Positions 1 through 38,135 of a stretch of 38,135 nucleotides of DNA are shown piece after piece. Within the stretch, counting starts at the first letter, position 1. Every line of letters begins with the position of its first letter. The stretch spans positions 1 to 38,135 of the IMG/VR virus record IMGVR_UViG_3300042534_000806. The stretch is one strand, 5' to 3'. The notes under the pieces are model-generated. The model was not told where the DNA came from and ran no database searches. It saw only the letters and a program-made list of their open reading frames with translations. The position numbers and the translations under genes were made by a program. Source of the DNA: a virus.

Positions 1-375
1 TTAGGATTCGGCCTCGTCGGGATCCGGAAATAAACCGCCCTGCCGCGCCGCCACTTCACCCGCATGCACTATCTTGATGATGCGGTAAATATGCTGCAAC
101 GAAACATCGTATTCTCGGGCCAGGTCGGCATGGTTGCTACCGTTGAAACGGGTGTAGATTTCCATATCCCGGGTGGACAGCTTACGGGCCATTCCTTTAG
201 GGAAATACAGAAGCTGACCGCCCCAGTGGCCAGACATCTGATCAGCAACAGCCAAACCGACAGCCTCGGCCTTCTCTGGCGACACCCCACATAGAGCTGC
301 CACCTGAACCGCGACATGGCTGGCCAGGTCGAGCAGCAGCTCTGGGCCTTTACTCCGCAGCTCGGCTTTACTCAT
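1..375 (-). CDS. Mor/C-family transcriptional activator (middle/late operon regulator)
   Basis: A 124-residue protein with the Mor family layout: an N-terminal helical dimerisation region (about 1-50), the conserved segment GGQLLYFPKG at 52-61, and a C-terminal helix-turn-helix at about 79-101 (NHADLAREYDVSLQHIYRII). Mu Mor and C bind dyad sites centred near -43 and activate middle and late promoters that have poor -35 boxes. It is the last gene of the leftward early operon, as mor is in Mu. It is the only Mor/C-like gene in the window, so it probably serves both steps and acts on the two dyad elements at 14573 and 22336. Start ATG at 375; the gene ends at the window edge with its TAA inside the window. 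Confidence 0.93.
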   Translation of the reverse strand: MSKAELRSKGPELLLDLASHVAVQVAALCGVSPEKAEAVGLAVADQMSGHWGGQLLYFPKGMARKLSTRDMEIYTRFNGSNHADLAREYDVSLQHIYRIIKIVHAGEVAARQGGLFPDPDEAES

Positions 376-412
376 GATGTACCCACCAATTCCTGAAGCA
401 AGGAAATAACAG

Positions 413-1045
413 TCACGGCTTTCCCCCTTTGTTCATGGCGTTGGTCAGGTTTTCCCAGGCGGTTTGCATGGGGTCGAAGGTCTGGCGGCGCTGGGCGGTG
501 GCGACGGTGCAACGTAGATCAACGATAGTTTCAGGTGGCAGTTGCAGCTCGCCGGAATTGATAGCGCCGACAAGTTCCTGGGCGAGGAATTTCACCTGCT
601 CCGGCAGGAAGCGCATCGCCCACTTCTTCATGCTCTCGATCAGGGTTTCCGCCTGGTAGCCATTGATCCACTGGAGGGCATCGACCTTGGTGATCCGCTT
701 CACATAGGAGGACAGCGCCTCTTCGGATGGGTTATGCACCGCCCCGAGCTGATGCAGGAAGATCCACAGGGCGCGGATTTTCTTGGCTTCCGGGTCTTGG
801 GCCATAGGCCGGGAAGACGCCGCCTTAGCGGGCTTCCTCTGGCTCTTGATTTTGAATCCCTTGGACTTGAGGTGGTCGATCACCTTCTTGCGACCGGCCC
901 AATCCAAATCGGCCGCGCTATTCACCCGCGCCACCGTCCACAGCATGGCGCGATAGGTGTCGTCGTCGATGCCGAGCTGCGACTTGGCCACGTGGATCTG
1001 GGCCAGTTCGCGCTTGCGGATGTCGGGGGCGGTGCGGGGTTTCAT
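413..1045 (-). CDS. gemA: GemA-like regulatory protein (Mu gp16 / DUF1018)
   Basis: A 210-residue protein whose N-terminal half matches the Mu gp16/GemA family: RKRELAQIHVAKSQLG followed by a DDDTYRAMLW segment near residue 30, then a lysine-rich linker and a helical C-terminal part. Mu GemA is an early protein reported to alter host gene expression and DNA supercoiling; its exact mechanism is not settled. The gene overlaps the upstream small gene by 4 bases and lies 37 bases before the Mor-type activator, the same gemA-mor order as in Mu. I am confident of the family, less so of the function. Confidence 0.9.
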   Translation of the reverse strand: MKPRTAPDIRKRELAQIHVAKSQLGIDDDTYRAMLWTVARVNSAADLDWAGRKKVIDHLKSKGFKIKSQRKPAKAASSRPMAQDPEAKKIRALWIFLHQLGAVHNPSEEALSSYVKRITKVDALQWINGYQAETLIESMKKWAMRFLPEQVKFLAQELVGAINSGELQLPPETIVDLRCTVATAQRRQTFDPMQTAWENLTNAMNKGGKP

Positions 1046-1254
1046 GCCGGCAGGCCTTCAAGCACGTCGATTTCACTCAGCCACCAGAACTCTGCCTGGG
1101 TGTTCGGCTTTCCCGTTTCTTCGCTGACGAATGACGAGCCGTTCCAGAGGTGTAAATCCGACAACAGAAGATAGCCGCCTTCACCGTCGGCGACGGCGAT
1201 CAGCACGGCCTGCGGCGCATGTTTTGGATGCTCGGTATGGGGTTTCCAGTTCAT
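1042..1254 (-). CDS. small conserved hypothetical early protein
   Basis: A 70-residue acidic protein rich in Trp (NWKPHTEHPKHAPQAVL at the N-terminus, EFWWLSEIDVLEG near the end). The N-terminal pattern resembles the small phage proteins that begin NWxxxxxxPPxxxxVLIA, a loosely defined group with no known function. I chose ATG 1254 over the GTG at 1263 because AGGAG at 1263-1267 sits 8 bases before the ATG but would touch the GTG. The gene is coupled to gemA by a 4-base overlap. Confidence 0.75.
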   Translation of the reverse strand: MNWKPHTEHPKHAPQAVLIAVADGEGGYLLLSDLHLWNGSSFVSEETGKPNTQAEFWWLSEIDVLEGLPA

Positions 1255-1282
1255 CGTTAACACTCCTATAAACAGCTTGTTC

Positions 1283-1306
1283 GAGGGCGCTATGGTTAAC
1301 GCCCTC
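1283..1306. other. intergenic hairpin between HU gene and small early gene
   Basis: GAGGGCG and its exact complement CGCCCTC are separated by 10 bases in the short gap downstream of the HU gene. There is no T-run after the stem on the minus strand, so it is not a classical rho-independent terminator. It may be an mRNA processing or stability element in the early operon. Confidence 0.45.
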
Positions 1307-1317
1307 TGGCAAGCGGT

Positions 1318-1614
1318 TTAACCGTTCACCGCGTCTTTCAGCGCCTTGGCTGCGCTGAATTTCGGCACGCGCTTGGCGGGGATGTCCATTTCCGCGCCGG
1401 TGGCCGGGTTGCGGCCCTTGCGCGCGGCTTTCTCAGCCACGCTTAGCTTTCCGATGCCGGGTAGAGTGACGTCTTCCCCATTGGTAACGGCATCAGTCAC
1501 GACCTCGGTCAGGGATGTCAGCACGGCTTCCACCGTTTTTTTGCCGACTCCAGCGGCGCCGTGGACACGATCTGCTTTGTCACGGATGAGGTCGATCAGT
1601 TCTTGCTTGGTCAT
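1318..1614 (-). CDS. HU-family histone-like DNA-binding protein
   Basis: A 98-residue protein with the HU/IHF fold signature: MTKQELIDLIRDKA at the start, a PGIGKLSV turn near residue 55, and the DNA-embracing arm GRNPATGAEMDIPAKRVPKF at about 68-87, including the intercalating proline region. HU bends DNA, and Mu transposition needs host HU and IHF to assemble the transpososome, so a phage-encoded copy in the transposition operon makes sense. ATG 1614 is preceded by AAAGGAG at a 7-base distance; the upstream extension to 1716 has no such site and runs into the DUF2786 gene. Confidence 0.95.
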   Translation of the reverse strand: MTKQELIDLIRDKADRVHGAAGVGKKTVEAVLTSLTEVVTDAVTNGEDVTLPGIGKLSVAEKAARKGRNPATGAEMDIPAKRVPKFSAAKALKDAVNG

Positions 1615-1678
1615 GGTGTTGCTCCTTTGTTTACTGCGGTTAAAAAACGGTTTTGTGGTCTCTGTTTGCGTTGGTGTC

Positions 1679-2362
1679 CTACTCCAGAGCCAGCGGTTGA
1701 TCGCCGCCCACGCCACGGTTCAACTCAGCATTTTTGCCGGAGTTTAGGCCATGATTAAAGTCACGATGATCAGACTCGCGTAGGCTGCGACCGGCGTTAC
1801 GGTTGGTCGGCTTAAATGTGACCAATGATGGGTAATTAAGAGTGAGGTAAGCTTCGATCACCTCTTCCTGCTGCTCGCTGGGCACCAGCGCATCAATCTT
1901 GTGAGCTACGGCATACACCCAGCCCTCACAGAATAGATCGGCACGGCGAACTGTCGTGGCCGGACTGCAACGCTTCAACTTGGCCTTAATATGTGCGGAT
2001 CTGGCGCGTTTACATTGCCGCGCCAGCACCTGAAAGGCATAACTTGCGATCTCGGCAGATGGACCACAACCAATGAATGCCCACCGGCCTGCGTCATAGC
2101 CTTCTACAAATAACTTCTCGCATCCAAATGCACATGCAATTCGGCTAGATAGGGAAGATTCCCATTGCGCCGGCTTTGTTCTTGCCCCTGATTTTGCAAA
2201 GCTCTCGCTGGCACCGCTGGCCAGCATTTCAGCATCATCGATACCGTACTTTTCAATCAGTGCACGCGCCTGGCGCAACGCAACCTCGGCTTCGTGCTCA
2301 TTACTGCTGGCTGAGAGCGCCAGGCACTTCTTGATTTTGTCGATGGCTTCTTTCTTGGTCAT
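1679..2362 (-). CDS. DUF2786 domain-containing protein
   Basis: A 227-residue protein. The N-terminal 45 residues ([34 protein letters not shown]) are the DUF2786 signature. A longer Cys/His-containing region follows (about 60-170: [40 protein letters not shown]) that resembles the second domain often attached to DUF2786 in phage proteins. The function is unknown. The C-terminal 50 residues are polar and Asn-rich. Its start overlaps the HD-domain gene by 4 bases. GC content is a little lower than in the neighbours. Confidence 0.85.
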
Positions 2363-2901
2363 ACAACACCTCCTAGTGCCTCATAGCGTTGCAGGAACAG
2401 GGTTGCCGCAACCTCACAGGACCAAGGATCGAGGGTTTCAGGTAGAGGCTCGATACCTTTAATAGACACCCATTCGTCGTCATGCTCCGGCATCAGGTCG
2501 CGCTGCTCGGTGCGGAGCATCACCAGATCGGCGTGCTTCACGGACTTGGGCAGCGGGTTCGAGATGCCGAAGATGCTGAAAATGGCCTCTTCGACTCGCG
2601 CCTCGATCACCCTGTAGTCCGGCAAAAGCTGTTTGAGCGGCCGCGTGATGTCGCCAAGAAAAGCTTCGGCTGCATCGTGCATCAAGCCCGCCATTGCATC
2701 TTCCGGCGGCACGATGTGGCTCACCATCACCGAGTGCTGCGCCACCGAATAGAACTGGCGGGTATGGCCGGCAAAACGGCACACATGAGAAAGCGCGTGG
2801 GCGATGTCCTCGATATAGAACTCGTTATTGAAAGGGGTGATGAAATCGAAGTAATTACCCGACTGCAGCAGGATATCGGGGCGGACGGCTGGGGCGTTCA
2901 C
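2359..2901 (-). CDS. HD-domain phosphohydrolase (YfbR-like nucleotidase)
   Basis: A 180-residue protein with a complete HD metal site: H56 in the SVAQHSV helix, the H75-D76 pair in GLMHDAAEA, and D125 in KHADLVMLR. The sequence after the HD pair ([12 protein letters not shown]) is typical of the YfbR/5'-deoxynucleotidase branch, which removes phosphate from dNMPs. A phage copy could adjust nucleotide pools during replicative transposition; that role is inferred. It sits between Gam and DUF2786 with 4-base overlaps on both sides, so it is part of the early operon. Confidence 0.87.
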
Positions 2902-3422
2902 GCGGCCACCTCCTGCTCGAATGGCGTGATAACGAAATCCTCCACGCCGGTGACGATATTCAGGCCGGCCACGCCGCGCACTTCGTCCGGCTCGTTGAGG
3001 ATGGCTTCTTTATTGACTTCTTCCTTCGTGCGCACGAACTTGCCCAGGCCGAGGCGCTTGAGGGTTTCGATCACCGAATCCGCGCCGCGCACCGAGACCG
3101 AGGGCGGGCGCTGGCGCCACTGCACTTCGCCGGTGATCAGGCTGGCAGTCTTGACGCGACCGCCGTCGGTCAGCTCGTCGCGGTGCGCTTCGCAGTAGCC
3201 TTGCACGCCTTCTTGCAGGGTCTTGATCTGCTCGCCCAGGGCATCCAGAGTCGGTTGGTACTTGTGGGTGATGACGGCGATCGCATCGTTCATCTCGGCA
3301 GTGGTGCGCAATGATTCGCGCTGGATGTCGCCGATCTTGCGGATGTCGGCAGCAGCGTCATCCTTGCTTTGCGGGACGTAGATTTGTGCCTTGGCTTTAA
3401 GGCGGGTTGCGGTTTTTGCCAT
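2898..3422 (-). CDS. gam: Gam-family host-nuclease inhibitor (Mu Gam-like)
   Basis: A 174-residue protein matching the Mu Gam family: a long N-terminal helical hairpin (about 20-80, [20 protein letters not shown] through [19 protein letters not shown]) and a compact C-terminal part with the [16 protein letters not shown] segment. Gam is the viral relative of Ku; it binds double-stranded DNA ends as a dimer and shields them from RecBCD-type exonucleases. It lies downstream of the transposition genes, as in Mu. The start is ATG 3422 with an AGGAGA site just upstream. Confidence 0.95.
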
Positions 3423-3458
3423 GTGGTTCTCCTTGGTTGAATAAGATAAAAAAATCTC

Positions 3459-3677
3459 TTAGTGTTGCGGCTCGCCAGCCATCATTTCGCGCACATCCGC
3501 AAGCTCTCTGCGCAAACGCGCCAGCTCGGCGTTCACTCCCTTTGCGTTGTCGTACAGCGCAGGAAAGGAATCCATCATCGTGGTGGCAAATTCAATCCAT
3601 TCACGGCTTCCTACTTTCGCTATCCGCGCCCAGTCGTGTAGCCGTTTCAAATCATCGTAATGAATTGTTTTTGCCAT
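3459..3677 (-). CDS. small helical hypothetical early protein
   Basis: A 72-residue protein that starts MAKTIHYDDLKRLHDWARIAK and ends in a short heptad-like coiled coil (NAELARLRRELADVREMM, about 49-66). I do not recognise a family. ATG 3677 has a GAGGA site 7 to 8 bases upstream, and the longer frame to 3905 overlaps the winged-helix gene and lacks such a site. The start lies just 3 bases from the end of the upstream gene, so translation is likely coupled. Confidence 0.7.
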   Translation of the reverse strand: MAKTIHYDDLKRLHDWARIAKVGSREWIEFATTMMDSFPALYDNAKGVNAELARLRRELADVREMMAGEPQH

Positions 3678-3679
3678 GA

Positions 3680-3994
3680 TCACGTCCTCAAATGCATCTG
3701 CCCGATCAAATCTGGCAGCGTGGTTTTTCTGAGCTGCGCTTCCAGGTGCAGGCTGTGCATGGCGCGCGATCGCAGGAACTGGCAGGTTTCCTCCAGTTCC
3801 TCCGCATTGGCGGCGATGAAATATCCCGTATTCGGCCTGCCGCACACCGCCACGCCTTCGTCGCGCAGTTCGGTGACCAGGTAGCGCACCGCGCGCTCCG
3901 GGCAATCGAGATGTTGGGCCAGGGCTTTAACGGTGATGCCGTTGTTTGCACCGATATGATTGGAAAGCAGGGTCAGCAGTGAACTGGTATTCAT
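3680..3994 (-). CDS. winged-helix DNA-binding protein
   Basis: A 104-residue protein whose first 60 residues form a winged helix of the MarR/DeoR-like type: NGITVKALAQHLDCPERAVRYLVTELRDEGVAVCGRPNTGYFIA, with the recognition helix at about 32-46 and the wing at RPNTGYFI. The C-terminal 40 residues are helical. It resembles the small regulators common in early operons of Mu-like phages, but its target is unknown. It overlaps the next upstream gene by 4 bases. Confidence 0.72.
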   Translation of the reverse strand: MNTSSLLTLLSNHIGANNGITVKALAQHLDCPERAVRYLVTELRDEGVAVCGRPNTGYFIAANAEELEETCQFLRSRAMHSLHLEAQLRKTTLPDLIGQMHLRT

Positions 3995-4551
3995 GGTTGG
4001 CTTTCTCCATTATTTTTGAGTGCTTGCTTGACCTTCTCCATCTCCGCTTTTGCCGTTTCCGGGCTGGATTTCTCCGCCTTTTTCGGCTTTTTGAAATCGC
4101 GGTGGCTGGCGTGCTCGCCGACCGGCGTCACGCCGCGGGCGGCGTTTTGCTTGCCCGTCTCCGCCGTCGCTTCGGCCTTGCCGGCCTGCCCGACGATGAT
4201 CGACAGCAGATAGCCGTGAGACTTGAGCGGCAGGGTGAGCTTGCCTTCATCGCGGCGGGCAAGAATTTCATCAATGGAGGAAATCCATATCTCCGTAGGC
4301 GCAGCCCAGGTGCGCCCATCACGTTCGATCCGCGCGTCTCGGGTCATATCGAGCACCGGGCCGATCAGGGACGCGAAGCGCTCCCAGGAGAGCTGGCGGG
4401 TCGGTGGGCGGAACAGGGCAGCGTAGCGGATCAGGCGCTTGCCGACCTGAGTCTGCTCCATTGCCTGGACGAGGATGGAGCGTGCCGCTTCGTGGCCGAG
4501 CAACGCGTCGAGGCTGGAAGTTGCACCGCAGGCTGGGCAGGTCATTTTCAT
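3991..4551 (-). CDS. conserved hypothetical phage protein with N-terminal CxxC
   Basis: A 186-residue protein beginning MKMTCPACGATSSLDALLGHEAAR, so one CxxC pair at residues 5-8 opens it; a second pair to complete a zinc site is absent. Residues 30-135 look like a globular domain (LIRYAALFRPPTRQLSWERFASLIGPVLD, then WAAPTEIWISSIDEILARR). The last 50 residues are Lys/Ala/Glu-rich and probably disordered. I recall similar proteins in the early region of other transposable phages of beta- and gammaproteobacteria, but no function is known to me. Confidence 0.7.
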   Translation of the reverse strand: MKMTCPACGATSSLDALLGHEAARSILVQAMEQTQVGKRLIRYAALFRPPTRQLSWERFASLIGPVLDMTRDARIERDGRTWAAPTEIWISSIDEILARRDEGKLTLPLKSHGYLLSIIVGQAGKAEATAETGKQNAARGVTPVGEHASHRDFKKPKKAEKSSPETAKAEMEKVKQALKNNGESQP

Positions 4552-5432
4552 AGGTTCAAGTCATTCGTTGCATAGTCGGAAACGCCGACCATGTAGTTGA
4601 GCAGCTCGCGAGTGTCTTCCCGGGTAAGTTCGATGCGGCCATGCGAGGAGGTATCCATCATGAAAGACCCGTCGGTGAACAGGGCGCATCTAAAACCGGA
4701 TGCAACCGCCGCTTGGGCTGCCGGTTGGGCCGTCTTCGTGGGGCCGCTAGCCTGCTGCAGCGGCTTGGCTTCCTCTCCAGTGAGCAGCTTGGCGGCGGGT
4801 GCTTTTACCTTGGCTTCTGCCTTGGGTTTTTTCTGCTGCTTGCGGCCCAGCGCATCGTTAAGACGTTCGCCCGGATGCAGGCGCTTGATTCCGCCTTCAT
4901 CGGATTGGGTTAGGTGCTTGGTGCTGATCAAGCAACTGATCAGGTCGCCGACTTTTTTCTTGTTGCTGCCATCGGCAAAGACCAGCGTCTTATAGACGTC
5001 ATCGCGCTTGATTCCGGGATGAGCGATCACCAGGTCGCGGATGTCCTTAGTGGTGACTTTGGGCGCGGGTTGCGGTGCAGCGGCTTGGGGTTCGGTTTGC
5101 ATGGTTTTCTCCTCGTCTTCTGCTGGGGCCGACGGCAGTTGCGCATCCGGCTCTGCAATGACCGGGGCGTTTCCATTGGCGGATAAGCGATAAAGCCATA
5201 CCGGACGAGTGCATCCGGGGCTATTGATTTCGCCGGCGGGCTCGACCAGTCCGGCCTTCTTCATTGCGAAGACTTCTCTGGTCATAGTCTCCCTGTCCGG
5301 GCACAAGACACTCACCTGCATGATGTCGTGGCAGGTCATCGGCTCCGGGGAGGCGGCGAGGATTTCCAGTATTTCTCCGCGAAGTGTTTTCGCGGCGCCG
5401 GAAAGCTGAGACAAATCGGATGGATTGAACAT
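4548..5432 (-). CDS. multi-domain winged-helix-like hypothetical protein
   Basis: A 294-residue protein. Residues 10-70 look like a winged helix (LRGEILEILAASPEPMTCHDIMQ, then MTREVFAMKKAGLVEPAG). A Pro/Ala/Gln linker follows, then a second winged-helix-like unit at about 126-190 (VTTKDIRDLVIAHPGIKRDDVYKTLV). After a Lys/Ala-rich linker comes a C-terminal beta-rich segment at about 247-280 (FRCALFTDGSFMMDTSSHGRIELTREDT). The repeated DNA-binding units suggest a regulator or an accessory replication or transposition protein. I do not recognise a named family for the whole protein. Confidence 0.68.
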   Translation of the reverse strand: MFNPSDLSQLSGAAKTLRGEILEILAASPEPMTCHDIMQVSVLCPDRETMTREVFAMKKAGLVEPAGEINSPGCTRPVWLYRLSANGNAPVIAEPDAQLPSAPAEDEEKTMQTEPQAAAPQPAPKVTTKDIRDLVIAHPGIKRDDVYKTLVFADGSNKKKVGDLISCLISTKHLTQSDEGGIKRLHPGERLNDALGRKQQKKPKAEAKVKAPAAKLLTGEEAKPLQQASGPTKTAQPAAQAAVASGFRCALFTDGSFMMDTSSHGRIELTREDTRELLNYMVGVSDYATNDLNL

Positions 5433-5433
5433 T

Positions 5434-5745
5434 TCAGTGCCCCCTCTCGCACCACTCGACCCGGCAGCCGAAGATATCCACCCGCATCATGGTGGCGCGG
5501 CTTCCCTGCACCGGAAACAGCTTGTAGTCATATCCCTTGTAAGTCCGGCCCAGCCAGGCGCACTTGGCGCAGGTCTGGATCAATAACAGGGGCTTTTCAT
5601 GTGAGCCGATATCCAGCCCCAGGACTTGAAAGCCTTCCGCCTGCAGCCAGTCGAAACAACGCTGCGCAGCCAGCAGGCCGTCGAGGATGAGGGGGTTTTT
5701 CTGCGGCGGTACCGGGCGCTCATAGGTGTTCATTGCGATGTGCAT
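5434..5745 (-). CDS. hypothetical early protein
   Basis: A 103-residue protein with a central CAKCAWLG segment (about 59-66) and a C-terminal Cys/His end (CRVEWCERGH), which could bind a metal. No family recognised. I kept ATG 5745, because AAAGGAG sits 5 bases upstream, rather than the in-frame ATG four codons later. It overlaps the upstream gene by 16 bases and abuts the multi-domain winged-helix gene. Confidence 0.65.
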   Translation of the reverse strand: MHIAMNTYERPVPPQKNPLILDGLLAAQRCFDWLQAEGFQVLGLDIGSHEKPLLLIQTCAKCAWLGRTYKGYDYKLFPVQGSRATMMRVDIFGCRVEWCERGH

Positions 5746-6047
5746 GACGGCTCCTTTGCGGTACTGAACATGTGTAGCCAGGCTATTTGGTGGGGCTCTG
5801 TTCTACCGGTGCGCGCCAGTTCCACCCAATCCTGCCGATGCTGCACCTTGCGCTGCGCCGGCATGAGCGGGAGGGGCTCATCAAGATCGACCAGTAGCGG
5901 CATGGCCACCGCCGCTAGGATTTCCTCCGGCGCCACCAGAAAGGCGGTAAACAGCACACCGCGACGCCGCACGATGGGGTTGGCCAGGAACACATTGCCC
6001 CAGTGCTCGATGTATTCATCCGGGTAGGTAGTCAGGATTTTTGTCAT
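5730..6047 (-). CDS. hypothetical early protein
   Basis: A 105-residue protein beginning MTKILTTYPDEYIEHWGNVFLANPIVRRRGV, predicted soluble and without Cys clusters. I do not recognise it. It starts one base from the stop of the MuB-like gene, so it is almost certainly co-translated with the transposition proteins. An immediate position after B is typical for small non-essential early genes in Mu-like phages. Confidence 0.65.
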   Translation of the reverse strand: MTKILTTYPDEYIEHWGNVFLANPIVRRRGVLFTAFLVAPEEILAAVAMPLLVDLDEPLPLMPAQRKVQHRQDWVELARTGRTEPHQIAWLHMFSTAKEPSCTSQ

Positions 6048-6048
6048 G

Positions 6049-7293
6049 TCATAGCTCCTTGATCACGTCAGCGTTGATCTTGTCGGCCCCGATCTCAGCG
6101 CACAGGTTCAGCGCCTTGGTGGTCAGGTTGTTCACCACCAAGGGGTAGACCATCGAGGTGCTCTGGCCTGCGCCGTTGCGGCTGTTCCGGGTCAGGCGGG
6201 CGCGCATGGCGTCGAATGCGCTGGGGTCGAACAGGTCGCCGAGGTTTTTACCGATGCGTTTGAGTTTCAGCGTCAAGTATTCCTCCAGGTGCCGGTCGAG
6301 CGGGACCAACTCTGCCACCTCGCAGCGCCGGATCACCTCGCGCGCCTCATAGTGCTGGCGCTCGTCGAGCTTGTTCTTCAGCTCCGGCTGGCCAATCAGG
6401 AGGATCGAGAGCAGCTTCTTGAAGCCGTCCTCCAGCTCCCAAAAGCGCTTGAGGAATTTCAGCGTCGAAATGGAAAGGTCATGCGCCTCCTCGATCACCA
6501 GGCAGTGGACGTTATCGGCCCGGCTGGAATCGATCAGCAGCTTCTCCACCTGGCGTGCTTTGCCTTCCAGGCTGCGGCGCACTTTCTCCCCCGGGCGCAG
6601 ATCGTCGATGATCGCCTCGCAAATCGCGCCGGCGGTCAGTGTGCCCTTGTCGATCAGGCGCGGCTGCACCAGGATGATCGGCTGCGACTCGCGCTGGATC
6701 CGGTCGATCAGGTCGCGCCGCAGCACCGTCTTTCCCGCGCCGGATTCGCCGATCACCGCCAGGAATCCACCATGCTTGGCGGTGCTGAACATCGCCTCGC
6801 GGATGTAGCGCTGCTCGGCGGAGAGGAACACGTCACCGGCGCTCTGCACGTCGTCGATGAAAGGGTCGCGGAAAATCTTGAACAATGTTTTTGCATTGGC
6901 TGACAGCATTTCAGTCTCCAGGGGTTCGATAACAGGGTGCAGGCGCTCCGGCTTAACGCCGACGTGGATGCCGGCAGGATGGGCAGCGCGGTAGGGGTCT
7001 TCGAGGTCTTCGTCCCACACCGTGGCGATATCCACTTCGTCCACGCCGTGATCGCGCAGCAGCTGCTCGGTCTGGCGCTGGATACTTTCCTTCGGGGTCA
7101 GCTTCGGCCAGGTGCCCCAGTTCATGATCTGGGTAGAGGCGGAAAGAGACAGCGGCCTGCCCTCCACGCCACGTCCTTCCTGGATGATCGATGCGGCCCA
7201 TTTGGCCTGGCGGATACCCAGGCGAGCGAGCACGCCTTTGAGTTTGAGCGGCATGTAGCGGTACTCCTCTTTATGCGCGGGGGCGGCTGACAT
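6049..7293 (-). CDS. AAA+ transposition protein (MuB-like target-DNA ATPase)
   Basis: A 414-residue protein with an N-terminal helical, HTH-like region (about 15-60) and an AAA+ core: Walker A GESGAGKT at 182-189, Walker B CLVIEEAH at 264-271, a sensor segment LLSILLIGQPEL at 294-305, and an arginine-rich helix REVIRRCE after it. In Mu the B protein forms ATP-dependent filaments on target DNA, delivers it to the transposase and provides target immunity. It is somewhat longer than MuB (312 residues) and close in style to ExeA/TniB-like ATPases. ATG 7293 has TAGGAGG 5 bases upstream. It lies directly after the transposase gene. Confidence 0.93.
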   Translation of the reverse strand: MSAAPAHKEEYRYMPLKLKGVLARLGIRQAKWAASIIQEGRGVEGRPLSLSASTQIMNWGTWPKLTPKESIQRQTEQLLRDHGVDEVDIATVWDEDLEDPYRAAHPAGIHVGVKPERLHPVIEPLETEMLSANAKTLFKIFRDPFIDDVQSAGDVFLSAEQRYIREAMFSTAKHGGFLAVIGESGAGKTVLRRDLIDRIQRESQPIILVQPRLIDKGTLTAGAICEAIIDDLRPGEKVRRSLEGKARQVEKLLIDSSRADNVHCLVIEEAHDLSISTLKFLKRFWELEDGFKKLLSILLIGQPELKNKLDERQHYEAREVIRRCEVAELVPLDRHLEEYLTLKLKRIGKNLGDLFDPSAFDAMRARLTRNSRNGAGQSTSMVYPLVVNNLTTKALNLCAEIGADKINADVIKEL

Positions 7294-7359
7294 GGCGGCC
7301 TCCTAGAGTGACAAACGAATCGGTATTCATGTAGAATCTCCCTGCTGTTGAATCATCAA

Positions 7360-7406
7360 GCGGTCTTCACACCGCACCCTTTCGGCCAGGCTCCAACCTG
7401 GCCGAA
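7360..7406. other. tandem hairpins between transposase and ATPase genes
   Basis: Two perfect inverted repeats fill the gap: GCGGT (7360-7364) with ACCGC (7371-7375), and a 10-bp stem TTCGGCCAGG (7381-7390) with CCTGGCCGAA (7397-7406) around a 6-base loop. The longer stem starts one base after the transposase stop codon on the minus strand. Neither is followed by a T-run, so they are more likely to attenuate or protect the message than to terminate it fully. They could set the A to B ratio. Confidence 0.5.
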
Positions 7407-7407
7407 T

Positions 7408-9189
7408 TCATTTAACAATCGCCAACCGTGGCGCTTGTTCCAAACCTTTTCCTTCCAGCCGATCCGCCACCTCCTGCAGCATTTCTTCCGGCACGCCGTC
7501 CGGGTACCACTCGACCAATCGGGCTCTGTCCTCGCTGCCCACCACCCGCCCGAGCAAACCGCGCAGCCGCATGCCAGCCTGGGTATGATTCAGCGCCTTG
7601 ACCTCGACCTGCATACGGTTGGGGACGTGCAACGCTTCTCCTGGGCGATCCATGAAGGCTGGCGCCGAAACGTTGGCAAGGTGGGAATGGGCATCCAGCC
7701 CGCCGAATGGCGCGGCGTTCTTGTTCTTGGCTTTCTCGATGCCTTCCAGGTCGAGGCCGGGGAAAGCAGCGCGATCGGCGGCCTTGCCCGCTTTCTCGAT
7801 CATCGTGTCGGGCTGTGATTTGAACTCCTCGCCAAACACGCCGGCATCGCCGCGGAATCCGGCCAGCCGGTCGCCGGAAATGGGCTTGAGGATATGGGTG
7901 ACTTCGTCGCCCTTGTAATCCGACACGGTGACCAGCACCTCGGCGTCGCCGTACACCAGGGGGGAAACCTTCACCATCTGGGAAATGTAAATACCAGGAA
8001 CGTGAGCAACGTCGTAGTGCTCGCGCTGCTGGGTAGTCGGATGCTTGAAGCTGATGGTCAGCTCGGCGGAAACCTTGCGCTCGATGAAATCGGCGGAAAG
8101 CAGCATCCGGCACAAGCTGATGTCGGGCAGAAGGCGCAGCTGCTCCTTGCGGATCATCTGCCACAGCGCGTAGCGCGCCTTCGGCTCGGTCATGTATTTG
8201 CGTTTCAGACGGGCGTCGTAAGCAGGGATCGCGTCGGCATTGTAGGCGTTGTACCAGCCTTCCACGGCGGCGTTGAGCGCATCCACATCGGCCACCGGCT
8301 CGTAACGCAAACGGCTCTCGAACAGGCACTCCACCCGGTTGTTTCCGTTTTCCACGCTGCCTTTGGCGCGGGCATTGCCGGCCTTGTGCTCGATGGGGGT
8401 CACCTGCAGGGCGCGCAGCGCGTTCTTGATCGCGGCGGCGGTGTTGGCGCTGCCCTTGTCCCACAGCAAGATTTTCGGCACGCCGTGGAGCAGGCGGCCA
8501 TCCAGCTTTTGCCAGCAGTACAGCAGGAAGTCGAACAGGTTGGCCTGATTCTCACCCTTGGCCTGGTAGTAGCGCACGAGCGTGGCGTTGCTGTAATGGT
8601 CTGTCAGCACGTAGCGCCACACCTTCAGCTTGATCTTGGCGACGTTCTCCAGCTTGTTCTTGTAGAACTCGTCGTCGCGGATGATGTGCTGGCTACCGTC
8701 CGGCAGGTAATAAATCAGGCACAGCGAAGGATCGACCTGGTGAACATGGTTGGGATGCAGCGAACGCATCGACTGAACGGCGCGATCGCGCTTTTGCGCG
8801 GCCAGGCTCATCTGGCGCACCCGCAGCAGATGGTTGATGCGCCCGTTGGAAACCGTGATTGCACGGCCGTTTTGCGACAGCATGGAAACAGCCGTCGGCG
8901 TGTGCATCGTCGCCTTGCCATTCTTGCGCACACCGTATTTGAGCGTGGCGCAAACATCGTCCAGCACGGTCATATCCTGAGTGGTCGCGCCCCGGTCGGA
9001 ACGGGATTTGCGCCCACTGCTCCAACCCACCTTGCCCAGTTCGCGGTAGACCTTTGTCCGGCTCCAGCCGTACATCTCGGCGAAGGCGAGTACCGCATCG
9101 CCGGTGCGGTGCCCGGCCTCGTCGAGGCGGCGTGCGAGATCCCGGACTGCGTCCAGCATCCCCAGCATGGCGGGTTCGGCAATACCCAT
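7408..9189 (-). CDS. DDE transposase (MuA-like, rve integrase core)
   Basis: A 593-residue protein. An N-terminal helical DNA-binding region (about 10-125, with GWSRTKVYRELGKVGW like an HTH) precedes an RNase H-fold catalytic core. Candidate catalytic residues are D153 in HQVDPSLCLIYYL, D244 in LLWDKGSAN and E280 in ARAKGSVENGNNRVE; the last two are 35 residues apart, the classical D,D(35)E spacing. A beta-barrel-like domain and a Lys/Gln-rich C-terminal tail follow; in Mu the tail contacts B and ClpX. It carries out replicative transposition of the phage genome. A weak GGGAG site lies 9 bases before ATG 9189. Confidence 0.95.
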   Translation of the reverse strand: MGIAEPAMLGMLDAVRDLARRLDEAGHRTGDAVLAFAEMYGWSRTKVYRELGKVGWSSGRKSRSDRGATTQDMTVLDDVCATLKYGVRKNGKATMHTPTAVSMLSQNGRAITVSNGRINHLLRVRQMSLAAQKRDRAVQSMRSLHPNHVHQVDPSLCLIYYLPDGSQHIIRDDEFYKNKLENVAKIKLKVWRYVLTDHYSNATLVRYYQAKGENQANLFDFLLYCWQKLDGRLLHGVPKILLWDKGSANTAAAIKNALRALQVTPIEHKAGNARAKGSVENGNNRVECLFESRLRYEPVADVDALNAAVEGWYNAYNADAIPAYDARLKRKYMTEPKARYALWQMIRKEQLRLLPDISLCRMLLSADFIERKVSAELTISFKHPTTQQREHYDVAHVPGIYISQMVKVSPLVYGDAEVLVTVSDYKGDEVTHILKPISGDRLAGFRGDAGVFGEEFKSQPDTMIEKAGKAADRAAFPGLDLEGIEKAKNKNAAPFGGLDAHSHLANVSAPAFMDRPGEALHVPNRMQVEVKALNHTQAGMRLRGLLGRVVGSEDRARLVEWYPDGVPEEMLQEVADRLEGKGLEQAPRLAIVK

Positions 9190-9266
9190 TCTTGTTATCT
9201 CCCTGTTGCTTATTGCTTATTGCTTGTTCTTATCGGCCTATGGTTGGCCTCGGGTGCTGCGGTGTT
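9190..9266. repeat. short gap with TTGCTTA repeats upstream of the transposase
   Basis: The gap upstream of the transposase start contains a run of TTGCTTA units (three in tandem, the last imperfect, about 9207-9230). No promoter or terminator can be called with confidence; the repeats may be simple slippage or a protein-binding array. Confidence 0.35.
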
Positions 9267-10238
9267 CTATCCCTGCTGCTCCCCAAACACCTGCAGCATC
9301 GGGCGGGCTTTTTCCTTGTAGCCGATAAACACCTCCTCGCAGGCCGCCATCACTTCGGCCACGCGGTCGACAATCTGATTCAGCGTGTCGTAATGCACCA
9401 CCGCCATCGCCTCGATCGCGGCCTCGCGGCCATCCTCGCCGAAATCCTCGTTGAGAATCGCGTCGCGCATCACGTCCAGCCTGTCCAGCGCCTCCAGAGC
9501 GCCAGCGCCGATGCGGGTGTTTTCCATGCAGATTTCAAAGGCGCGGGGGTGCCAGTCGCCGGAGCGGTTTTGCAGCTTGTGCAGCAGCTTCTCCTGAGCG
9601 TCGATCTTCTTGTTCTTGTCCAAGATGATTTTTTCCTGGGCTTCGTAGTCGGCTTTGATGTCGGCGTTTTCTTTGGCGATGGATTCTTTTTCCTTGGCGT
9701 GCTTGGTGATGATCTCCTCGGCCAGCTCGATGAATGAGTCCTTGTCGCCGAGCCGGGCGACCTCGATCAGGGCGGTTTGCTGGTCTTCCGGCAGCTTGCG
9801 CAACTGGCGTAGCTCGCGGTATCCGGCGCCCACACTGGTGAGGCTGTTCATCGCTTCTTCGCCGAAAGTGCGCAGATTCAACAAATCCTCATCGACTTTC
9901 TGGCGAGTCGAGCCAATCGCAAGGCAAAACCCTTCAAAAGTGCCGACGTCGGCAATTTCGTTGCCGTCTCTATCAACCCCTTTTTTCCCTGCCAAGGCCC
10001 GGTACAGCTTGGTTTCCTTGATATGGGCTAATTTTGTTAAACCGACGACGGTCGTCAGTTTCGATATCGCAGAGGTCATCTGTATCTGACCCATCAATTG
10101 ATTGATCAGGTCGCGCTCATCGGTGTACGCCTCTGCGGTGTGGACTAGTTTTTCCTCTGCCAGCGTGATGGCGTGTCCGGCGGGAATGCCTTCCGGGATT
10201 TTGGCTTCTGCTGCTTGCTGGTTCTTTGGACGTGCCAT
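9267..10238 (-). CDS. conserved coiled-coil protein of transposable phages
   Basis: A 323-residue mostly helical protein. Residues 50-170 form a globular helical part (MTSAISKLTTVVGLTKLAHIKETKLYRAL through LRTFGEEAMNSL); a strongly charged coiled coil follows at about 180-225 (HAKEKESIAKENADIKADYE and on); the C-terminal 90 residues are again globular. Proteins of this kind sit just upstream of the transposase in B3/BcepMu-like phages, and I know of no assigned function. GGAGGG 6 bases before ATG 10238 makes the start secure. Confidence 0.78.
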   Translation of the reverse strand: MARPKNQQAAEAKIPEGIPAGHAITLAEEKLVHTAEAYTDERDLINQLMGQIQMTSAISKLTTVVGLTKLAHIKETKLYRALAGKKGVDRDGNEIADVGTFEGFCLAIGSTRQKVDEDLLNLRTFGEEAMNSLTSVGAGYRELRQLRKLPEDQQTALIEVARLGDKDSFIELAEEIITKHAKEKESIAKENADIKADYEAQEKIILDKNKKIDAQEKLLHKLQNRSGDWHPRAFEICMENTRIGAGALEALDRLDVMRDAILNEDFGEDGREAAIEAMAVVHYDTLNQIVDRVAEVMAACEEVFIGYKEKARPMLQVFGEQQG

Positions 10239-10240
10239 GC

Positions 10241-10435
10241 TTAACCCTCCATGATTTCTTGTTTAAGTTCGGCGTGAGCCATGTAATTGTTGCGCCTCAA
10301 GTCGAGGTCGGTTTCTATATAGCTGTAGGCAACTTCCTCTGCCTCGGATGCGTTCTGCGCTTCAATCCTGTCGAGCACGAAATCGGCTCCATTGATGATT
10401 CTGCGCAGGCGTACCACGTATAAAAACAGCGACAC
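10241..10435 (-). CDS. small hypothetical early protein
   Basis: A 64-residue protein with an alternating beta/alpha pattern (LFLYVVRLRRIINGADFVLDRIEAQNASEAEEVAYSYI) that looks like a single small domain. It starts at GTG 10435, two bases after the stop of the winged-helix gene and without a clear ribosome site, so it is probably translated by coupling. Not recognised. Confidence 0.62.
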   Translation of the reverse strand: MSLFLYVVRLRRIINGADFVLDRIEAQNASEAEEVAYSYIETDLDLRRNNYMAHAELKQEIMEG

Positions 10436-10437
10436 AG

Positions 10438-10752
10438 TTAGTGAGGGTCGCGGGTATAGCGTTGGTTGATCTCATCGGCGCGCCGGGTCATGTCTTCCAT
10501 GTGCGCCTTGAAGGCGTTGGCGATCTGGATGATCTTCGGCCCAAGGCGCCAGCGGTTATGGTCGTGTGGCAGCGGTTCGGCCAGCCCGGCTTTTTGCAGT
10601 ACCCGCAGATCGCGGGTGATGTTGCTCGGGTTGGTGGCCAGCGCCTTGGCGAGGTAGCCCGGCGCCAGACCGCTGAACTCGTTTCCGGCCAGCAGGATCA
10701 GCACCTTGTAGCCACGCGCCTGCGAACCGCTGGTGTATTCCTTGGCGTTCAT
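10438..10752 (-). CDS. IclR-type winged-helix regulator, small
   Basis: A 104-residue protein dominated by one winged helix (KVLILLAGNEFSGLAPGYLAKALATNPSNITRDLRVLQKAGLAEPLPHDHNRWRLGPK, about 16-74) with the IclR-like pattern of a recognition helix and a wing ending in WRLGP. A C-terminal helix may dimerise. There is no effector domain. It overlaps the CII-like gene by 4 bases and belongs to the early regulatory cluster. The target is unknown. Confidence 0.82.
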   Translation of the reverse strand: MNAKEYTSGSQARGYKVLILLAGNEFSGLAPGYLAKALATNPSNITRDLRVLQKAGLAEPLPHDHNRWRLGPKIIQIANAFKAHMEDMTRRADEINQRYTRDPH

Positions 10753-11225
10753 GCCTCACCCCCAAATTCAAATTCCGGTTGCAAATGCTTTTCCACGTTG
10801 CCGTGGTGCCAGGCCAGCCCGGCCATCAGCGAGGTGACCTGGTTCAGGGTTTCCTGCGCATCAGCCTTGCCCTCGTAGAACTTCGCCAGGTTGCCGACGA
10901 CATCGGCAAATTGCTGGTAAAGCTCGCTGACCTCGGTGGCGGTGGCGTTCCTGCCGGTGGGGATGTCCACCACCAGCTTGTGCGCCGAATGCGCCAGCCA
11001 GATCGTGACGAAATAACAGCCGCAGGCATGCTCGTAAACCGGGATCAGGTTGGCCGGCATCCGCCCGGTGCCCAGCCACTTGTAAAGCAGGTCGGCGGAA
11101 ACGCCCATCAGGTCGGCAACGCGCTCCACCGAGCGGTTGTGCCGATCCCTGGCAAAATCCTTGCACAGCCTCAGCGAGTGCATCAGGCTGGTCGGCTGCA
11201 TGCGTTTCCAATTAATGGCCGGCAT
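10749..11225 (-). CDS. HTH regulator, phage CII/YmfL-like
   Basis: A 158-residue protein with an HTH near the N-terminus (RSVERVADLMGVSADLLYKWLGTGRMP, about 31-57) followed by an extended helical body, the arrangement of the CII/YmfL-like regulator group of phages and prophages. A role in the early decision circuit is inferred from position. I chose ATG 11225, with AAAGGA 6 bases upstream; the frame is open to 11258 but lacks a comparable site. Confidence 0.72.
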   Translation of the reverse strand: MPAINWKRMQPTSLMHSLRLCKDFARDRHNRSVERVADLMGVSADLLYKWLGTGRMPANLIPVYEHACGCYFVTIWLAHSAHKLVVDIPTGRNATATEVSELYQQFADVVGNLAKFYEGKADAQETLNQVTSLMAGLAWHHGNVEKHLQPEFEFGGEA

Positions 11226-11276
11226 TCGAAATCCTTTCTTTCGTGCATTTCCAAACAAATAGCCGTTTTGCTACTA

Positions 11277-11291
11277 TGCAAATGGTTTGCA
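11277..11291. promoter_or_regulatory. palindrome TGCAAA-TGG-TTTGCA, candidate operator
   Basis: A perfect 6-bp-arm inverted repeat with a 3-base centre lies in the 112-base divergent gap between the CII-like gene (leftward) and the small zinc-ribbon gene (rightward). Its location suits an operator controlling one or both. I found no clear sigma70 hexamers at proper spacing for either direction. Confidence 0.4.
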
Positions 11292-11337
11292 GCGGGTTAA
11301 ATTGAAACCATGACAAACGCGATGAGGGAAAAACACC

Positions 11338-11520
11338 ATGTACGTCATTTGCTCCGCACCAAAATGCAAGTTCAACAAGCCGGACCATCACAACTTGAAT
11401 GCCTGCCCGGAATGCGGCGGAAGCCTGATCGCCCAGTGTCCCAATTGCAGCGCCTTTCTGAGACACAAGGGCGGGTTTTGTCATGAGTGCGCTCAACCGC
11501 TTAAGCAGCCGGCCGAGTGA
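11338..11520 (+). CDS. small double zinc-ribbon protein
   Basis: A 60-residue protein with four cysteine pairs: C5/C10, C23-C26 (CPECGG), C34-C37 (CPNC) and C48-C51 (CHEC), the pattern of a double zinc ribbon. It may bind nucleic acid or a protein partner. It is the only plus-strand gene inside the leftward early arm. It converges with the neighbouring zinc-ribbon gene and their 3' ends overlap by 20 bases. The start has GAGGG about 9 bases upstream. Confidence 0.7.
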   Translation: MYVICSAPKCKFNKPDHHNLNACPECGGSLIAQCPNCSAFLRHKGGFCHECAQPLKQPAE

Positions 11521-11755
11521 GCGCGCCGCCGCAAATCGGGCAGCCCTTGAATGTGGCGAACAGCGCCAGCTCGTCGTCGGTGCCAGTGGTATGGCAATGT
11601 GGGCAAAGTTCGTTGTGGGTAATTTCTTCGCTGCAAGAGACGCAGTGACGGGCAAGAACCCCATCGTAGTCGGCGGGTTGTTCGATGCCGCAGTGTGCGC
11701 AGGCTAGAAAGGTTTTGGTTGCGGTGACTTCGCGGGTGAAATAACGGGGTTTCAT
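11501..11755 (-). CDS. zinc-ribbon protein with four CxxC motifs
   Basis: An 84-residue protein with CxxC pairs at C19-C22, C38-C41, C51-C54 and C72-C75, enough for two zinc sites. AAGGAG lies about 7 bases before ATG 11755. It is the second gene of the early operon, after the Ner-like protein. Its function is unknown; zinc-ribbon proteins of this type often work as adaptors for nucleic acid or polymerase binding. Its 3' end overlaps the opposite zinc-ribbon gene. Confidence 0.75.
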   Translation of the reverse strand: MKPRYFTREVTATKTFLACAHCGIEQPADYDGVLARHCVSCSEEITHNELCPHCHTTGTDDELALFATFKGCPICGGALTRPAA

Positions 11756-11783
11756 GGTGCTCTCCTTGGTTGGGGTGAACGAG

Positions 11784-12017
11784 TTAAGCGGCGCGGCGTT
11801 CTAGCGCTTTGGCAGGATCGGAGCACGTCTCGCCCCGCTTGATGCCGAGCTTGACGGCGATGTTGTGAGACTGACCCCGGACTGCCTTGCGGCGGCCGGC
11901 CAGAATTTCGAGCACCAGGTTGGGGTTGAAGTGGTTGGCGACAGCCCAGGACGTGACGGATACGCCTTTGCTATCCAGCTCGGCGCGGGCCTCTTTGGCG
12001 GTACGTAGCTTGTTCAT
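11784..12017 (-). CDS. Ner-like DNA-binding protein (BcepMu gp16 family)
   Basis: A 77-residue protein matching the BcepMu gp16 family: KEARAELDSKGVSVTSWAVANHFN, then LVLEILAGRRKAVRGQSHNIAVKLGIK, a complete small HTH. It is the first gene behind the early promoter and diverges from the repressor, so it probably plays the role of Ner/Cro, tuning down early transcription and blocking repressor synthesis. I chose ATG 12017, with AAGGAG 7 bases before it; the longer frame to 12050 lacks a site. Confidence 0.9.
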   Translation of the reverse strand: MNKLRTAKEARAELDSKGVSVTSWAVANHFNPNLVLEILAGRRKAVRGQSHNIAVKLGIKRGETCSDPAKALERRAA

Positions 12018-12070
12018 GGTTCGGCTCCTTACGGGTTGTTCTGTGTTCATTGCTGCTGTATGTGTGTTGA

Positions 12071-12100
12071 ATTATGGGGACATTAATGTCCCCATGTCAA
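12071..12100 (-). promoter_or_regulatory. early promoter with operator palindrome in the spacer
   Basis: On the minus strand a perfect -35 TTGACA (12095-12100) and a -10 CATAAT (12071-12076) are 18 bases apart. A perfect 22-bp palindrome, half-site ATGGGGACATT, occupies 12074-12095 and so overlaps the inner edges of both hexamers. A repressor bound there would block RNA polymerase. This is the expected early promoter of the phage, driving the Ner-like gene and the transposition operon. Confidence 0.85.
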
Positions 12101-12109
12101 GGGGTTTTT

Positions 12110-12547
12110 ATGTCTCAAAAAGAAAAAGAGTCTGTCGGGGTGAGAATCCTGAAAGTCCGGGGTGAAATGGGCGTTGCCGAATTTGCTGATGAACTCGGCG
12201 TAAATCGCAAAACCATTACACGATGGGAGGCAAATGAAGCCCTGCCGGATGGCGCATCATTGTTAGCGCTTATGCAGAAATTTGGGGTCGATCCTGCATG
12301 GATTTTGACTGGCAGCGGTGCTGCCCCTGACCTTGCACCGGACGAAGCTACGCTACTCGCCAACTACCGACACTGCCCGCCCGATGGGAAGACGGCAATC
12401 AGGGCGACAAGTGCTGCGCTCGCAGCTGGAACGGTAGCGCCCCGCAAAAAAATAAAACAGATTGAAGGGTCAATTCAGAATTTCCACAGCCAGGTCGACC
12501 AAGTCGCTGGACGGGATGTGGTTAATCAGGGGAGGCGCAAGAAATGA
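12110..12547 (+). CDS. phage repressor (XRE-type HTH) with C-terminal QVAGRD motif
   Basis: A 145-residue protein with an XRE-type HTH at about 20-65 (GVAEFADELGVNRKTITRWEANEALPDGASL, then FGVDPAWILTGSG), a short helical linker, a basic stretch PRKKIK at 111-116, and a C-terminal tail at 123-140 (QNFHSQVDQVAGRDVVNQ). There is no LexA-like protease domain. It diverges from the Ner-like gene across the palindromic operator, so it is the immunity repressor. The tail motif recurs at the N-termini of the next two proteins. I chose ATG 12110, with AGGGG just upstream, over an in-frame ATG at 12074 inside the operator. Confidence 0.88.
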   Translation: MSQKEKESVGVRILKVRGEMGVAEFADELGVNRKTITRWEANEALPDGASLLALMQKFGVDPAWILTGSGAAPDLAPDEATLLANYRHCPPDGKTAIRATSAALAAGTVAPRKKIKQIEGSIQNFHSQVDQVAGRDVVNQGRRKK

Positions 12548-12933
12548 CTCAGGAATTTCACGGTCCAGTGGACCAAGTGGCAGGCCGAGATATCGTCAAC
12601 CAGAGCGAAACCATGCTTTGGCATTGTGAGACATCTGAGCTGCGGCCAGAGCTGAAGCGATGCCGCGGCAAGCTTTGGCAAGCACGCCTCAACCTATTCC
12701 TGAACGTGCCTACGGTCTGGATGGTTGCCGGCCTGCTCGTTGGCGTCTGGCTTCTGACAAGTGGGCAACTATTCAAGCAGGATGGGGAACTTTTGATGTT
12801 GGGTTGGGCGGTTGGTGGTGTCGTTATCCCGTCGCTATGGTTGGCACAGATAAGGAACAGCGAAGGTCATGCGATCTCGTTTTATCGGGAGCGCATTTCA
12901 ATCATCAAATTGATTTTGCGGGACAGGGCTTAA
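12544..12933 (+). CDS. two-TM protein with N-terminal QVAGRDIVNQ motif
   Basis: A 129-residue protein. Residues 3-20 (QEFHGPVDQVAGRDIVNQ) repeat the C-terminal motif of the repressor almost exactly. Two hydrophobic segments follow, about 53-72 (LNVPTVWMVAGLLVGVWLL) and 83-101 (LLMLGWAVGGVVIPSLWLA), then a basic C-terminal tail. It overlaps the repressor stop by 4 bases, so it is made in the lysogen together with the repressor. A membrane role in superinfection exclusion or as an effector is a hypothesis. No family recognised. Confidence 0.75.
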   Translation: MTQEFHGPVDQVAGRDIVNQSETMLWHCETSELRPELKRCRGKLWQARLNLFLNVPTVWMVAGLLVGVWLLTSGQLFKQDGELLMLGWAVGGVVIPSLWLAQIRNSEGHAISFYRERISIIKLILRDRA

Positions 12934-12993
12934 TTATGGATTAGGCGCCAACCACACGCCGCCGGATCACAAACAACAAAAAAGGGGATGGGG

Positions 12994-13653
12994 ATGCAGC
13001 AGGAGTTCCAGGAGAAGATCGGGCAAGTGGCCGGCAAAAATATTGTGAATGAGGGTTCGCACGGTGGTGACAGCGCCCACTCCATCAATGTCACGATCCA
13101 CGGCAATGTGACCGGACAGGAAATCAGGATCGGCACGATTACGGGCGGCACCAACATGATCGGCCATCATGGCGATATCCACATCCACGCCGAGCGCGTG
13201 GTGCACAAACCCAAGATCATTATCCAGCCCGGCCCGGAGCACATCAGCGACACCCAGCGCGCAAAATTGAAAGAGCTGGCAGCCGAGGTCGTCAAGATCG
13301 AGTCCGCCGTAAAGCGCAGCCCAAAGGGTTTCAGCGCCGTCTGGAGCGCGCTCAATCGCAAGATGAAAGCCTCCTCCTATCACCTCATCCGATCGGACGA
13401 TTACCCCAAGGCCGAAAAATTCCTGCGCGAATGGATCGGCCGCATCAGCTCGGCAAAATCCGCCCCGACCAAAGACCCGGACTGGCGCAAGCGCAAATAT
13501 TCCTACATCCACACCAACGTGAAGCAACTCGACGCCGGTGAGCGGCTGGATACGCTGCTCGCGGAAAAACATGGGGCGGCGTCATTGAAGGATCTGTCGA
13601 ATGATGATTTGGCCGCCGTGTACCAGACAGTTGCAGGGTGGAAACGGAAATAA
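12994..13653 (+). CDS. motif-bearing protein with beta-rich repeats and ORF6C-like C-terminal domain
   Basis: A 219-residue protein. Residues 3-20 (QEFQEKIGQVAGKNIVNE) carry the motif shared with the two upstream proteins, at the same positions as in the two-TM protein. Residues 28-70 are short Gly/His/Ile-rich strands (INVTIHGNVTGQEIRIGTIT and on), possibly a beta-helix or a self-assembling segment. Residues 85-150 (KLKELAAEVVKIES, then FSAVWSALNRKMKASSYHLI) resemble ORF6C, the C-terminal domain of phage antirepressors. A C-terminal helical part follows. I chose ATG 12994, 6 bases after AAGGGG; ATG 12988 touches that site. Confidence 0.72.
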   Translation: MQQEFQEKIGQVAGKNIVNEGSHGGDSAHSINVTIHGNVTGQEIRIGTITGGTNMIGHHGDIHIHAERVVHKPKIIIQPGPEHISDTQRAKLKELAAEVVKIESAVKRSPKGFSAVWSALNRKMKASSYHLIRSDDYPKAEKFLREWIGRISSAKSAPTKDPDWRKRKYSYIHTNVKQLDAGERLDTLLAEKHGAASLKDLSNDDLAAVYQTVAGWKRK

Positions 13654-13654
13654 C

Positions 13655-13727
13655 GATGGGCGCGGAAGCGCAACGGCCAGGCGTAGCCTGATGTATTGCC
13701 CCGTAGGGTGTAGGGGCGTAGCCCATG
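13655..13727 (+). ncRNA. candidate cloverleaf-like structured RNA
   Basis: Just after the ORF6C-like gene, ATGGG (13656-13660) can pair with CCCAT (13722-13726), closing three internal hairpins: CGC-GGAA-GCG (13661-13670), CAGGC-GTA-GCCTG (13678-13690) and GCCCC-N10-GGGGC (13698-13717). The motif GGCGTAGCC occurs twice, so alternative pairings exist. The region has no supported open frame. It may be a small RNA, an antisense RNA of the type that controls phage antirepressors, or a mobile repeat; homology cannot be tested here. Confidence 0.45.
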
Positions 13728-13763
13728 CAGCAAAATCAATTCATAAAGAGAGAAAGGCGGCTT

Positions 13764-13817
13764 GATGTTTGTCAGAGATGACGAAACGGCTGGTAACAGG
13801 ACAAACTCAACTTATTG
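13764..13817 (+). CDS. possible 17-codon leader ORF
   Basis: A 17-codon open frame (MFVRDDETAGNRTNSTY) with AAAGG 7 bases before its ATG ends 14 bases before the start of the next gene. It may be a leader peptide, or chance. Confidence 0.25.
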
Positions 13818-13831
13818 AAAAAGGAACCAAA

Positions 13832-14005
13832 ATGGCGGAAGATAAAAAACGAGACACGGATCATAAAACGCTGAACGAAGAGGTGCGCAAGCAGGAACGA
13901 TCTAATAGCAATGACTATGCTGAGCGCGGGAGCAGGCAGGATGTTACCAATACCCGGCCCGCGCCAGGCCCAAAGGATAATGGAAATTCCAACAAAAAAG
14001 GGTAG
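13832..14005 (+). CDS. small hydrophilic, probably disordered protein
   Basis: A 57-residue protein made almost entirely of charged and polar residues (MAEDKKRDTDHKTLNEEVRKQ, ending GPKDNGNSNKKG), so it is likely disordered. AAAAGGA precedes ATG 13832 by 6 bases; an in-frame start at 13769 lacks a site. It ends 3 bases before the two-TM gene, so the two are co-translated and may act together. No family recognised. Confidence 0.6.
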   Translation: MAEDKKRDTDHKTLNEEVRKQERSNSNDYAERGSRQDVTNTRPAPGPKDNGNSNKKG

Positions 14006-14008
14006 GCC

Positions 14009-14551
14009 ATGAATGACGAGAGGATGAGTGACCATCGTCTGCACAAACTGCTGTTCGATGTTCGCCGCTCCTTGCGTTACCATGACCGGCGACGGGCGTT
14101 CTTCGATCGGATGCACCAGATCACCGCCGGCCTGACGGTACTGCTCGCCGGTTCTGTATTATTCGAACTGGCACGACCGGGCGAGACGGCACCCTGGATG
14201 ATCGCTTTGGCCGTTGCTGCCGCCTTGTTGTCCTCCTGGGATATCGTTGTCAGCTATGCGAGCAAGGCCGGTCTTCACCGTGATTTAAAGATTCGATTTG
14301 GCGCGCTGGAAATGGCGATTCTAGCCGGCGATGAAACCTACGAAGCATGGCAGCATCACCATCTTGATCGCCTGCGCATTGAGCAGGATGAGCCGCCCGT
14401 CTTCCGTGCTCTCGACTTGCTTTGCCATAATGAATTGCTGGTAGCAGAGGGGTTCAAACGCAACGACGAAAAAGATAAGGAAGAATTTGCCCGCCTCAAC
14501 GGTTGGCAGCGCGCCACTCGCCACCTCTTTCACTGGGCCGATCTCGCCTGA
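14009..14551 (+). CDS. SLATT-like two-TM protein
   Basis: A 180-residue protein. An N-terminal amphipathic helix (about 10-35, LHKLLFDVRRSLRYHDRRRAFF) leads into TM1 (about 37-55) and TM2 (about 62-84), then a long soluble helical part with the conserved-looking HRDLKIRFGALEMAI segment. This two-TM plus helix layout resembles the SLATT superfamily, whose members act as pore-forming effectors in prokaryotic conflict systems; membership is my inference. It ends the lysogeny cassette just before the late promoter, so it may serve phage exclusion. Confidence 0.65.
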   Translation: MNDERMSDHRLHKLLFDVRRSLRYHDRRRAFFDRMHQITAGLTVLLAGSVLFELARPGETAPWMIALAVAAALLSSWDIVVSYASKAGLHRDLKIRFGALEMAILAGDETYEAWQHHHLDRLRIEQDEPPVFRALDLLCHNELLVAEGFKRNDEKDKEEFARLNGWQRATRHLFHWADLA

Positions 14552-14572
14552 TTTGTTGCGCTGCCTTCCCGG

Positions 14573-14623
14573 TTTTAACCCCCGTTAAAAGACCCCGCAC
14601 CCCATGCCGCCTATTCTGGCGGC
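14573..14623 (+). promoter_or_regulatory. late promoter element A (Plys-like), activator dyad plus start-codon hairpin
   Basis: A dyad TTTTAAC-CCCC-GTTAAAA (14573-14590) is followed by GACC and, 42.5 bases from its centre, by the ATG at 14624. TATTCT at 14612-14617 could be a -10 box. The ATG lies in a 9-bp hairpin CATGCCGCC-TATTCT-GGCGGCATG (14603-14626). The same layout precedes the protease gene at 22384. The dyad is placed as a Mor/C site is in Mu, and this position matches Mu Plys. No Shine-Dalgarno is visible, so the message may start at or near the ATG. Confidence 0.65.
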
Positions 14624-14866
14624 ATGGCTTTGTATCCCCCACCTAAAACTCAATCCCCGCCCCCATCCAACAAGCGGCCGGGAACCCCTACGTGCTCCGG
14701 CTGCACTGCCTGGTCTCAGAAACCCGACGACAAAATGACCCCGCTCGGCTATGGCTGCTGCCCGTATTTGCCGGTGGGCCAGTATCTGAGGCCGGAGGCA
14801 TCCTGCCGCCTGCCCGATAAATTCAACCCTCGGCCAAAGCACCCGAGAGCAAAGGGGAAGCCATGA
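14624..14866 (+). CDS. small Cys-rich first late gene, hypothetical
   Basis: An 80-residue Pro/Cys-rich protein (SPPPSNKRPGTPTCSGCTAW, then GYGCCPYLPVGQY and ASCRLP). Five cysteines suggest a small metal-binding or disulfide-bonded protein, but no family is recognised. It is the first gene behind late element A and overlaps the endolysin start by 4 bases. Its ATG is fixed by the element, since the same CTGGCGGCATG precedes the protease gene. Confidence 0.62.
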   Translation: MALYPPPKTQSPPPSNKRPGTPTCSGCTAWSQKPDDKMTPLGYGCCPYLPVGQYLRPEASCRLPDKFNPRPKHPRAKGKP

Positions 14867-15360
14867 TCCGGCCGCGCACTGCCATTGCCGCACTGGCGCT
14901 TTCCGCCGCCGCCCTGGTCGGGCTGGTGTCGCAAGAGGGCTACACCGACCGGGCGGTGGCGCCCGTCAAGGGCGACGTGCCGACCATCGGGTTCGGTACG
15001 ACCGGCGGCGTCAAGATGGGTGACACGATCACCCCGCCCAAGGCGCTGGCGCGTGCGCTGCAGGACGTGCAGAAGTTCGAGGGCGCGATCAAGCGTTGCG
15101 TCAAGGTGCCGCTGCATCAGTTCGAATATGACGCCTATACCTCTCTCGCTTACAACATCGGCCCTACCGCGTTTTGCGGGTCCAGTCTGGTAAAGGCGCT
15201 CAACGCCGGCGATTACGCGACGGCCTGCTACGAGATCACGCGCTGGTCCTACTACAAGGGCAAGGACTGTGCCGCGTCCGAGAACGCCAGCCTGTGCGGC
15301 GGATTGGCGAAGCGCCGCAAGGCTGAGTTTCTCCAGTGTGAAGGGGAGACAATAAAGTGA
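14863..15360 (+). CDS. SAR endolysin, GH24-type lysozyme
   Basis: A 165-residue lysozyme of the phage GH24 family. The N-terminal segment (about 6-23, TAIAALALSAAALVGLVS) is weakly hydrophobic and Ala/Gly/Ser-rich, the mark of a signal-arrest-release anchor. Next come E25 in SQEGYTDRA, the likely catalytic acid, and the PVKGDVPTIGFGTT substrate motif at 34-47, then the YNIGPTAFCGSSLV segment. The enzyme would be exported by the Sec system, held inactive in the membrane and released on depolarisation. It overlaps the 37-codon membrane gene by 4 bases. Confidence 0.92.
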   Translation: MIRPRTAIAALALSAAALVGLVSQEGYTDRAVAPVKGDVPTIGFGTTGGVKMGDTITPPKALARALQDVQKFEGAIKRCVKVPLHQFEYDAYTSLAYNIGPTAFCGSSLVKALNAGDYATACYEITRWSYYKGKDCAASENASLCGGLAKRRKAEFLQCEGETIK

Positions 15361-15470
15361 GCACATTTCTGCTATTGGCGGCGCTTGTTTTCATATGGGC
15401 TGCTGTCCAAGGCCCAGCATGGTTTTCTGTCGTTCTCACATTGATCGTTCTGGCGATATTTTTCGAATGA
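15357..15470 (+). CDS. 37-residue two-TM holin-like protein
   Basis: A GTG-started frame of 37 codons overlapping the endolysin stop as GTGA and ending in ATGA with the Rz start. It encodes two short hydrophobic segments, TFLLLAALVFIWAA and WFSVVLTLIVLAIFF, joined by VQGPA. Its place between a SAR endolysin and the spanins fits a pinholin-like or accessory lysis protein. It has no charged tail apart from the final Glu. Function is inferred from topology and position only. Confidence 0.7.
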   Translation: MSTFLLLAALVFIWAAVQGPAWFSVVLTLIVLAIFFE

Positions 15471-15982
15471 ATATTTACGTTGCGCTGATCGCCGTCGTCA
15501 TCGGCGCCCTGGGCGGGTGGCGTGCGGCGTCCGACCACTACCACGCCAATCAGCTCAAATCAGAACGTAGCGCCCACGTCCGCTATGTCGAAGGCGTTAA
15601 ACGCGCCATCGACCAGGCCGACGAACTGGCCACCCAAAACGCCGAATTCGAGAGCGCATCCGTCCAGCGCCGCGTCCGGATTGAGCGCGTGTTCCAAACC
15701 ATCAACCATGAGGTGATCCGCTATGTACAAACCGATGCTGGCCGTGGCCTGTGCTTTGATGATGACGGCCTGCGCCTCTACAACGCCGCCAATCGGGGAG
15801 AATTCCCCGCCCCGGATACGGCAGCGCCCGGTGCAGGCGGACCTGGAGGAATGCCAGGCGCCGCCGGAGGCGAAAGACGGCTCTCGGGCGGAAGTCCTGG
15901 CCAACCACGTCTTGGTAGCCAAGGCATATTACGACTGCCAGGAACGGCACCGGGCGCTGTCGGAGTGGGTAAAGCGCAATGA
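15467..15982 (+). CDS. inner-membrane spanin (Rz-like)
   Basis: A 171-residue protein with an N-terminal signal-anchor (about 1-17, MNIYVALIAVVIGALGG) and a periplasmic coiled coil (about 25-85, YHANQLKSERSAHVRYVEGV and on), as expected of an i-spanin. Residues 105-171 are Gly/Pro-rich because they are read in a second frame shared with the Rz1-like gene. With Rz1 it would fuse inner and outer membranes in the last step of lysis. ATG 15467 overlaps the holin-like stop. Confidence 0.85.
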   Translation: MNIYVALIAVVIGALGGWRAASDHYHANQLKSERSAHVRYVEGVKRAIDQADELATQNAEFESASVQRRVRIERVFQTINHEVIRYVQTDAGRGLCFDDDGLRLYNAANRGEFPAPDTAAPGAGGPGGMPGAAGGERRLSGGSPGQPRLGSQGILRLPGTAPGAVGVGKAQ

Positions 15983-15989
15983 GCCCTGA
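15723..15989 (+). CDS. outer-membrane lipoprotein spanin (Rz1-like), nested in Rz
   Basis: An 88-residue protein with a lipoprotein signal (MYKPMLAVACALMMTAC) whose lipobox MTAC places the lipidated cysteine at 17. A Pro-rich stretch follows, then a helical C-terminal part. It is encoded almost entirely within the Rz-like gene in another frame, the classical nested spanin arrangement, and ends just past it. It is the o-spanin partner of the gene above. Confidence 0.88.
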   Translation: MYKPMLAVACALMMTACASTTPPIGENSPPRIRQRPVQADLEECQAPPEAKDGSRAEVLANHVLVAKAYYDCQERHRALSEWVKRNEP

Positions 15990-16185
15990 CGAGCGCGCCC
16001 AGGAACTGGAGCTGGCCGAATACGTGCACAACCAGGCTAAAGCCATCTTGCCGGAGCCGGACGCGCCGTCGAAAAAAGTTTGCGTCGATTGCGACGGCAA
16101 AATACCGAAGGCCCGCCGCGAGGCAGTGCAGGGATGCACCCGGTGCGTGGACTGCCAGACGACGATGGAGAGAGACGCAAAATGA
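15979..16185 (+). CDS. TraR/DksA-family zinc-finger protein
   Basis: A 68-residue protein with the DksA-type zinc finger: C35-C38 (CVDCDGKIPKARREAV) and C53-C57-C59 area (GCTRCVDCQTTMER). Short phage TraR-like members bind RNA polymerase in its secondary channel and can adjust transcription without ppGpp. Such genes are regularly found between lysis and terminase genes of Mu-like phages. Its ATG overlaps the Rz-like stop. Confidence 0.9.
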   Translation: MSPDERAQELELAEYVHNQAKAILPEPDAPSKKVCVDCDGKIPKARREAVQGCTRCVDCQTTMERDAK

Positions 16186-16565
16186 TGCTGCAGATTGAAT
16201 TCACCTGGCTGGTCGGGCTGCTGATCGCTTTCTTCGGTGCTGTGTGGGCTTTCGGTAAGGTGCTGCTGAAACAGATCGAAAAGCGGTTGGACGAGCGCTT
16301 CGCCTCACAGGAGACGGCTCGTGTCGAGTCCCAAAAACAGCAGGAGACAGCCCGCACCGAGGCCCAGGCGCATTGGGAAAATCGCTTTATTCAGCTTGAG
16401 CAGCTAGCCCGCGCCACAGACCGGGAAATGCTGTTGATGCGCGGCGACCTGCCCAACCAGTACACGCGGCGCGAAGACACCATCCGCAACCAATCGGTGC
16501 TGGAGGCGCGCATGGATGCGCTGATGAATGAGGTCAAGATGATACGGATCGAAGGGGGAAAATAA
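16182..16565 (+). CDS. membrane-anchored coiled-coil protein (DUF2730-like)
   Basis: A 127-residue protein with one N-terminal TM helix (about 8-28, WLVGLLIAFFGAVWAFGKVLL) and a long coiled coil (about 30-125). It resembles the DUF2730-type proteins found at this position in Mu-like phages, function unknown. ATG 16182, with a GAGAG site about 7 bases upstream, overlaps the TraR-like stop; the frame is open further left but without a site. Confidence 0.75.
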   Translation: MMLQIEFTWLVGLLIAFFGAVWAFGKVLLKQIEKRLDERFASQETARVESQKQQETARTEAQAHWENRFIQLEQLARATDREMLLMRGDLPNQYTRREDTIRNQSVLEARMDALMNEVKMIRIEGGK

Positions 16566-16870
16566 TGGTGGACGTGGTCAAGGTGCGGCGCGAGATGATG
16601 CGCTGGAATATCATTCTGACGCTCAACAATGCCCGCCCGATCGGCGCGGCCGAAGAGCTGATTCTTTCGGTGGTGCAGGCGATCAGCCCGGACGCCACGC
16701 CGGTTGAAGTGCGCCGCGAGCTGGACTACCTGGAGGAGCGCGAGCTGGTGAAAATCATCCGTGAGCCATCAGGCCACTGGAGTGCCGAGCTGACACGGCA
16801 CGGCGTGGATCTTGCCGAGTACACCGTCGATTGCGATCCCGGCATCGCCCGTCCGAAGAAGTATTGGTAA
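16565..16870 (+). CDS. Mu gp26-like winged-helix protein
   Basis: A 101-residue protein that looks like one winged helix (MRWNIILTLNNARPIGAAEELILSVVQ, then TPVEVRRELDYLEERELVKIIREPSGHWSAELTRHG). It takes the place of Mu gp26, directly before the small terminase, and may help packaging or regulation; no function is established. It overlaps both neighbours by one base (TAATG). Confidence 0.78.
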   Translation: MVDVVKVRREMMRWNIILTLNNARPIGAAEELILSVVQAISPDATPVEVRRELDYLEERELVKIIREPSGHWSAELTRHGVDLAEYTVDCDPGIARPKKYW

Positions 16871-17394
16871 TGCCGCCGCGCAGCAAGATCAAGAAGTTGC
16901 CCGCAGAGGTCAAGGATTGGCTTGACCGGGCTCTGATCGAGAAGGATTTCAGCGAATACGAGCAGCTCGAAGCCGAACTCAAGGCTCGCGGCTTCGACAT
17001 CGGCAAGTCCGCCATCCACCGCTACGGCCAGGAGTTCGAAGACAAACTCGCCGCGATCCGCATCGCCACCGAGCAGGCCAGGGCCATCACCGATGCCATC
17101 CCCGACGACGCCGGCGCGATGAACGACGCGCTGATCCGGCTGGTGCAGCAGAAGGCGTTCGACACCCTGGTGAGGATGGAAGAAGGCGCATCGATCAAAG
17201 ATATCGGCCTGATGGTGGCGCGGTTGTCCAACGCGACGGTCAAGCAGAAGCAATGGCAAGTAGAGATAGCAGCCACCATCCGGGCCGAGGAGCGCGCAAA
17301 GGCGGCCGAGGAAGCAACGACGGCAGCCAAGGCCGCAGGTGCATCGCCGGAGACGATCGCCGTGATCCGTCAGGCATTGGGAATCACGGCCTGA
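16870..17394 (+). CDS. small terminase subunit (Mu gp27-like, DUF3486)
   Basis: A 174-residue helical protein matching the DUF3486 family: PPRSKIKKLPAEVKDWLDRALIE at the N-terminus, an HTH-like part FDIGKSAIHRYGQEFE, then a long coiled-coil region. This family is the small terminase of Mu-like phages, which recognises phage DNA for headful packaging. The start at ATG 16870 shares an A with the stop of the gene before, and its stop overlaps the large subunit start by one base. Confidence 0.9.
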   Translation: MPPRSKIKKLPAEVKDWLDRALIEKDFSEYEQLEAELKARGFDIGKSAIHRYGQEFEDKLAAIRIATEQARAITDAIPDDAGAMNDALIRLVQQKAFDTLVRMEEGASIKDIGLMVARLSNATVKQKQWQVEIAATIRAEERAKAAEEATTAAKAAGASPETIAVIRQALGITA

Positions 17395-18800
17395 TGGGTG
17401 CCGCCAAAGTGATACCCGCCAATCCGGAGGCGATTTTCCTGCCCTACCAATCGCGCTGGATCACCGACCGCAGCCGGCTGAAGCTGGAGGAAAAGGCGCG
17501 GCAGATCGGGCTTTCGTGGTCCACCGCCTACGCGGCGGTCGAACGCACTGCCGAAACCGGCGCAAAGTGGGATCAATGGATATCCAGCCGCGACGATCTG
17601 CAGGCCAGGCTGTTCATCGAGGACTGCAAGCGGTTTGCAAAAGTGCTGCACGTTGTGGCCCAGGACCTGGGCGAAATCGTCATCGACGAGCAAAAGAAGA
17701 TTTCCGCCTACGTCCTGCATTTCGCCAATGGCCGTCGCATCCATTCCATGAGTTCAAATCCGGATGCCCAAGCAGGCAAGCGCGGCGGTCGCGTCCTGGA
17801 CGAGTTTGCCCTGCATCCGGATCCGCGCAAGCTGTGGTCGATTGCTTACCCCGGCATCACCTGGGGCGGCTCGATGGAAGTCATCTCCACCCATCGCGGC
17901 TCGCACAATTTTTTTAACCAGCTCATCCGCGAAATCCGCGAGAACGGAAATCCGAAGAAGATCAGCCTGCACCGTGTCACCCTTCAAGATGCGCTCGACC
18001 AGGGATTTCTATACAAGCTGCAGCAGTCGCTGCCGGATGATCACGAAGTGCATGAAATGGACGAGGCCGGGTATTTCGACTTCATCCGCTCCGGCTGCGC
18101 CGACGAGGAGAGTTTCCTCCAGGAATACATGTGCGAGCCTGCCGACGACGATGTGGCGTTCCTGGAATACGACCTGATCGCAAGCTGCGAGTACGGCACC
18201 GGCGATAAATGGGAATACGACTACGACCAGCTCGTCGCGGCAAGGGGTCGGCTTTATGCCGGCATAGATATCGGCCGCGTCAAGGATTTGACGGTGATGT
18301 GGGTATTCGAGCGCTTGGGCGACGTGCTCTATACGCGAAAGGTCATCGAGCTGAAGGCGATGTCGAAGCCGGATCAGGAGGCCATCCTGTGGCCGATCAT
18401 CGCGCTGATGGAGCGCACTTGCATCGATAAGACCGGCCTCGGTATCGGCTGGGTAGATGACGCTCAGAAAAAGTTTGGCGAATACCGGGTGGAAGGCATT
18501 ACCTTTACCGCCCCGGTGAAAGAGGCGCTGGCATACCCGGTGCGCGGTCGCATGCAGGATAAAAAAATGCGCATCCCCGCCAAGCCCGAAATACGGGCCG
18601 ACCTGCGCGCGGTCACCAAAGTGACCAGCTTGTCCGGAAATATCCGGTTTACAGCCGAGCGATCGGAGAACGGGCACGCCGACCGATTCTGGGCGCTCGG
18701 GTTGGGAATTCACGCCGCCGCCACCCCGACTTCTCCCATCGAATTCCAATCTTTGGGCAAAACGCGATTTGCGGCCCGTATGGGCGATTACATGGGCTAA
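17394..18800 (+). CDS. large terminase subunit (Mu gp28-like)
   Basis: A 468-residue packaging motor. The adenine/Walker A region is EKARQIGLSWS at 33-43, the deviant form usual for Mu gp28-like terminases, and the Walker B is VLDEFA at 134-139. The C-terminal nuclease domain starts with GIDIGRVKD at 290-298 (D292 a likely metal ligand) and ends with GHADRFWALGLG, a further acidic metal ligand. It cuts and pumps phage DNA with flanking host DNA into proheads. The ATG at 17394 follows the small subunit stop directly. Confidence 0.95.
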   Translation: MGAAKVIPANPEAIFLPYQSRWITDRSRLKLEEKARQIGLSWSTAYAAVERTAETGAKWDQWISSRDDLQARLFIEDCKRFAKVLHVVAQDLGEIVIDEQKKISAYVLHFANGRRIHSMSSNPDAQAGKRGGRVLDEFALHPDPRKLWSIAYPGITWGGSMEVISTHRGSHNFFNQLIREIRENGNPKKISLHRVTLQDALDQGFLYKLQQSLPDDHEVHEMDEAGYFDFIRSGCADEESFLQEYMCEPADDDVAFLEYDLIASCEYGTGDKWEYDYDQLVAARGRLYAGIDIGRVKDLTVMWVFERLGDVLYTRKVIELKAMSKPDQEAILWPIIALMERTCIDKTGLGIGWVDDAQKKFGEYRVEGITFTAPVKEALAYPVRGRMQDKKMRIPAKPEIRADLRAVTKVTSLSGNIRFTAERSENGHADRFWALGLGIHAAATPTSPIEFQSLGKTRFAARMGDYMG

Positions 18801-18887
18801 GTCCGCCTGCTTGCCTATGTCGGGCAGCGCAAACCGCTAAAAACCCCTTTATAAAGCCTGACAGCAGCATCTGGAATAGGAAATAAC
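18801..18887. other. intergenic gap upstream of the portal gene
   Basis: This 87-base gap carries AT-rich stretches (CTAAAAACCCCTTTATAAAG) and a ribosome site ATAGGAAAT before the portal ATG. It has no copy of the TAAC-N4-GTTA dyad found in the two late elements. A promoter cannot be excluded. Confidence 0.3.
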
Positions 18888-20366
18888 ATGGCCGATTCAA
18901 TAAAAGACATCAAACAGGAAATCGCGACCGTCCAGCGCGATATCACTTATCCAGCGTTCGGAGGGGTATTGCGTCACCAGGACGATACCCTGGTCACACG
19001 GGGCGGCGGCCGTGGGCTGAAAATCTACGATGACATCGAGCGCGACTGTCACGCCTACGCCGTACTGCAGAAACGCAAGATGGCGGTGATCTCGCGTGAC
19101 TGGCAAGTCGATCCTGCTTCCCCCTCGCGCGTCGATAAAAAAGCGGCCGACCTGGTCGAGGCGCAGATCGACGCGATGGACTTCGACAATATTTGCCTCA
19201 ACCTGCTCGACTCCCTGCTCAAGGGTTTTGCAGTAGGTGAAATCATGTGGGGCCCGGTGGGCTCTGAAATCGTGGCCACGGGAATAAAACCGCGCGACCA
19301 GCGCCGTTTCGGTTTCGATGAGAATTACCGGCTGCGCCTGAAGACACAGGAAAACATGTTTCCAGGCATGGCGCTGCCCGATCGGAAGTTCATCGTCCAC
19401 AGCTTCGGTGCCAAGGATGGCAGCCCCTACGGTCTGGGGCTGGGCTCGCGTTTGTTCTGGCCGGTGTTCTTCAAGCGCCAGGGCATCACCTTCTGGCTCA
19501 CCTTTGCCGACAAGTTCGGCAGCCCGACGGCGGTCGGCAAGTATCCTACAGGCGCCCTAGTGCCCGAGCAGAAAAAGCTGCTAGATGCCCTCGCTGCCAT
19601 CGCGCAGGATGCCGGTGTAATCGTGCCGTCAGGCATGGAGATCGAGCTGCTCGAAGCCACGCGCGGCGGCGCTACCGACACTTACGAAAAGCTCGCCCGC
19701 TACATGGACGAACAAATCACGATGGCCGTGCTGGGCGAATCCGCCACCGCCAAGGGCGGCGGCGGGCAGGCCGCGAGCGCTGCGATCACCCGCAATGAAG
19801 TGCGGTTGGAACTGGTGCAGGCCGATTCCGACATGCTCTCCGGCACGCTCAACCGAACCCTGGTGAAATGGATCACCGAGCTGAACGTCCCGGGCGCTAA
19901 TCCCCCGCGAGTCTGGCGCAAGGTGGAGGAACAGAAAGACCTCGGCGCCGTGGCCAAGCGCGACAAGACTATTTTCGATATGGGCTTCCGGCCTTCGCTC
20001 GCTTATATCAACGAAACTTATGGCGGGGATTGGGTAGACCGCCAGACGGCCGCGCCGGCGAGCCCGGGCGAGTTGTCCGCATCTTTCGCAGAGGTTCCTG
20101 CCGGCATTGCGGATAAGGTGGCGACCGCAACAAGCGATCAGCAAGCCATGAAGGATGCCGCCGTAAAGTTCGCCGGCGAATATCAAGTGCTGCTCGGTAG
20201 CCGACTGGACGATCTGCTCGCCATGCTCGAGCAAAGCGGGGATCTGGAAACCTTCCGCGACAGCCTCGCAGATCTGCTCGGTCAGGATCCGCCCCGCGCG
20301 CTGGTGGATTCGCTTGCCAACGCCGGCTTTAACGCCGCCTTGCTCGGCAACGTCGGGCAATCATGA
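18888..20366 (+). CDS. portal protein (Mu gp29-like, DUF935)
   Basis: A 492-residue protein of the DUF935 portal family: DDIERDCHAYAVLQKRKMAVI near residue 50, the AVGEIMW segment, and VPSGMEIELLEATRGG followed by YMDEQITMAVLGESATAKGGGG near 265-310. Twelve copies form the ring through which DNA enters and leaves the head and onto which the tail is joined. Its end overlaps the MuF gene by 4 bases. Confidence 0.95.
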   Translation: MADSIKDIKQEIATVQRDITYPAFGGVLRHQDDTLVTRGGGRGLKIYDDIERDCHAYAVLQKRKMAVISRDWQVDPASPSRVDKKAADLVEAQIDAMDFDNICLNLLDSLLKGFAVGEIMWGPVGSEIVATGIKPRDQRRFGFDENYRLRLKTQENMFPGMALPDRKFIVHSFGAKDGSPYGLGLGSRLFWPVFFKRQGITFWLTFADKFGSPTAVGKYPTGALVPEQKKLLDALAAIAQDAGVIVPSGMEIELLEATRGGATDTYEKLARYMDEQITMAVLGESATAKGGGGQAASAAITRNEVRLELVQADSDMLSGTLNRTLVKWITELNVPGANPPRVWRKVEEQKDLGAVAKRDKTIFDMGFRPSLAYINETYGGDWVDRQTAAPASPGELSASFAEVPAGIADKVATATSDQQAMKDAAVKFAGEYQVLLGSRLDDLLAMLEQSGDLETFRDSLADLLGQDPPRALVDSLANAGFNAALLGNVGQS

Positions 20367-21670
20367 TTGCAGCCAACTTCAACCTGGTGCCCCAGGAGGC
20401 GCTCGCCTTCTTCCGGAACAAGGGTCTCGAAGCGCGTTTCGATTGGCGCGACATGCTGCACGAAGAGCACGATGTCGGTTTCACCGTGGCGAAGATGCTC
20501 GACCTCGATATGCTCGCCGAGGTGAAGGATGCTGTCGATCAGGCTATCGCCGAGGGCAAGTCCCTGCAATGGTTCAAGGATCAGCTCAAGCCGATGTTGA
20601 TCCAGCGCGGCTGGTGGGGGCGGCAGGAGATGACCGACCCAGCTACCGGCGAGGTCCGCGAGGTGCAGCTCGGCAGCAGCCGGCGCCTCAAGATCATCTA
20701 CGACACCAATCTGCGCACATCATACGCAGCCGGCCACTGGGCGAAGGTCGTCAAAAACGCCAAGTCGGCGCCCTACCTGATGTATGTGGCGGTGGACGAT
20801 GGCCGCACCCGCCCGACGCATCGCGCCTGGGATGGCATGGTGCTGCGCTGGAACGATCCCTGGTGGGATACGCACTACCCGCCCAACGGTTGGAATTGCC
20901 GCTGTATCGTGATTCAGCTATCCGAGCGCGACTTGAAAAGGATGGGCAAGAGCGGCCCCGACACCGCACCGCCGATCGATACCCGCGAATGGGAGAACCC
21001 GCGCACGGGTGAAGTGTTCCAGGTGCCGAAAGGCATCGATCCGGGCTGGGGCTACCATGCAGGCAAGGGCGGGCTGAAGCAGGCCAGCGACCTTTTCGTC
21101 GGCAAGATGGCCGCAGCCCCGGCCGACCTCGGCGCGGCCGCTTTTGCCTCGATGGAAAAGCAGATCGTCCCAGAGCTGGAGCGGGAATTCGCCGCCTGGG
21201 TGAAAACGGTGGCGGGCGAAATGGCGCCCAAGGGCGAGCGGCATGTGATCGGCGCGCTGACGCCGGCAGTGGTCAGCTATCTGAGCAAGGCCAGAAACGC
21301 CGCCCCCCAGTCGGCCGCGATCGCGATCGACGACGCCAAGCTTTCGCACCTGGTGCGCGATGCGAAATCAAATGCCGGCAAGAGCGTTCCGCTGGAATAC
21401 GTTCAGCGCCTCCCGGAATTGCTGGCCGATCCCGCCGCCATCCTGTGGGACGAGGAAAAGCAAACCCTGCTCTATGTGTTCAATGTGGTGGAAGACGCCA
21501 AGGGGCGCACAGGCAAGATCGTGGTCGCGGTGGATTACGTGCGCAAGACCCGGCAACCGGGAGGAACAAGGGAGATCGTGACGGAAAACAGGGTGATCAG
21601 CGGCGGCCTGGTGCAGGCCGTGAATCTGAAGGAATCGCGTTACGTGCTGATATCGGGGGGGGCGCTGTGA
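20363..21670 (+). CDS. MuF head morphogenesis protein with C-terminal PBECR-like nuclease domain
   Basis: A 435-residue fusion. Residues 60-200 are the MuF domain (YDTNLRTSYAAGHWAKV, then THRAWDGMVLRWNDPWW and PPNGWNCRCIVIQLSERD), a minor head protein near the portal. Residues about 315-435 (AIDDAKLSHLVRDAKSNAGK, then LPELLADPAAILWDEEKQTL and YVFNVVEDAKGRTGKIVVAV) match the plan of PBECR2-type RNase toxin domains of the Barnase/EndoU/RelE group known from MuF polyproteins. Such a domain could be injected with the DNA. The family call for the C-terminal part is by pattern only. Confidence 0.88.
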   Translation: MIAANFNLVPQEALAFFRNKGLEARFDWRDMLHEEHDVGFTVAKMLDLDMLAEVKDAVDQAIAEGKSLQWFKDQLKPMLIQRGWWGRQEMTDPATGEVREVQLGSSRRLKIIYDTNLRTSYAAGHWAKVVKNAKSAPYLMYVAVDDGRTRPTHRAWDGMVLRWNDPWWDTHYPPNGWNCRCIVIQLSERDLKRMGKSGPDTAPPIDTREWENPRTGEVFQVPKGIDPGWGYHAGKGGLKQASDLFVGKMAAAPADLGAAAFASMEKQIVPELEREFAAWVKTVAGEMAPKGERHVIGALTPAVVSYLSKARNAAPQSAAIAIDDAKLSHLVRDAKSNAGKSVPLEYVQRLPELLADPAAILWDEEKQTLLYVFNVVEDAKGRTGKIVVAVDYVRKTRQPGGTREIVTENRVISGGLVQAVNLKESRYVLISGGAL

Positions 21671-21780
21671 CCGTCCAGGTGGTACGCCACGCTCCACGCA
21701 AAGACTGCCGGCATAGCCGGAAACCTAACCGGAAGGCGAATTTCCCGGTTGCCAGGGCGGTAACAGCAATTCAAGTATAG
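21667..21780 (+). CDS. possible 37-residue basic peptide
   Basis: A GTG-started frame overlapping the MuF stop as GTGA encodes a 37-residue Arg/Lys-rich peptide ending 8 bases before the next gene. No ribosome site and no recognisable family; it may only be the filler of the 118-base gap. Confidence 0.22.
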   Translation: MTVQVVRHAPRKDCRHSRKPNRKANFPVARAVTAIQV

Positions 21781-21788
21781 GGGAAATC

Positions 21789-22280
21789 ATGCCGGACATC
21801 AAAATAGAGATTGACGATAAGGCCGTGCGTGAAGCGTTCAACCAGTTGATCGCGCTAGGCCACGACCCCGAACAGGAATTGCACGCCATCGGCCGCGTAC
21901 TGAAGGCCAATATCCAGCGCGGATTCAGGGAATCTCACGACCCTTACGGAAAAGCATGGGAGCCGCTCAAGGCTCGTCAGGGCCAGCCGCTGGTGAATGA
22001 TGGCCACCTGATGAACAGCATCGACTACCAGGTAGAAGGCAACAGCGTCGAGGTCGGCACCAACAAGGTTCAAGGCGCGCTGCAGAACTTCGGCGGTACC
22101 ATCACTGCAAAGAACGGCGGATCGCTGTTCTTCATGGTCGGCAAGCAGAGGGTGTTCGTGAAAAGCGTTACCATTCCGGCTCGCCCCTTCATTCCTACAG
22201 TCAGTTTGCCTGACGACTGGCGCGATGATGTGCTGGATATTTTGCGCGATGCGCTTCAGAATGCGGCTGGTACCACGTAG
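21789..22280 (+). CDS. virion morphogenesis protein (Mu gpG-like)
   Basis: A 163-residue protein of the Mu gpG/phage virion morphogenesis family: IGRVLKANIQRGFRESHDPYGKAWEPL near residue 32-58 and the hallmark GHLMNSIDYQVEGNSVEVGTN, then the C-terminal IPARPFIPTVS. Members act in head-tail joining or tail assembly. It sits between MuF and the protease as in Mu (F, G, I order). GGGGAAATC is the weak ribosome site. Confidence 0.93.
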   Translation: MPDIKIEIDDKAVREAFNQLIALGHDPEQELHAIGRVLKANIQRGFRESHDPYGKAWEPLKARQGQPLVNDGHLMNSIDYQVEGNSVEVGTNKVQGALQNFGGTITAKNGGSLFFMVGKQRVFVKSVTIPARPFIPTVSLPDDWRDDVLDILRDALQNAAGTT

Positions 22281-22335
22281 ATCACAAAGCTGTTTTCTCC
22301 ACTGCAAGTACCCATCCCCGCGCCGGTTTAATTAC

Positions 22336-22383
22336 TAACACCGGTTAAAAGACCTTCCCCTTCGTGCCCGTCAAACTGGCGGC
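22336..22383 (+). promoter_or_regulatory. late promoter element B (PI-like), second copy of the activator dyad
   Basis: TAAC-ACCG-GTTA (22336-22347) is followed by AAAAGACC and, with its centre 42.5 bases upstream, by the ATG at 22384. The final CTGGCGGCATG is identical to that of element A at 14616-14626. About 32 of 48 aligned bases agree with no gap. CAAACT at 22372-22377 occupies the -10 position. Its place before the protease gene equals Mu PI. No Shine-Dalgarno is present. Confidence 0.65.
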
Positions 22384-23490
22384 ATGAATACATCCAAACC
22401 CATTCAGATTTTCAAGCCCGGCACGCACACCGCGATGAGCGGCGCAGTGCTGAATTTCACCGAAGCCCACATGGCGGCATCTGCCGCAGCCTACAACCCG
22501 GCGCTACACGAAGCGCCGATCGTCGTGGGGCATCCCAAGCATGACGACCCCGCTTATGGCTGGGTCAAGTCGCTGGCGTTCGCCGATGGCCTGGAGGCCG
22601 AGGAACATCAGATTGACCCTGCTTTCGCTGAAATGCGAACCGCCGGTCGCTTCAAGAAAATATCCGCCAGCTTCTACACTCCCGATTCCCCGCAAAACCC
22701 TGTGCCTGGCGTTTATTACCTGCGCCACGTCGGCTACCTCGGCGCGCAGCCGCCCGCCGTAAAGGGCCTGAAGCAAGCCGAGTTCGCCGAAGCCGAAGAG
22801 GGCGTGGTCGAGTTCGGCGACTGGGATGACCGCAACAATGCCGGGCTGCTGCGCAGCCTGCGCGACTGGATTATCGGCAAGTTCGGCCTGGACGAGGCCG
22901 ACAAGGCGCTGCCGAAATGGGATGTCCAATCACTCGCCGATAGCGCTGCCCAACCAGAAACCGTGGATCCAGCACCCCTCACCAACTTTACCGAAGGAGA
23001 ACCCATGTCAGCTGAAGAAAAAGCCCGGCTCGCCGCACTGGAAGCCGAAAACGCCACCCTCAAGGCGAATCAGGCATCGTTCGCCGAAACCGAAAAGGCG
23101 CGCGTCAGATCTGCCGCCCATGCCAGCCACCTGGCGTTTTCCGAGGGGCTGATCAAATTAGGCAAGCTGTTGCCAGCGCAACTGGATGTCGCCGTGGCCA
23201 CACTGGATTTCATGGCCGGCCAGGAGACTGTCGTCGAGTTCGGAGAGGGCGATGCCAAGCAGCCGCTAGTGGAAGGGTTCAAAACCTTCCTGCAGGCGCT
23301 GACCAAGCAGGTGGAATTCAGCGAGTTGGTCAAACCCGAAGGCGCTGGTGAAACCGTCGAATTCGCAGCGCCCGGCGGATATACCGTCGATGCCGAGCGG
23401 CTCGAAACTCACAACAAGGCGCTGGCCTACCAGGCCAAGCACCCCAACACCCCTTATCAAACCGCAGTCAACGCCGTAGGAGGCAATTAA
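22384..23490 (+). CDS. head maturation protease with C-terminal scaffold (Mu gpI-like)
   Basis: A 368-residue protein. The N-terminal 150 residues are the Mu-type prohead protease (IFKPGTHTAMSGAVLNFTEAHM, APIVVGHPKHDDPAYGWVKSL, then FKKISASFYTPDSPQNPVPG and LRHVGYLGAQPPAVKGL), with H50 in GHPK and S120-region ISASFY as likely catalytic parts. The C-terminal part (from 208) is a Glu/Ala-rich coiled coil that acts as scaffold. A strong internal start makes the scaffold alone. It directs head assembly and then cleaves scaffold and other head proteins. Confidence 0.93.
   Translation: MNTSKPIQIFKPGTHTAMSGAVLNFTEAHMAASAAAYNPALHEAPIVVGHPKHDDPAYGWVKSLAFADGLEAEEHQIDPAFAEMRTAGRFKKISASFYTPDSPQNPVPGVYYLRHVGYLGAQPPAVKGLKQAEFAEAEEGVVEFGDWDDRNNAGLLRSLRDWIIGKFGLDEADKALPKWDVQSLADSAAQPETVDPAPLTNFTEGEPMSAEEKARLAALEAENATLKANQASFAETEKARVRSAAHASHLAFSEGLIKLGKLLPAQLDVAVATLDFMAGQETVVEFGEGDAKQPLVEGFKTFLQALTKQVEFSELVKPEGAGETVEFAAPGGYTVDAERLETHNKALAYQAKHPNTPYQTAVNAVGGN
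23005..23490 (+). CDS. scaffold protein from an internal in-frame start (Mu gpZ-like)
   Basis: Within the protease gene, AAGGAG at 22994-22999 stands 5 bases before the in-frame ATG at 23005. This would give a 161-residue protein (MSAEEKARLAALEAENATLK and on) consisting of just the coiled-coil scaffold region. Mu makes gpZ from gene I in the same way, and lambda makes Nu3 from gene C. The ribosome site is one of the best in the late arm, so production is very likely. Confidence 0.85.
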   Translation: MSAEEKARLAALEAENATLKANQASFAETEKARVRSAAHASHLAFSEGLIKLGKLLPAQLDVAVATLDFMAGQETVVEFGEGDAKQPLVEGFKTFLQALTKQVEFSELVKPEGAGETVEFAAPGGYTVDAERLETHNKALAYQAKHPNTPYQTAVNAVGGN

Positions 23491-23907
23491 ATGGGACAGC
23501 AAGCACGCAACCTTCACTCCGAGACCGTTCTCGCGGCCGGAGCGATCACCGAATACCGCGCCGTCGGCTTCGACGGTTTGCAGGCTACCGTCCAGGGCCA
23601 GAAGGTCATGGGCGTGGCCAACCGTTCCGCCGCCATCGCCACCTATGTGGACGTGGCTTGCATCGGCACTGCCGTAGTCGAAACGGGCGCGGCCTTTGCC
23701 GTCGGGGCCGCGCTGATCGTCGATGCCTCCGGTCGCGCCATTGCGGCCAGCGCTCTTGCGGTTGGCGCCGGGGCGGTGGCGATGTCCTCGTCTGCCGCCA
23801 ACGGCGCGGTGCTGACCGGATCCACGCTGCCGGAATACATCTATGCCGACGCGATCCGCGCATCCGGCGGGGTCGGCGAGTTCGTCGAAGTCCTGCTGCG
23901 CCGCTAA
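23491..23907 (+). CDS. capsid decoration/cement protein (DUF2190-like)
   Basis: A 138-residue Ala/Gly/Val-rich, beta-strand protein (EYRAVGFDGLQATVQGQKVMGVANRS through GAVAMSSSAANGAVLTG) resembling the DUF2190 cement family, in which trimers clip onto the outside of the head. It starts one base after the protease stop and precedes the capsid gene, the standard position. Confidence 0.85.
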   Translation: MGQQARNLHSETVLAAGAITEYRAVGFDGLQATVQGQKVMGVANRSAAIATYVDVACIGTAVVETGAAFAVGAALIVDASGRAIAASALAVGAGAVAMSSSAANGAVLTGSTLPEYIYADAIRASGGVGEFVEVLLRR

Positions 23908-23910
23908 ACC

Positions 23911-23950
23911 ACCCCTCACCCTAACCCTCTCCCCCAAGGGGCGAGGGAAC
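23911..23950. repeat. REP-like palindromic sequence between cement and capsid genes
   Basis: CCCTCTCCCC and GGGGCGAGGG (23927-23949 region) form a stem with one mismatch and a CAA loop, preceded by CCCTCACCCTAA. It looks like the widespread proteobacterial intergenic repeats of the type CCCTCACCC-AACCCTCTCCC. It is unusual to find such a chromosomal repeat inside a phage structural operon; it may stabilise the message upstream of the capsid gene. Confidence 0.6.
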
Positions 23951-23967
23951 TCAAAAGGAGATTCACC

Positions 23968-25008
23968 ATGCGCAATTACTTTTTCAAAACCCTGTACGTC
24001 CTGGTGGGCGTGCTGGCGGTCTCTGCCCTGGCGCAAGCCGGGGTCATCAATGCACAGGATCTGGCCTTCCTCGGCATGGCCGGGGTGCTGACCAATTCCG
24101 GCGCACGCGTCATCGACCCGATCCTGACCACAGTTGTCCAGGGCTACAAGAATGCCGAGCTGGTCGGGCACAACCTGTTCCCCGCCGTGCCGGTTCAAGT
24201 CAGCGGCGGACAGGTGCTGGAGTTCGGCCGCGAATCGTTCCGCCTCTACAATTCCAAGCGTGCCCCCGGCGGTGCCACCAAGCGCCTTCAGTTCGGCTAC
24301 CTGGGCAAGCCCTATGCGCTGCTGCAGGATTCGCTCGAAGCCGTGGTGCCGCGCGAGCAGCTGCGCGACGCCTCCCGCGTGCCCGGCATCGATCTGGGTT
24401 CCCGCGCTGTCAACCTGACCATGAAGGCCATGCAGCTCGCACTGGAAAACGACCAAGCAGCGCTGGCTATCAATGCAGCCAATTACGACGCGAGTCACAA
24501 AGTGACGCTGGCCGGCGTCACGAAATGGAGCGCGGCGACGGGCGATCCCCTTGTCGATATCGATACGGGGCGTGAGGCGGTTCGCGCCAGCACCGGCGTC
24601 TACCCCAATGTTTTAATGCTGTCGGCACTGGCTTTCAAGGCGTGCAAAAACAACCCGAACGTCAAGGCCCAGTTCCAGTACACCACGCATGAATCGATCA
24701 CCGAGGCCATGCTGGCCAACTACTTCAACGTGGAGAAGGTCATCGTCGGCAAGGCGATCACCTTCAGCGATGCCAATGTGGCGGCGGATGTGTGGGGCAA
24801 TAACGCGGTCCTGGCCTACGTCCCGAGCAGCCCGTCCGGCATGGAAGAACCGTCCTACGGCTACACCTACACGATGGAAGGAAACCCCGCCGTCGAGCCG
24901 GCGTATTACGACAATAACGCCAAGAGCTGGATCTACGGCGTGAACTACGAGCGTGCCCCGGTACTGTCCGGCATTACCTCTGGCTACCTGATCATCGATC
25001 CAAACTGA
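23968..25008 (+). CDS. major capsid protein with N-terminal hydrophobic leader
   Basis: A 346-residue protein with HK97-like capsid features: the spine helix region around 110-150 (GSRAVNLTMKAMQLALENDQAAL), SALAFKACKNNPNVKAQFQYTT at about 215, and the PSGMEEPSYGYTYTMEGNPAVEP region. Unusually the first 25 residues (MRNYFFKTLYVLVGVLAVSALAQAG) read like a signal peptide. AAAAGGAG 7 bases before ATG 23968 shows they are translated; the next in-frame Met at 37 has no ribosome site. The protease may remove the leader during maturation. Confidence 0.9.
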   Translation: MRNYFFKTLYVLVGVLAVSALAQAGVINAQDLAFLGMAGVLTNSGARVIDPILTTVVQGYKNAELVGHNLFPAVPVQVSGGQVLEFGRESFRLYNSKRAPGGATKRLQFGYLGKPYALLQDSLEAVVPREQLRDASRVPGIDLGSRAVNLTMKAMQLALENDQAALAINAANYDASHKVTLAGVTKWSAATGDPLVDIDTGREAVRASTGVYPNVLMLSALAFKACKNNPNVKAQFQYTTHESITEAMLANYFNVEKVIVGKAITFSDANVAADVWGNNAVLAYVPSSPSGMEEPSYGYTYTMEGNPAVEPAYYDNNAKSWIYGVNYERAPVLSGITSGYLIIDPN

Positions 25009-25014
25009 TAGCGC

Positions 25015-25042
25015 CACCCGCCCAGGGCGACTTGGGCGGGTG
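25015..25042. other. strong hairpin downstream of the capsid gene
   Basis: CACCCGCCCA (25015-25024) and TGGGCGGGTG (25033-25042) are perfect 10-bp arms around an 8-base loop, six bases after the capsid stop. No T-run follows, so a partial terminator or an mRNA 3' stabiliser for the highly expressed head genes is more likely than full termination. Confidence 0.55.
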
Positions 25043-25058
25043 AGAGCAGGAGGCATAA

Positions 25059-25403
25059 ATGAAAAAGTACATTTTGAAAACCCCGGTAAAGTTCCTGGAT
25101 GGCATTCGGCAAGTTGGCGAAACCGTCGAGTTGGACGAAAAGGCCGCCGGCGAGCTGATCGAAATTGGCGCATTGGAAGAGGTTGCCGATTCCACCACGG
25201 CCGCGCCAACCGACTCCGCTGCGCGCCTTGCTGCCATCCTGTCGGCCATCAACCAGCTCGATCAGGAAGATGCTGCGCTCTGGCTGAAGGACGGACGCCC
25301 GAATACCGCTGTCCTGGAGCAAGTGCTGGGATGGAAGGTGGCTGCAGCCGAACGTGACACCGCCTATACGGACTGGAAAACCGCCCAGGGCGCGCAAGAC
25401 TAA
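25059..25403 (+). CDS. Mu gp35-like hypothetical protein (DUF7210-like)
   Basis: A 114-residue protein whose first 45 residues (KKYILKTPVKFLDGIRQVGETVELDEKAAGELIEIGALE) look like the small beta-domain seen in Mu gp35-like proteins, followed by a linker and a helical C-terminal part (LWLKDGRPNTAVLEQVLGWKV). It sits between capsid and the DUF1320 gene, as gp35 does in Mu. GCAGGAGG before ATG is a good ribosome site. Function unknown. Confidence 0.72.
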   Translation: MKKYILKTPVKFLDGIRQVGETVELDEKAAGELIEIGALEEVADSTTAAPTDSAARLAAILSAINQLDQEDAALWLKDGRPNTAVLEQVLGWKVAAAERDTAYTDWKTAQGAQD

Positions 25404-25406
25404 CCC

Positions 25407-25826
25407 ATGACCTACGCCACCACCCAGGACATGATCGATCGCTTCGGCCAGCAGGAGCTGGCCGAACTGACCGACCGGACCAACGGCGCGGTGATCGATG
25501 CCACGGTGCTGGGTAAGGCGCTGGCAGATGCGGATGCCGAAATCAATGGTTACCTGGCCAGCCGCTACACACTTCCGCTGGCCAGCGTACCGCCCATCCT
25601 GACGAAATTTGCCGCCGACATTGCGCGCTATCAGCTCTACGACGTGCGCGTCACCGAGGCCGTCAAGGCGCGCTATGACGATGCGATCAAGTTCATGAAA
25701 GACCTGGCGCGCGGTCTCGGATCGCTGGGGTTGGACCAGGTTGATGAGCCGGTCGCCGATGCGGGCGGCGTGCAGATTCAGGCGAACGTACGGGTGTTCT
25801 GCCGCGCCCGATTGGAGGATTACTGA
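25407..25826 (+). CDS. head completion/adaptor protein (Mu gp36-like, DUF1320)
   Basis: A 139-residue protein with the DUF1320 pattern: YATTQDMIDRFGQQELAELTD at the start, ADAEINGYLASRYTLPLASVPPIL in the middle and FAADIARYQLYDVRVTE after. Members are head-tail adaptors related to the gp6/gp15 connector group. It begins 4 bases after the previous gene and overlaps the next by one base. Confidence 0.92.
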   Translation: MTYATTQDMIDRFGQQELAELTDRTNGAVIDATVLGKALADADAEINGYLASRYTLPLASVPPILTKFAADIARYQLYDVRVTEAVKARYDDAIKFMKDLARGLGSLGLDQVDEPVADAGGVQIQANVRVFCRARLEDY

Positions 25827-26254
25827 TGCTGCTCGATGCCGTCGGACAGCGCCTGGACACAAGCGTTTCCGCCCTGAAAAAAATTGCTGGCGCGGCAGAT
25901 TTTGCTTCAGCCGGCATGGATATCAAAAGCAAGGGCGCACTGCCTGCGGCTTACGTCCTGCCGCTGGCCGAACGTGCCGATGCGAACGGCTTGGCCAATG
26001 CAGTTTCGCAACGGGTAGAAGTGCGTTTCGGGGTGATATTGGCGATCTCCAACCTGCGCGATGCGCTTGGCAAAAACGCTCAGGGCGACCTCGCCGGTTT
26101 GCGCACATCGGTGTTTGCCGCGCTCCTGGGGTGGCAACCGGATGCCGACCATGACCCGGTCACCTTCGGCGGAGGTCGCCTGCTTCAACTGCAGGACGGC
26201 TTGCTGTGGTGGCAGGATGAATTCGTGACCGCTTATTACTTGAGGGATTCGTGA
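25826..26254 (+). CDS. tail terminator/completion protein (Mu gp37-like)
   Basis: A 142-residue protein with an alpha/beta pattern (MLLDAVGQRLDTSVSALKKI, then NAVSQRVEVRFGVILAISNLRD and VFAALLGWQPDADHDPVTFGGGRL) typical of phage tail terminator or neck proteins at this position before the tail tube gene. It would cap the tail and join it to the head. The family call rests on pattern and synteny. Confidence 0.82.
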   Translation: MLLDAVGQRLDTSVSALKKIAGAADFASAGMDIKSKGALPAAYVLPLAERADANGLANAVSQRVEVRFGVILAISNLRDALGKNAQGDLAGLRTSVFAALLGWQPDADHDPVTFGGGRLLQLQDGLLWWQDEFVTAYYLRDS

Positions 26255-26415
26255 TGAAAGAACAATCCAAGATTCCGGCACCGTTGCCGACCCCTTCGCC
26301 CCAAGACGAACACCACGGCATGGGCGGAAGCTATGTCGTGGATCCTCAAACCGGCAAGCGCGTGCTGCAAGAGCGCACGAATACCCCAGTCGCCGCAACT
26401 GAAACCAAGGAGTAA
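26254..26415 (+). CDS. 53-residue hydrophilic protein before the tail tube gene
   Basis: A 53-codon gene, ATG overlapping the preceding stop as ATGA, that ends 3 bases before the tail tube start. The product (MKEQSKIPAPLPTPSPQDEH, then GGSYVVDPQTGKRVLQERTN) is Pro/Gln/Thr-rich with a GGSY-xxxPxTG segment. I recall small proteins of this kind next to the tail tube gene of Mu-like siphoviruses. Function unknown. Confidence 0.75.
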   Translation: MKEQSKIPAPLPTPSPQDEHHGMGGSYVVDPQTGKRVLQERTNTPVAATETKE

Positions 26416-26418
26416 TTC

Positions 26419-27348
26419 ATGCTAACCAGAAAACGTACGCTGCTGGCCAAGATCGAGGCCATATATGGCACAGACCCAGTCCCGACCGGGGCCGCCAATG
26501 CCATCCAGGTGCGCAACCTCAACATCAACCCGCAGGAAACGGAAACCGAGAAACGCAACCTGGTGCGTCCTTACCTGGGTAACTCCGAGGAAATACCGGT
26601 GGCCATCCATGTCACCGCTGACTTCGAAGTCGAGCTGGCCGGATCCGGCGCGGCAGGCACGGCGCCGGCATATGGGCCGCTGCTGCGCGCGTGCGCCTTC
26701 TCCGAGACCATCAGCGCAGGCGTGTCGGTGGTTTATGCCCTGGTGTCCGGATCGTTCGAGTCGGTGACGCTGTATTTCAACGTGGACGGCGTGCTGCACA
26801 CACTGACCGGCGCACGCGGCACGGTCAGCTTCGATCTGACGGCCAAGAAACTGCCGGTCATGAAATTCAAGTTCACCGGCTTGTATTCGCCTGTGACCGA
26901 TGCCGTTGCGCCGGCGCTGACGCTAACCGCCTGGAAGAAGCCGGTGCCGGTCAATGGTGTCAACACCACCGATCTGACGTTGCACGGCTACGCCGGCATC
27001 ATCCTTTCGCAGCTCAGTGTGGATGTGGCCAACAGCGTGGCGTTCGAATCGCTGGTCGGGGTCGAGGAGGTGAATGTCACCGACCGCGCGCCGGCTGGAA
27101 CCATCGCGATGCGCGCAGTGAGCGTGGCGACCAAAGACTGGTGGACGGCAATCAAGGACGCCACCACCGGTGCGCTTTCCATTACGCACGGCACCGTGGC
27201 CGGCAACAAGGTGAAGCTCGACGCGCCCGGAGTGCAGCTCACCAAACCCACGTACCAGGACATGAACGGCAACCAGATGCTGCAGGCCGGCTTGGTGCTG
27301 GTGCCTGGCGCAACCGGAAACGACGAGCTGACGATTACTGTCCTGTAA
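26419..27348 (+). CDS. major tail tube protein (siphovirus type)
   Basis: A 309-residue beta-rich protein (RTLLAKIEAIYGTDPVPTGA at the start, GRESF-free, then EKRNLVRPYLGNSEEIPVAIH and MKFKFTGLYSPVTDA) that corresponds to the large tail tube proteins of B3/D3112-like phages. There is no sheath gene beside it, so the tail is non-contractile. AAGGAG lies 6 bases upstream of the ATG. Confidence 0.85.
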   Translation: MLTRKRTLLAKIEAIYGTDPVPTGAANAIQVRNLNINPQETETEKRNLVRPYLGNSEEIPVAIHVTADFEVELAGSGAAGTAPAYGPLLRACAFSETISAGVSVVYALVSGSFESVTLYFNVDGVLHTLTGARGTVSFDLTAKKLPVMKFKFTGLYSPVTDAVAPALTLTAWKKPVPVNGVNTTDLTLHGYAGIILSQLSVDVANSVAFESLVGVEEVNVTDRAPAGTIAMRAVSVATKDWWTAIKDATTGALSITHGTVAGNKVKLDAPGVQLTKPTYQDMNGNQMLQAGLVLVPGATGNDELTITVL

Positions 27349-27380
27349 GGGACAAAACCCAACCCAAGGAGCAAAAAAAT

Positions 27381-27737
27381 ATGTTTGTACTTATGGATGA
27401 AAACGATGCCAGGGAAATCAAGAACTGGCCGGTATTGATCAGCGCCCCGGCCGACGGTGGCAACACGGTCAAGTTCGAAATCCGTTGCGATTTCCTGTTG
27501 CTTTCCCAGGACGAGATCGACGCGACCATCCAGTCCGCGCGCGAAGGCGATACCGATGCAGATCTGATGCGCCGCGCGATCATCGGTTTCAACGGCGTGC
27601 AGGACTCCGCCGGGAAGGTGGTCGAGTTTTCGCCGGTGAATCGCGACAAGCTGCTGAAAATTTCCTATGTCCGGTCCGCCGTGACCCGCGAGTATTTCAA
27701 TGCGATCGCGGGCGGGAAGCCCAAGCGGGGAAACTGA
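27381..27737 (+). CDS. tail assembly chaperone, short form (lambda gpG analogue)
   Basis: A 118-residue protein (MFVLMDENDAREIKNWPVLI, ending AGGKPKRGN) between tail tube and tape measure genes, which is where tail chaperones lie. Its last codons contain the heptamer G GGA AAC (27728-27734) directly before the TGA, a canonical -1 slippery site in the right phase. The chaperone coats the tape measure during tail assembly. AAGGAG precedes the ATG. Confidence 0.88.
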   Translation: MFVLMDENDAREIKNWPVLISAPADGGNTVKFEIRCDFLLLSQDEIDATIQSAREGDTDADLMRRAIIGFNGVQDSAGKVVEFSPVNRDKLLKISYVRSAVTREYFNAIAGGKPKRGN

Positions 27738-28126
27738 TCGGCGCTGCGCGTCACTGGGTCGATTCACAAGACCCGCGCGCGGCGGAAGACGAAGGGAGCG
27801 AGGACTCGGCAGAAGATCTGCGCGCGATGGGCGTGGCGGAAGACGAGATTGAATCCTACCTGCATGGCGATGATGAAGACGAGGGCGATCCGGACGAGGT
27901 CGATCCCTATGAAGTGTTCCCCGAAAACTGGGATGCCGTCCGGGTGTTTCAGGCACTGACTTCGCAATGGCGCCGGGATTCATTCACCGGAATTTTCGAA
28001 GGCTTGAATTACCCCTCCGTGGAAAGCGTTTTGCACATGATGAAAATCGAAAATACCGCTGACGTATTCCGCGACATACGGGTGATGGAATTCGCGGCGC
28101 GGAAAGAATTGAACCGTGGGCGATAA
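27381..28126 (+). CDS. tail assembly chaperone, -1 frameshift fusion (lambda gpGT analogue)
   Basis: Slipping by -1 at GGGAAAC (27728-27734) joins 27381..27734 to 27734..28126, giving a 248-residue fusion. The extension starts LIGAARHWVDSQDP and has an acidic stretch (DEDEGDPDEVDPYEV) followed by FPENWDAVRVFQALTSQWR. The downstream frame has no start codon of its own with a ribosome site near the junction. Conserved -1 frameshifting between chaperone and tape measure genes is a rule in siphoviruses, where the minor fused product recruits the tail tube. Confidence 0.85.
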
Positions 28127-30989
28127 TTTAACGATCGGAGTCCGCCTCACCGCCGACGGGAAGGATCTCGTCGGCGTGGTGCAAGTGTCGGCCGCCGAGT
28201 TGGAAAAGCTGGGCACATCAACGCGCCATGCCGGCAACGAGGCCGCCCATCTGAACCAGCAGAACAAAAGCCTGGCAAATACCTTTAACGTTTTAAAAGG
28301 CGCGGTTGCAGGGCTTGGGCTTGCGGCCGTTGCACGGGAATTATTCACCACCGGTACGGCCCTGCAGCGAGTGCAGAATTCGCTGGAGTTTGCCACCGGC
28401 AGCACTCAGGCCGCCAAGGCCGAGTATGAATACCTGCGCCAGACCGCAAACCGGCTGGGGCTGGATTTGAACACCGCATCACTCTCTTTTACCAAGCTCG
28501 CCGCAGCAGCGCAAGGCACATCCATGCAAGGCCAAGGGGCGCGCGACATCTTCAATGCCGTGTCTGGCGCAGCAACTGTCATGGGGCTGTCCGCAGCCGA
28601 GGCCGATGGCGCGCTGCTGGCGATCTCGCAGATGATCGGCAAGGGTACGGTCGCCGCCGAGGAGTTACGCGGACAACTAGGTGAGCGCCTGCCAGGTGCA
28701 TTCCAAATCGCCTCCCGGGCGATGGGCGTCTCGACTGCAGAACTCGGGAAGATGCTTGAGCAAGGCCAGGTGATCTCAGATGATTTCCTGCCCAAGTTCG
28801 CCGCCGAGCTGGAGCGATCGCTGGGTAAATCGCTTCCGAGCGCCATGCGGAGTGCCAATGCGGAACTCAACCGGTTCAGCACGGCCTGGCTGGAATTCAA
28901 ACAGGGCGTGACTTCGTCCGGATTTCTCAGCGCTGCCGCGTCAGCACTGGAAGGCATGACCTCGGCGTTGCGCACGGCAACTCAACATACGGAAGATCTT
29001 TACGCTGCCTCCAAGGCTCTGCTGCTGGGCGCGACACTGACGGCGGGCGGCTACGCGTTGGGGGCGTCTATCGCATTCATCGGCACAGCGGCAACCGGTG
29101 CCGCAACGGCGGTCGCGCTCCTCAATCGCGAAACACTGCTTTTCCTGGGCGGCGCAGCACTGCAGAAGCTGGAAACCCTCGGCAAGGCCGGTAAAGGCGG
29201 GTTGCTCGGCATGGCGCTATGGGGCGGTTGGGAGATTGGCGAATTTCTCAATCGCAACACTCAGATCCAGCGCAGCGTGCAGGCAGTGCTCGACCCTGTT
29301 TTCCGATTTTTCGATCGCAGCGATGGAACGATGCTTTCAAAGCTGGATGAAAAACTGGCCGAATTGAAGTCAGGCAAAGCCATTCGGAGCAGCTTGGCAT
29401 TCGACCAGATGATGTCCGGATCGGAGCGGGCTGCTGCTATTGCCGATGCCGAACGCCAAGCCGCCGATATTCGCCGCAGGAATGGCAGCGGCCCGGCCAC
29501 CACCAATCCTGCAAAAACGTTGCCCTACAAGAACGAACTGACCAGTGATGAAAAAGAGTTCCTGAATGGACTGAGAACCAAGGATGAACAGATCCGCGGT
29601 GAAATCAAGCGGCTCTATGGGTTGCTCGAACAGGACAAGATCACCATCGACGAGTACAACAAGCGCCGGAAGCAGCTGGCTGCTGACCTGACCAAGGCGA
29701 ATGCACCAAAAACCGCCAAGGAAACCGACTTTTCCCGCTTCCAGGAGCAATCGGCAGAGCGCCTGGCGCTGCTACGAGCGGAAGGCGCGGCCACGGACAG
29801 CCTGACCGAAACCGAGAAATGGGCGATCAAGGTCAAGACCGATCTGCTCGGAAAAAACAGCAAGCTGACGGAGTCGGAAAAACACAAAGTGAGCGTCGTG
29901 CTGGAGGCTGTCAAGGCACAGGACGAAGCAAACCGGGCGAATGCCGACGCCCTGAAGTTTTCCCAGGATCGGGCGCAGCTGGCGGCCAAGGAGTGGGAGG
30001 ACATCAACAAGCAGGTTGAGGCGAAGCGCCATGAGGTTGAGCTGATCGGCCTGACGGCGGAGCAGCTGAAGGCGCTCACCCTCGGCCGCATCGACGAGCA
30101 GATCGCACTGAAGACCGCCGAGCAGGCCAGCGCGTCGTCCACCGCCGGGCGCCAGGCCGAAGCCGCCATGATCGGCGAGCAGATCAAGCAGCTCGAGGAG
30201 CTGCGCGGCCTGACCAAAACTGGGCATGCCAAGCAGGCCGGCGCGGACTCCGCCAAGAAAACAGAAGAGGAATGGAAGAAGGTTTTTCACTCCGTGGAAT
30301 CCGTTGGCAAGCAGACATTTGTTCAGGTATTCAGCCGTGACGGCACGAGCGCGGCCGAGGCTTTTGGACGGGCAATCAAGACCTCTGTCGTCGATTTGCT
30401 CTACGAGCTCACGATGAAAAAATGGATTATCCAGTTAGAAGCCGCCGTTACCGGCACAGGCGGCATAGCAGGCGGCGGGGGCGGCGGAGGTTTGGGCGGG
30501 ATATTCGACGGAATATTTAAAAACATCGGCACGGCCAACACCTACGGCACCAACATCGGCAGCGAGCAAACCGCCATGCTCGCCGCGCAATGGCACACCG
30601 GCGGTGGACCAGGCGACACCCCGGCCGCGCATCGCACGATTCCCGCTGCCGTGTTCGCCACCGCGCCTCGCTTCCATACGGGTATTGGTCCGGGCGAGCG
30701 GGCTGCGGTGATCACCGACGAAGAATCCGTACTTACTCCGGGCCAGATGCGCATGCTGGCGCCGGTCGGCGCGCTATCCGGATCCAACGTCACTATCAAC
30801 GTCATTGAGTCACCCGGCGGCGGAGGAAAGCAACAGCAGCGCAGCGACAGCGGCGGGAACAAGATCATCGACGTGCTCGTCGAGCAGGTGAAGGGATCGA
30901 TCGCCGCCGACATTTCCATGGGGTCAGGTTCGATTCCGGCGGCGCTGGGCAGAACTTACGGGCTTAACCGCTCGGCGGGGATGTTCTAA
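28116..30989 (+). CDS. tape measure protein
   Basis: A 957-residue protein. Residues about 70-240 are the tape measure N-terminal domain (LQRVQNSLEFATGSTQAAKAE, then GMS-like ATVMGLSAAEADGALLAISQMIGKGTVAAEELRGQLGE). A hydrophobic region at about 305-340, long coiled coils (490-720) and a Gly-rich C-terminal part ending in FHTGIGPGERAAVITDEESVL follow. It sets tail length and helps DNA injection. The start is a GTG at 28116 that overlaps the chaperone extension by 11 bases. Confidence 0.95.
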   Translation: MGDNLTIGVRLTADGKDLVGVVQVSAAELEKLGTSTRHAGNEAAHLNQQNKSLANTFNVLKGAVAGLGLAAVARELFTTGTALQRVQNSLEFATGSTQAAKAEYEYLRQTANRLGLDLNTASLSFTKLAAAAQGTSMQGQGARDIFNAVSGAATVMGLSAAEADGALLAISQMIGKGTVAAEELRGQLGERLPGAFQIASRAMGVSTAELGKMLEQGQVISDDFLPKFAAELERSLGKSLPSAMRSANAELNRFSTAWLEFKQGVTSSGFLSAAASALEGMTSALRTATQHTEDLYAASKALLLGATLTAGGYALGASIAFIGTAATGAATAVALLNRETLLFLGGAALQKLETLGKAGKGGLLGMALWGGWEIGEFLNRNTQIQRSVQAVLDPVFRFFDRSDGTMLSKLDEKLAELKSGKAIRSSLAFDQMMSGSERAAAIADAERQAADIRRRNGSGPATTNPAKTLPYKNELTSDEKEFLNGLRTKDEQIRGEIKRLYGLLEQDKITIDEYNKRRKQLAADLTKANAPKTAKETDFSRFQEQSAERLALLRAEGAATDSLTETEKWAIKVKTDLLGKNSKLTESEKHKVSVVLEAVKAQDEANRANADALKFSQDRAQLAAKEWEDINKQVEAKRHEVELIGLTAEQLKALTLGRIDEQIALKTAEQASASSTAGRQAEAAMIGEQIKQLEELRGLTKTGHAKQAGADSAKKTEEEWKKVFHSVESVGKQTFVQVFSRDGTSAAEAFGRAIKTSVVDLLYELTMKKWIIQLEAAVTGTGGIAGGGGGGGLGGIFDGIFKNIGTANTYGTNIGSEQTAMLAAQWHTGGGPGDTPAAHRTIPAAVFATAPRFHTGIGPGERAAVITDEESVLTPGQMRMLAPVGALSGSNVTINVIESPGGGGKQQQRSDSGGNKIIDVLVEQVKGSIAADISMGSGSIPAALGRTYGLNRSAGMF

Positions 30990-31354
30990 TGCCGGCCTGG
31001 CCTAGCGTGCTTCCCGTGCCGTTGTATGACGGCTACGAACTGTCTCCGGTCGACCCATGCGTCCGCACCGACATGGAGATCGGTTCACCGCGCACGCGAC
31101 GGCGCACTGCGGCGCGGAACGACAAGATCAGCCTGATGTGGAAATTCACCGACGCGCAAATGGACATCTTCCGCGCCTGGTTCGACAACCCGGCGGAAGC
31201 CGCGGGCGGATCCGCCTGGTTCAACATGACCATTGCGGTGGGCGCGACCGGGCTGAGCGCGAAAGCATGTAAATTCGCCGGTATGTGGAAGAGCAATCCA
31301 CGGCCCGGTCTGAACTGGATCGTCACCGCCGAGGTGGAGGTGCGTAATGCCTGA
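30989..31354 (+). CDS. minor tail protein
   Basis: A 121-residue protein (WPSVLPVPLYDGYELSPVDP, then RRTAARNDKISLMWKFTDAQ and MDIFRAWFDNP) of the small minor tail group that follows the tape measure in Mu-like siphoviruses, in the position of lambda gpM. Its ATG overlaps the tape measure stop by one base; its end overlaps the DUF1833 gene by 8 bases. Likely part of the tail tip. Confidence 0.8.
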   Translation: MPAWPSVLPVPLYDGYELSPVDPCVRTDMEIGSPRTRRRTAARNDKISLMWKFTDAQMDIFRAWFDNPAEAAGGSAWFNMTIAVGATGLSAKACKFAGMWKSNPRPGLNWIVTAEVEVRNA

Positions 31355-31871
31355 CGCCACCCTATCGCAGGCCATCAAGGAAGCCTACGCCAGCGCCCCT
31401 GCCAACGTGGTGATCTATCACACCCTAGAATTGCGTCACCCGGCCTTTACCACGCCTATCAGAGTTGTACGCGACTACGAGGACCTGATCGCCACACTTG
31501 AGGCTACCGCGCCTGCAGACCCTGGCGCAGCAGCCACTTTCAAACGCTTCGCTTTTGATTTCACCAAGCCAGAAGTAAGTGCTACAGGCGTGCCGCAAAT
31601 GAGTATCGAGATCGACAATGTGGATCGCTCCATCGTCGCCAACATTGAGGCCGCGCTGGCTACCACCGATCTGGTGCAGGGCACCTACCGCGAGTTCATC
31701 AGCACCGACCTAAGCGCACCGCAGAATGACCCGCCGATCCACATGACCATCATGAGCATCACGGCTGACGTGTTCAGGGTCAAGGCGGTCGCCGGTTTTC
31801 CGGATCTGATTAACCGACGTTTCCCGACTAGCGAATACGATGCTGAAACCTTTCCTGGGCTGCTGACATGA
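31347..31871 (+). CDS. DUF1833-family tail protein
   Basis: A 174-residue protein of the DUF1833 family: LELRHPAFTTPIRVVRDYEDL near the N-terminus, FKRFAFDFTKPEVSATGVPQM and MSIEIDNVDRSI in the middle, and IMSITADVFRVKAVAGFPDLINRRFP at the end. It occupies the place of lambda gpL and is probably a tail tip scaffold protein. Overlaps the next gene by 4 bases. Confidence 0.9.
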   Translation: MPDATLSQAIKEAYASAPANVVIYHTLELRHPAFTTPIRVVRDYEDLIATLEATAPADPGAAATFKRFAFDFTKPEVSATGVPQMSIEIDNVDRSIVANIEAALATTDLVQGTYREFISTDLSAPQNDPPIHMTIMSITADVFRVKAVAGFPDLINRRFPTSEYDAETFPGLLT

Positions 31872-32266
31872 GCTGGGCGGCGCAATACATCGGACTGCCC
31901 TGGGAAGCGGGCGCGCAAGGTCCGGATGCCTACGACTGCATGGGATTTTTCCGCATGATCCAGGGGCGGCATTTCGGTATCAAGGTGCCGGTCATCATCG
32001 CGCCGGATTATGAGGATGGCGCCGCGCTGGCCGGTCTTTTCTGCGGGCACGAAGAGCGCGGGCGGTGGCCGCCGGTGGCAGCGCCGCAGCACGGTGACGC
32101 GGTGATCATCCACAAACCCCTGCACATCGGCACATGGCTAGACGTTGACGGCGGCGGGGTGCTGCACTGCACGCGTGGCATTGGGGTGATCTTCACCCAA
32201 GATGCATCGTGGCGCTTGTCCGGGTTCGGCAGAAAAGAGCATTTTCGGTTTACGGGGAAACCATGA
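31868..32266 (+). CDS. NlpC/P60-like tail tip peptidase (lambda gpK-like)
   Basis: A 132-residue protein with the NlpC/P60 Cys-His pattern: C24 in AYDCMGFFRM, H86 in HKPLHIGTWLD and H100 in GGVLHCTRG. Members cleave peptide cross-links in peptidoglycan and help the tail tip enter the cell wall. It stands between DUF1833 and the J-like protein, as K does in lambda. Its stop overlaps the J-like ATG. Confidence 0.9.
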   Translation: MSWAAQYIGLPWEAGAQGPDAYDCMGFFRMIQGRHFGIKVPVIIAPDYEDGAALAGLFCGHEERGRWPPVAAPQHGDAVIIHKPLHIGTWLDVDGGGVLHCTRGIGVIFTQDASWRLSGFGRKEHFRFTGKP

Positions 32267-35070
32267 CCGCTTCCGTCATCTACCTGAAAAACGCCCTGTG
32301 CCCACAAAAAAGAGTCATCGAGTACGTCCACGGCGGCACGCTGATGGAATACGACCCTAAATGGGAGTTGCCCTACATTGCGCTGGTAAACGGTCAGCCA
32401 GTACTGCGGGAGAATTGGGACCGCAGCATCCACCAGGGCGATATCCTCGCCTTCGTGGATATTAACGCGATACCACAGGACGGCGGAGGCGGAGGCTCTA
32501 ATCCGCTGAAGATGGTGGCGATGATCGCCATTATGGTATATGCCCCTTATCTAGCCACATCAATGGGGTTTACGGCAGGAACAGTAGCTTTTTCAGTGGC
32601 CACGGCCGCCATCGGTATGGTCGGTTCCGCCTTGGTCAACGCCATCCTGCCCCCGCCCACGGCACAAACCAGCGCGCAGCAAACCGCCGCGCTGGCCTCC
32701 CCCAGCCCGACCTACAGCCTCCAGGCACAGGGCAACAGCGCCCGGCTCGAAGCAGCCATCCCTGAGCATTTCGGGCGGCTTGTTGCCTATATGGATTTCG
32801 CCGCCCAGCCCTATGTCGAATATGTGGGTAACGAGCAATTCCTCTACCAGCTTCTGTGCGTCGGCCGCGGCGAGTATGACATCGAGGCGATCCGGATCGA
32901 GGACACGGCGATCGGTGCATTCGACGAAATTACCTATGAGGTGATTGCGCCGAACACCAGTCCCACGCTGTTCCCCTCTGCCGTGGTAAGCAGCGTCGAG
33001 GTAAGCGGACAGGACTTGTCATGCAGGGCCGCAACCTATTCGCAGGGCGGGACCACGCTCACCGTCACCCTCGCCGCGCATGGCCTTTCGACAGGCAAGT
33101 CCGTCTACCTGGACATCACCAGCGGCACGGCCACGGACGGCACTTATACCGTCACCTCAGCGCCGACCGCCGATACCTTCACCGTCACCGCAGTCAGCGC
33201 CACCACCAGCGGCAACGTCACCGTCTCGCCCTGGCTAGGCGGGTTTGTGGCCAACGCCTCCGGCAGTACCGTCAATGCGCTCGGGCTAGATTTCGTTATG
33301 CCCCGCGGGATTTATTACGCCAACGACAACGGTTCGCTTTCGAATGTCACGCTCTCCGTTGCCGCCGAACGCCGCACCGTTGACGATGCCGGATCGCCGA
33401 CAGGATCATGGACGGTGCTGGGCAGCGCCAGCTACACTGCAGCGACAACAACCCCGCAGCGGCATTCCGAGCGCTACACAGTCGCCGCCGCGCGCTACGA
33501 GGTGCGCGTGCGCCGAACCGACATCGAGCAGACCGATACCCGCTACGGGCATGACGTGGTGTGGGCCGGGCTGCGCGCCTACCTGCCAGAATCCCGCACC
33601 TTCGGCGATGTGACCTTGATCGCCATGCGCATGAGGGCGTCGAACAACCTCTCCATGCAGGCCAGCCGCAAGGTCAACGTCATCGCCACCCGCAAGCTGC
33701 CGATCTGGGACGGCGCCACCTGGAGCGCCAACACCGCTACCCGCTCCATCGCCTGGCCGATTGCCTATGCCTGCAAGCAAATGGGTCTAACGGACGCGCA
33801 GATCGACCTCGCTACCCTCCTGGTGCTGGATGCCACTTGGACGGCGCGCGGCGACCACTTCGACGCCCGCTTCGACAACTTCATCAGCTTTTGGGAAGCG
33901 GTGACGAAGATGGCAGGCGCAGGACGCGCCAAGCCCTACATGCAGGGCGGGATCATGCGCATCATGCGCGACCAGGCGGCCACCATTCCGGTGGCGTTGT
34001 TTTCCATGCGCAACATCGTCAAGGGCAGTTTCTCGGTGGATTACCTGATGCCGACAGCGGACATGGCCGACGCCATCGATGTCGGATATTTCGACAGCGG
34101 AAACTGGGCGCCGCGCCGAGTACGCGCCAAGCTGTCCGGCAGCACTGCGGCGCGCCCTGCCAAGATCGAGCTGTTCGGCGTCACGGATCGTGACCACGCC
34201 TTCCGCGAAGGCATGTACCAGGCCGCCTCGAACCGCTACCGGCGCAAGATCATCAAGTTCCAGACAGAGATGGAGGGGTTCATCCCCAGCTTCGGCGACC
34301 TGATCGCCATCCAGCACGACATGCCCGCTTGGGGCCAGGGCGGCGAGATCGTCGCCTGGGATGCCGACAGCCTCACAGCTACCCTGTCCGAGCCGCCGGA
34401 ATGGGGTGCCGGCACCCACTACATCGCCCTGCGCAAGCGCGACGGCGGCGTGGACGGGCCTCACGCCGTCGCCGCGGGCGCGACCGCCCACGAGGTTGTG
34501 TTGGCCTCAGCCCCGGACGCCACACCCTACACCGGTGGCGCAGAAGAACGCACCCACTACACCTTCGGCTGGGCAGAGACCTGGCGGCAGCCGGGCCGCG
34601 TGCTGGCAGTGCGGCCGCGCGGTCTAAACTTGGTCGAGATCGAGGCCGTCAACGAGGATGTCAACGTCCATACCGCCGAGGTGGGCCAGGTCGCTCCCAC
34701 CGCGCAGACCAGTCAACTGGCCAACTACACTAACGCGCCTGTGGTTATCGGGCTAACAGCGGTATCCGTGCCTAATTACCCCGAAAAAATGTTGCTCACC
34801 TGGCAGCCCAGTCCGTGGGCCGAATATTACCTGATCGAGCAATCCACCGACGGCTTGGCGTGGACGCGCAGCGGCGAGGTGAGCAGTAGCAATTTCACCG
34901 CCACCGCACTTTACGGATCTGCAACTATCCTGCGCGTCGCTGCGGTAGGCCTCGCGCGCGGGCCTTGGGTGCAGGTGAATTACGGATTGCTGGCCGACTA
35001 TATGTGGTTCGCGGCCGACACTACCTTGATGTGGAACGCGGTAGACACTACCGCAATGTGGAGATATTAA
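32263..35070 (+). CDS. tail tip central hub / host specificity protein (lambda gpJ, TipJ-like)
   Basis: A 935-residue protein. Residues 1-85 form a small domain, 85-135 a hydrophobic stretch (MVAMIAIMVYAPYLATSMGF and on) usual for TipJ proteins, then hub domains (about 140-250). A Thr/Ser-rich insert at about 255-330 (GGTTLTVTLAAHGLSTGKSVYL) looks like a carbohydrate-binding or Ig-like unit. The C-terminal third carries fibronectin-like domains (about 830-910). It is the likely receptor-binding hub. ATG 32263 is favoured, since a GGGG site lies 5 bases upstream and 32209 has none. Confidence 0.9.
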   Translation: MTASVIYLKNALCPQKRVIEYVHGGTLMEYDPKWELPYIALVNGQPVLRENWDRSIHQGDILAFVDINAIPQDGGGGGSNPLKMVAMIAIMVYAPYLATSMGFTAGTVAFSVATAAIGMVGSALVNAILPPPTAQTSAQQTAALASPSPTYSLQAQGNSARLEAAIPEHFGRLVAYMDFAAQPYVEYVGNEQFLYQLLCVGRGEYDIEAIRIEDTAIGAFDEITYEVIAPNTSPTLFPSAVVSSVEVSGQDLSCRAATYSQGGTTLTVTLAAHGLSTGKSVYLDITSGTATDGTYTVTSAPTADTFTVTAVSATTSGNVTVSPWLGGFVANASGSTVNALGLDFVMPRGIYYANDNGSLSNVTLSVAAERRTVDDAGSPTGSWTVLGSASYTAATTTPQRHSERYTVAAARYEVRVRRTDIEQTDTRYGHDVVWAGLRAYLPESRTFGDVTLIAMRMRASNNLSMQASRKVNVIATRKLPIWDGATWSANTATRSIAWPIAYACKQMGLTDAQIDLATLLVLDATWTARGDHFDARFDNFISFWEAVTKMAGAGRAKPYMQGGIMRIMRDQAATIPVALFSMRNIVKGSFSVDYLMPTADMADAIDVGYFDSGNWAPRRVRAKLSGSTAARPAKIELFGVTDRDHAFREGMYQAASNRYRRKIIKFQTEMEGFIPSFGDLIAIQHDMPAWGQGGEIVAWDADSLTATLSEPPEWGAGTHYIALRKRDGGVDGPHAVAAGATAHEVVLASAPDATPYTGGAEERTHYTFGWAETWRQPGRVLAVRPRGLNLVEIEAVNEDVNVHTAEVGQVAPTAQTSQLANYTNAPVVIGLTAVSVPNYPEKMLLTWQPSPWAEYYLIEQSTDGLAWTRSGEVSSSNFTATALYGSATILRVAAVGLARGPWVQVNYGLLADYMWFAADTTLMWNAVDTTAMWRY

Positions 35071-35071
35071 A

Positions 35072-35797
35072 ATGCCGACAGCACTACCCGCAGCATCAGC
35101 ATTTACCGGCGCCGGCGTGACGGAAGGGGGGTTTAAAACTGCGCAAACCGCGCAGCGCGAATTCCTCGCCGGCCTATTCGGCGCCGACGGTACCCAAGCC
35201 ACCGCGCTCGCCACCCTCGGCGCGCTGCTCAACGGCGTCTCGGCCAAAGCCGCCGCCTACACCGTCGTCGCGGCGGATCGGGGCAAACTGATTGACTGCA
35301 CCGGCACTTGGACCCTCACCCTCACCGCTGCAGCAACTCTCGGGGCCGGATTTGCGTTCGGGATCAAAAATTCAGGTGCCGGCACGATCACGGTCGATCC
35401 GAATGGGGCAGAATTGATTGACGGTGCCGCAACAGCCGCTTTCGGGCCGGGTGAAAGCGGGTTTGTGCTGGCAGATGGAATGGTGTTTAAAACGGTGGCC
35501 AAGGCAGCTGCATTGACCTCGGCGGCGATCGTCGCGGCCCTAACCTACACCCCCGCAGTCAACACACATAATCACTCAGGGGTTTATGTGGGCGTGGATC
35601 ATGGGTATAACGCCGTGGGGAGTTTTTTATTCGCGTTCAAAGCCGTGGGAATATCGGTAGGAACTACCTGCGCCGGTAATTTGGTTTTCCCGGCAGACAG
35701 TCATGACACGATTAGCGCGGCTATGACCGGCACGTGGCGATGTCTGGGCACCATCACCGGTTCCGGTGGGTCTACTTTATTTCAAAGGATTGCATAA
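35072..35797 (+). CDS. tail fibre protein
   Basis: A 241-residue Ala/Gly/Thr-rich protein. Residues 1-150 have low-complexity strands (AAYTVVAADRGKLIDCTGTW and on) of the sort found in fibre shafts; the C-terminal 90 residues include NTHNHSGVYV, a collar-like His motif seen in fibres, and a compact tip ending STLFQRIA. It begins 2 bases after the hub gene. It may vary in sequence to set host range. Confidence 0.75.
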   Translation: MPTALPAASAFTGAGVTEGGFKTAQTAQREFLAGLFGADGTQATALATLGALLNGVSAKAAAYTVVAADRGKLIDCTGTWTLTLTAAATLGAGFAFGIKNSGAGTITVDPNGAELIDGAATAAFGPGESGFVLADGMVFKTVAKAAALTSAAIVAALTYTPAVNTHNHSGVYVGVDHGYNAVGSFLFAFKAVGISVGTTCAGNLVFPADSHDTISAAMTGTWRCLGTITGSGGSTLFQRIA

Positions 35798-36274
35798 ATG
35801 AACATTATCTCAGCAAGAAACCCCCAGTGGGCAGACGTAAGTAATACACATATCAACCTCGAAGTGTTGTTTGAAGAAATTGGAGCATATGTCCCATTTT
35901 CCGCTTCCGCTTCCGATTGCGAAGCTCATGGAGTAACACTATTTAATTCAGCGGTAGCCGGTGAATTCGGCCCGATTGCACTTTATGTCGAGCCGGTTAA
36001 AACGCCAGAACAGATCATTGCCGATCTGGAATCCGCAGTGCAGGATCGCTTGAACGCGAGCGCAAAAGCTCGCGGATACGACGACATCAAAAGTGCAGCC
36101 ATTCGCGCTGGCTACCCCGGACCCTTCCACGACGAAGGCGTTGCCTACGCGACCTGGATGGATAGCTGCTGGGCGTATTGTTATCAGGTGATGGCCGCTG
36201 TTCAATCCGGCACCCGCGCCATCCCAACGGCAGACGAGCTGATCGCCGAACTGCCGTTGCTGGTGCTGCCGTGA
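35798..36274 (+). CDS. tail fibre-associated protein (possible fibre assembly protein)
   Basis: A 158-residue protein whose C-terminal half (LESAVQDRLNASAKARGYDD, then AGYPGPFHDEGVAYATWMDS and CWAYCYQVM) is the common end of many phage tail fibre accessory proteins. The N-terminal half is more variable and lower in GC. Starts directly after the fibre stop with AAGGATT before the ATG. A chaperone role is inferred from position. Confidence 0.72.
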   Translation: MNIISARNPQWADVSNTHINLEVLFEEIGAYVPFSASASDCEAHGVTLFNSAVAGEFGPIALYVEPVKTPEQIIADLESAVQDRLNASAKARGYDDIKSAAIRAGYPGPFHDEGVAYATWMDSCWAYCYQVMAAVQSGTRAIPTADELIAELPLLVLP

Positions 36275-36591
36275 AACGCACCGCGCTACTGTGCGTGATC
36301 TGGATACTCTGCCAGATAGCCGCGCTGCTCTCGGCACTGCGCATGGGGTGGGCGATCCTCACCAACCCCGACCGCGCCTGGACCATCGCCAAGGCCTACG
36401 ACCGGCTGGGCAATGCCACAACCAACGACAACCAGGTGCAAACCATCTCCAGCCGAGCAGAGAAGGCGCGGCTGAAGGGGAAACGCTGGGGGTGCTGGCT
36501 GTGCCGGTTGTTGGATCGGATCGATCCGGGGCATTGCGGGAATAGCGTTGAGGGGAATGTAAGTCAGGATGAAGGGGGTGCAACAAAATAA
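36271..36591 (+). CDS. small membrane protein, hypothetical
   Basis: A 106-residue protein with one N-terminal TM helix (about 4-25, TALLCVIWILCQIAALLSALRM) and a Cys-containing basic C-terminal part (KRWGCWLCRLLDRIDPGHC). The start is GTG 36271, overlapping the preceding stop as GTGA. Its 3' end overlaps the lipoprotein gene on the other strand by 28 bases. No function recognised. Confidence 0.65.
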   Translation: MKRTALLCVIWILCQIAALLSALRMGWAILTNPDRAWTIAKAYDRLGNATTNDNQVQTISSRAEKARLKGKRWGCWLCRLLDRIDPGHCGNSVEGNVSQDEGGATK

Positions 36592-36932
36592 TGAATGCAT
36601 TTCACCTTGATGACGTAGGTGCCTAGCTTGAGACCTGCGATTCCTGTTCCGCCTGTGGGGAGAAACTTGTCGTCCACGATGGAGATGTCCTTGCACTCTT
36701 CCTCCAGGTAGGCGCGGATAACTTTGTAACGATCCGCGGCCTCGTTGGTGTTTAAGTCAAAATCCACCGTGGAGCGTAAATGGAACTTGTAATCGTGGGT
36801 GGGGCTGTCAGGTTCGGTGACGGTAAGAGCGCCGGCGCCGGCAAGTATCCTTGAGTATCCCTGAGTTCCGGCACATCCAGAAAGCACGGAAAAAACCGCA
36901 GCCAGGACAAAAACAGCAACAGCGTACCGCAT
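36564..36932 (-). CDS. small lipoprotein, probable moron
   Basis: A 122-residue protein with a clear lipoprotein signal (MRYAVAVFVLAAVFSVLSGC, lipobox LSGC, lipidated Cys20) and a mature part of about 100 residues without a recognised domain. It is the only minus-strand gene in the late arm, so it is independently expressed and may alter the lysogen's envelope or block superinfection. ATG 36932 has AAGGG 6 bases upstream; the longer frame adds 10 residues before a normal signal peptide. Confidence 0.8.
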   Translation of the reverse strand: MRYAVAVFVLAAVFSVLSGCAGTQGYSRILAGAGALTVTEPDSPTHDYKFHLRSTVDFDLNTNEAADRYKVIRAYLEEECKDISIVDDKFLPTGGTGIAGLKLGTYVIKVKCIHYFVAPPSS

Positions 36933-36979
36933 GGTTTTCCCTTCAGAATGTTGAGACGCCATAATTAAAGAGGAAGCGA

Positions 36980-37007
36980 CCGGTACCGTGCGCTAACACG
37001 GTACCGG
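36980..37007. promoter_or_regulatory. 11-bp perfect inverted repeat upstream of the lipoprotein and methylase genes
   Basis: CCGGTACCGTG (36980-36990) and CACGGTACCGG (36997-37007) are separated by CGCTAA. The repeat lies 48 bases upstream of the lipoprotein start and 113 bases before the methylase start, in a 188-base divergent gap that also holds CACAG/CTGTG (about 37020-37035) and TGACGTCA (about 37060). It may be an operator or an insulating hairpin between the two units. Confidence 0.5.
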
Positions 37008-37120
37008 CCACTTTAACCCACAGAACCAACCTGTGAGCCAAAGCCAAGGCTCCCTGCCATGACGTCACGGCGGGGGTAAGCCTAGCACGATTTTCACATC
37101 GAGAGAAAGGCTTGCAGATC

Positions 37121-37915
37121 ATGCAAAACGCATCACCTATTATTCCTTGGCTGGGCGGCAAGCGCCGCTTGGCCGACAAACTGATCCCCTTGTTTCCTCC
37201 CCATGAGTGCTACGTCGAGGTGTTCTGCGGCGGCGCGGCTCTATACTTCCTCCGTCCGCCGGCACAGGTTGAGGTACTCAACGACATCAACGGCGAACTG
37301 GTGAACCTGTATCGTGTCGTGCAGCACCACCTCGAGGAGTTCGTCCGACAGTTCAAATGGGCAATCAGCAGCCGGCAGGTGTTCAAATGGCAGCAGGCGA
37401 CCAAGCCGGAAACGCTCACCGACATCCAGCGCGCAGCGCGTTTCTACTTCCTGCAGCACCACGCCTTTGGCGGCCGCGTCGATGGCCAGAGTTTTGGCAC
37501 TGCCACCACCACGCCCGCAATCAACCTTTGCCGGATAGAGGAAAGCCTGAGCGCCGCGCACCTGCGCCTGGATGGTACCTATATAGAGAACCTCTCATGG
37601 CAGGACTGCATGAAGCGCTACGACCGCCCGCACAGCTTCTTCTACCTCGACCCGCCCTACTGGCAGACTGAGGGCTATGGCGTTCCCTTCGGATGGGAGC
37701 AATACGTGGAAATGGCCGCCATTATGCGAACCTGCAAGGGCAAGGTTATGGTGAGCATCAATGACCATCCGGACATTCGCCAGGTGTTCGACGGCCTACA
37801 TATATTGGAGCTGAGTATCAAATACAGCGTAGGGAATAATCACGGCGACCCAGTGGCCAGCAAGGAGCTGGTAATCACAAATTGGGAGCCAGGTGTAATG
37901 GGTGGACTATTCTGA
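37121..37915 (+). CDS. Dam-type N6-adenine DNA methyltransferase (D12 class)
   Basis: A 264-residue alpha-class adenine methyltransferase: WLGGKR at 10-15 and VEVFCGGAAL at 32-41 bind S-adenosylmethionine, and DPPY at 177-180 is the catalytic motif. It has no restriction enzyme partner here, so it is an orphan that probably protects phage DNA from host restriction, filling the place mom has at the right end of Mu. I chose ATG 37121; a TTG at 37112 sits too close to the AAAGG site. Recognition sequence is unknown. Confidence 0.93.
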   Translation: MQNASPIIPWLGGKRRLADKLIPLFPPHECYVEVFCGGAALYFLRPPAQVEVLNDINGELVNLYRVVQHHLEEFVRQFKWAISSRQVFKWQQATKPETLTDIQRAARFYFLQHHAFGGRVDGQSFGTATTTPAINLCRIEESLSAAHLRLDGTYIENLSWQDCMKRYDRPHSFFYLDPPYWQTEGYGVPFGWEQYVEMAAIMRTCKGKVMVSINDHPDIRQVFDGLHILELSIKYSVGNNHGDPVASKELVITNWEPGVMGGLF

Positions 37916-37985
37916 ATCATTTTGCACTGTGCAATTTTGTTGTTGCCAGTGCAAAATGCGTTTACAACAGTTATCTCGCAAAACA
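37916..37985. other. candidate right phage end with transposase-site-like repeats
   Basis: Behind the methylase, CATTTTGCACTG (37918-37929) is inverted exactly as CAGTGCAAAATG (37947-37958). Read from the right, the strand would begin TGTTTTGCGAG at a CA/TG at 37984-37985 and show TTTTGC boxes at 37978-37983 and near 37951-37956, plus a related AATTGCAC box. Mu-like genomes end in TG...CA next to repeated transposase sites. The inverted repeat could also be a terminator of the methylase gene. Confidence 0.5.
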
Positions 37986-37988
37986 GCG

Positions 37989-38135
37989 CTATTTATCGCG
38001 GCGCGCTTCATTGTCTGGCACAAAAATGTTTTCATTGACCAACTGTGAAAATTCAAGAAGCGCCCTTTCAGAATCGTTCAGAAGAGGTGCATAAATCGTC
38101 CTCAATTCATAGTTATCTCTGACCGAATGCAGGAT
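37989..38135 (-). CDS. 3' end of a flanking (probably host) gene, partial
   Basis: An unbroken minus-strand frame enters from the right edge and ends at TAG (37989-37991), giving 48 residues (SVRDNYELRTIYAPLLNDSE, then LVNENIFVPDNEARRDK). The composition looks like real protein. It lies just outside the proposed phage end and in the other direction from the methylase, so it is probably a chromosomal gene next to the insertion site. Not recognised from this fragment. Confidence 0.5.
   Translation of the reverse strand: MLHSVRDNYELRTIYAPLLNDSERALLEFSQLVNENIFVPDNEARRDK

Follow-up and report, generated by a model that had tools for sequence, protein, structure and literature searches.

A short motif on the C-terminal tail of a phage lysogeny repressor recurs at the N-termini of the two proteins encoded just downstream, a protein with two transmembrane (TM) segments and an ORF6C-like protein, and related pairs or triads were found in many other phages and prophages. 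We interpret the motif as a set of matched homotypic docking tags that link the repressor with membrane and ORF6C modules and let the partner tune lysogeny, and assign this reading a probability of roughly 60%. The arrangement is real and recurrent and, with no description found in the literature searched (mostly open-access papers, no preprints), it is unreported as far as those papers show.

The DNA analyzed (the window) was a virus record of 38,135 bases (IMG/VR IMGVR_UViG_3300042534_000806, positions 1 to 38,135). Its lysogeny repressor (145 aa; 12110..12547, + strand) has an HTH domain (HTH_3, 1.9e-8; phrog_8, 7.9e-13) followed by a C-terminal tail, in which the motif QNFHSQVDQVAGRDVVNQ was read in translation at residues 123–140 (12476..12529, +). 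The stop codon of this gene overlaps the start (ATGA) of the gene for the 129-aa two-TM protein (12544..12933, +; phrog_17537, 2.5e-7), whose TM segments lie at about residues 49–73 and 82–101 by hydropathy and whose head motif, QEFHGPVDQVAGRDIVNQ, was read in translation at residues 3–20 (12550..12603, +). The ORF6C-like protein (219 aa; 12994..13653, +; phrog_17822, 1.9e-46) matched PF10552 below the cut-off (9.6e-4; 19.5 bits, gathering threshold 22), starts at the ATG at 12994 with a second in-frame ATG at 12988, and carries the head motif QEFQEKIGQVAGKNIVNE at residues 3–20 (13000..13053, +), where the confidence of its model was below 50. The earlier note had placed the motif at these residues of these three proteins, which it named nearly correctly: an HTH repressor, a protein with two TM segments, and an ORF6C-like protein just under the Pfam cut-off. 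A small polar ORF (57 aa; 13832..14005, +) and a gene for a SLATT-like membrane protein (14009..14551, +; phrog_11791, 2e-34; NCBIfam NF033634, 5e-5 and 23.3 bits, below its cut-off of 41), both without the motif, follow and are perhaps part of the same transcript; the SLATT-like product may be the operon's effector. Between 11900 and 15000, scans for promoters and terminators did no better than on shuffled sequence, so the operon limits of the cassette are tentative. The repressor region showed 66% DNA identity over ∼360 bases to Pseudomonas aeruginosa phages H71, Fc02, and their relatives, in which the rest of the 4.4-kb query was unmatched; by reading, the gene order to the left of the window repressor resembled that of H71, and Fc02 has been termed B3-like (PMC9936078). 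The window is a candidate B3-like transposable phage, a type expected to have its transposase, ner-like gene, and divergent repressor in the H71/Fc02 order.

The resemblance of the three segments was greater than that of shuffled sequences. The best ungapped BLOSUM62 segment between the repressor and the two-TM protein scored 76 (300 shuffles: mean 25.3, maximum 42; Gumbel p 1e-8), and the repressor/ORF6C-like and two-TM/ORF6C-like pairs each scored 57 (shuffle maxima 53 and 43; p 1.6e-4 and 3e-5). When the two-TM motif was compared with all window ORFs of at least 40 aa on both strands, the three genes gave scores of 91, 71, and 48, and the next ORF gave 31. Identical residues were encoded mostly by different codons: the repressor and two-TM motifs share 13 of 18 residues (8 with different codons), the ORF6C-like and repressor motifs share 8 of 18 (5 with different codons), and the ORF6C-like and two-TM motifs share 9 of 18 (6 with different codons). 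In 42 tail-head pairs drawn from 39 loci, the same codon was used at 182 of 397 identical residues, compared with 171.4 expected from codon usage in the two genes concerned. Because codon identity is near this expectation, recent duplication fails to explain the shared motif, and recent duplication or gene conversion was dropped as its origin. The motif is thus constrained at the protein level while the DNA drifts, as the earlier note had claimed.

The motif is not peculiar to the window phage and was found in Mu-like and P2-like prophages of Pseudomonadota. The general layout is a short HTH repressor with a C-terminal motif and a partner with the same motif at its N-terminus; the partners include ORF6C-like proteins, ORF6C-TM fusions, two-TM proteins, and tiny one-TM proteins, and the motif letters vary strongly among loci (QVAGRDI, GDVGQVV, GQYxEG, VGQA, ITQVGG, NVQIG). 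A DNA pattern for F...[VI].QVAGR[DN][IV] matched 19 viral stretches, 17 of which, several being near-duplicates, were a motif head starting a gene of this module; the remaining two were the twin of the window (L017) and a match judged to be chance (L025). The preceding gene was read for 10 of the 17 heads and proved to be a repressor in eight, a cut-off ORF in one (L019), and a 71-aa protein in one (L021), with a related tail on all ten. Over genome contigs the same pattern gave 27 stretches, of which by reading 24 were chance and three were real (L032, L036, L044). One motif was common to a repressor, a TM protein, and an ORF6C-like protein in the window, L036, G175, and G136: in Burkholderia aenigmatica (L036) the order is repressor, ORF6C-like protein, and two-TM protein, and in genome G175 the motif is on the repressor, on an ORF6C-TM fusion, and on a two-TM protein. 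G136 encodes an additional 75-aa protein with little beyond the motif and one TM segment. Repressor-partner pairs also occur in the deposited phages KS5, AP3, and Carl1 (Peduoviridae) and in KS10, which has a transposase; the KS5 partner was entered merely as a membrane protein (PMC3091744), and the AP3 partner goes unmentioned in the portion of the AP3 report consulted (PMC5247547). The earlier note had proposed to check whether the motif, as a repressor-linked signal, recurs at the termini of neighboring genes; such recurrence was seen in many phages.

Not every search recovered these relatives. Short tblastn queries of the motif alone gave nothing in phages; the window ORF6C-like and two-TM proteins each found, at the limits used, one relative among deposited phages, that of the two-TM protein not being credible (E 0.8), and against viral contigs they found only the identical contig IMGVR_UViG_3300046044_000269. 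The two-TM family phrog_17537 matched 3 of 299 genomes, one of them doubtfully. One genome search matched 28 genomes, 14 of them with E ≤0.0026; G130 and G154, among its weaker matches, returned in the family-profile search described below.

The co-variation of tail and head within loci was assessed by census and by permutation. The family profiles phrog_6521 and phrog_5825 (ORF6C/TM), each of which matches 1 of 14 control genomes (E. coli), yielded 37 proteins, and for 27 of these the head motif and the repressor tail were judged by reading to match, with alignment scores computed alongside; by search batch the matches numbered 21 of 21 (two being identical copies in G175), 1 of 9, and 5 of 7. 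Among the 10 unmatched proteins, five aligned by a C-terminal segment only, with no motif in the part inspected (L127, L128, L132, L133, L135), two loci had neither tail nor head (L129, L131), L153 was another kind of protein, and L134 was counted but left out of the reading. At G084 the head was present, and no repressor occurred within the 12 kb read. These profiles contain the head, so the search favored heads and only the tail side is fully independent. Matching letters differed from locus to locus, with tail/head pairs such as GQYIEG/GQYTEG (L008), VGQAV/VGQAI (L087), GEVSQVV/GDVSQLV (L113), GDVGQLI/GDVGQVV (L117), and GITQVGG/IIQVSG (L150), along with NVQLG/NVQVG/NVQIG in G136. For 39 loci in 25 clusters, a mixture of motif-found and profile-found cases, the mean Smith-Waterman (SW) score of a tail with its own head was 41.5, versus 29.3 with other heads, a difference reached in 0 of 20,000 permutations; the bodies of the same proteins, used as a control, gave 21.6 versus 23.0 (4820 of 5000 permutations). 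Restricting the test to the profile-found loci (15 clusters) gave a median of 0 and a worst value of 3 of 2000 permutations, and removing the two pairs whose repressors, further upstream, had been chosen by hand (L105, L115) left a strictly mechanical set of 13 clusters with a median of 2 and a worst value of 9 of 2000. The heads of L106, L116, and L121 include leader residues from the leftmost start. Own scores were low at some loci (25 for L116, 27 for L106 and L086), and in only 5 of the 25 clusters did the own head rank first, so own-pair preference is a matter of degree. This joint variation of tail and head among viruses makes it probable that the tags dock the proteins that carry them.

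The tags also behave as modules. In a group of loci with RHIM-like motifs (described below), repressor bodies are 49–70% identical, yet 14–17 of 17 tail residues are identical, the tail being more conserved than the body that carries it. Nine viral records belong to this group: eight combine an ORF6C-like VQIG head with a VQVG or VQLG repressor tail, and the ninth, of 13 kb, had no repressor match. Such conservation argues against a functionless tag, whether left over from an old duplication or present as a low-complexity linker, as do the within-locus co-variation and a codon identity near chance level; the motif is indeed short, apparently flexible, and terminal, as a leftover would be, but we regard this explanation as very improbable. 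Absences bear on a case that the earlier note had raised against its own idea, that of homologous phages carrying the genes without the motif. Tail and head were missing together at H71, L129, and L131; the H71 repressor body, though closely related, stops short of the tail, and the next gene has no head, a joint absence that favors the shared-signal idea. Komp_PAO1_1 weighs on the other side, its tail being kept with no partner found in its genome.

Covalent equivalents of the proposed docking were also found. The repressor of phage Gregale is an HTH domain fused to an ORF6C domain that is 40% identical to the window ORF6C-like protein (E 9e-29) and exceeds the Pfam cut-off for PF10552 (25.9 bits), and partners of the L009 type combine an ORF6C-like part and a TM segment in one protein. 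What most strongly suggests a joining role for the tag is that components fused in one phage occur elsewhere as separate proteins, each with the tag. The Gregale fusion would also suit a tail that serves repressor self-association only, for cooperative operator binding, with the partners acting as regulators that join or cap the oligomers and their membrane location incidental. In keeping with this idea, no other oligomerization domain was matched by Pfam in the window repressor, and KS10, L150, and L158 have a repressor-ORF6C pair whose partner has no predicted TM segment, and the stretch read there contained no TM protein with the motif. Many partners are nevertheless membrane proteins, and two-TM and tiny one-TM proteins bear the tag without any ORF6C part, so we consider a purely self-associating tail decidedly unlikely.

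The structure of the ORF6C-like partner was modeled with AlphaFold2. Residues 80–219 (13231..13650, +) form a helical ORF6C-like domain with pLDDT values of 77–95 per ten-residue block, apart from one block at 62; the best BFVD match of the model was an ORF6C protein (E 1.4e-5). A Foldseek search of the PDB gave no match at E 0.001, and VIA-align, run on Foldseek candidates only, related the helical core to the C-terminal domain of Sak80alpha (Z 10.0, rmsd 1.5, 66 residues) and to that of Redbeta (Z 7.4), values that a common helical-bundle arrangement can reach, so the likeness is only a lead. The matched Redbeta structure had been solved with an SSB peptide, and the Sak80alpha domain is bound by the SaPI2 repressor Stl2 (PMC11846896); by this structural likeness, the ORF6C part may recognize SSB or else a recombinase, and the same likeness is a possible ligand hint for ORF6C domains generally. 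SaPI2, like the window, has a mobile-element repressor alongside a small helical C-terminal domain, which in SaPI2 is bound by the repressor; neither a terminal motif in common nor a membrane protein is described in the part of that account consulted (PMC11846896). Phage antirepressors with an ORF6C domain likewise share the partner domain and helical fold; the window protein differs from them in lying below the Pfam cut-off, in having no match to Bro-N or KilA-N, and in its motif head. When tail and head were modeled by AlphaFold2 in one chain, no fold was obtained (mean pLDDT 53).

The layout recalls two known systems. In modular synthases, a C-terminal docking domain pairs with the N-terminal one of the next protein, as the tags are proposed to do here; the purpose is unrelated and the likeness is one of layout alone. 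The second is the BASS class of bacterial signaling amyloids, in which neighboring proteins share a short motif, C-terminal in one and N-terminal in the other (PMC8086366, PMC7889193), the motif families are many and unrelated, some pairs were found by local alignment of neighbors, and one side is thought to be a membrane-targeting protein. BASS pairs, however, consist of a Bell effector and an NLR receptor, mainly in multicellular bacteria, whereas the present loci would join a phage repressor to ORF6C/TM partners in prophages of Pseudomonadota. No NLR (NB-ARC/NACHT) family was matched by the window proteins up to E 1, the matches being to HTH and ORF6C families. The earlier note had also invoked RHIM motifs, the core tetrad of which is V/I-Q-V/I-G (PMC12119088). 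The window motif, D/G-Q-V-A-G, does not contain this tetrad, and RHIM membership was dropped for it (QVAGRD); the tetrad does occur in the G136/G250/IMG group, in the heads and in most of the tails, with VQIG or IQIG heads and VQVG or VQIG tails, G136 and L187 having VQLG tails instead. The amyloid precedent thus held for the BASS-like layout and failed for the RHIM tetrad in the window and the NLR domain.

The same observations bear on an amyloid-type signal, in which repressor freed by induction or superinfection would let its tails nucleate ordered aggregation of the partner head, and a membrane effector would then exclude or abort infection. The BASS-like layout (PMC8086366, PMC7889193), the tetrad in both tail and head of G250 and the IMG contigs together with the VQLG tails, and the nearby SLATT-like membrane gene are in its favor. 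Against it stand the tetrad-free window motif, the absence of NLR or known effector domains from the window proteins, and the extra segment that L009-type partners carry behind the TM helix. PADLOC returned nothing for the window partners and only HTH matches such as RmrA (2.6e-5) for the repressor, and a defense-system label for the cassette was dropped after this search. On an aggregation scale used without a reference set, the window motif gave modest positive values (0.16–0.32) and that of G136 gave 0.36–0.78, which decides nothing. We consider this signal rather unlikely. The membrane toxin, superinfection exclusion, or abortive infection that the earlier note proposed is unsupported so far: L009-type partners have one TM segment and then a C-terminal segment with two cysteines (a DUF1496 likeness came from one match only, L012, E 0.037, below cut-off), and this cysteine-bearing end, which probably lies on the non-cytoplasmic side, is at least as compatible with sensing as with killing.

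For matched docking tags the following course may be proposed. The short repressor would comprise a DNA-binding HTH domain and a flexible tail, and its C-terminal tag would bind the same tag at the N-termini of the membrane protein and the ORF6C-like helical domain, which are separate here and one polypeptide in other phages. We infer this physical binding, its beta or amyloid-like geometry, the direction of control, and the signal. The Fc02 lysogen transcript spans repc together with the next gene (PMC9936078), so lysogens are likely to produce adjacent partners, probably from the repressor transcript; the ORF6C partner of the G136 group, lying kilobases away on the opposite strand, is outside that transcript. 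Assembly of the tags would tether or oligomerize the repressor, holding it near the membrane or in assemblies, where the membrane/ORF6C partner could modulate it and lysogeny could respond to an envelope signal or an ORF6C ligand. A bolder version, which we advance only tentatively, is that locus-specific and interchangeable amyloid-like tags connect repressors with membrane and ORF6C modules, that templated assembly conveys stress of the envelope or of replication to the repressor, and that tag specificity decides which prophage components join; such loci would be an undescribed class of lysogeny control and NLR-independent signaling amyloids in bacteria. A review of amyloid signaling asks whether NLR-independent examples exist in fungi and bacteria (PMC7889193), and these loci make that question directly testable. 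Tag docking could also explain how short repressors with no recognized cleavable domain receive signals (no peptidase family was among the 16 Pfam matches of the window repressor), could give a role to unknown or "membrane protein" genes beside repressors such as KS5 gp12, KS10 gp12, and AP3_0038, and could offer natural C-terminal/N-terminal tag pairs.

Several minor features were noted. In L159 a 75-aa ORF (8311–8538, −) consists of the repressor-tail motif (KRSQVIVGGSNNVQVG) and one TM segment and, from its sequence, reads as a minimal membrane anchor bearing the tag. The partner heads of L087 (1396–2178) and L120 (1408–2178) have two successive motif-like copies, VGQAIQAGE and then SVAGRDIVN or NIAGRDIVN, which recall two-repeat HET-s domains. 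AP3_0038 (L168, 2501–3256), annotated as an alpha/beta hydrolase, aligned along its whole length with the L024 ORF6C-TM partner (46.9% identity), so its name looks wrong. A Lys/Arg-rich stretch (GRRKK, GRKKKRES, KKKK) often ends the repressor tails, after the motif, in the many loci read. SLATT-like genes without the motif lie just downstream of the tag genes in the window (14009–14551), L021 (3579–4112), and L087 (2309–2956), assigned by phrog_11791 in the first two and by alignment in L087. Near the module, several prophages (L013, 9275–9748; L159, 7124–7579, −; L170, 3300–3752) encode a small protein whose N-terminus is signal-like and which has in common a stretch reading AAYDKNEVAADQKYKGK or nearly so. 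To the left of the window repressor, two small zinc-ribbon-like ORFs (11338–11520, +, and 11501–11755, −; Pfam matches below cut-off) overlap tail to tail and adjoin an HTH gene (11784–12050, −).

Follow-up and report, generated by a model that had tools for sequence, protein, structure and literature searches.

A peptide tag shared by the repressor, a membrane protein and an ORF6C-like protein of a transposable phage suggests a split immunity repressor

Immunity repressors are usually viewed as single, self-sufficient proteins. The locus described here raises the question of why a phage repressor should end in the same short peptide (the “tag”) that begins two proteins encoded directly after it, one of which contains a region resembling the ORF6C domain of antirepressors. 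The window, which is the whole stretch of DNA that was analysed (38,135 nucleotides of the IMG/VR record IMGVR_UViG_3300042534_000806), is of the B3/Mu transposable phage type. An earlier note on this sequence proposed that the ORF6C-like protein, P0001, is an antirepressor which contacts the repressor through the tag; its coordinates for the P0001 reading frame and its quoted peptides are exact (Table 1).

Table 1. Features of the tagged cassette and of its upstream region in the window
Feature	Coordinates	Strand	Basis or assignment
Perfect palindrome ATGGGGACATTAATGTCCCCAT, 22 bp	12074..12095	.	Candidate operator of the P0002 repressor
P0002, HTH (CI-like) repressor	12110..12547	+	HTH_3, repressor PHROGs, H71 identity
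C-terminal tag of P0002, QNFHSQVDQVAGRDVVNQ	12476..12529	+	Pairwise scores, site differences
P0003: two predicted transmembrane helices behind an N-terminal tag	12544..12933	+	Hydropathy, AlphaFold2
N-terminal tag of P0003, QEFHGPVDQVAGRDIVNQ	12550..12603	+	Site differences
P0001: tag, Gly/Ile/Val-rich linker and ORF6C-like domain	12988..13653	+	Pfam, PHROG, AlphaFold2, Foldseek
N-terminal tag of P0001, QEFQEKIGQVAGKNIVNE	13000..13053	+	Pairwise scores, site differences
Putative beta-rich linker, P0001 residues 33-70	13084..13197	+	Sequence; alignment; pLDDT <50
ORF6C-like helical domain, P0001 residues 82-221	13231..13650	+	Pfam core 112-149, AlphaFold2, Foldseek

The three genes lie in the order P0002, P0003, P0001, with a divergent early operon to their left. 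The start of P0003 overlaps the stop of P0002 (ATGA), P0001 begins 54 nt past P0003, and a scan for promoter-like sites showed none between the genes; closely spaced on one strand, they form one apparent operon. P0002 matches HTH_3 with 34.4 bits against a Pfam cut-off of 23, it also matches repressor PHROGs, and over residues 1-106 it shares 61% identity with the Pseudomonas phage H71 repressor and relatives. Its listed reading frame starts at 12074, which falls inside the palindrome, and the ATG at 12110 is therefore the likelier start. No other perfect 11+11 palindrome exists within the whole window, and this one is overlapped by a leftward promoter-like site that matches 11 of the 12 consensus bases (TTGACA-18-CATAAT, 12100..12071); an equivalent 22-bp palindrome lies directly 5' of the repressor start codon in the viral contig L007. 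P0002 thus combines the features of a CI-like HTH phage repressor, namely an HTH_3 match above the cut-off, divergent placement and a palindrome over a promoter-like site, and because of the HTH_3 match and the overlap of palindrome and leftward promoter-like site it is likely to repress the early operon.

The tag is 18 residues long. The local score of the P0002 tag against the P0003 tag is 76 (shuffle mean 17.5) and against the P0001 tag 59 (shuffle mean 23.2), so that the motif which the earlier note saw in both P0001 and the repressor scores well above shuffles, and the similarity of the tags within the window is, as judged from sequence, beyond chance. Between the P0002 and P0003 tags the share of differing sites is 0.91 for synonymous sites (pS) and 0.13 for non-synonymous sites (pN); it is therefore the peptide and not the DNA that is conserved, which indicates that purifying selection acts on the tag. 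No Pfam family was found for the tags. The P0003 tag, and the P0001 tag together with the approximately 40 residues that follow it, were modelled by AlphaFold2 with pLDDT <50, and the beta-moment test was marginal or not significant, and not significant for the tags. The proposal that these 40 residues form short strands could consequently not be confirmed; a comparable Gly/Ile/Val-rich stretch is aligned at the same position in the fused repressors described below. A 24-residue tag profile matched 7 of 399 genomes of one order. The match in G242 (locus L040) alone looked genuine; in the remaining loci that were inspected it fell in unrelated or out-of-frame reading frames, or a tagged gene was absent.

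P0001 has nothing confidently modelled over residues 1-70, while its residues 82-221 give a confident, all-helical AlphaFold2 model. Residues 112-149 match ORF6C (PF10552) with 19.5 bits (E 9.6e-4), which does not reach the Pfam gathering score of 22, and the protein is for this reason labelled “ORF6C-like”. Its closest named relative, the homologue in the phage Gregale, is 40% identical to it and exceeds that gathering score with 25.9 bits, and among the viral models of BFVD the domain model matches best to an “ORF6C domain-containing protein” (Foldseek probability 1.0, E 8e-6). The ORF6C-like region that the earlier note recognized is real but divergent.

Neither a Foldseek comparison of the domain with the PDB (nothing significant) nor a sequence search of the PDB with the domain profile (no match) yielded a relative. 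The three solved-structure chains that align best with the helical domain are C-terminal domains (CTDs) of phage annealing proteins (SSAPs): the 80alpha Sak CTD aligns over 66 residues at an rmsd of 1.5 A (Z 9.6) and the lambda Red-beta CTD with Z values of 7.3 and 7.0, although helical bundles match easily and matches at these Z values can be common arrangements. Chain 1B of 8QE9 is labelled as Sak (PMC11846896), and chain 1A was taken as Sak on that basis. Both halves of the domain (P0001 residues 86-156 and 162-221; window 13243-13650) align with the Sak and Red-beta CTDs. Compared by hhalign with Sak or Red-beta, the domain gave no significant match, although the Sak alignment falls within the structurally matched stretch. 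Since sequence comparison does not confirm it and helical bundles match so readily, the resemblance is a mere lead. Annealing-protein C-terminal domains bind partners such as SSB, and a link between the repressor and single-stranded DNA is possible.

A search with a profile of the ORF6C-like domain gave three loci in bacterial genomes and nine other viral loci; a further match (L020) is another fragment of the window's own sequence and was left out of these 12. Eleven of the 12 encode an HTH protein in whose single reading frame the HTH is followed by a Gly/Ile/Val-rich linker and, as the C-terminal part, the domain, and Pfam scans of these fused relatives return HTH and ORF6C matches together. 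The independent cases number fewer than 11, since two pairs of loci are near-identical (L021 with L028, and L024 with L026). In the one exception, L025, the protein is split, with the HTH gene directly upstream. It follows from the fusions that the domain normally makes up the C-terminal half of repressor proteins. A literature search, in which subscription journals were sparsely covered, turned up no paper that describes ORF6C in phage repressors.

The split arrangement is also found outside the window. In KS5, Carl1 and AP3 (P2-like Burkholderia phages) and in KS10 (Mu-like) a tagged repressor is followed by a tagged ORF6C-like gene, and in the prophage loci L039, L040, L041, L067, L068, L071, L072, L075 and L077-L079 a C-terminally tagged repressor is followed by an N-terminally tagged ORF6C-like protein, where the ORF6C assignment is a sub-threshold Pfam match for KS5 gp12 and L040 and is made by pattern alone for others such as KS10, L011 and L041. 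The KS10 partner has no Pfam ORF6C match, and an alignment of the split ORF6C proteins, which are highly divergent, found few genome matches. Partners in split cassettes often have a transmembrane helix: all of the prophage loci just listed other than L040 and L041 encode a repressor and a tag-ORF6C-TM protein, and L040 has the gene order of the window (repressor, tag-TM, tag-linker-ORF6C), its repressor tag only weakly resembling the tags of the two partners (against shuffled sequences, p 0.03 and 0.23). In B3 and Ps59 the tagged repressor is accompanied by a tagged membrane protein.

Several variants of the cassette were observed. On the minus strand of L011 (2633-4905) there are four tagged proteins, a repressor and three partners, two of which have predicted paired transmembrane helices. 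In L008, L025 and L043 the HTH protein lacks a tag, yet a tagged or linker-bearing partner follows; in L008 the untagged HTH protein (1847-2607) has directly 3' of it a 72-residue protein with a C-terminal tag, as if this were an adaptor. In Pseudomonas phage Komp_PAO1_1 the repressor (L062:2372-2905) ends in the tag SFHGPVGQAAQGDIKN and its neighbours are untagged. Phage H71, for all the similarity of its HTH to that of P0002, has neither a tag nor a tagged partner, so a tag is not required for a working repressor in general. An AP3 protein annotated as an alpha/beta hydrolase (AKA61159.1, L052:2001-2756) consists of tag, ORF6C-like region and transmembrane segment and is 46% identical to KS5 gp12, and on account of this build and identity the hydrolase name is probably wrong.

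If the tags of one locus contact each other, then they would be expected to match their own partners better than those of other loci. Over 12 loci the repressor tag scores 46.2 against its own partners and 28.9 against shuffled partners (sd 2.8, p 5e-6), with tag limits drawn by eye and with the partners in genome loci picked by PHROG 6521 rather than by tag similarity, the repressor being the upstream gene. Over 11 loci the repressor tail compared with the partner head gives p 2e-5, and in segment combinations that omit either tagged end the signal is absent (p 0.2-0.33). Such matching would be produced by locus-specific contact, and could be produced by gene conversion of the tag within a locus too. 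Manual reading covered 18 loci, namely the window and 17 named phages: 7 combine a tagged repressor with a tagged neighbour, 10 lack both, and one, Komp_PAO1_1, has the tagged repressor alone; the Fisher p-value for this co-occurrence (2.5e-4, uncorrected for phylogeny) is a guide only, because the phages are related to each other. The contact with the repressor through the tag that the earlier note suggested gains indirect support from the locus-specific matching, which is confined to the tags, and the contact itself is something we infer from this matching.

The membrane component of the cassette is P0003, for which AlphaFold2 predicts helices at residues 30-52, 55-73 and 81-128. Relatives of it are present in L005, L007, L008 and L011, and a Foldseek search of BFVD with its model returned nothing with E <0.001. 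Other membrane or secreted proteins were observed in the vicinity of tagged cassettes. A predicted two-helix membrane protein (PHROG 11791; window 14009-14551, L005:2002-2544, L008:3579-4109) is 23-30% identical between loci, has no Pfam match and looks SLATT-type by eye only; no Pfam family was found for P0004 and its relatives. A similar secreted-looking protein with the pattern WW..QL.AA..GG.E..PG.I adjoins cassettes, either before or after them (L005:251-808, L041:2224-2778, L062:2918-3517), and ends near KPAHC in two of the three loci.

The explanation that best accommodates these observations, and which we judge to have about an even chance of being right, is that the cassette encodes a split immunity repressor whose parts are joined by the tag, which also tethers some of the complex to the membrane. 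The pieces carry the same short tag, and the tag therefore probably reassembles them. The single chain of HTH, linker and ORF6C-like domain found in Gregale would here exist as subunits rejoined by the tag, which would join the HTH subunit P0002 both to the ORF6C-like P0001 and to the membrane subunit P0003. P0002 would bind the 22-bp palindrome that overlaps the leftward early promoter, the oligomerization or regulatory half missing from the short HTH protein would come from P0001, and P0003 would anchor some of the complex in the membrane, possibly sensing or setting immunity there. That the subunits assemble, in which direction they affect repression and what the cassette does at the membrane are all points that we infer. 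The untagged HTH proteins of L008, L025 and L043, the tagged repressor without a tagged neighbour in Komp_PAO1_1, the absence of tag and partner in H71, the weak likeness of the tags in L040 and the low AlphaFold2 confidence for the tag speak against this explanation.

An alternative, which we regard as unlikely, is that the tag is a self-templating, amyloid-like signalling motif of the kind found in bacterial BASS (bacterial amyloid signalling sequence) and RHIM systems, and that the membrane proteins are effectors, acting for example in superinfection exclusion or abortive infection, which the repressor complex silences or triggers. The build of the cassette is BASS-like, in that a short motif is common to adjacent products of which one is a small helical membrane protein (PMC7889193), as many as four tagged proteins occur in one cassette (L011), and the further predicted two-helix membrane protein (window 14009-14551) has counterparts next to the tagged cassettes of L005 and L008. 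Against this, the cassette has no NLR (NACHT or NB-ARC) partner, the tags have no match to the Pfam RHIM family, neither AlphaFold2 nor the beta-moment test supports beta character, and P0001, P0003 and P0004 have no PADLOC match. A literature search found no account of amyloid motifs in phage repressors.

That P0001 is an antirepressor, as originally proposed, whose tag pulls the repressor off its operator, perhaps on a signal received through the ORF6C-like domain or the membrane partner, is in our judgement quite improbable. The presence of the ORF6C-like domain, weak matches of this region to the anti-repressor PHROGs 463, 2127 and 373, and a contact through the tag, which would suit sequestration, all fit such a role. 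ORF6C in antirepressors is usually accompanied by an N-terminal Bro-N, KilA-N, ORF6N or Rha domain, however, and none of these has a Pfam or PHROG match in P0001, whose N-terminus consists of tag and linker; P0001 is, moreover, encoded on the same strand and in the same apparent operon as the repressor, and its relatives carry the domain as the C-terminal half of the repressor itself. A role as co-repressor or assembly subunit fits better.

It is very unlikely that the tags are homotypic only, each protein self-oligomerizing and the three never meeting, for although the Komp_PAO1_1 repressor is tagged beside untagged neighbours and the likeness within a locus could come from gene conversion or duplication of the tag, the tags of P0002 and P0003 differ by saturated synonymous but little amino-acid change, which points to selection over a long time and not to a recent duplication, and the repeated placement of tags in adjacent genes would need some other reason. 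A frameshift split of one fused gene was rejected in view of the presence of P0003 between the halves and by the separate tag on each half.

If the cassette does encode a split repressor, then a repressor built from tagged subunits, with one subunit in the membrane, would tie the dormancy decision to events at the cell envelope, and a set of genes that adjoin repressors in B3-like, KS10-like and P2-like phages and are called no more than “membrane” or “hypothetical” would be explained. The broader idea that an NLR-independent, locus-specific and possibly amyloid-like motif runs temperate phage immunity, a co-evolving tag common to the repressor, the ORF6C-like subunit and one or more membrane proteins uniting lysogeny control with a membrane response in a single signalling complex, is a tentative and rather doubtful one. 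A review of amyloid signalling asks whether such motifs act in NLR-free pathways (PMC7889193), and tagged cassettes are concrete, testable candidates for these.

Further known systems may be compared with the cassette. BASS1-10 with BELL or NLR proteins share with it a short locus-specific motif at the ends of adjacent products and a helical membrane partner, but here a phage repressor stands in place of the NLR and the amyloid nature of the tag is putative. Pseudomonas phage B3, whose type of transposable phage the window resembles, likewise encodes a tagged repressor (ORF18) and, after it, a tagged membrane protein with two helices (ORF20), but it lacks an ORF6C-like partner and its tag differs (VTGxxNxxAGRDF). 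KS5 gp11 and gp12 (also Carl1 and AP3; PHROG 6521, “membrane protein”) are, as in the window, a C-terminally tagged repressor followed by a protein with tag and ORF6C-like region, but gp12 has a transmembrane helix of its own, whereas in the window P0001 is soluble and a different protein provides the membrane part; the KS5 paper names gp11 as repressor and gp12 as putative membrane protein, and in the passages found no link between them is mentioned (PMC3091744). The CI-like repressor of Gregale (WWQ71757.1; PHROG 17822), which is placed as an immunity repressor and adjoins a Ner-like gene and the transposase, is like P0001 in its C-terminal 156 residues, which are 40% identical to P0001 66-221; it differs in being one polypeptide with its own HTH and without the QVAGRD tag, while the window divides the HTH and ORF6C-like parts between two proteins, both of which are tagged.
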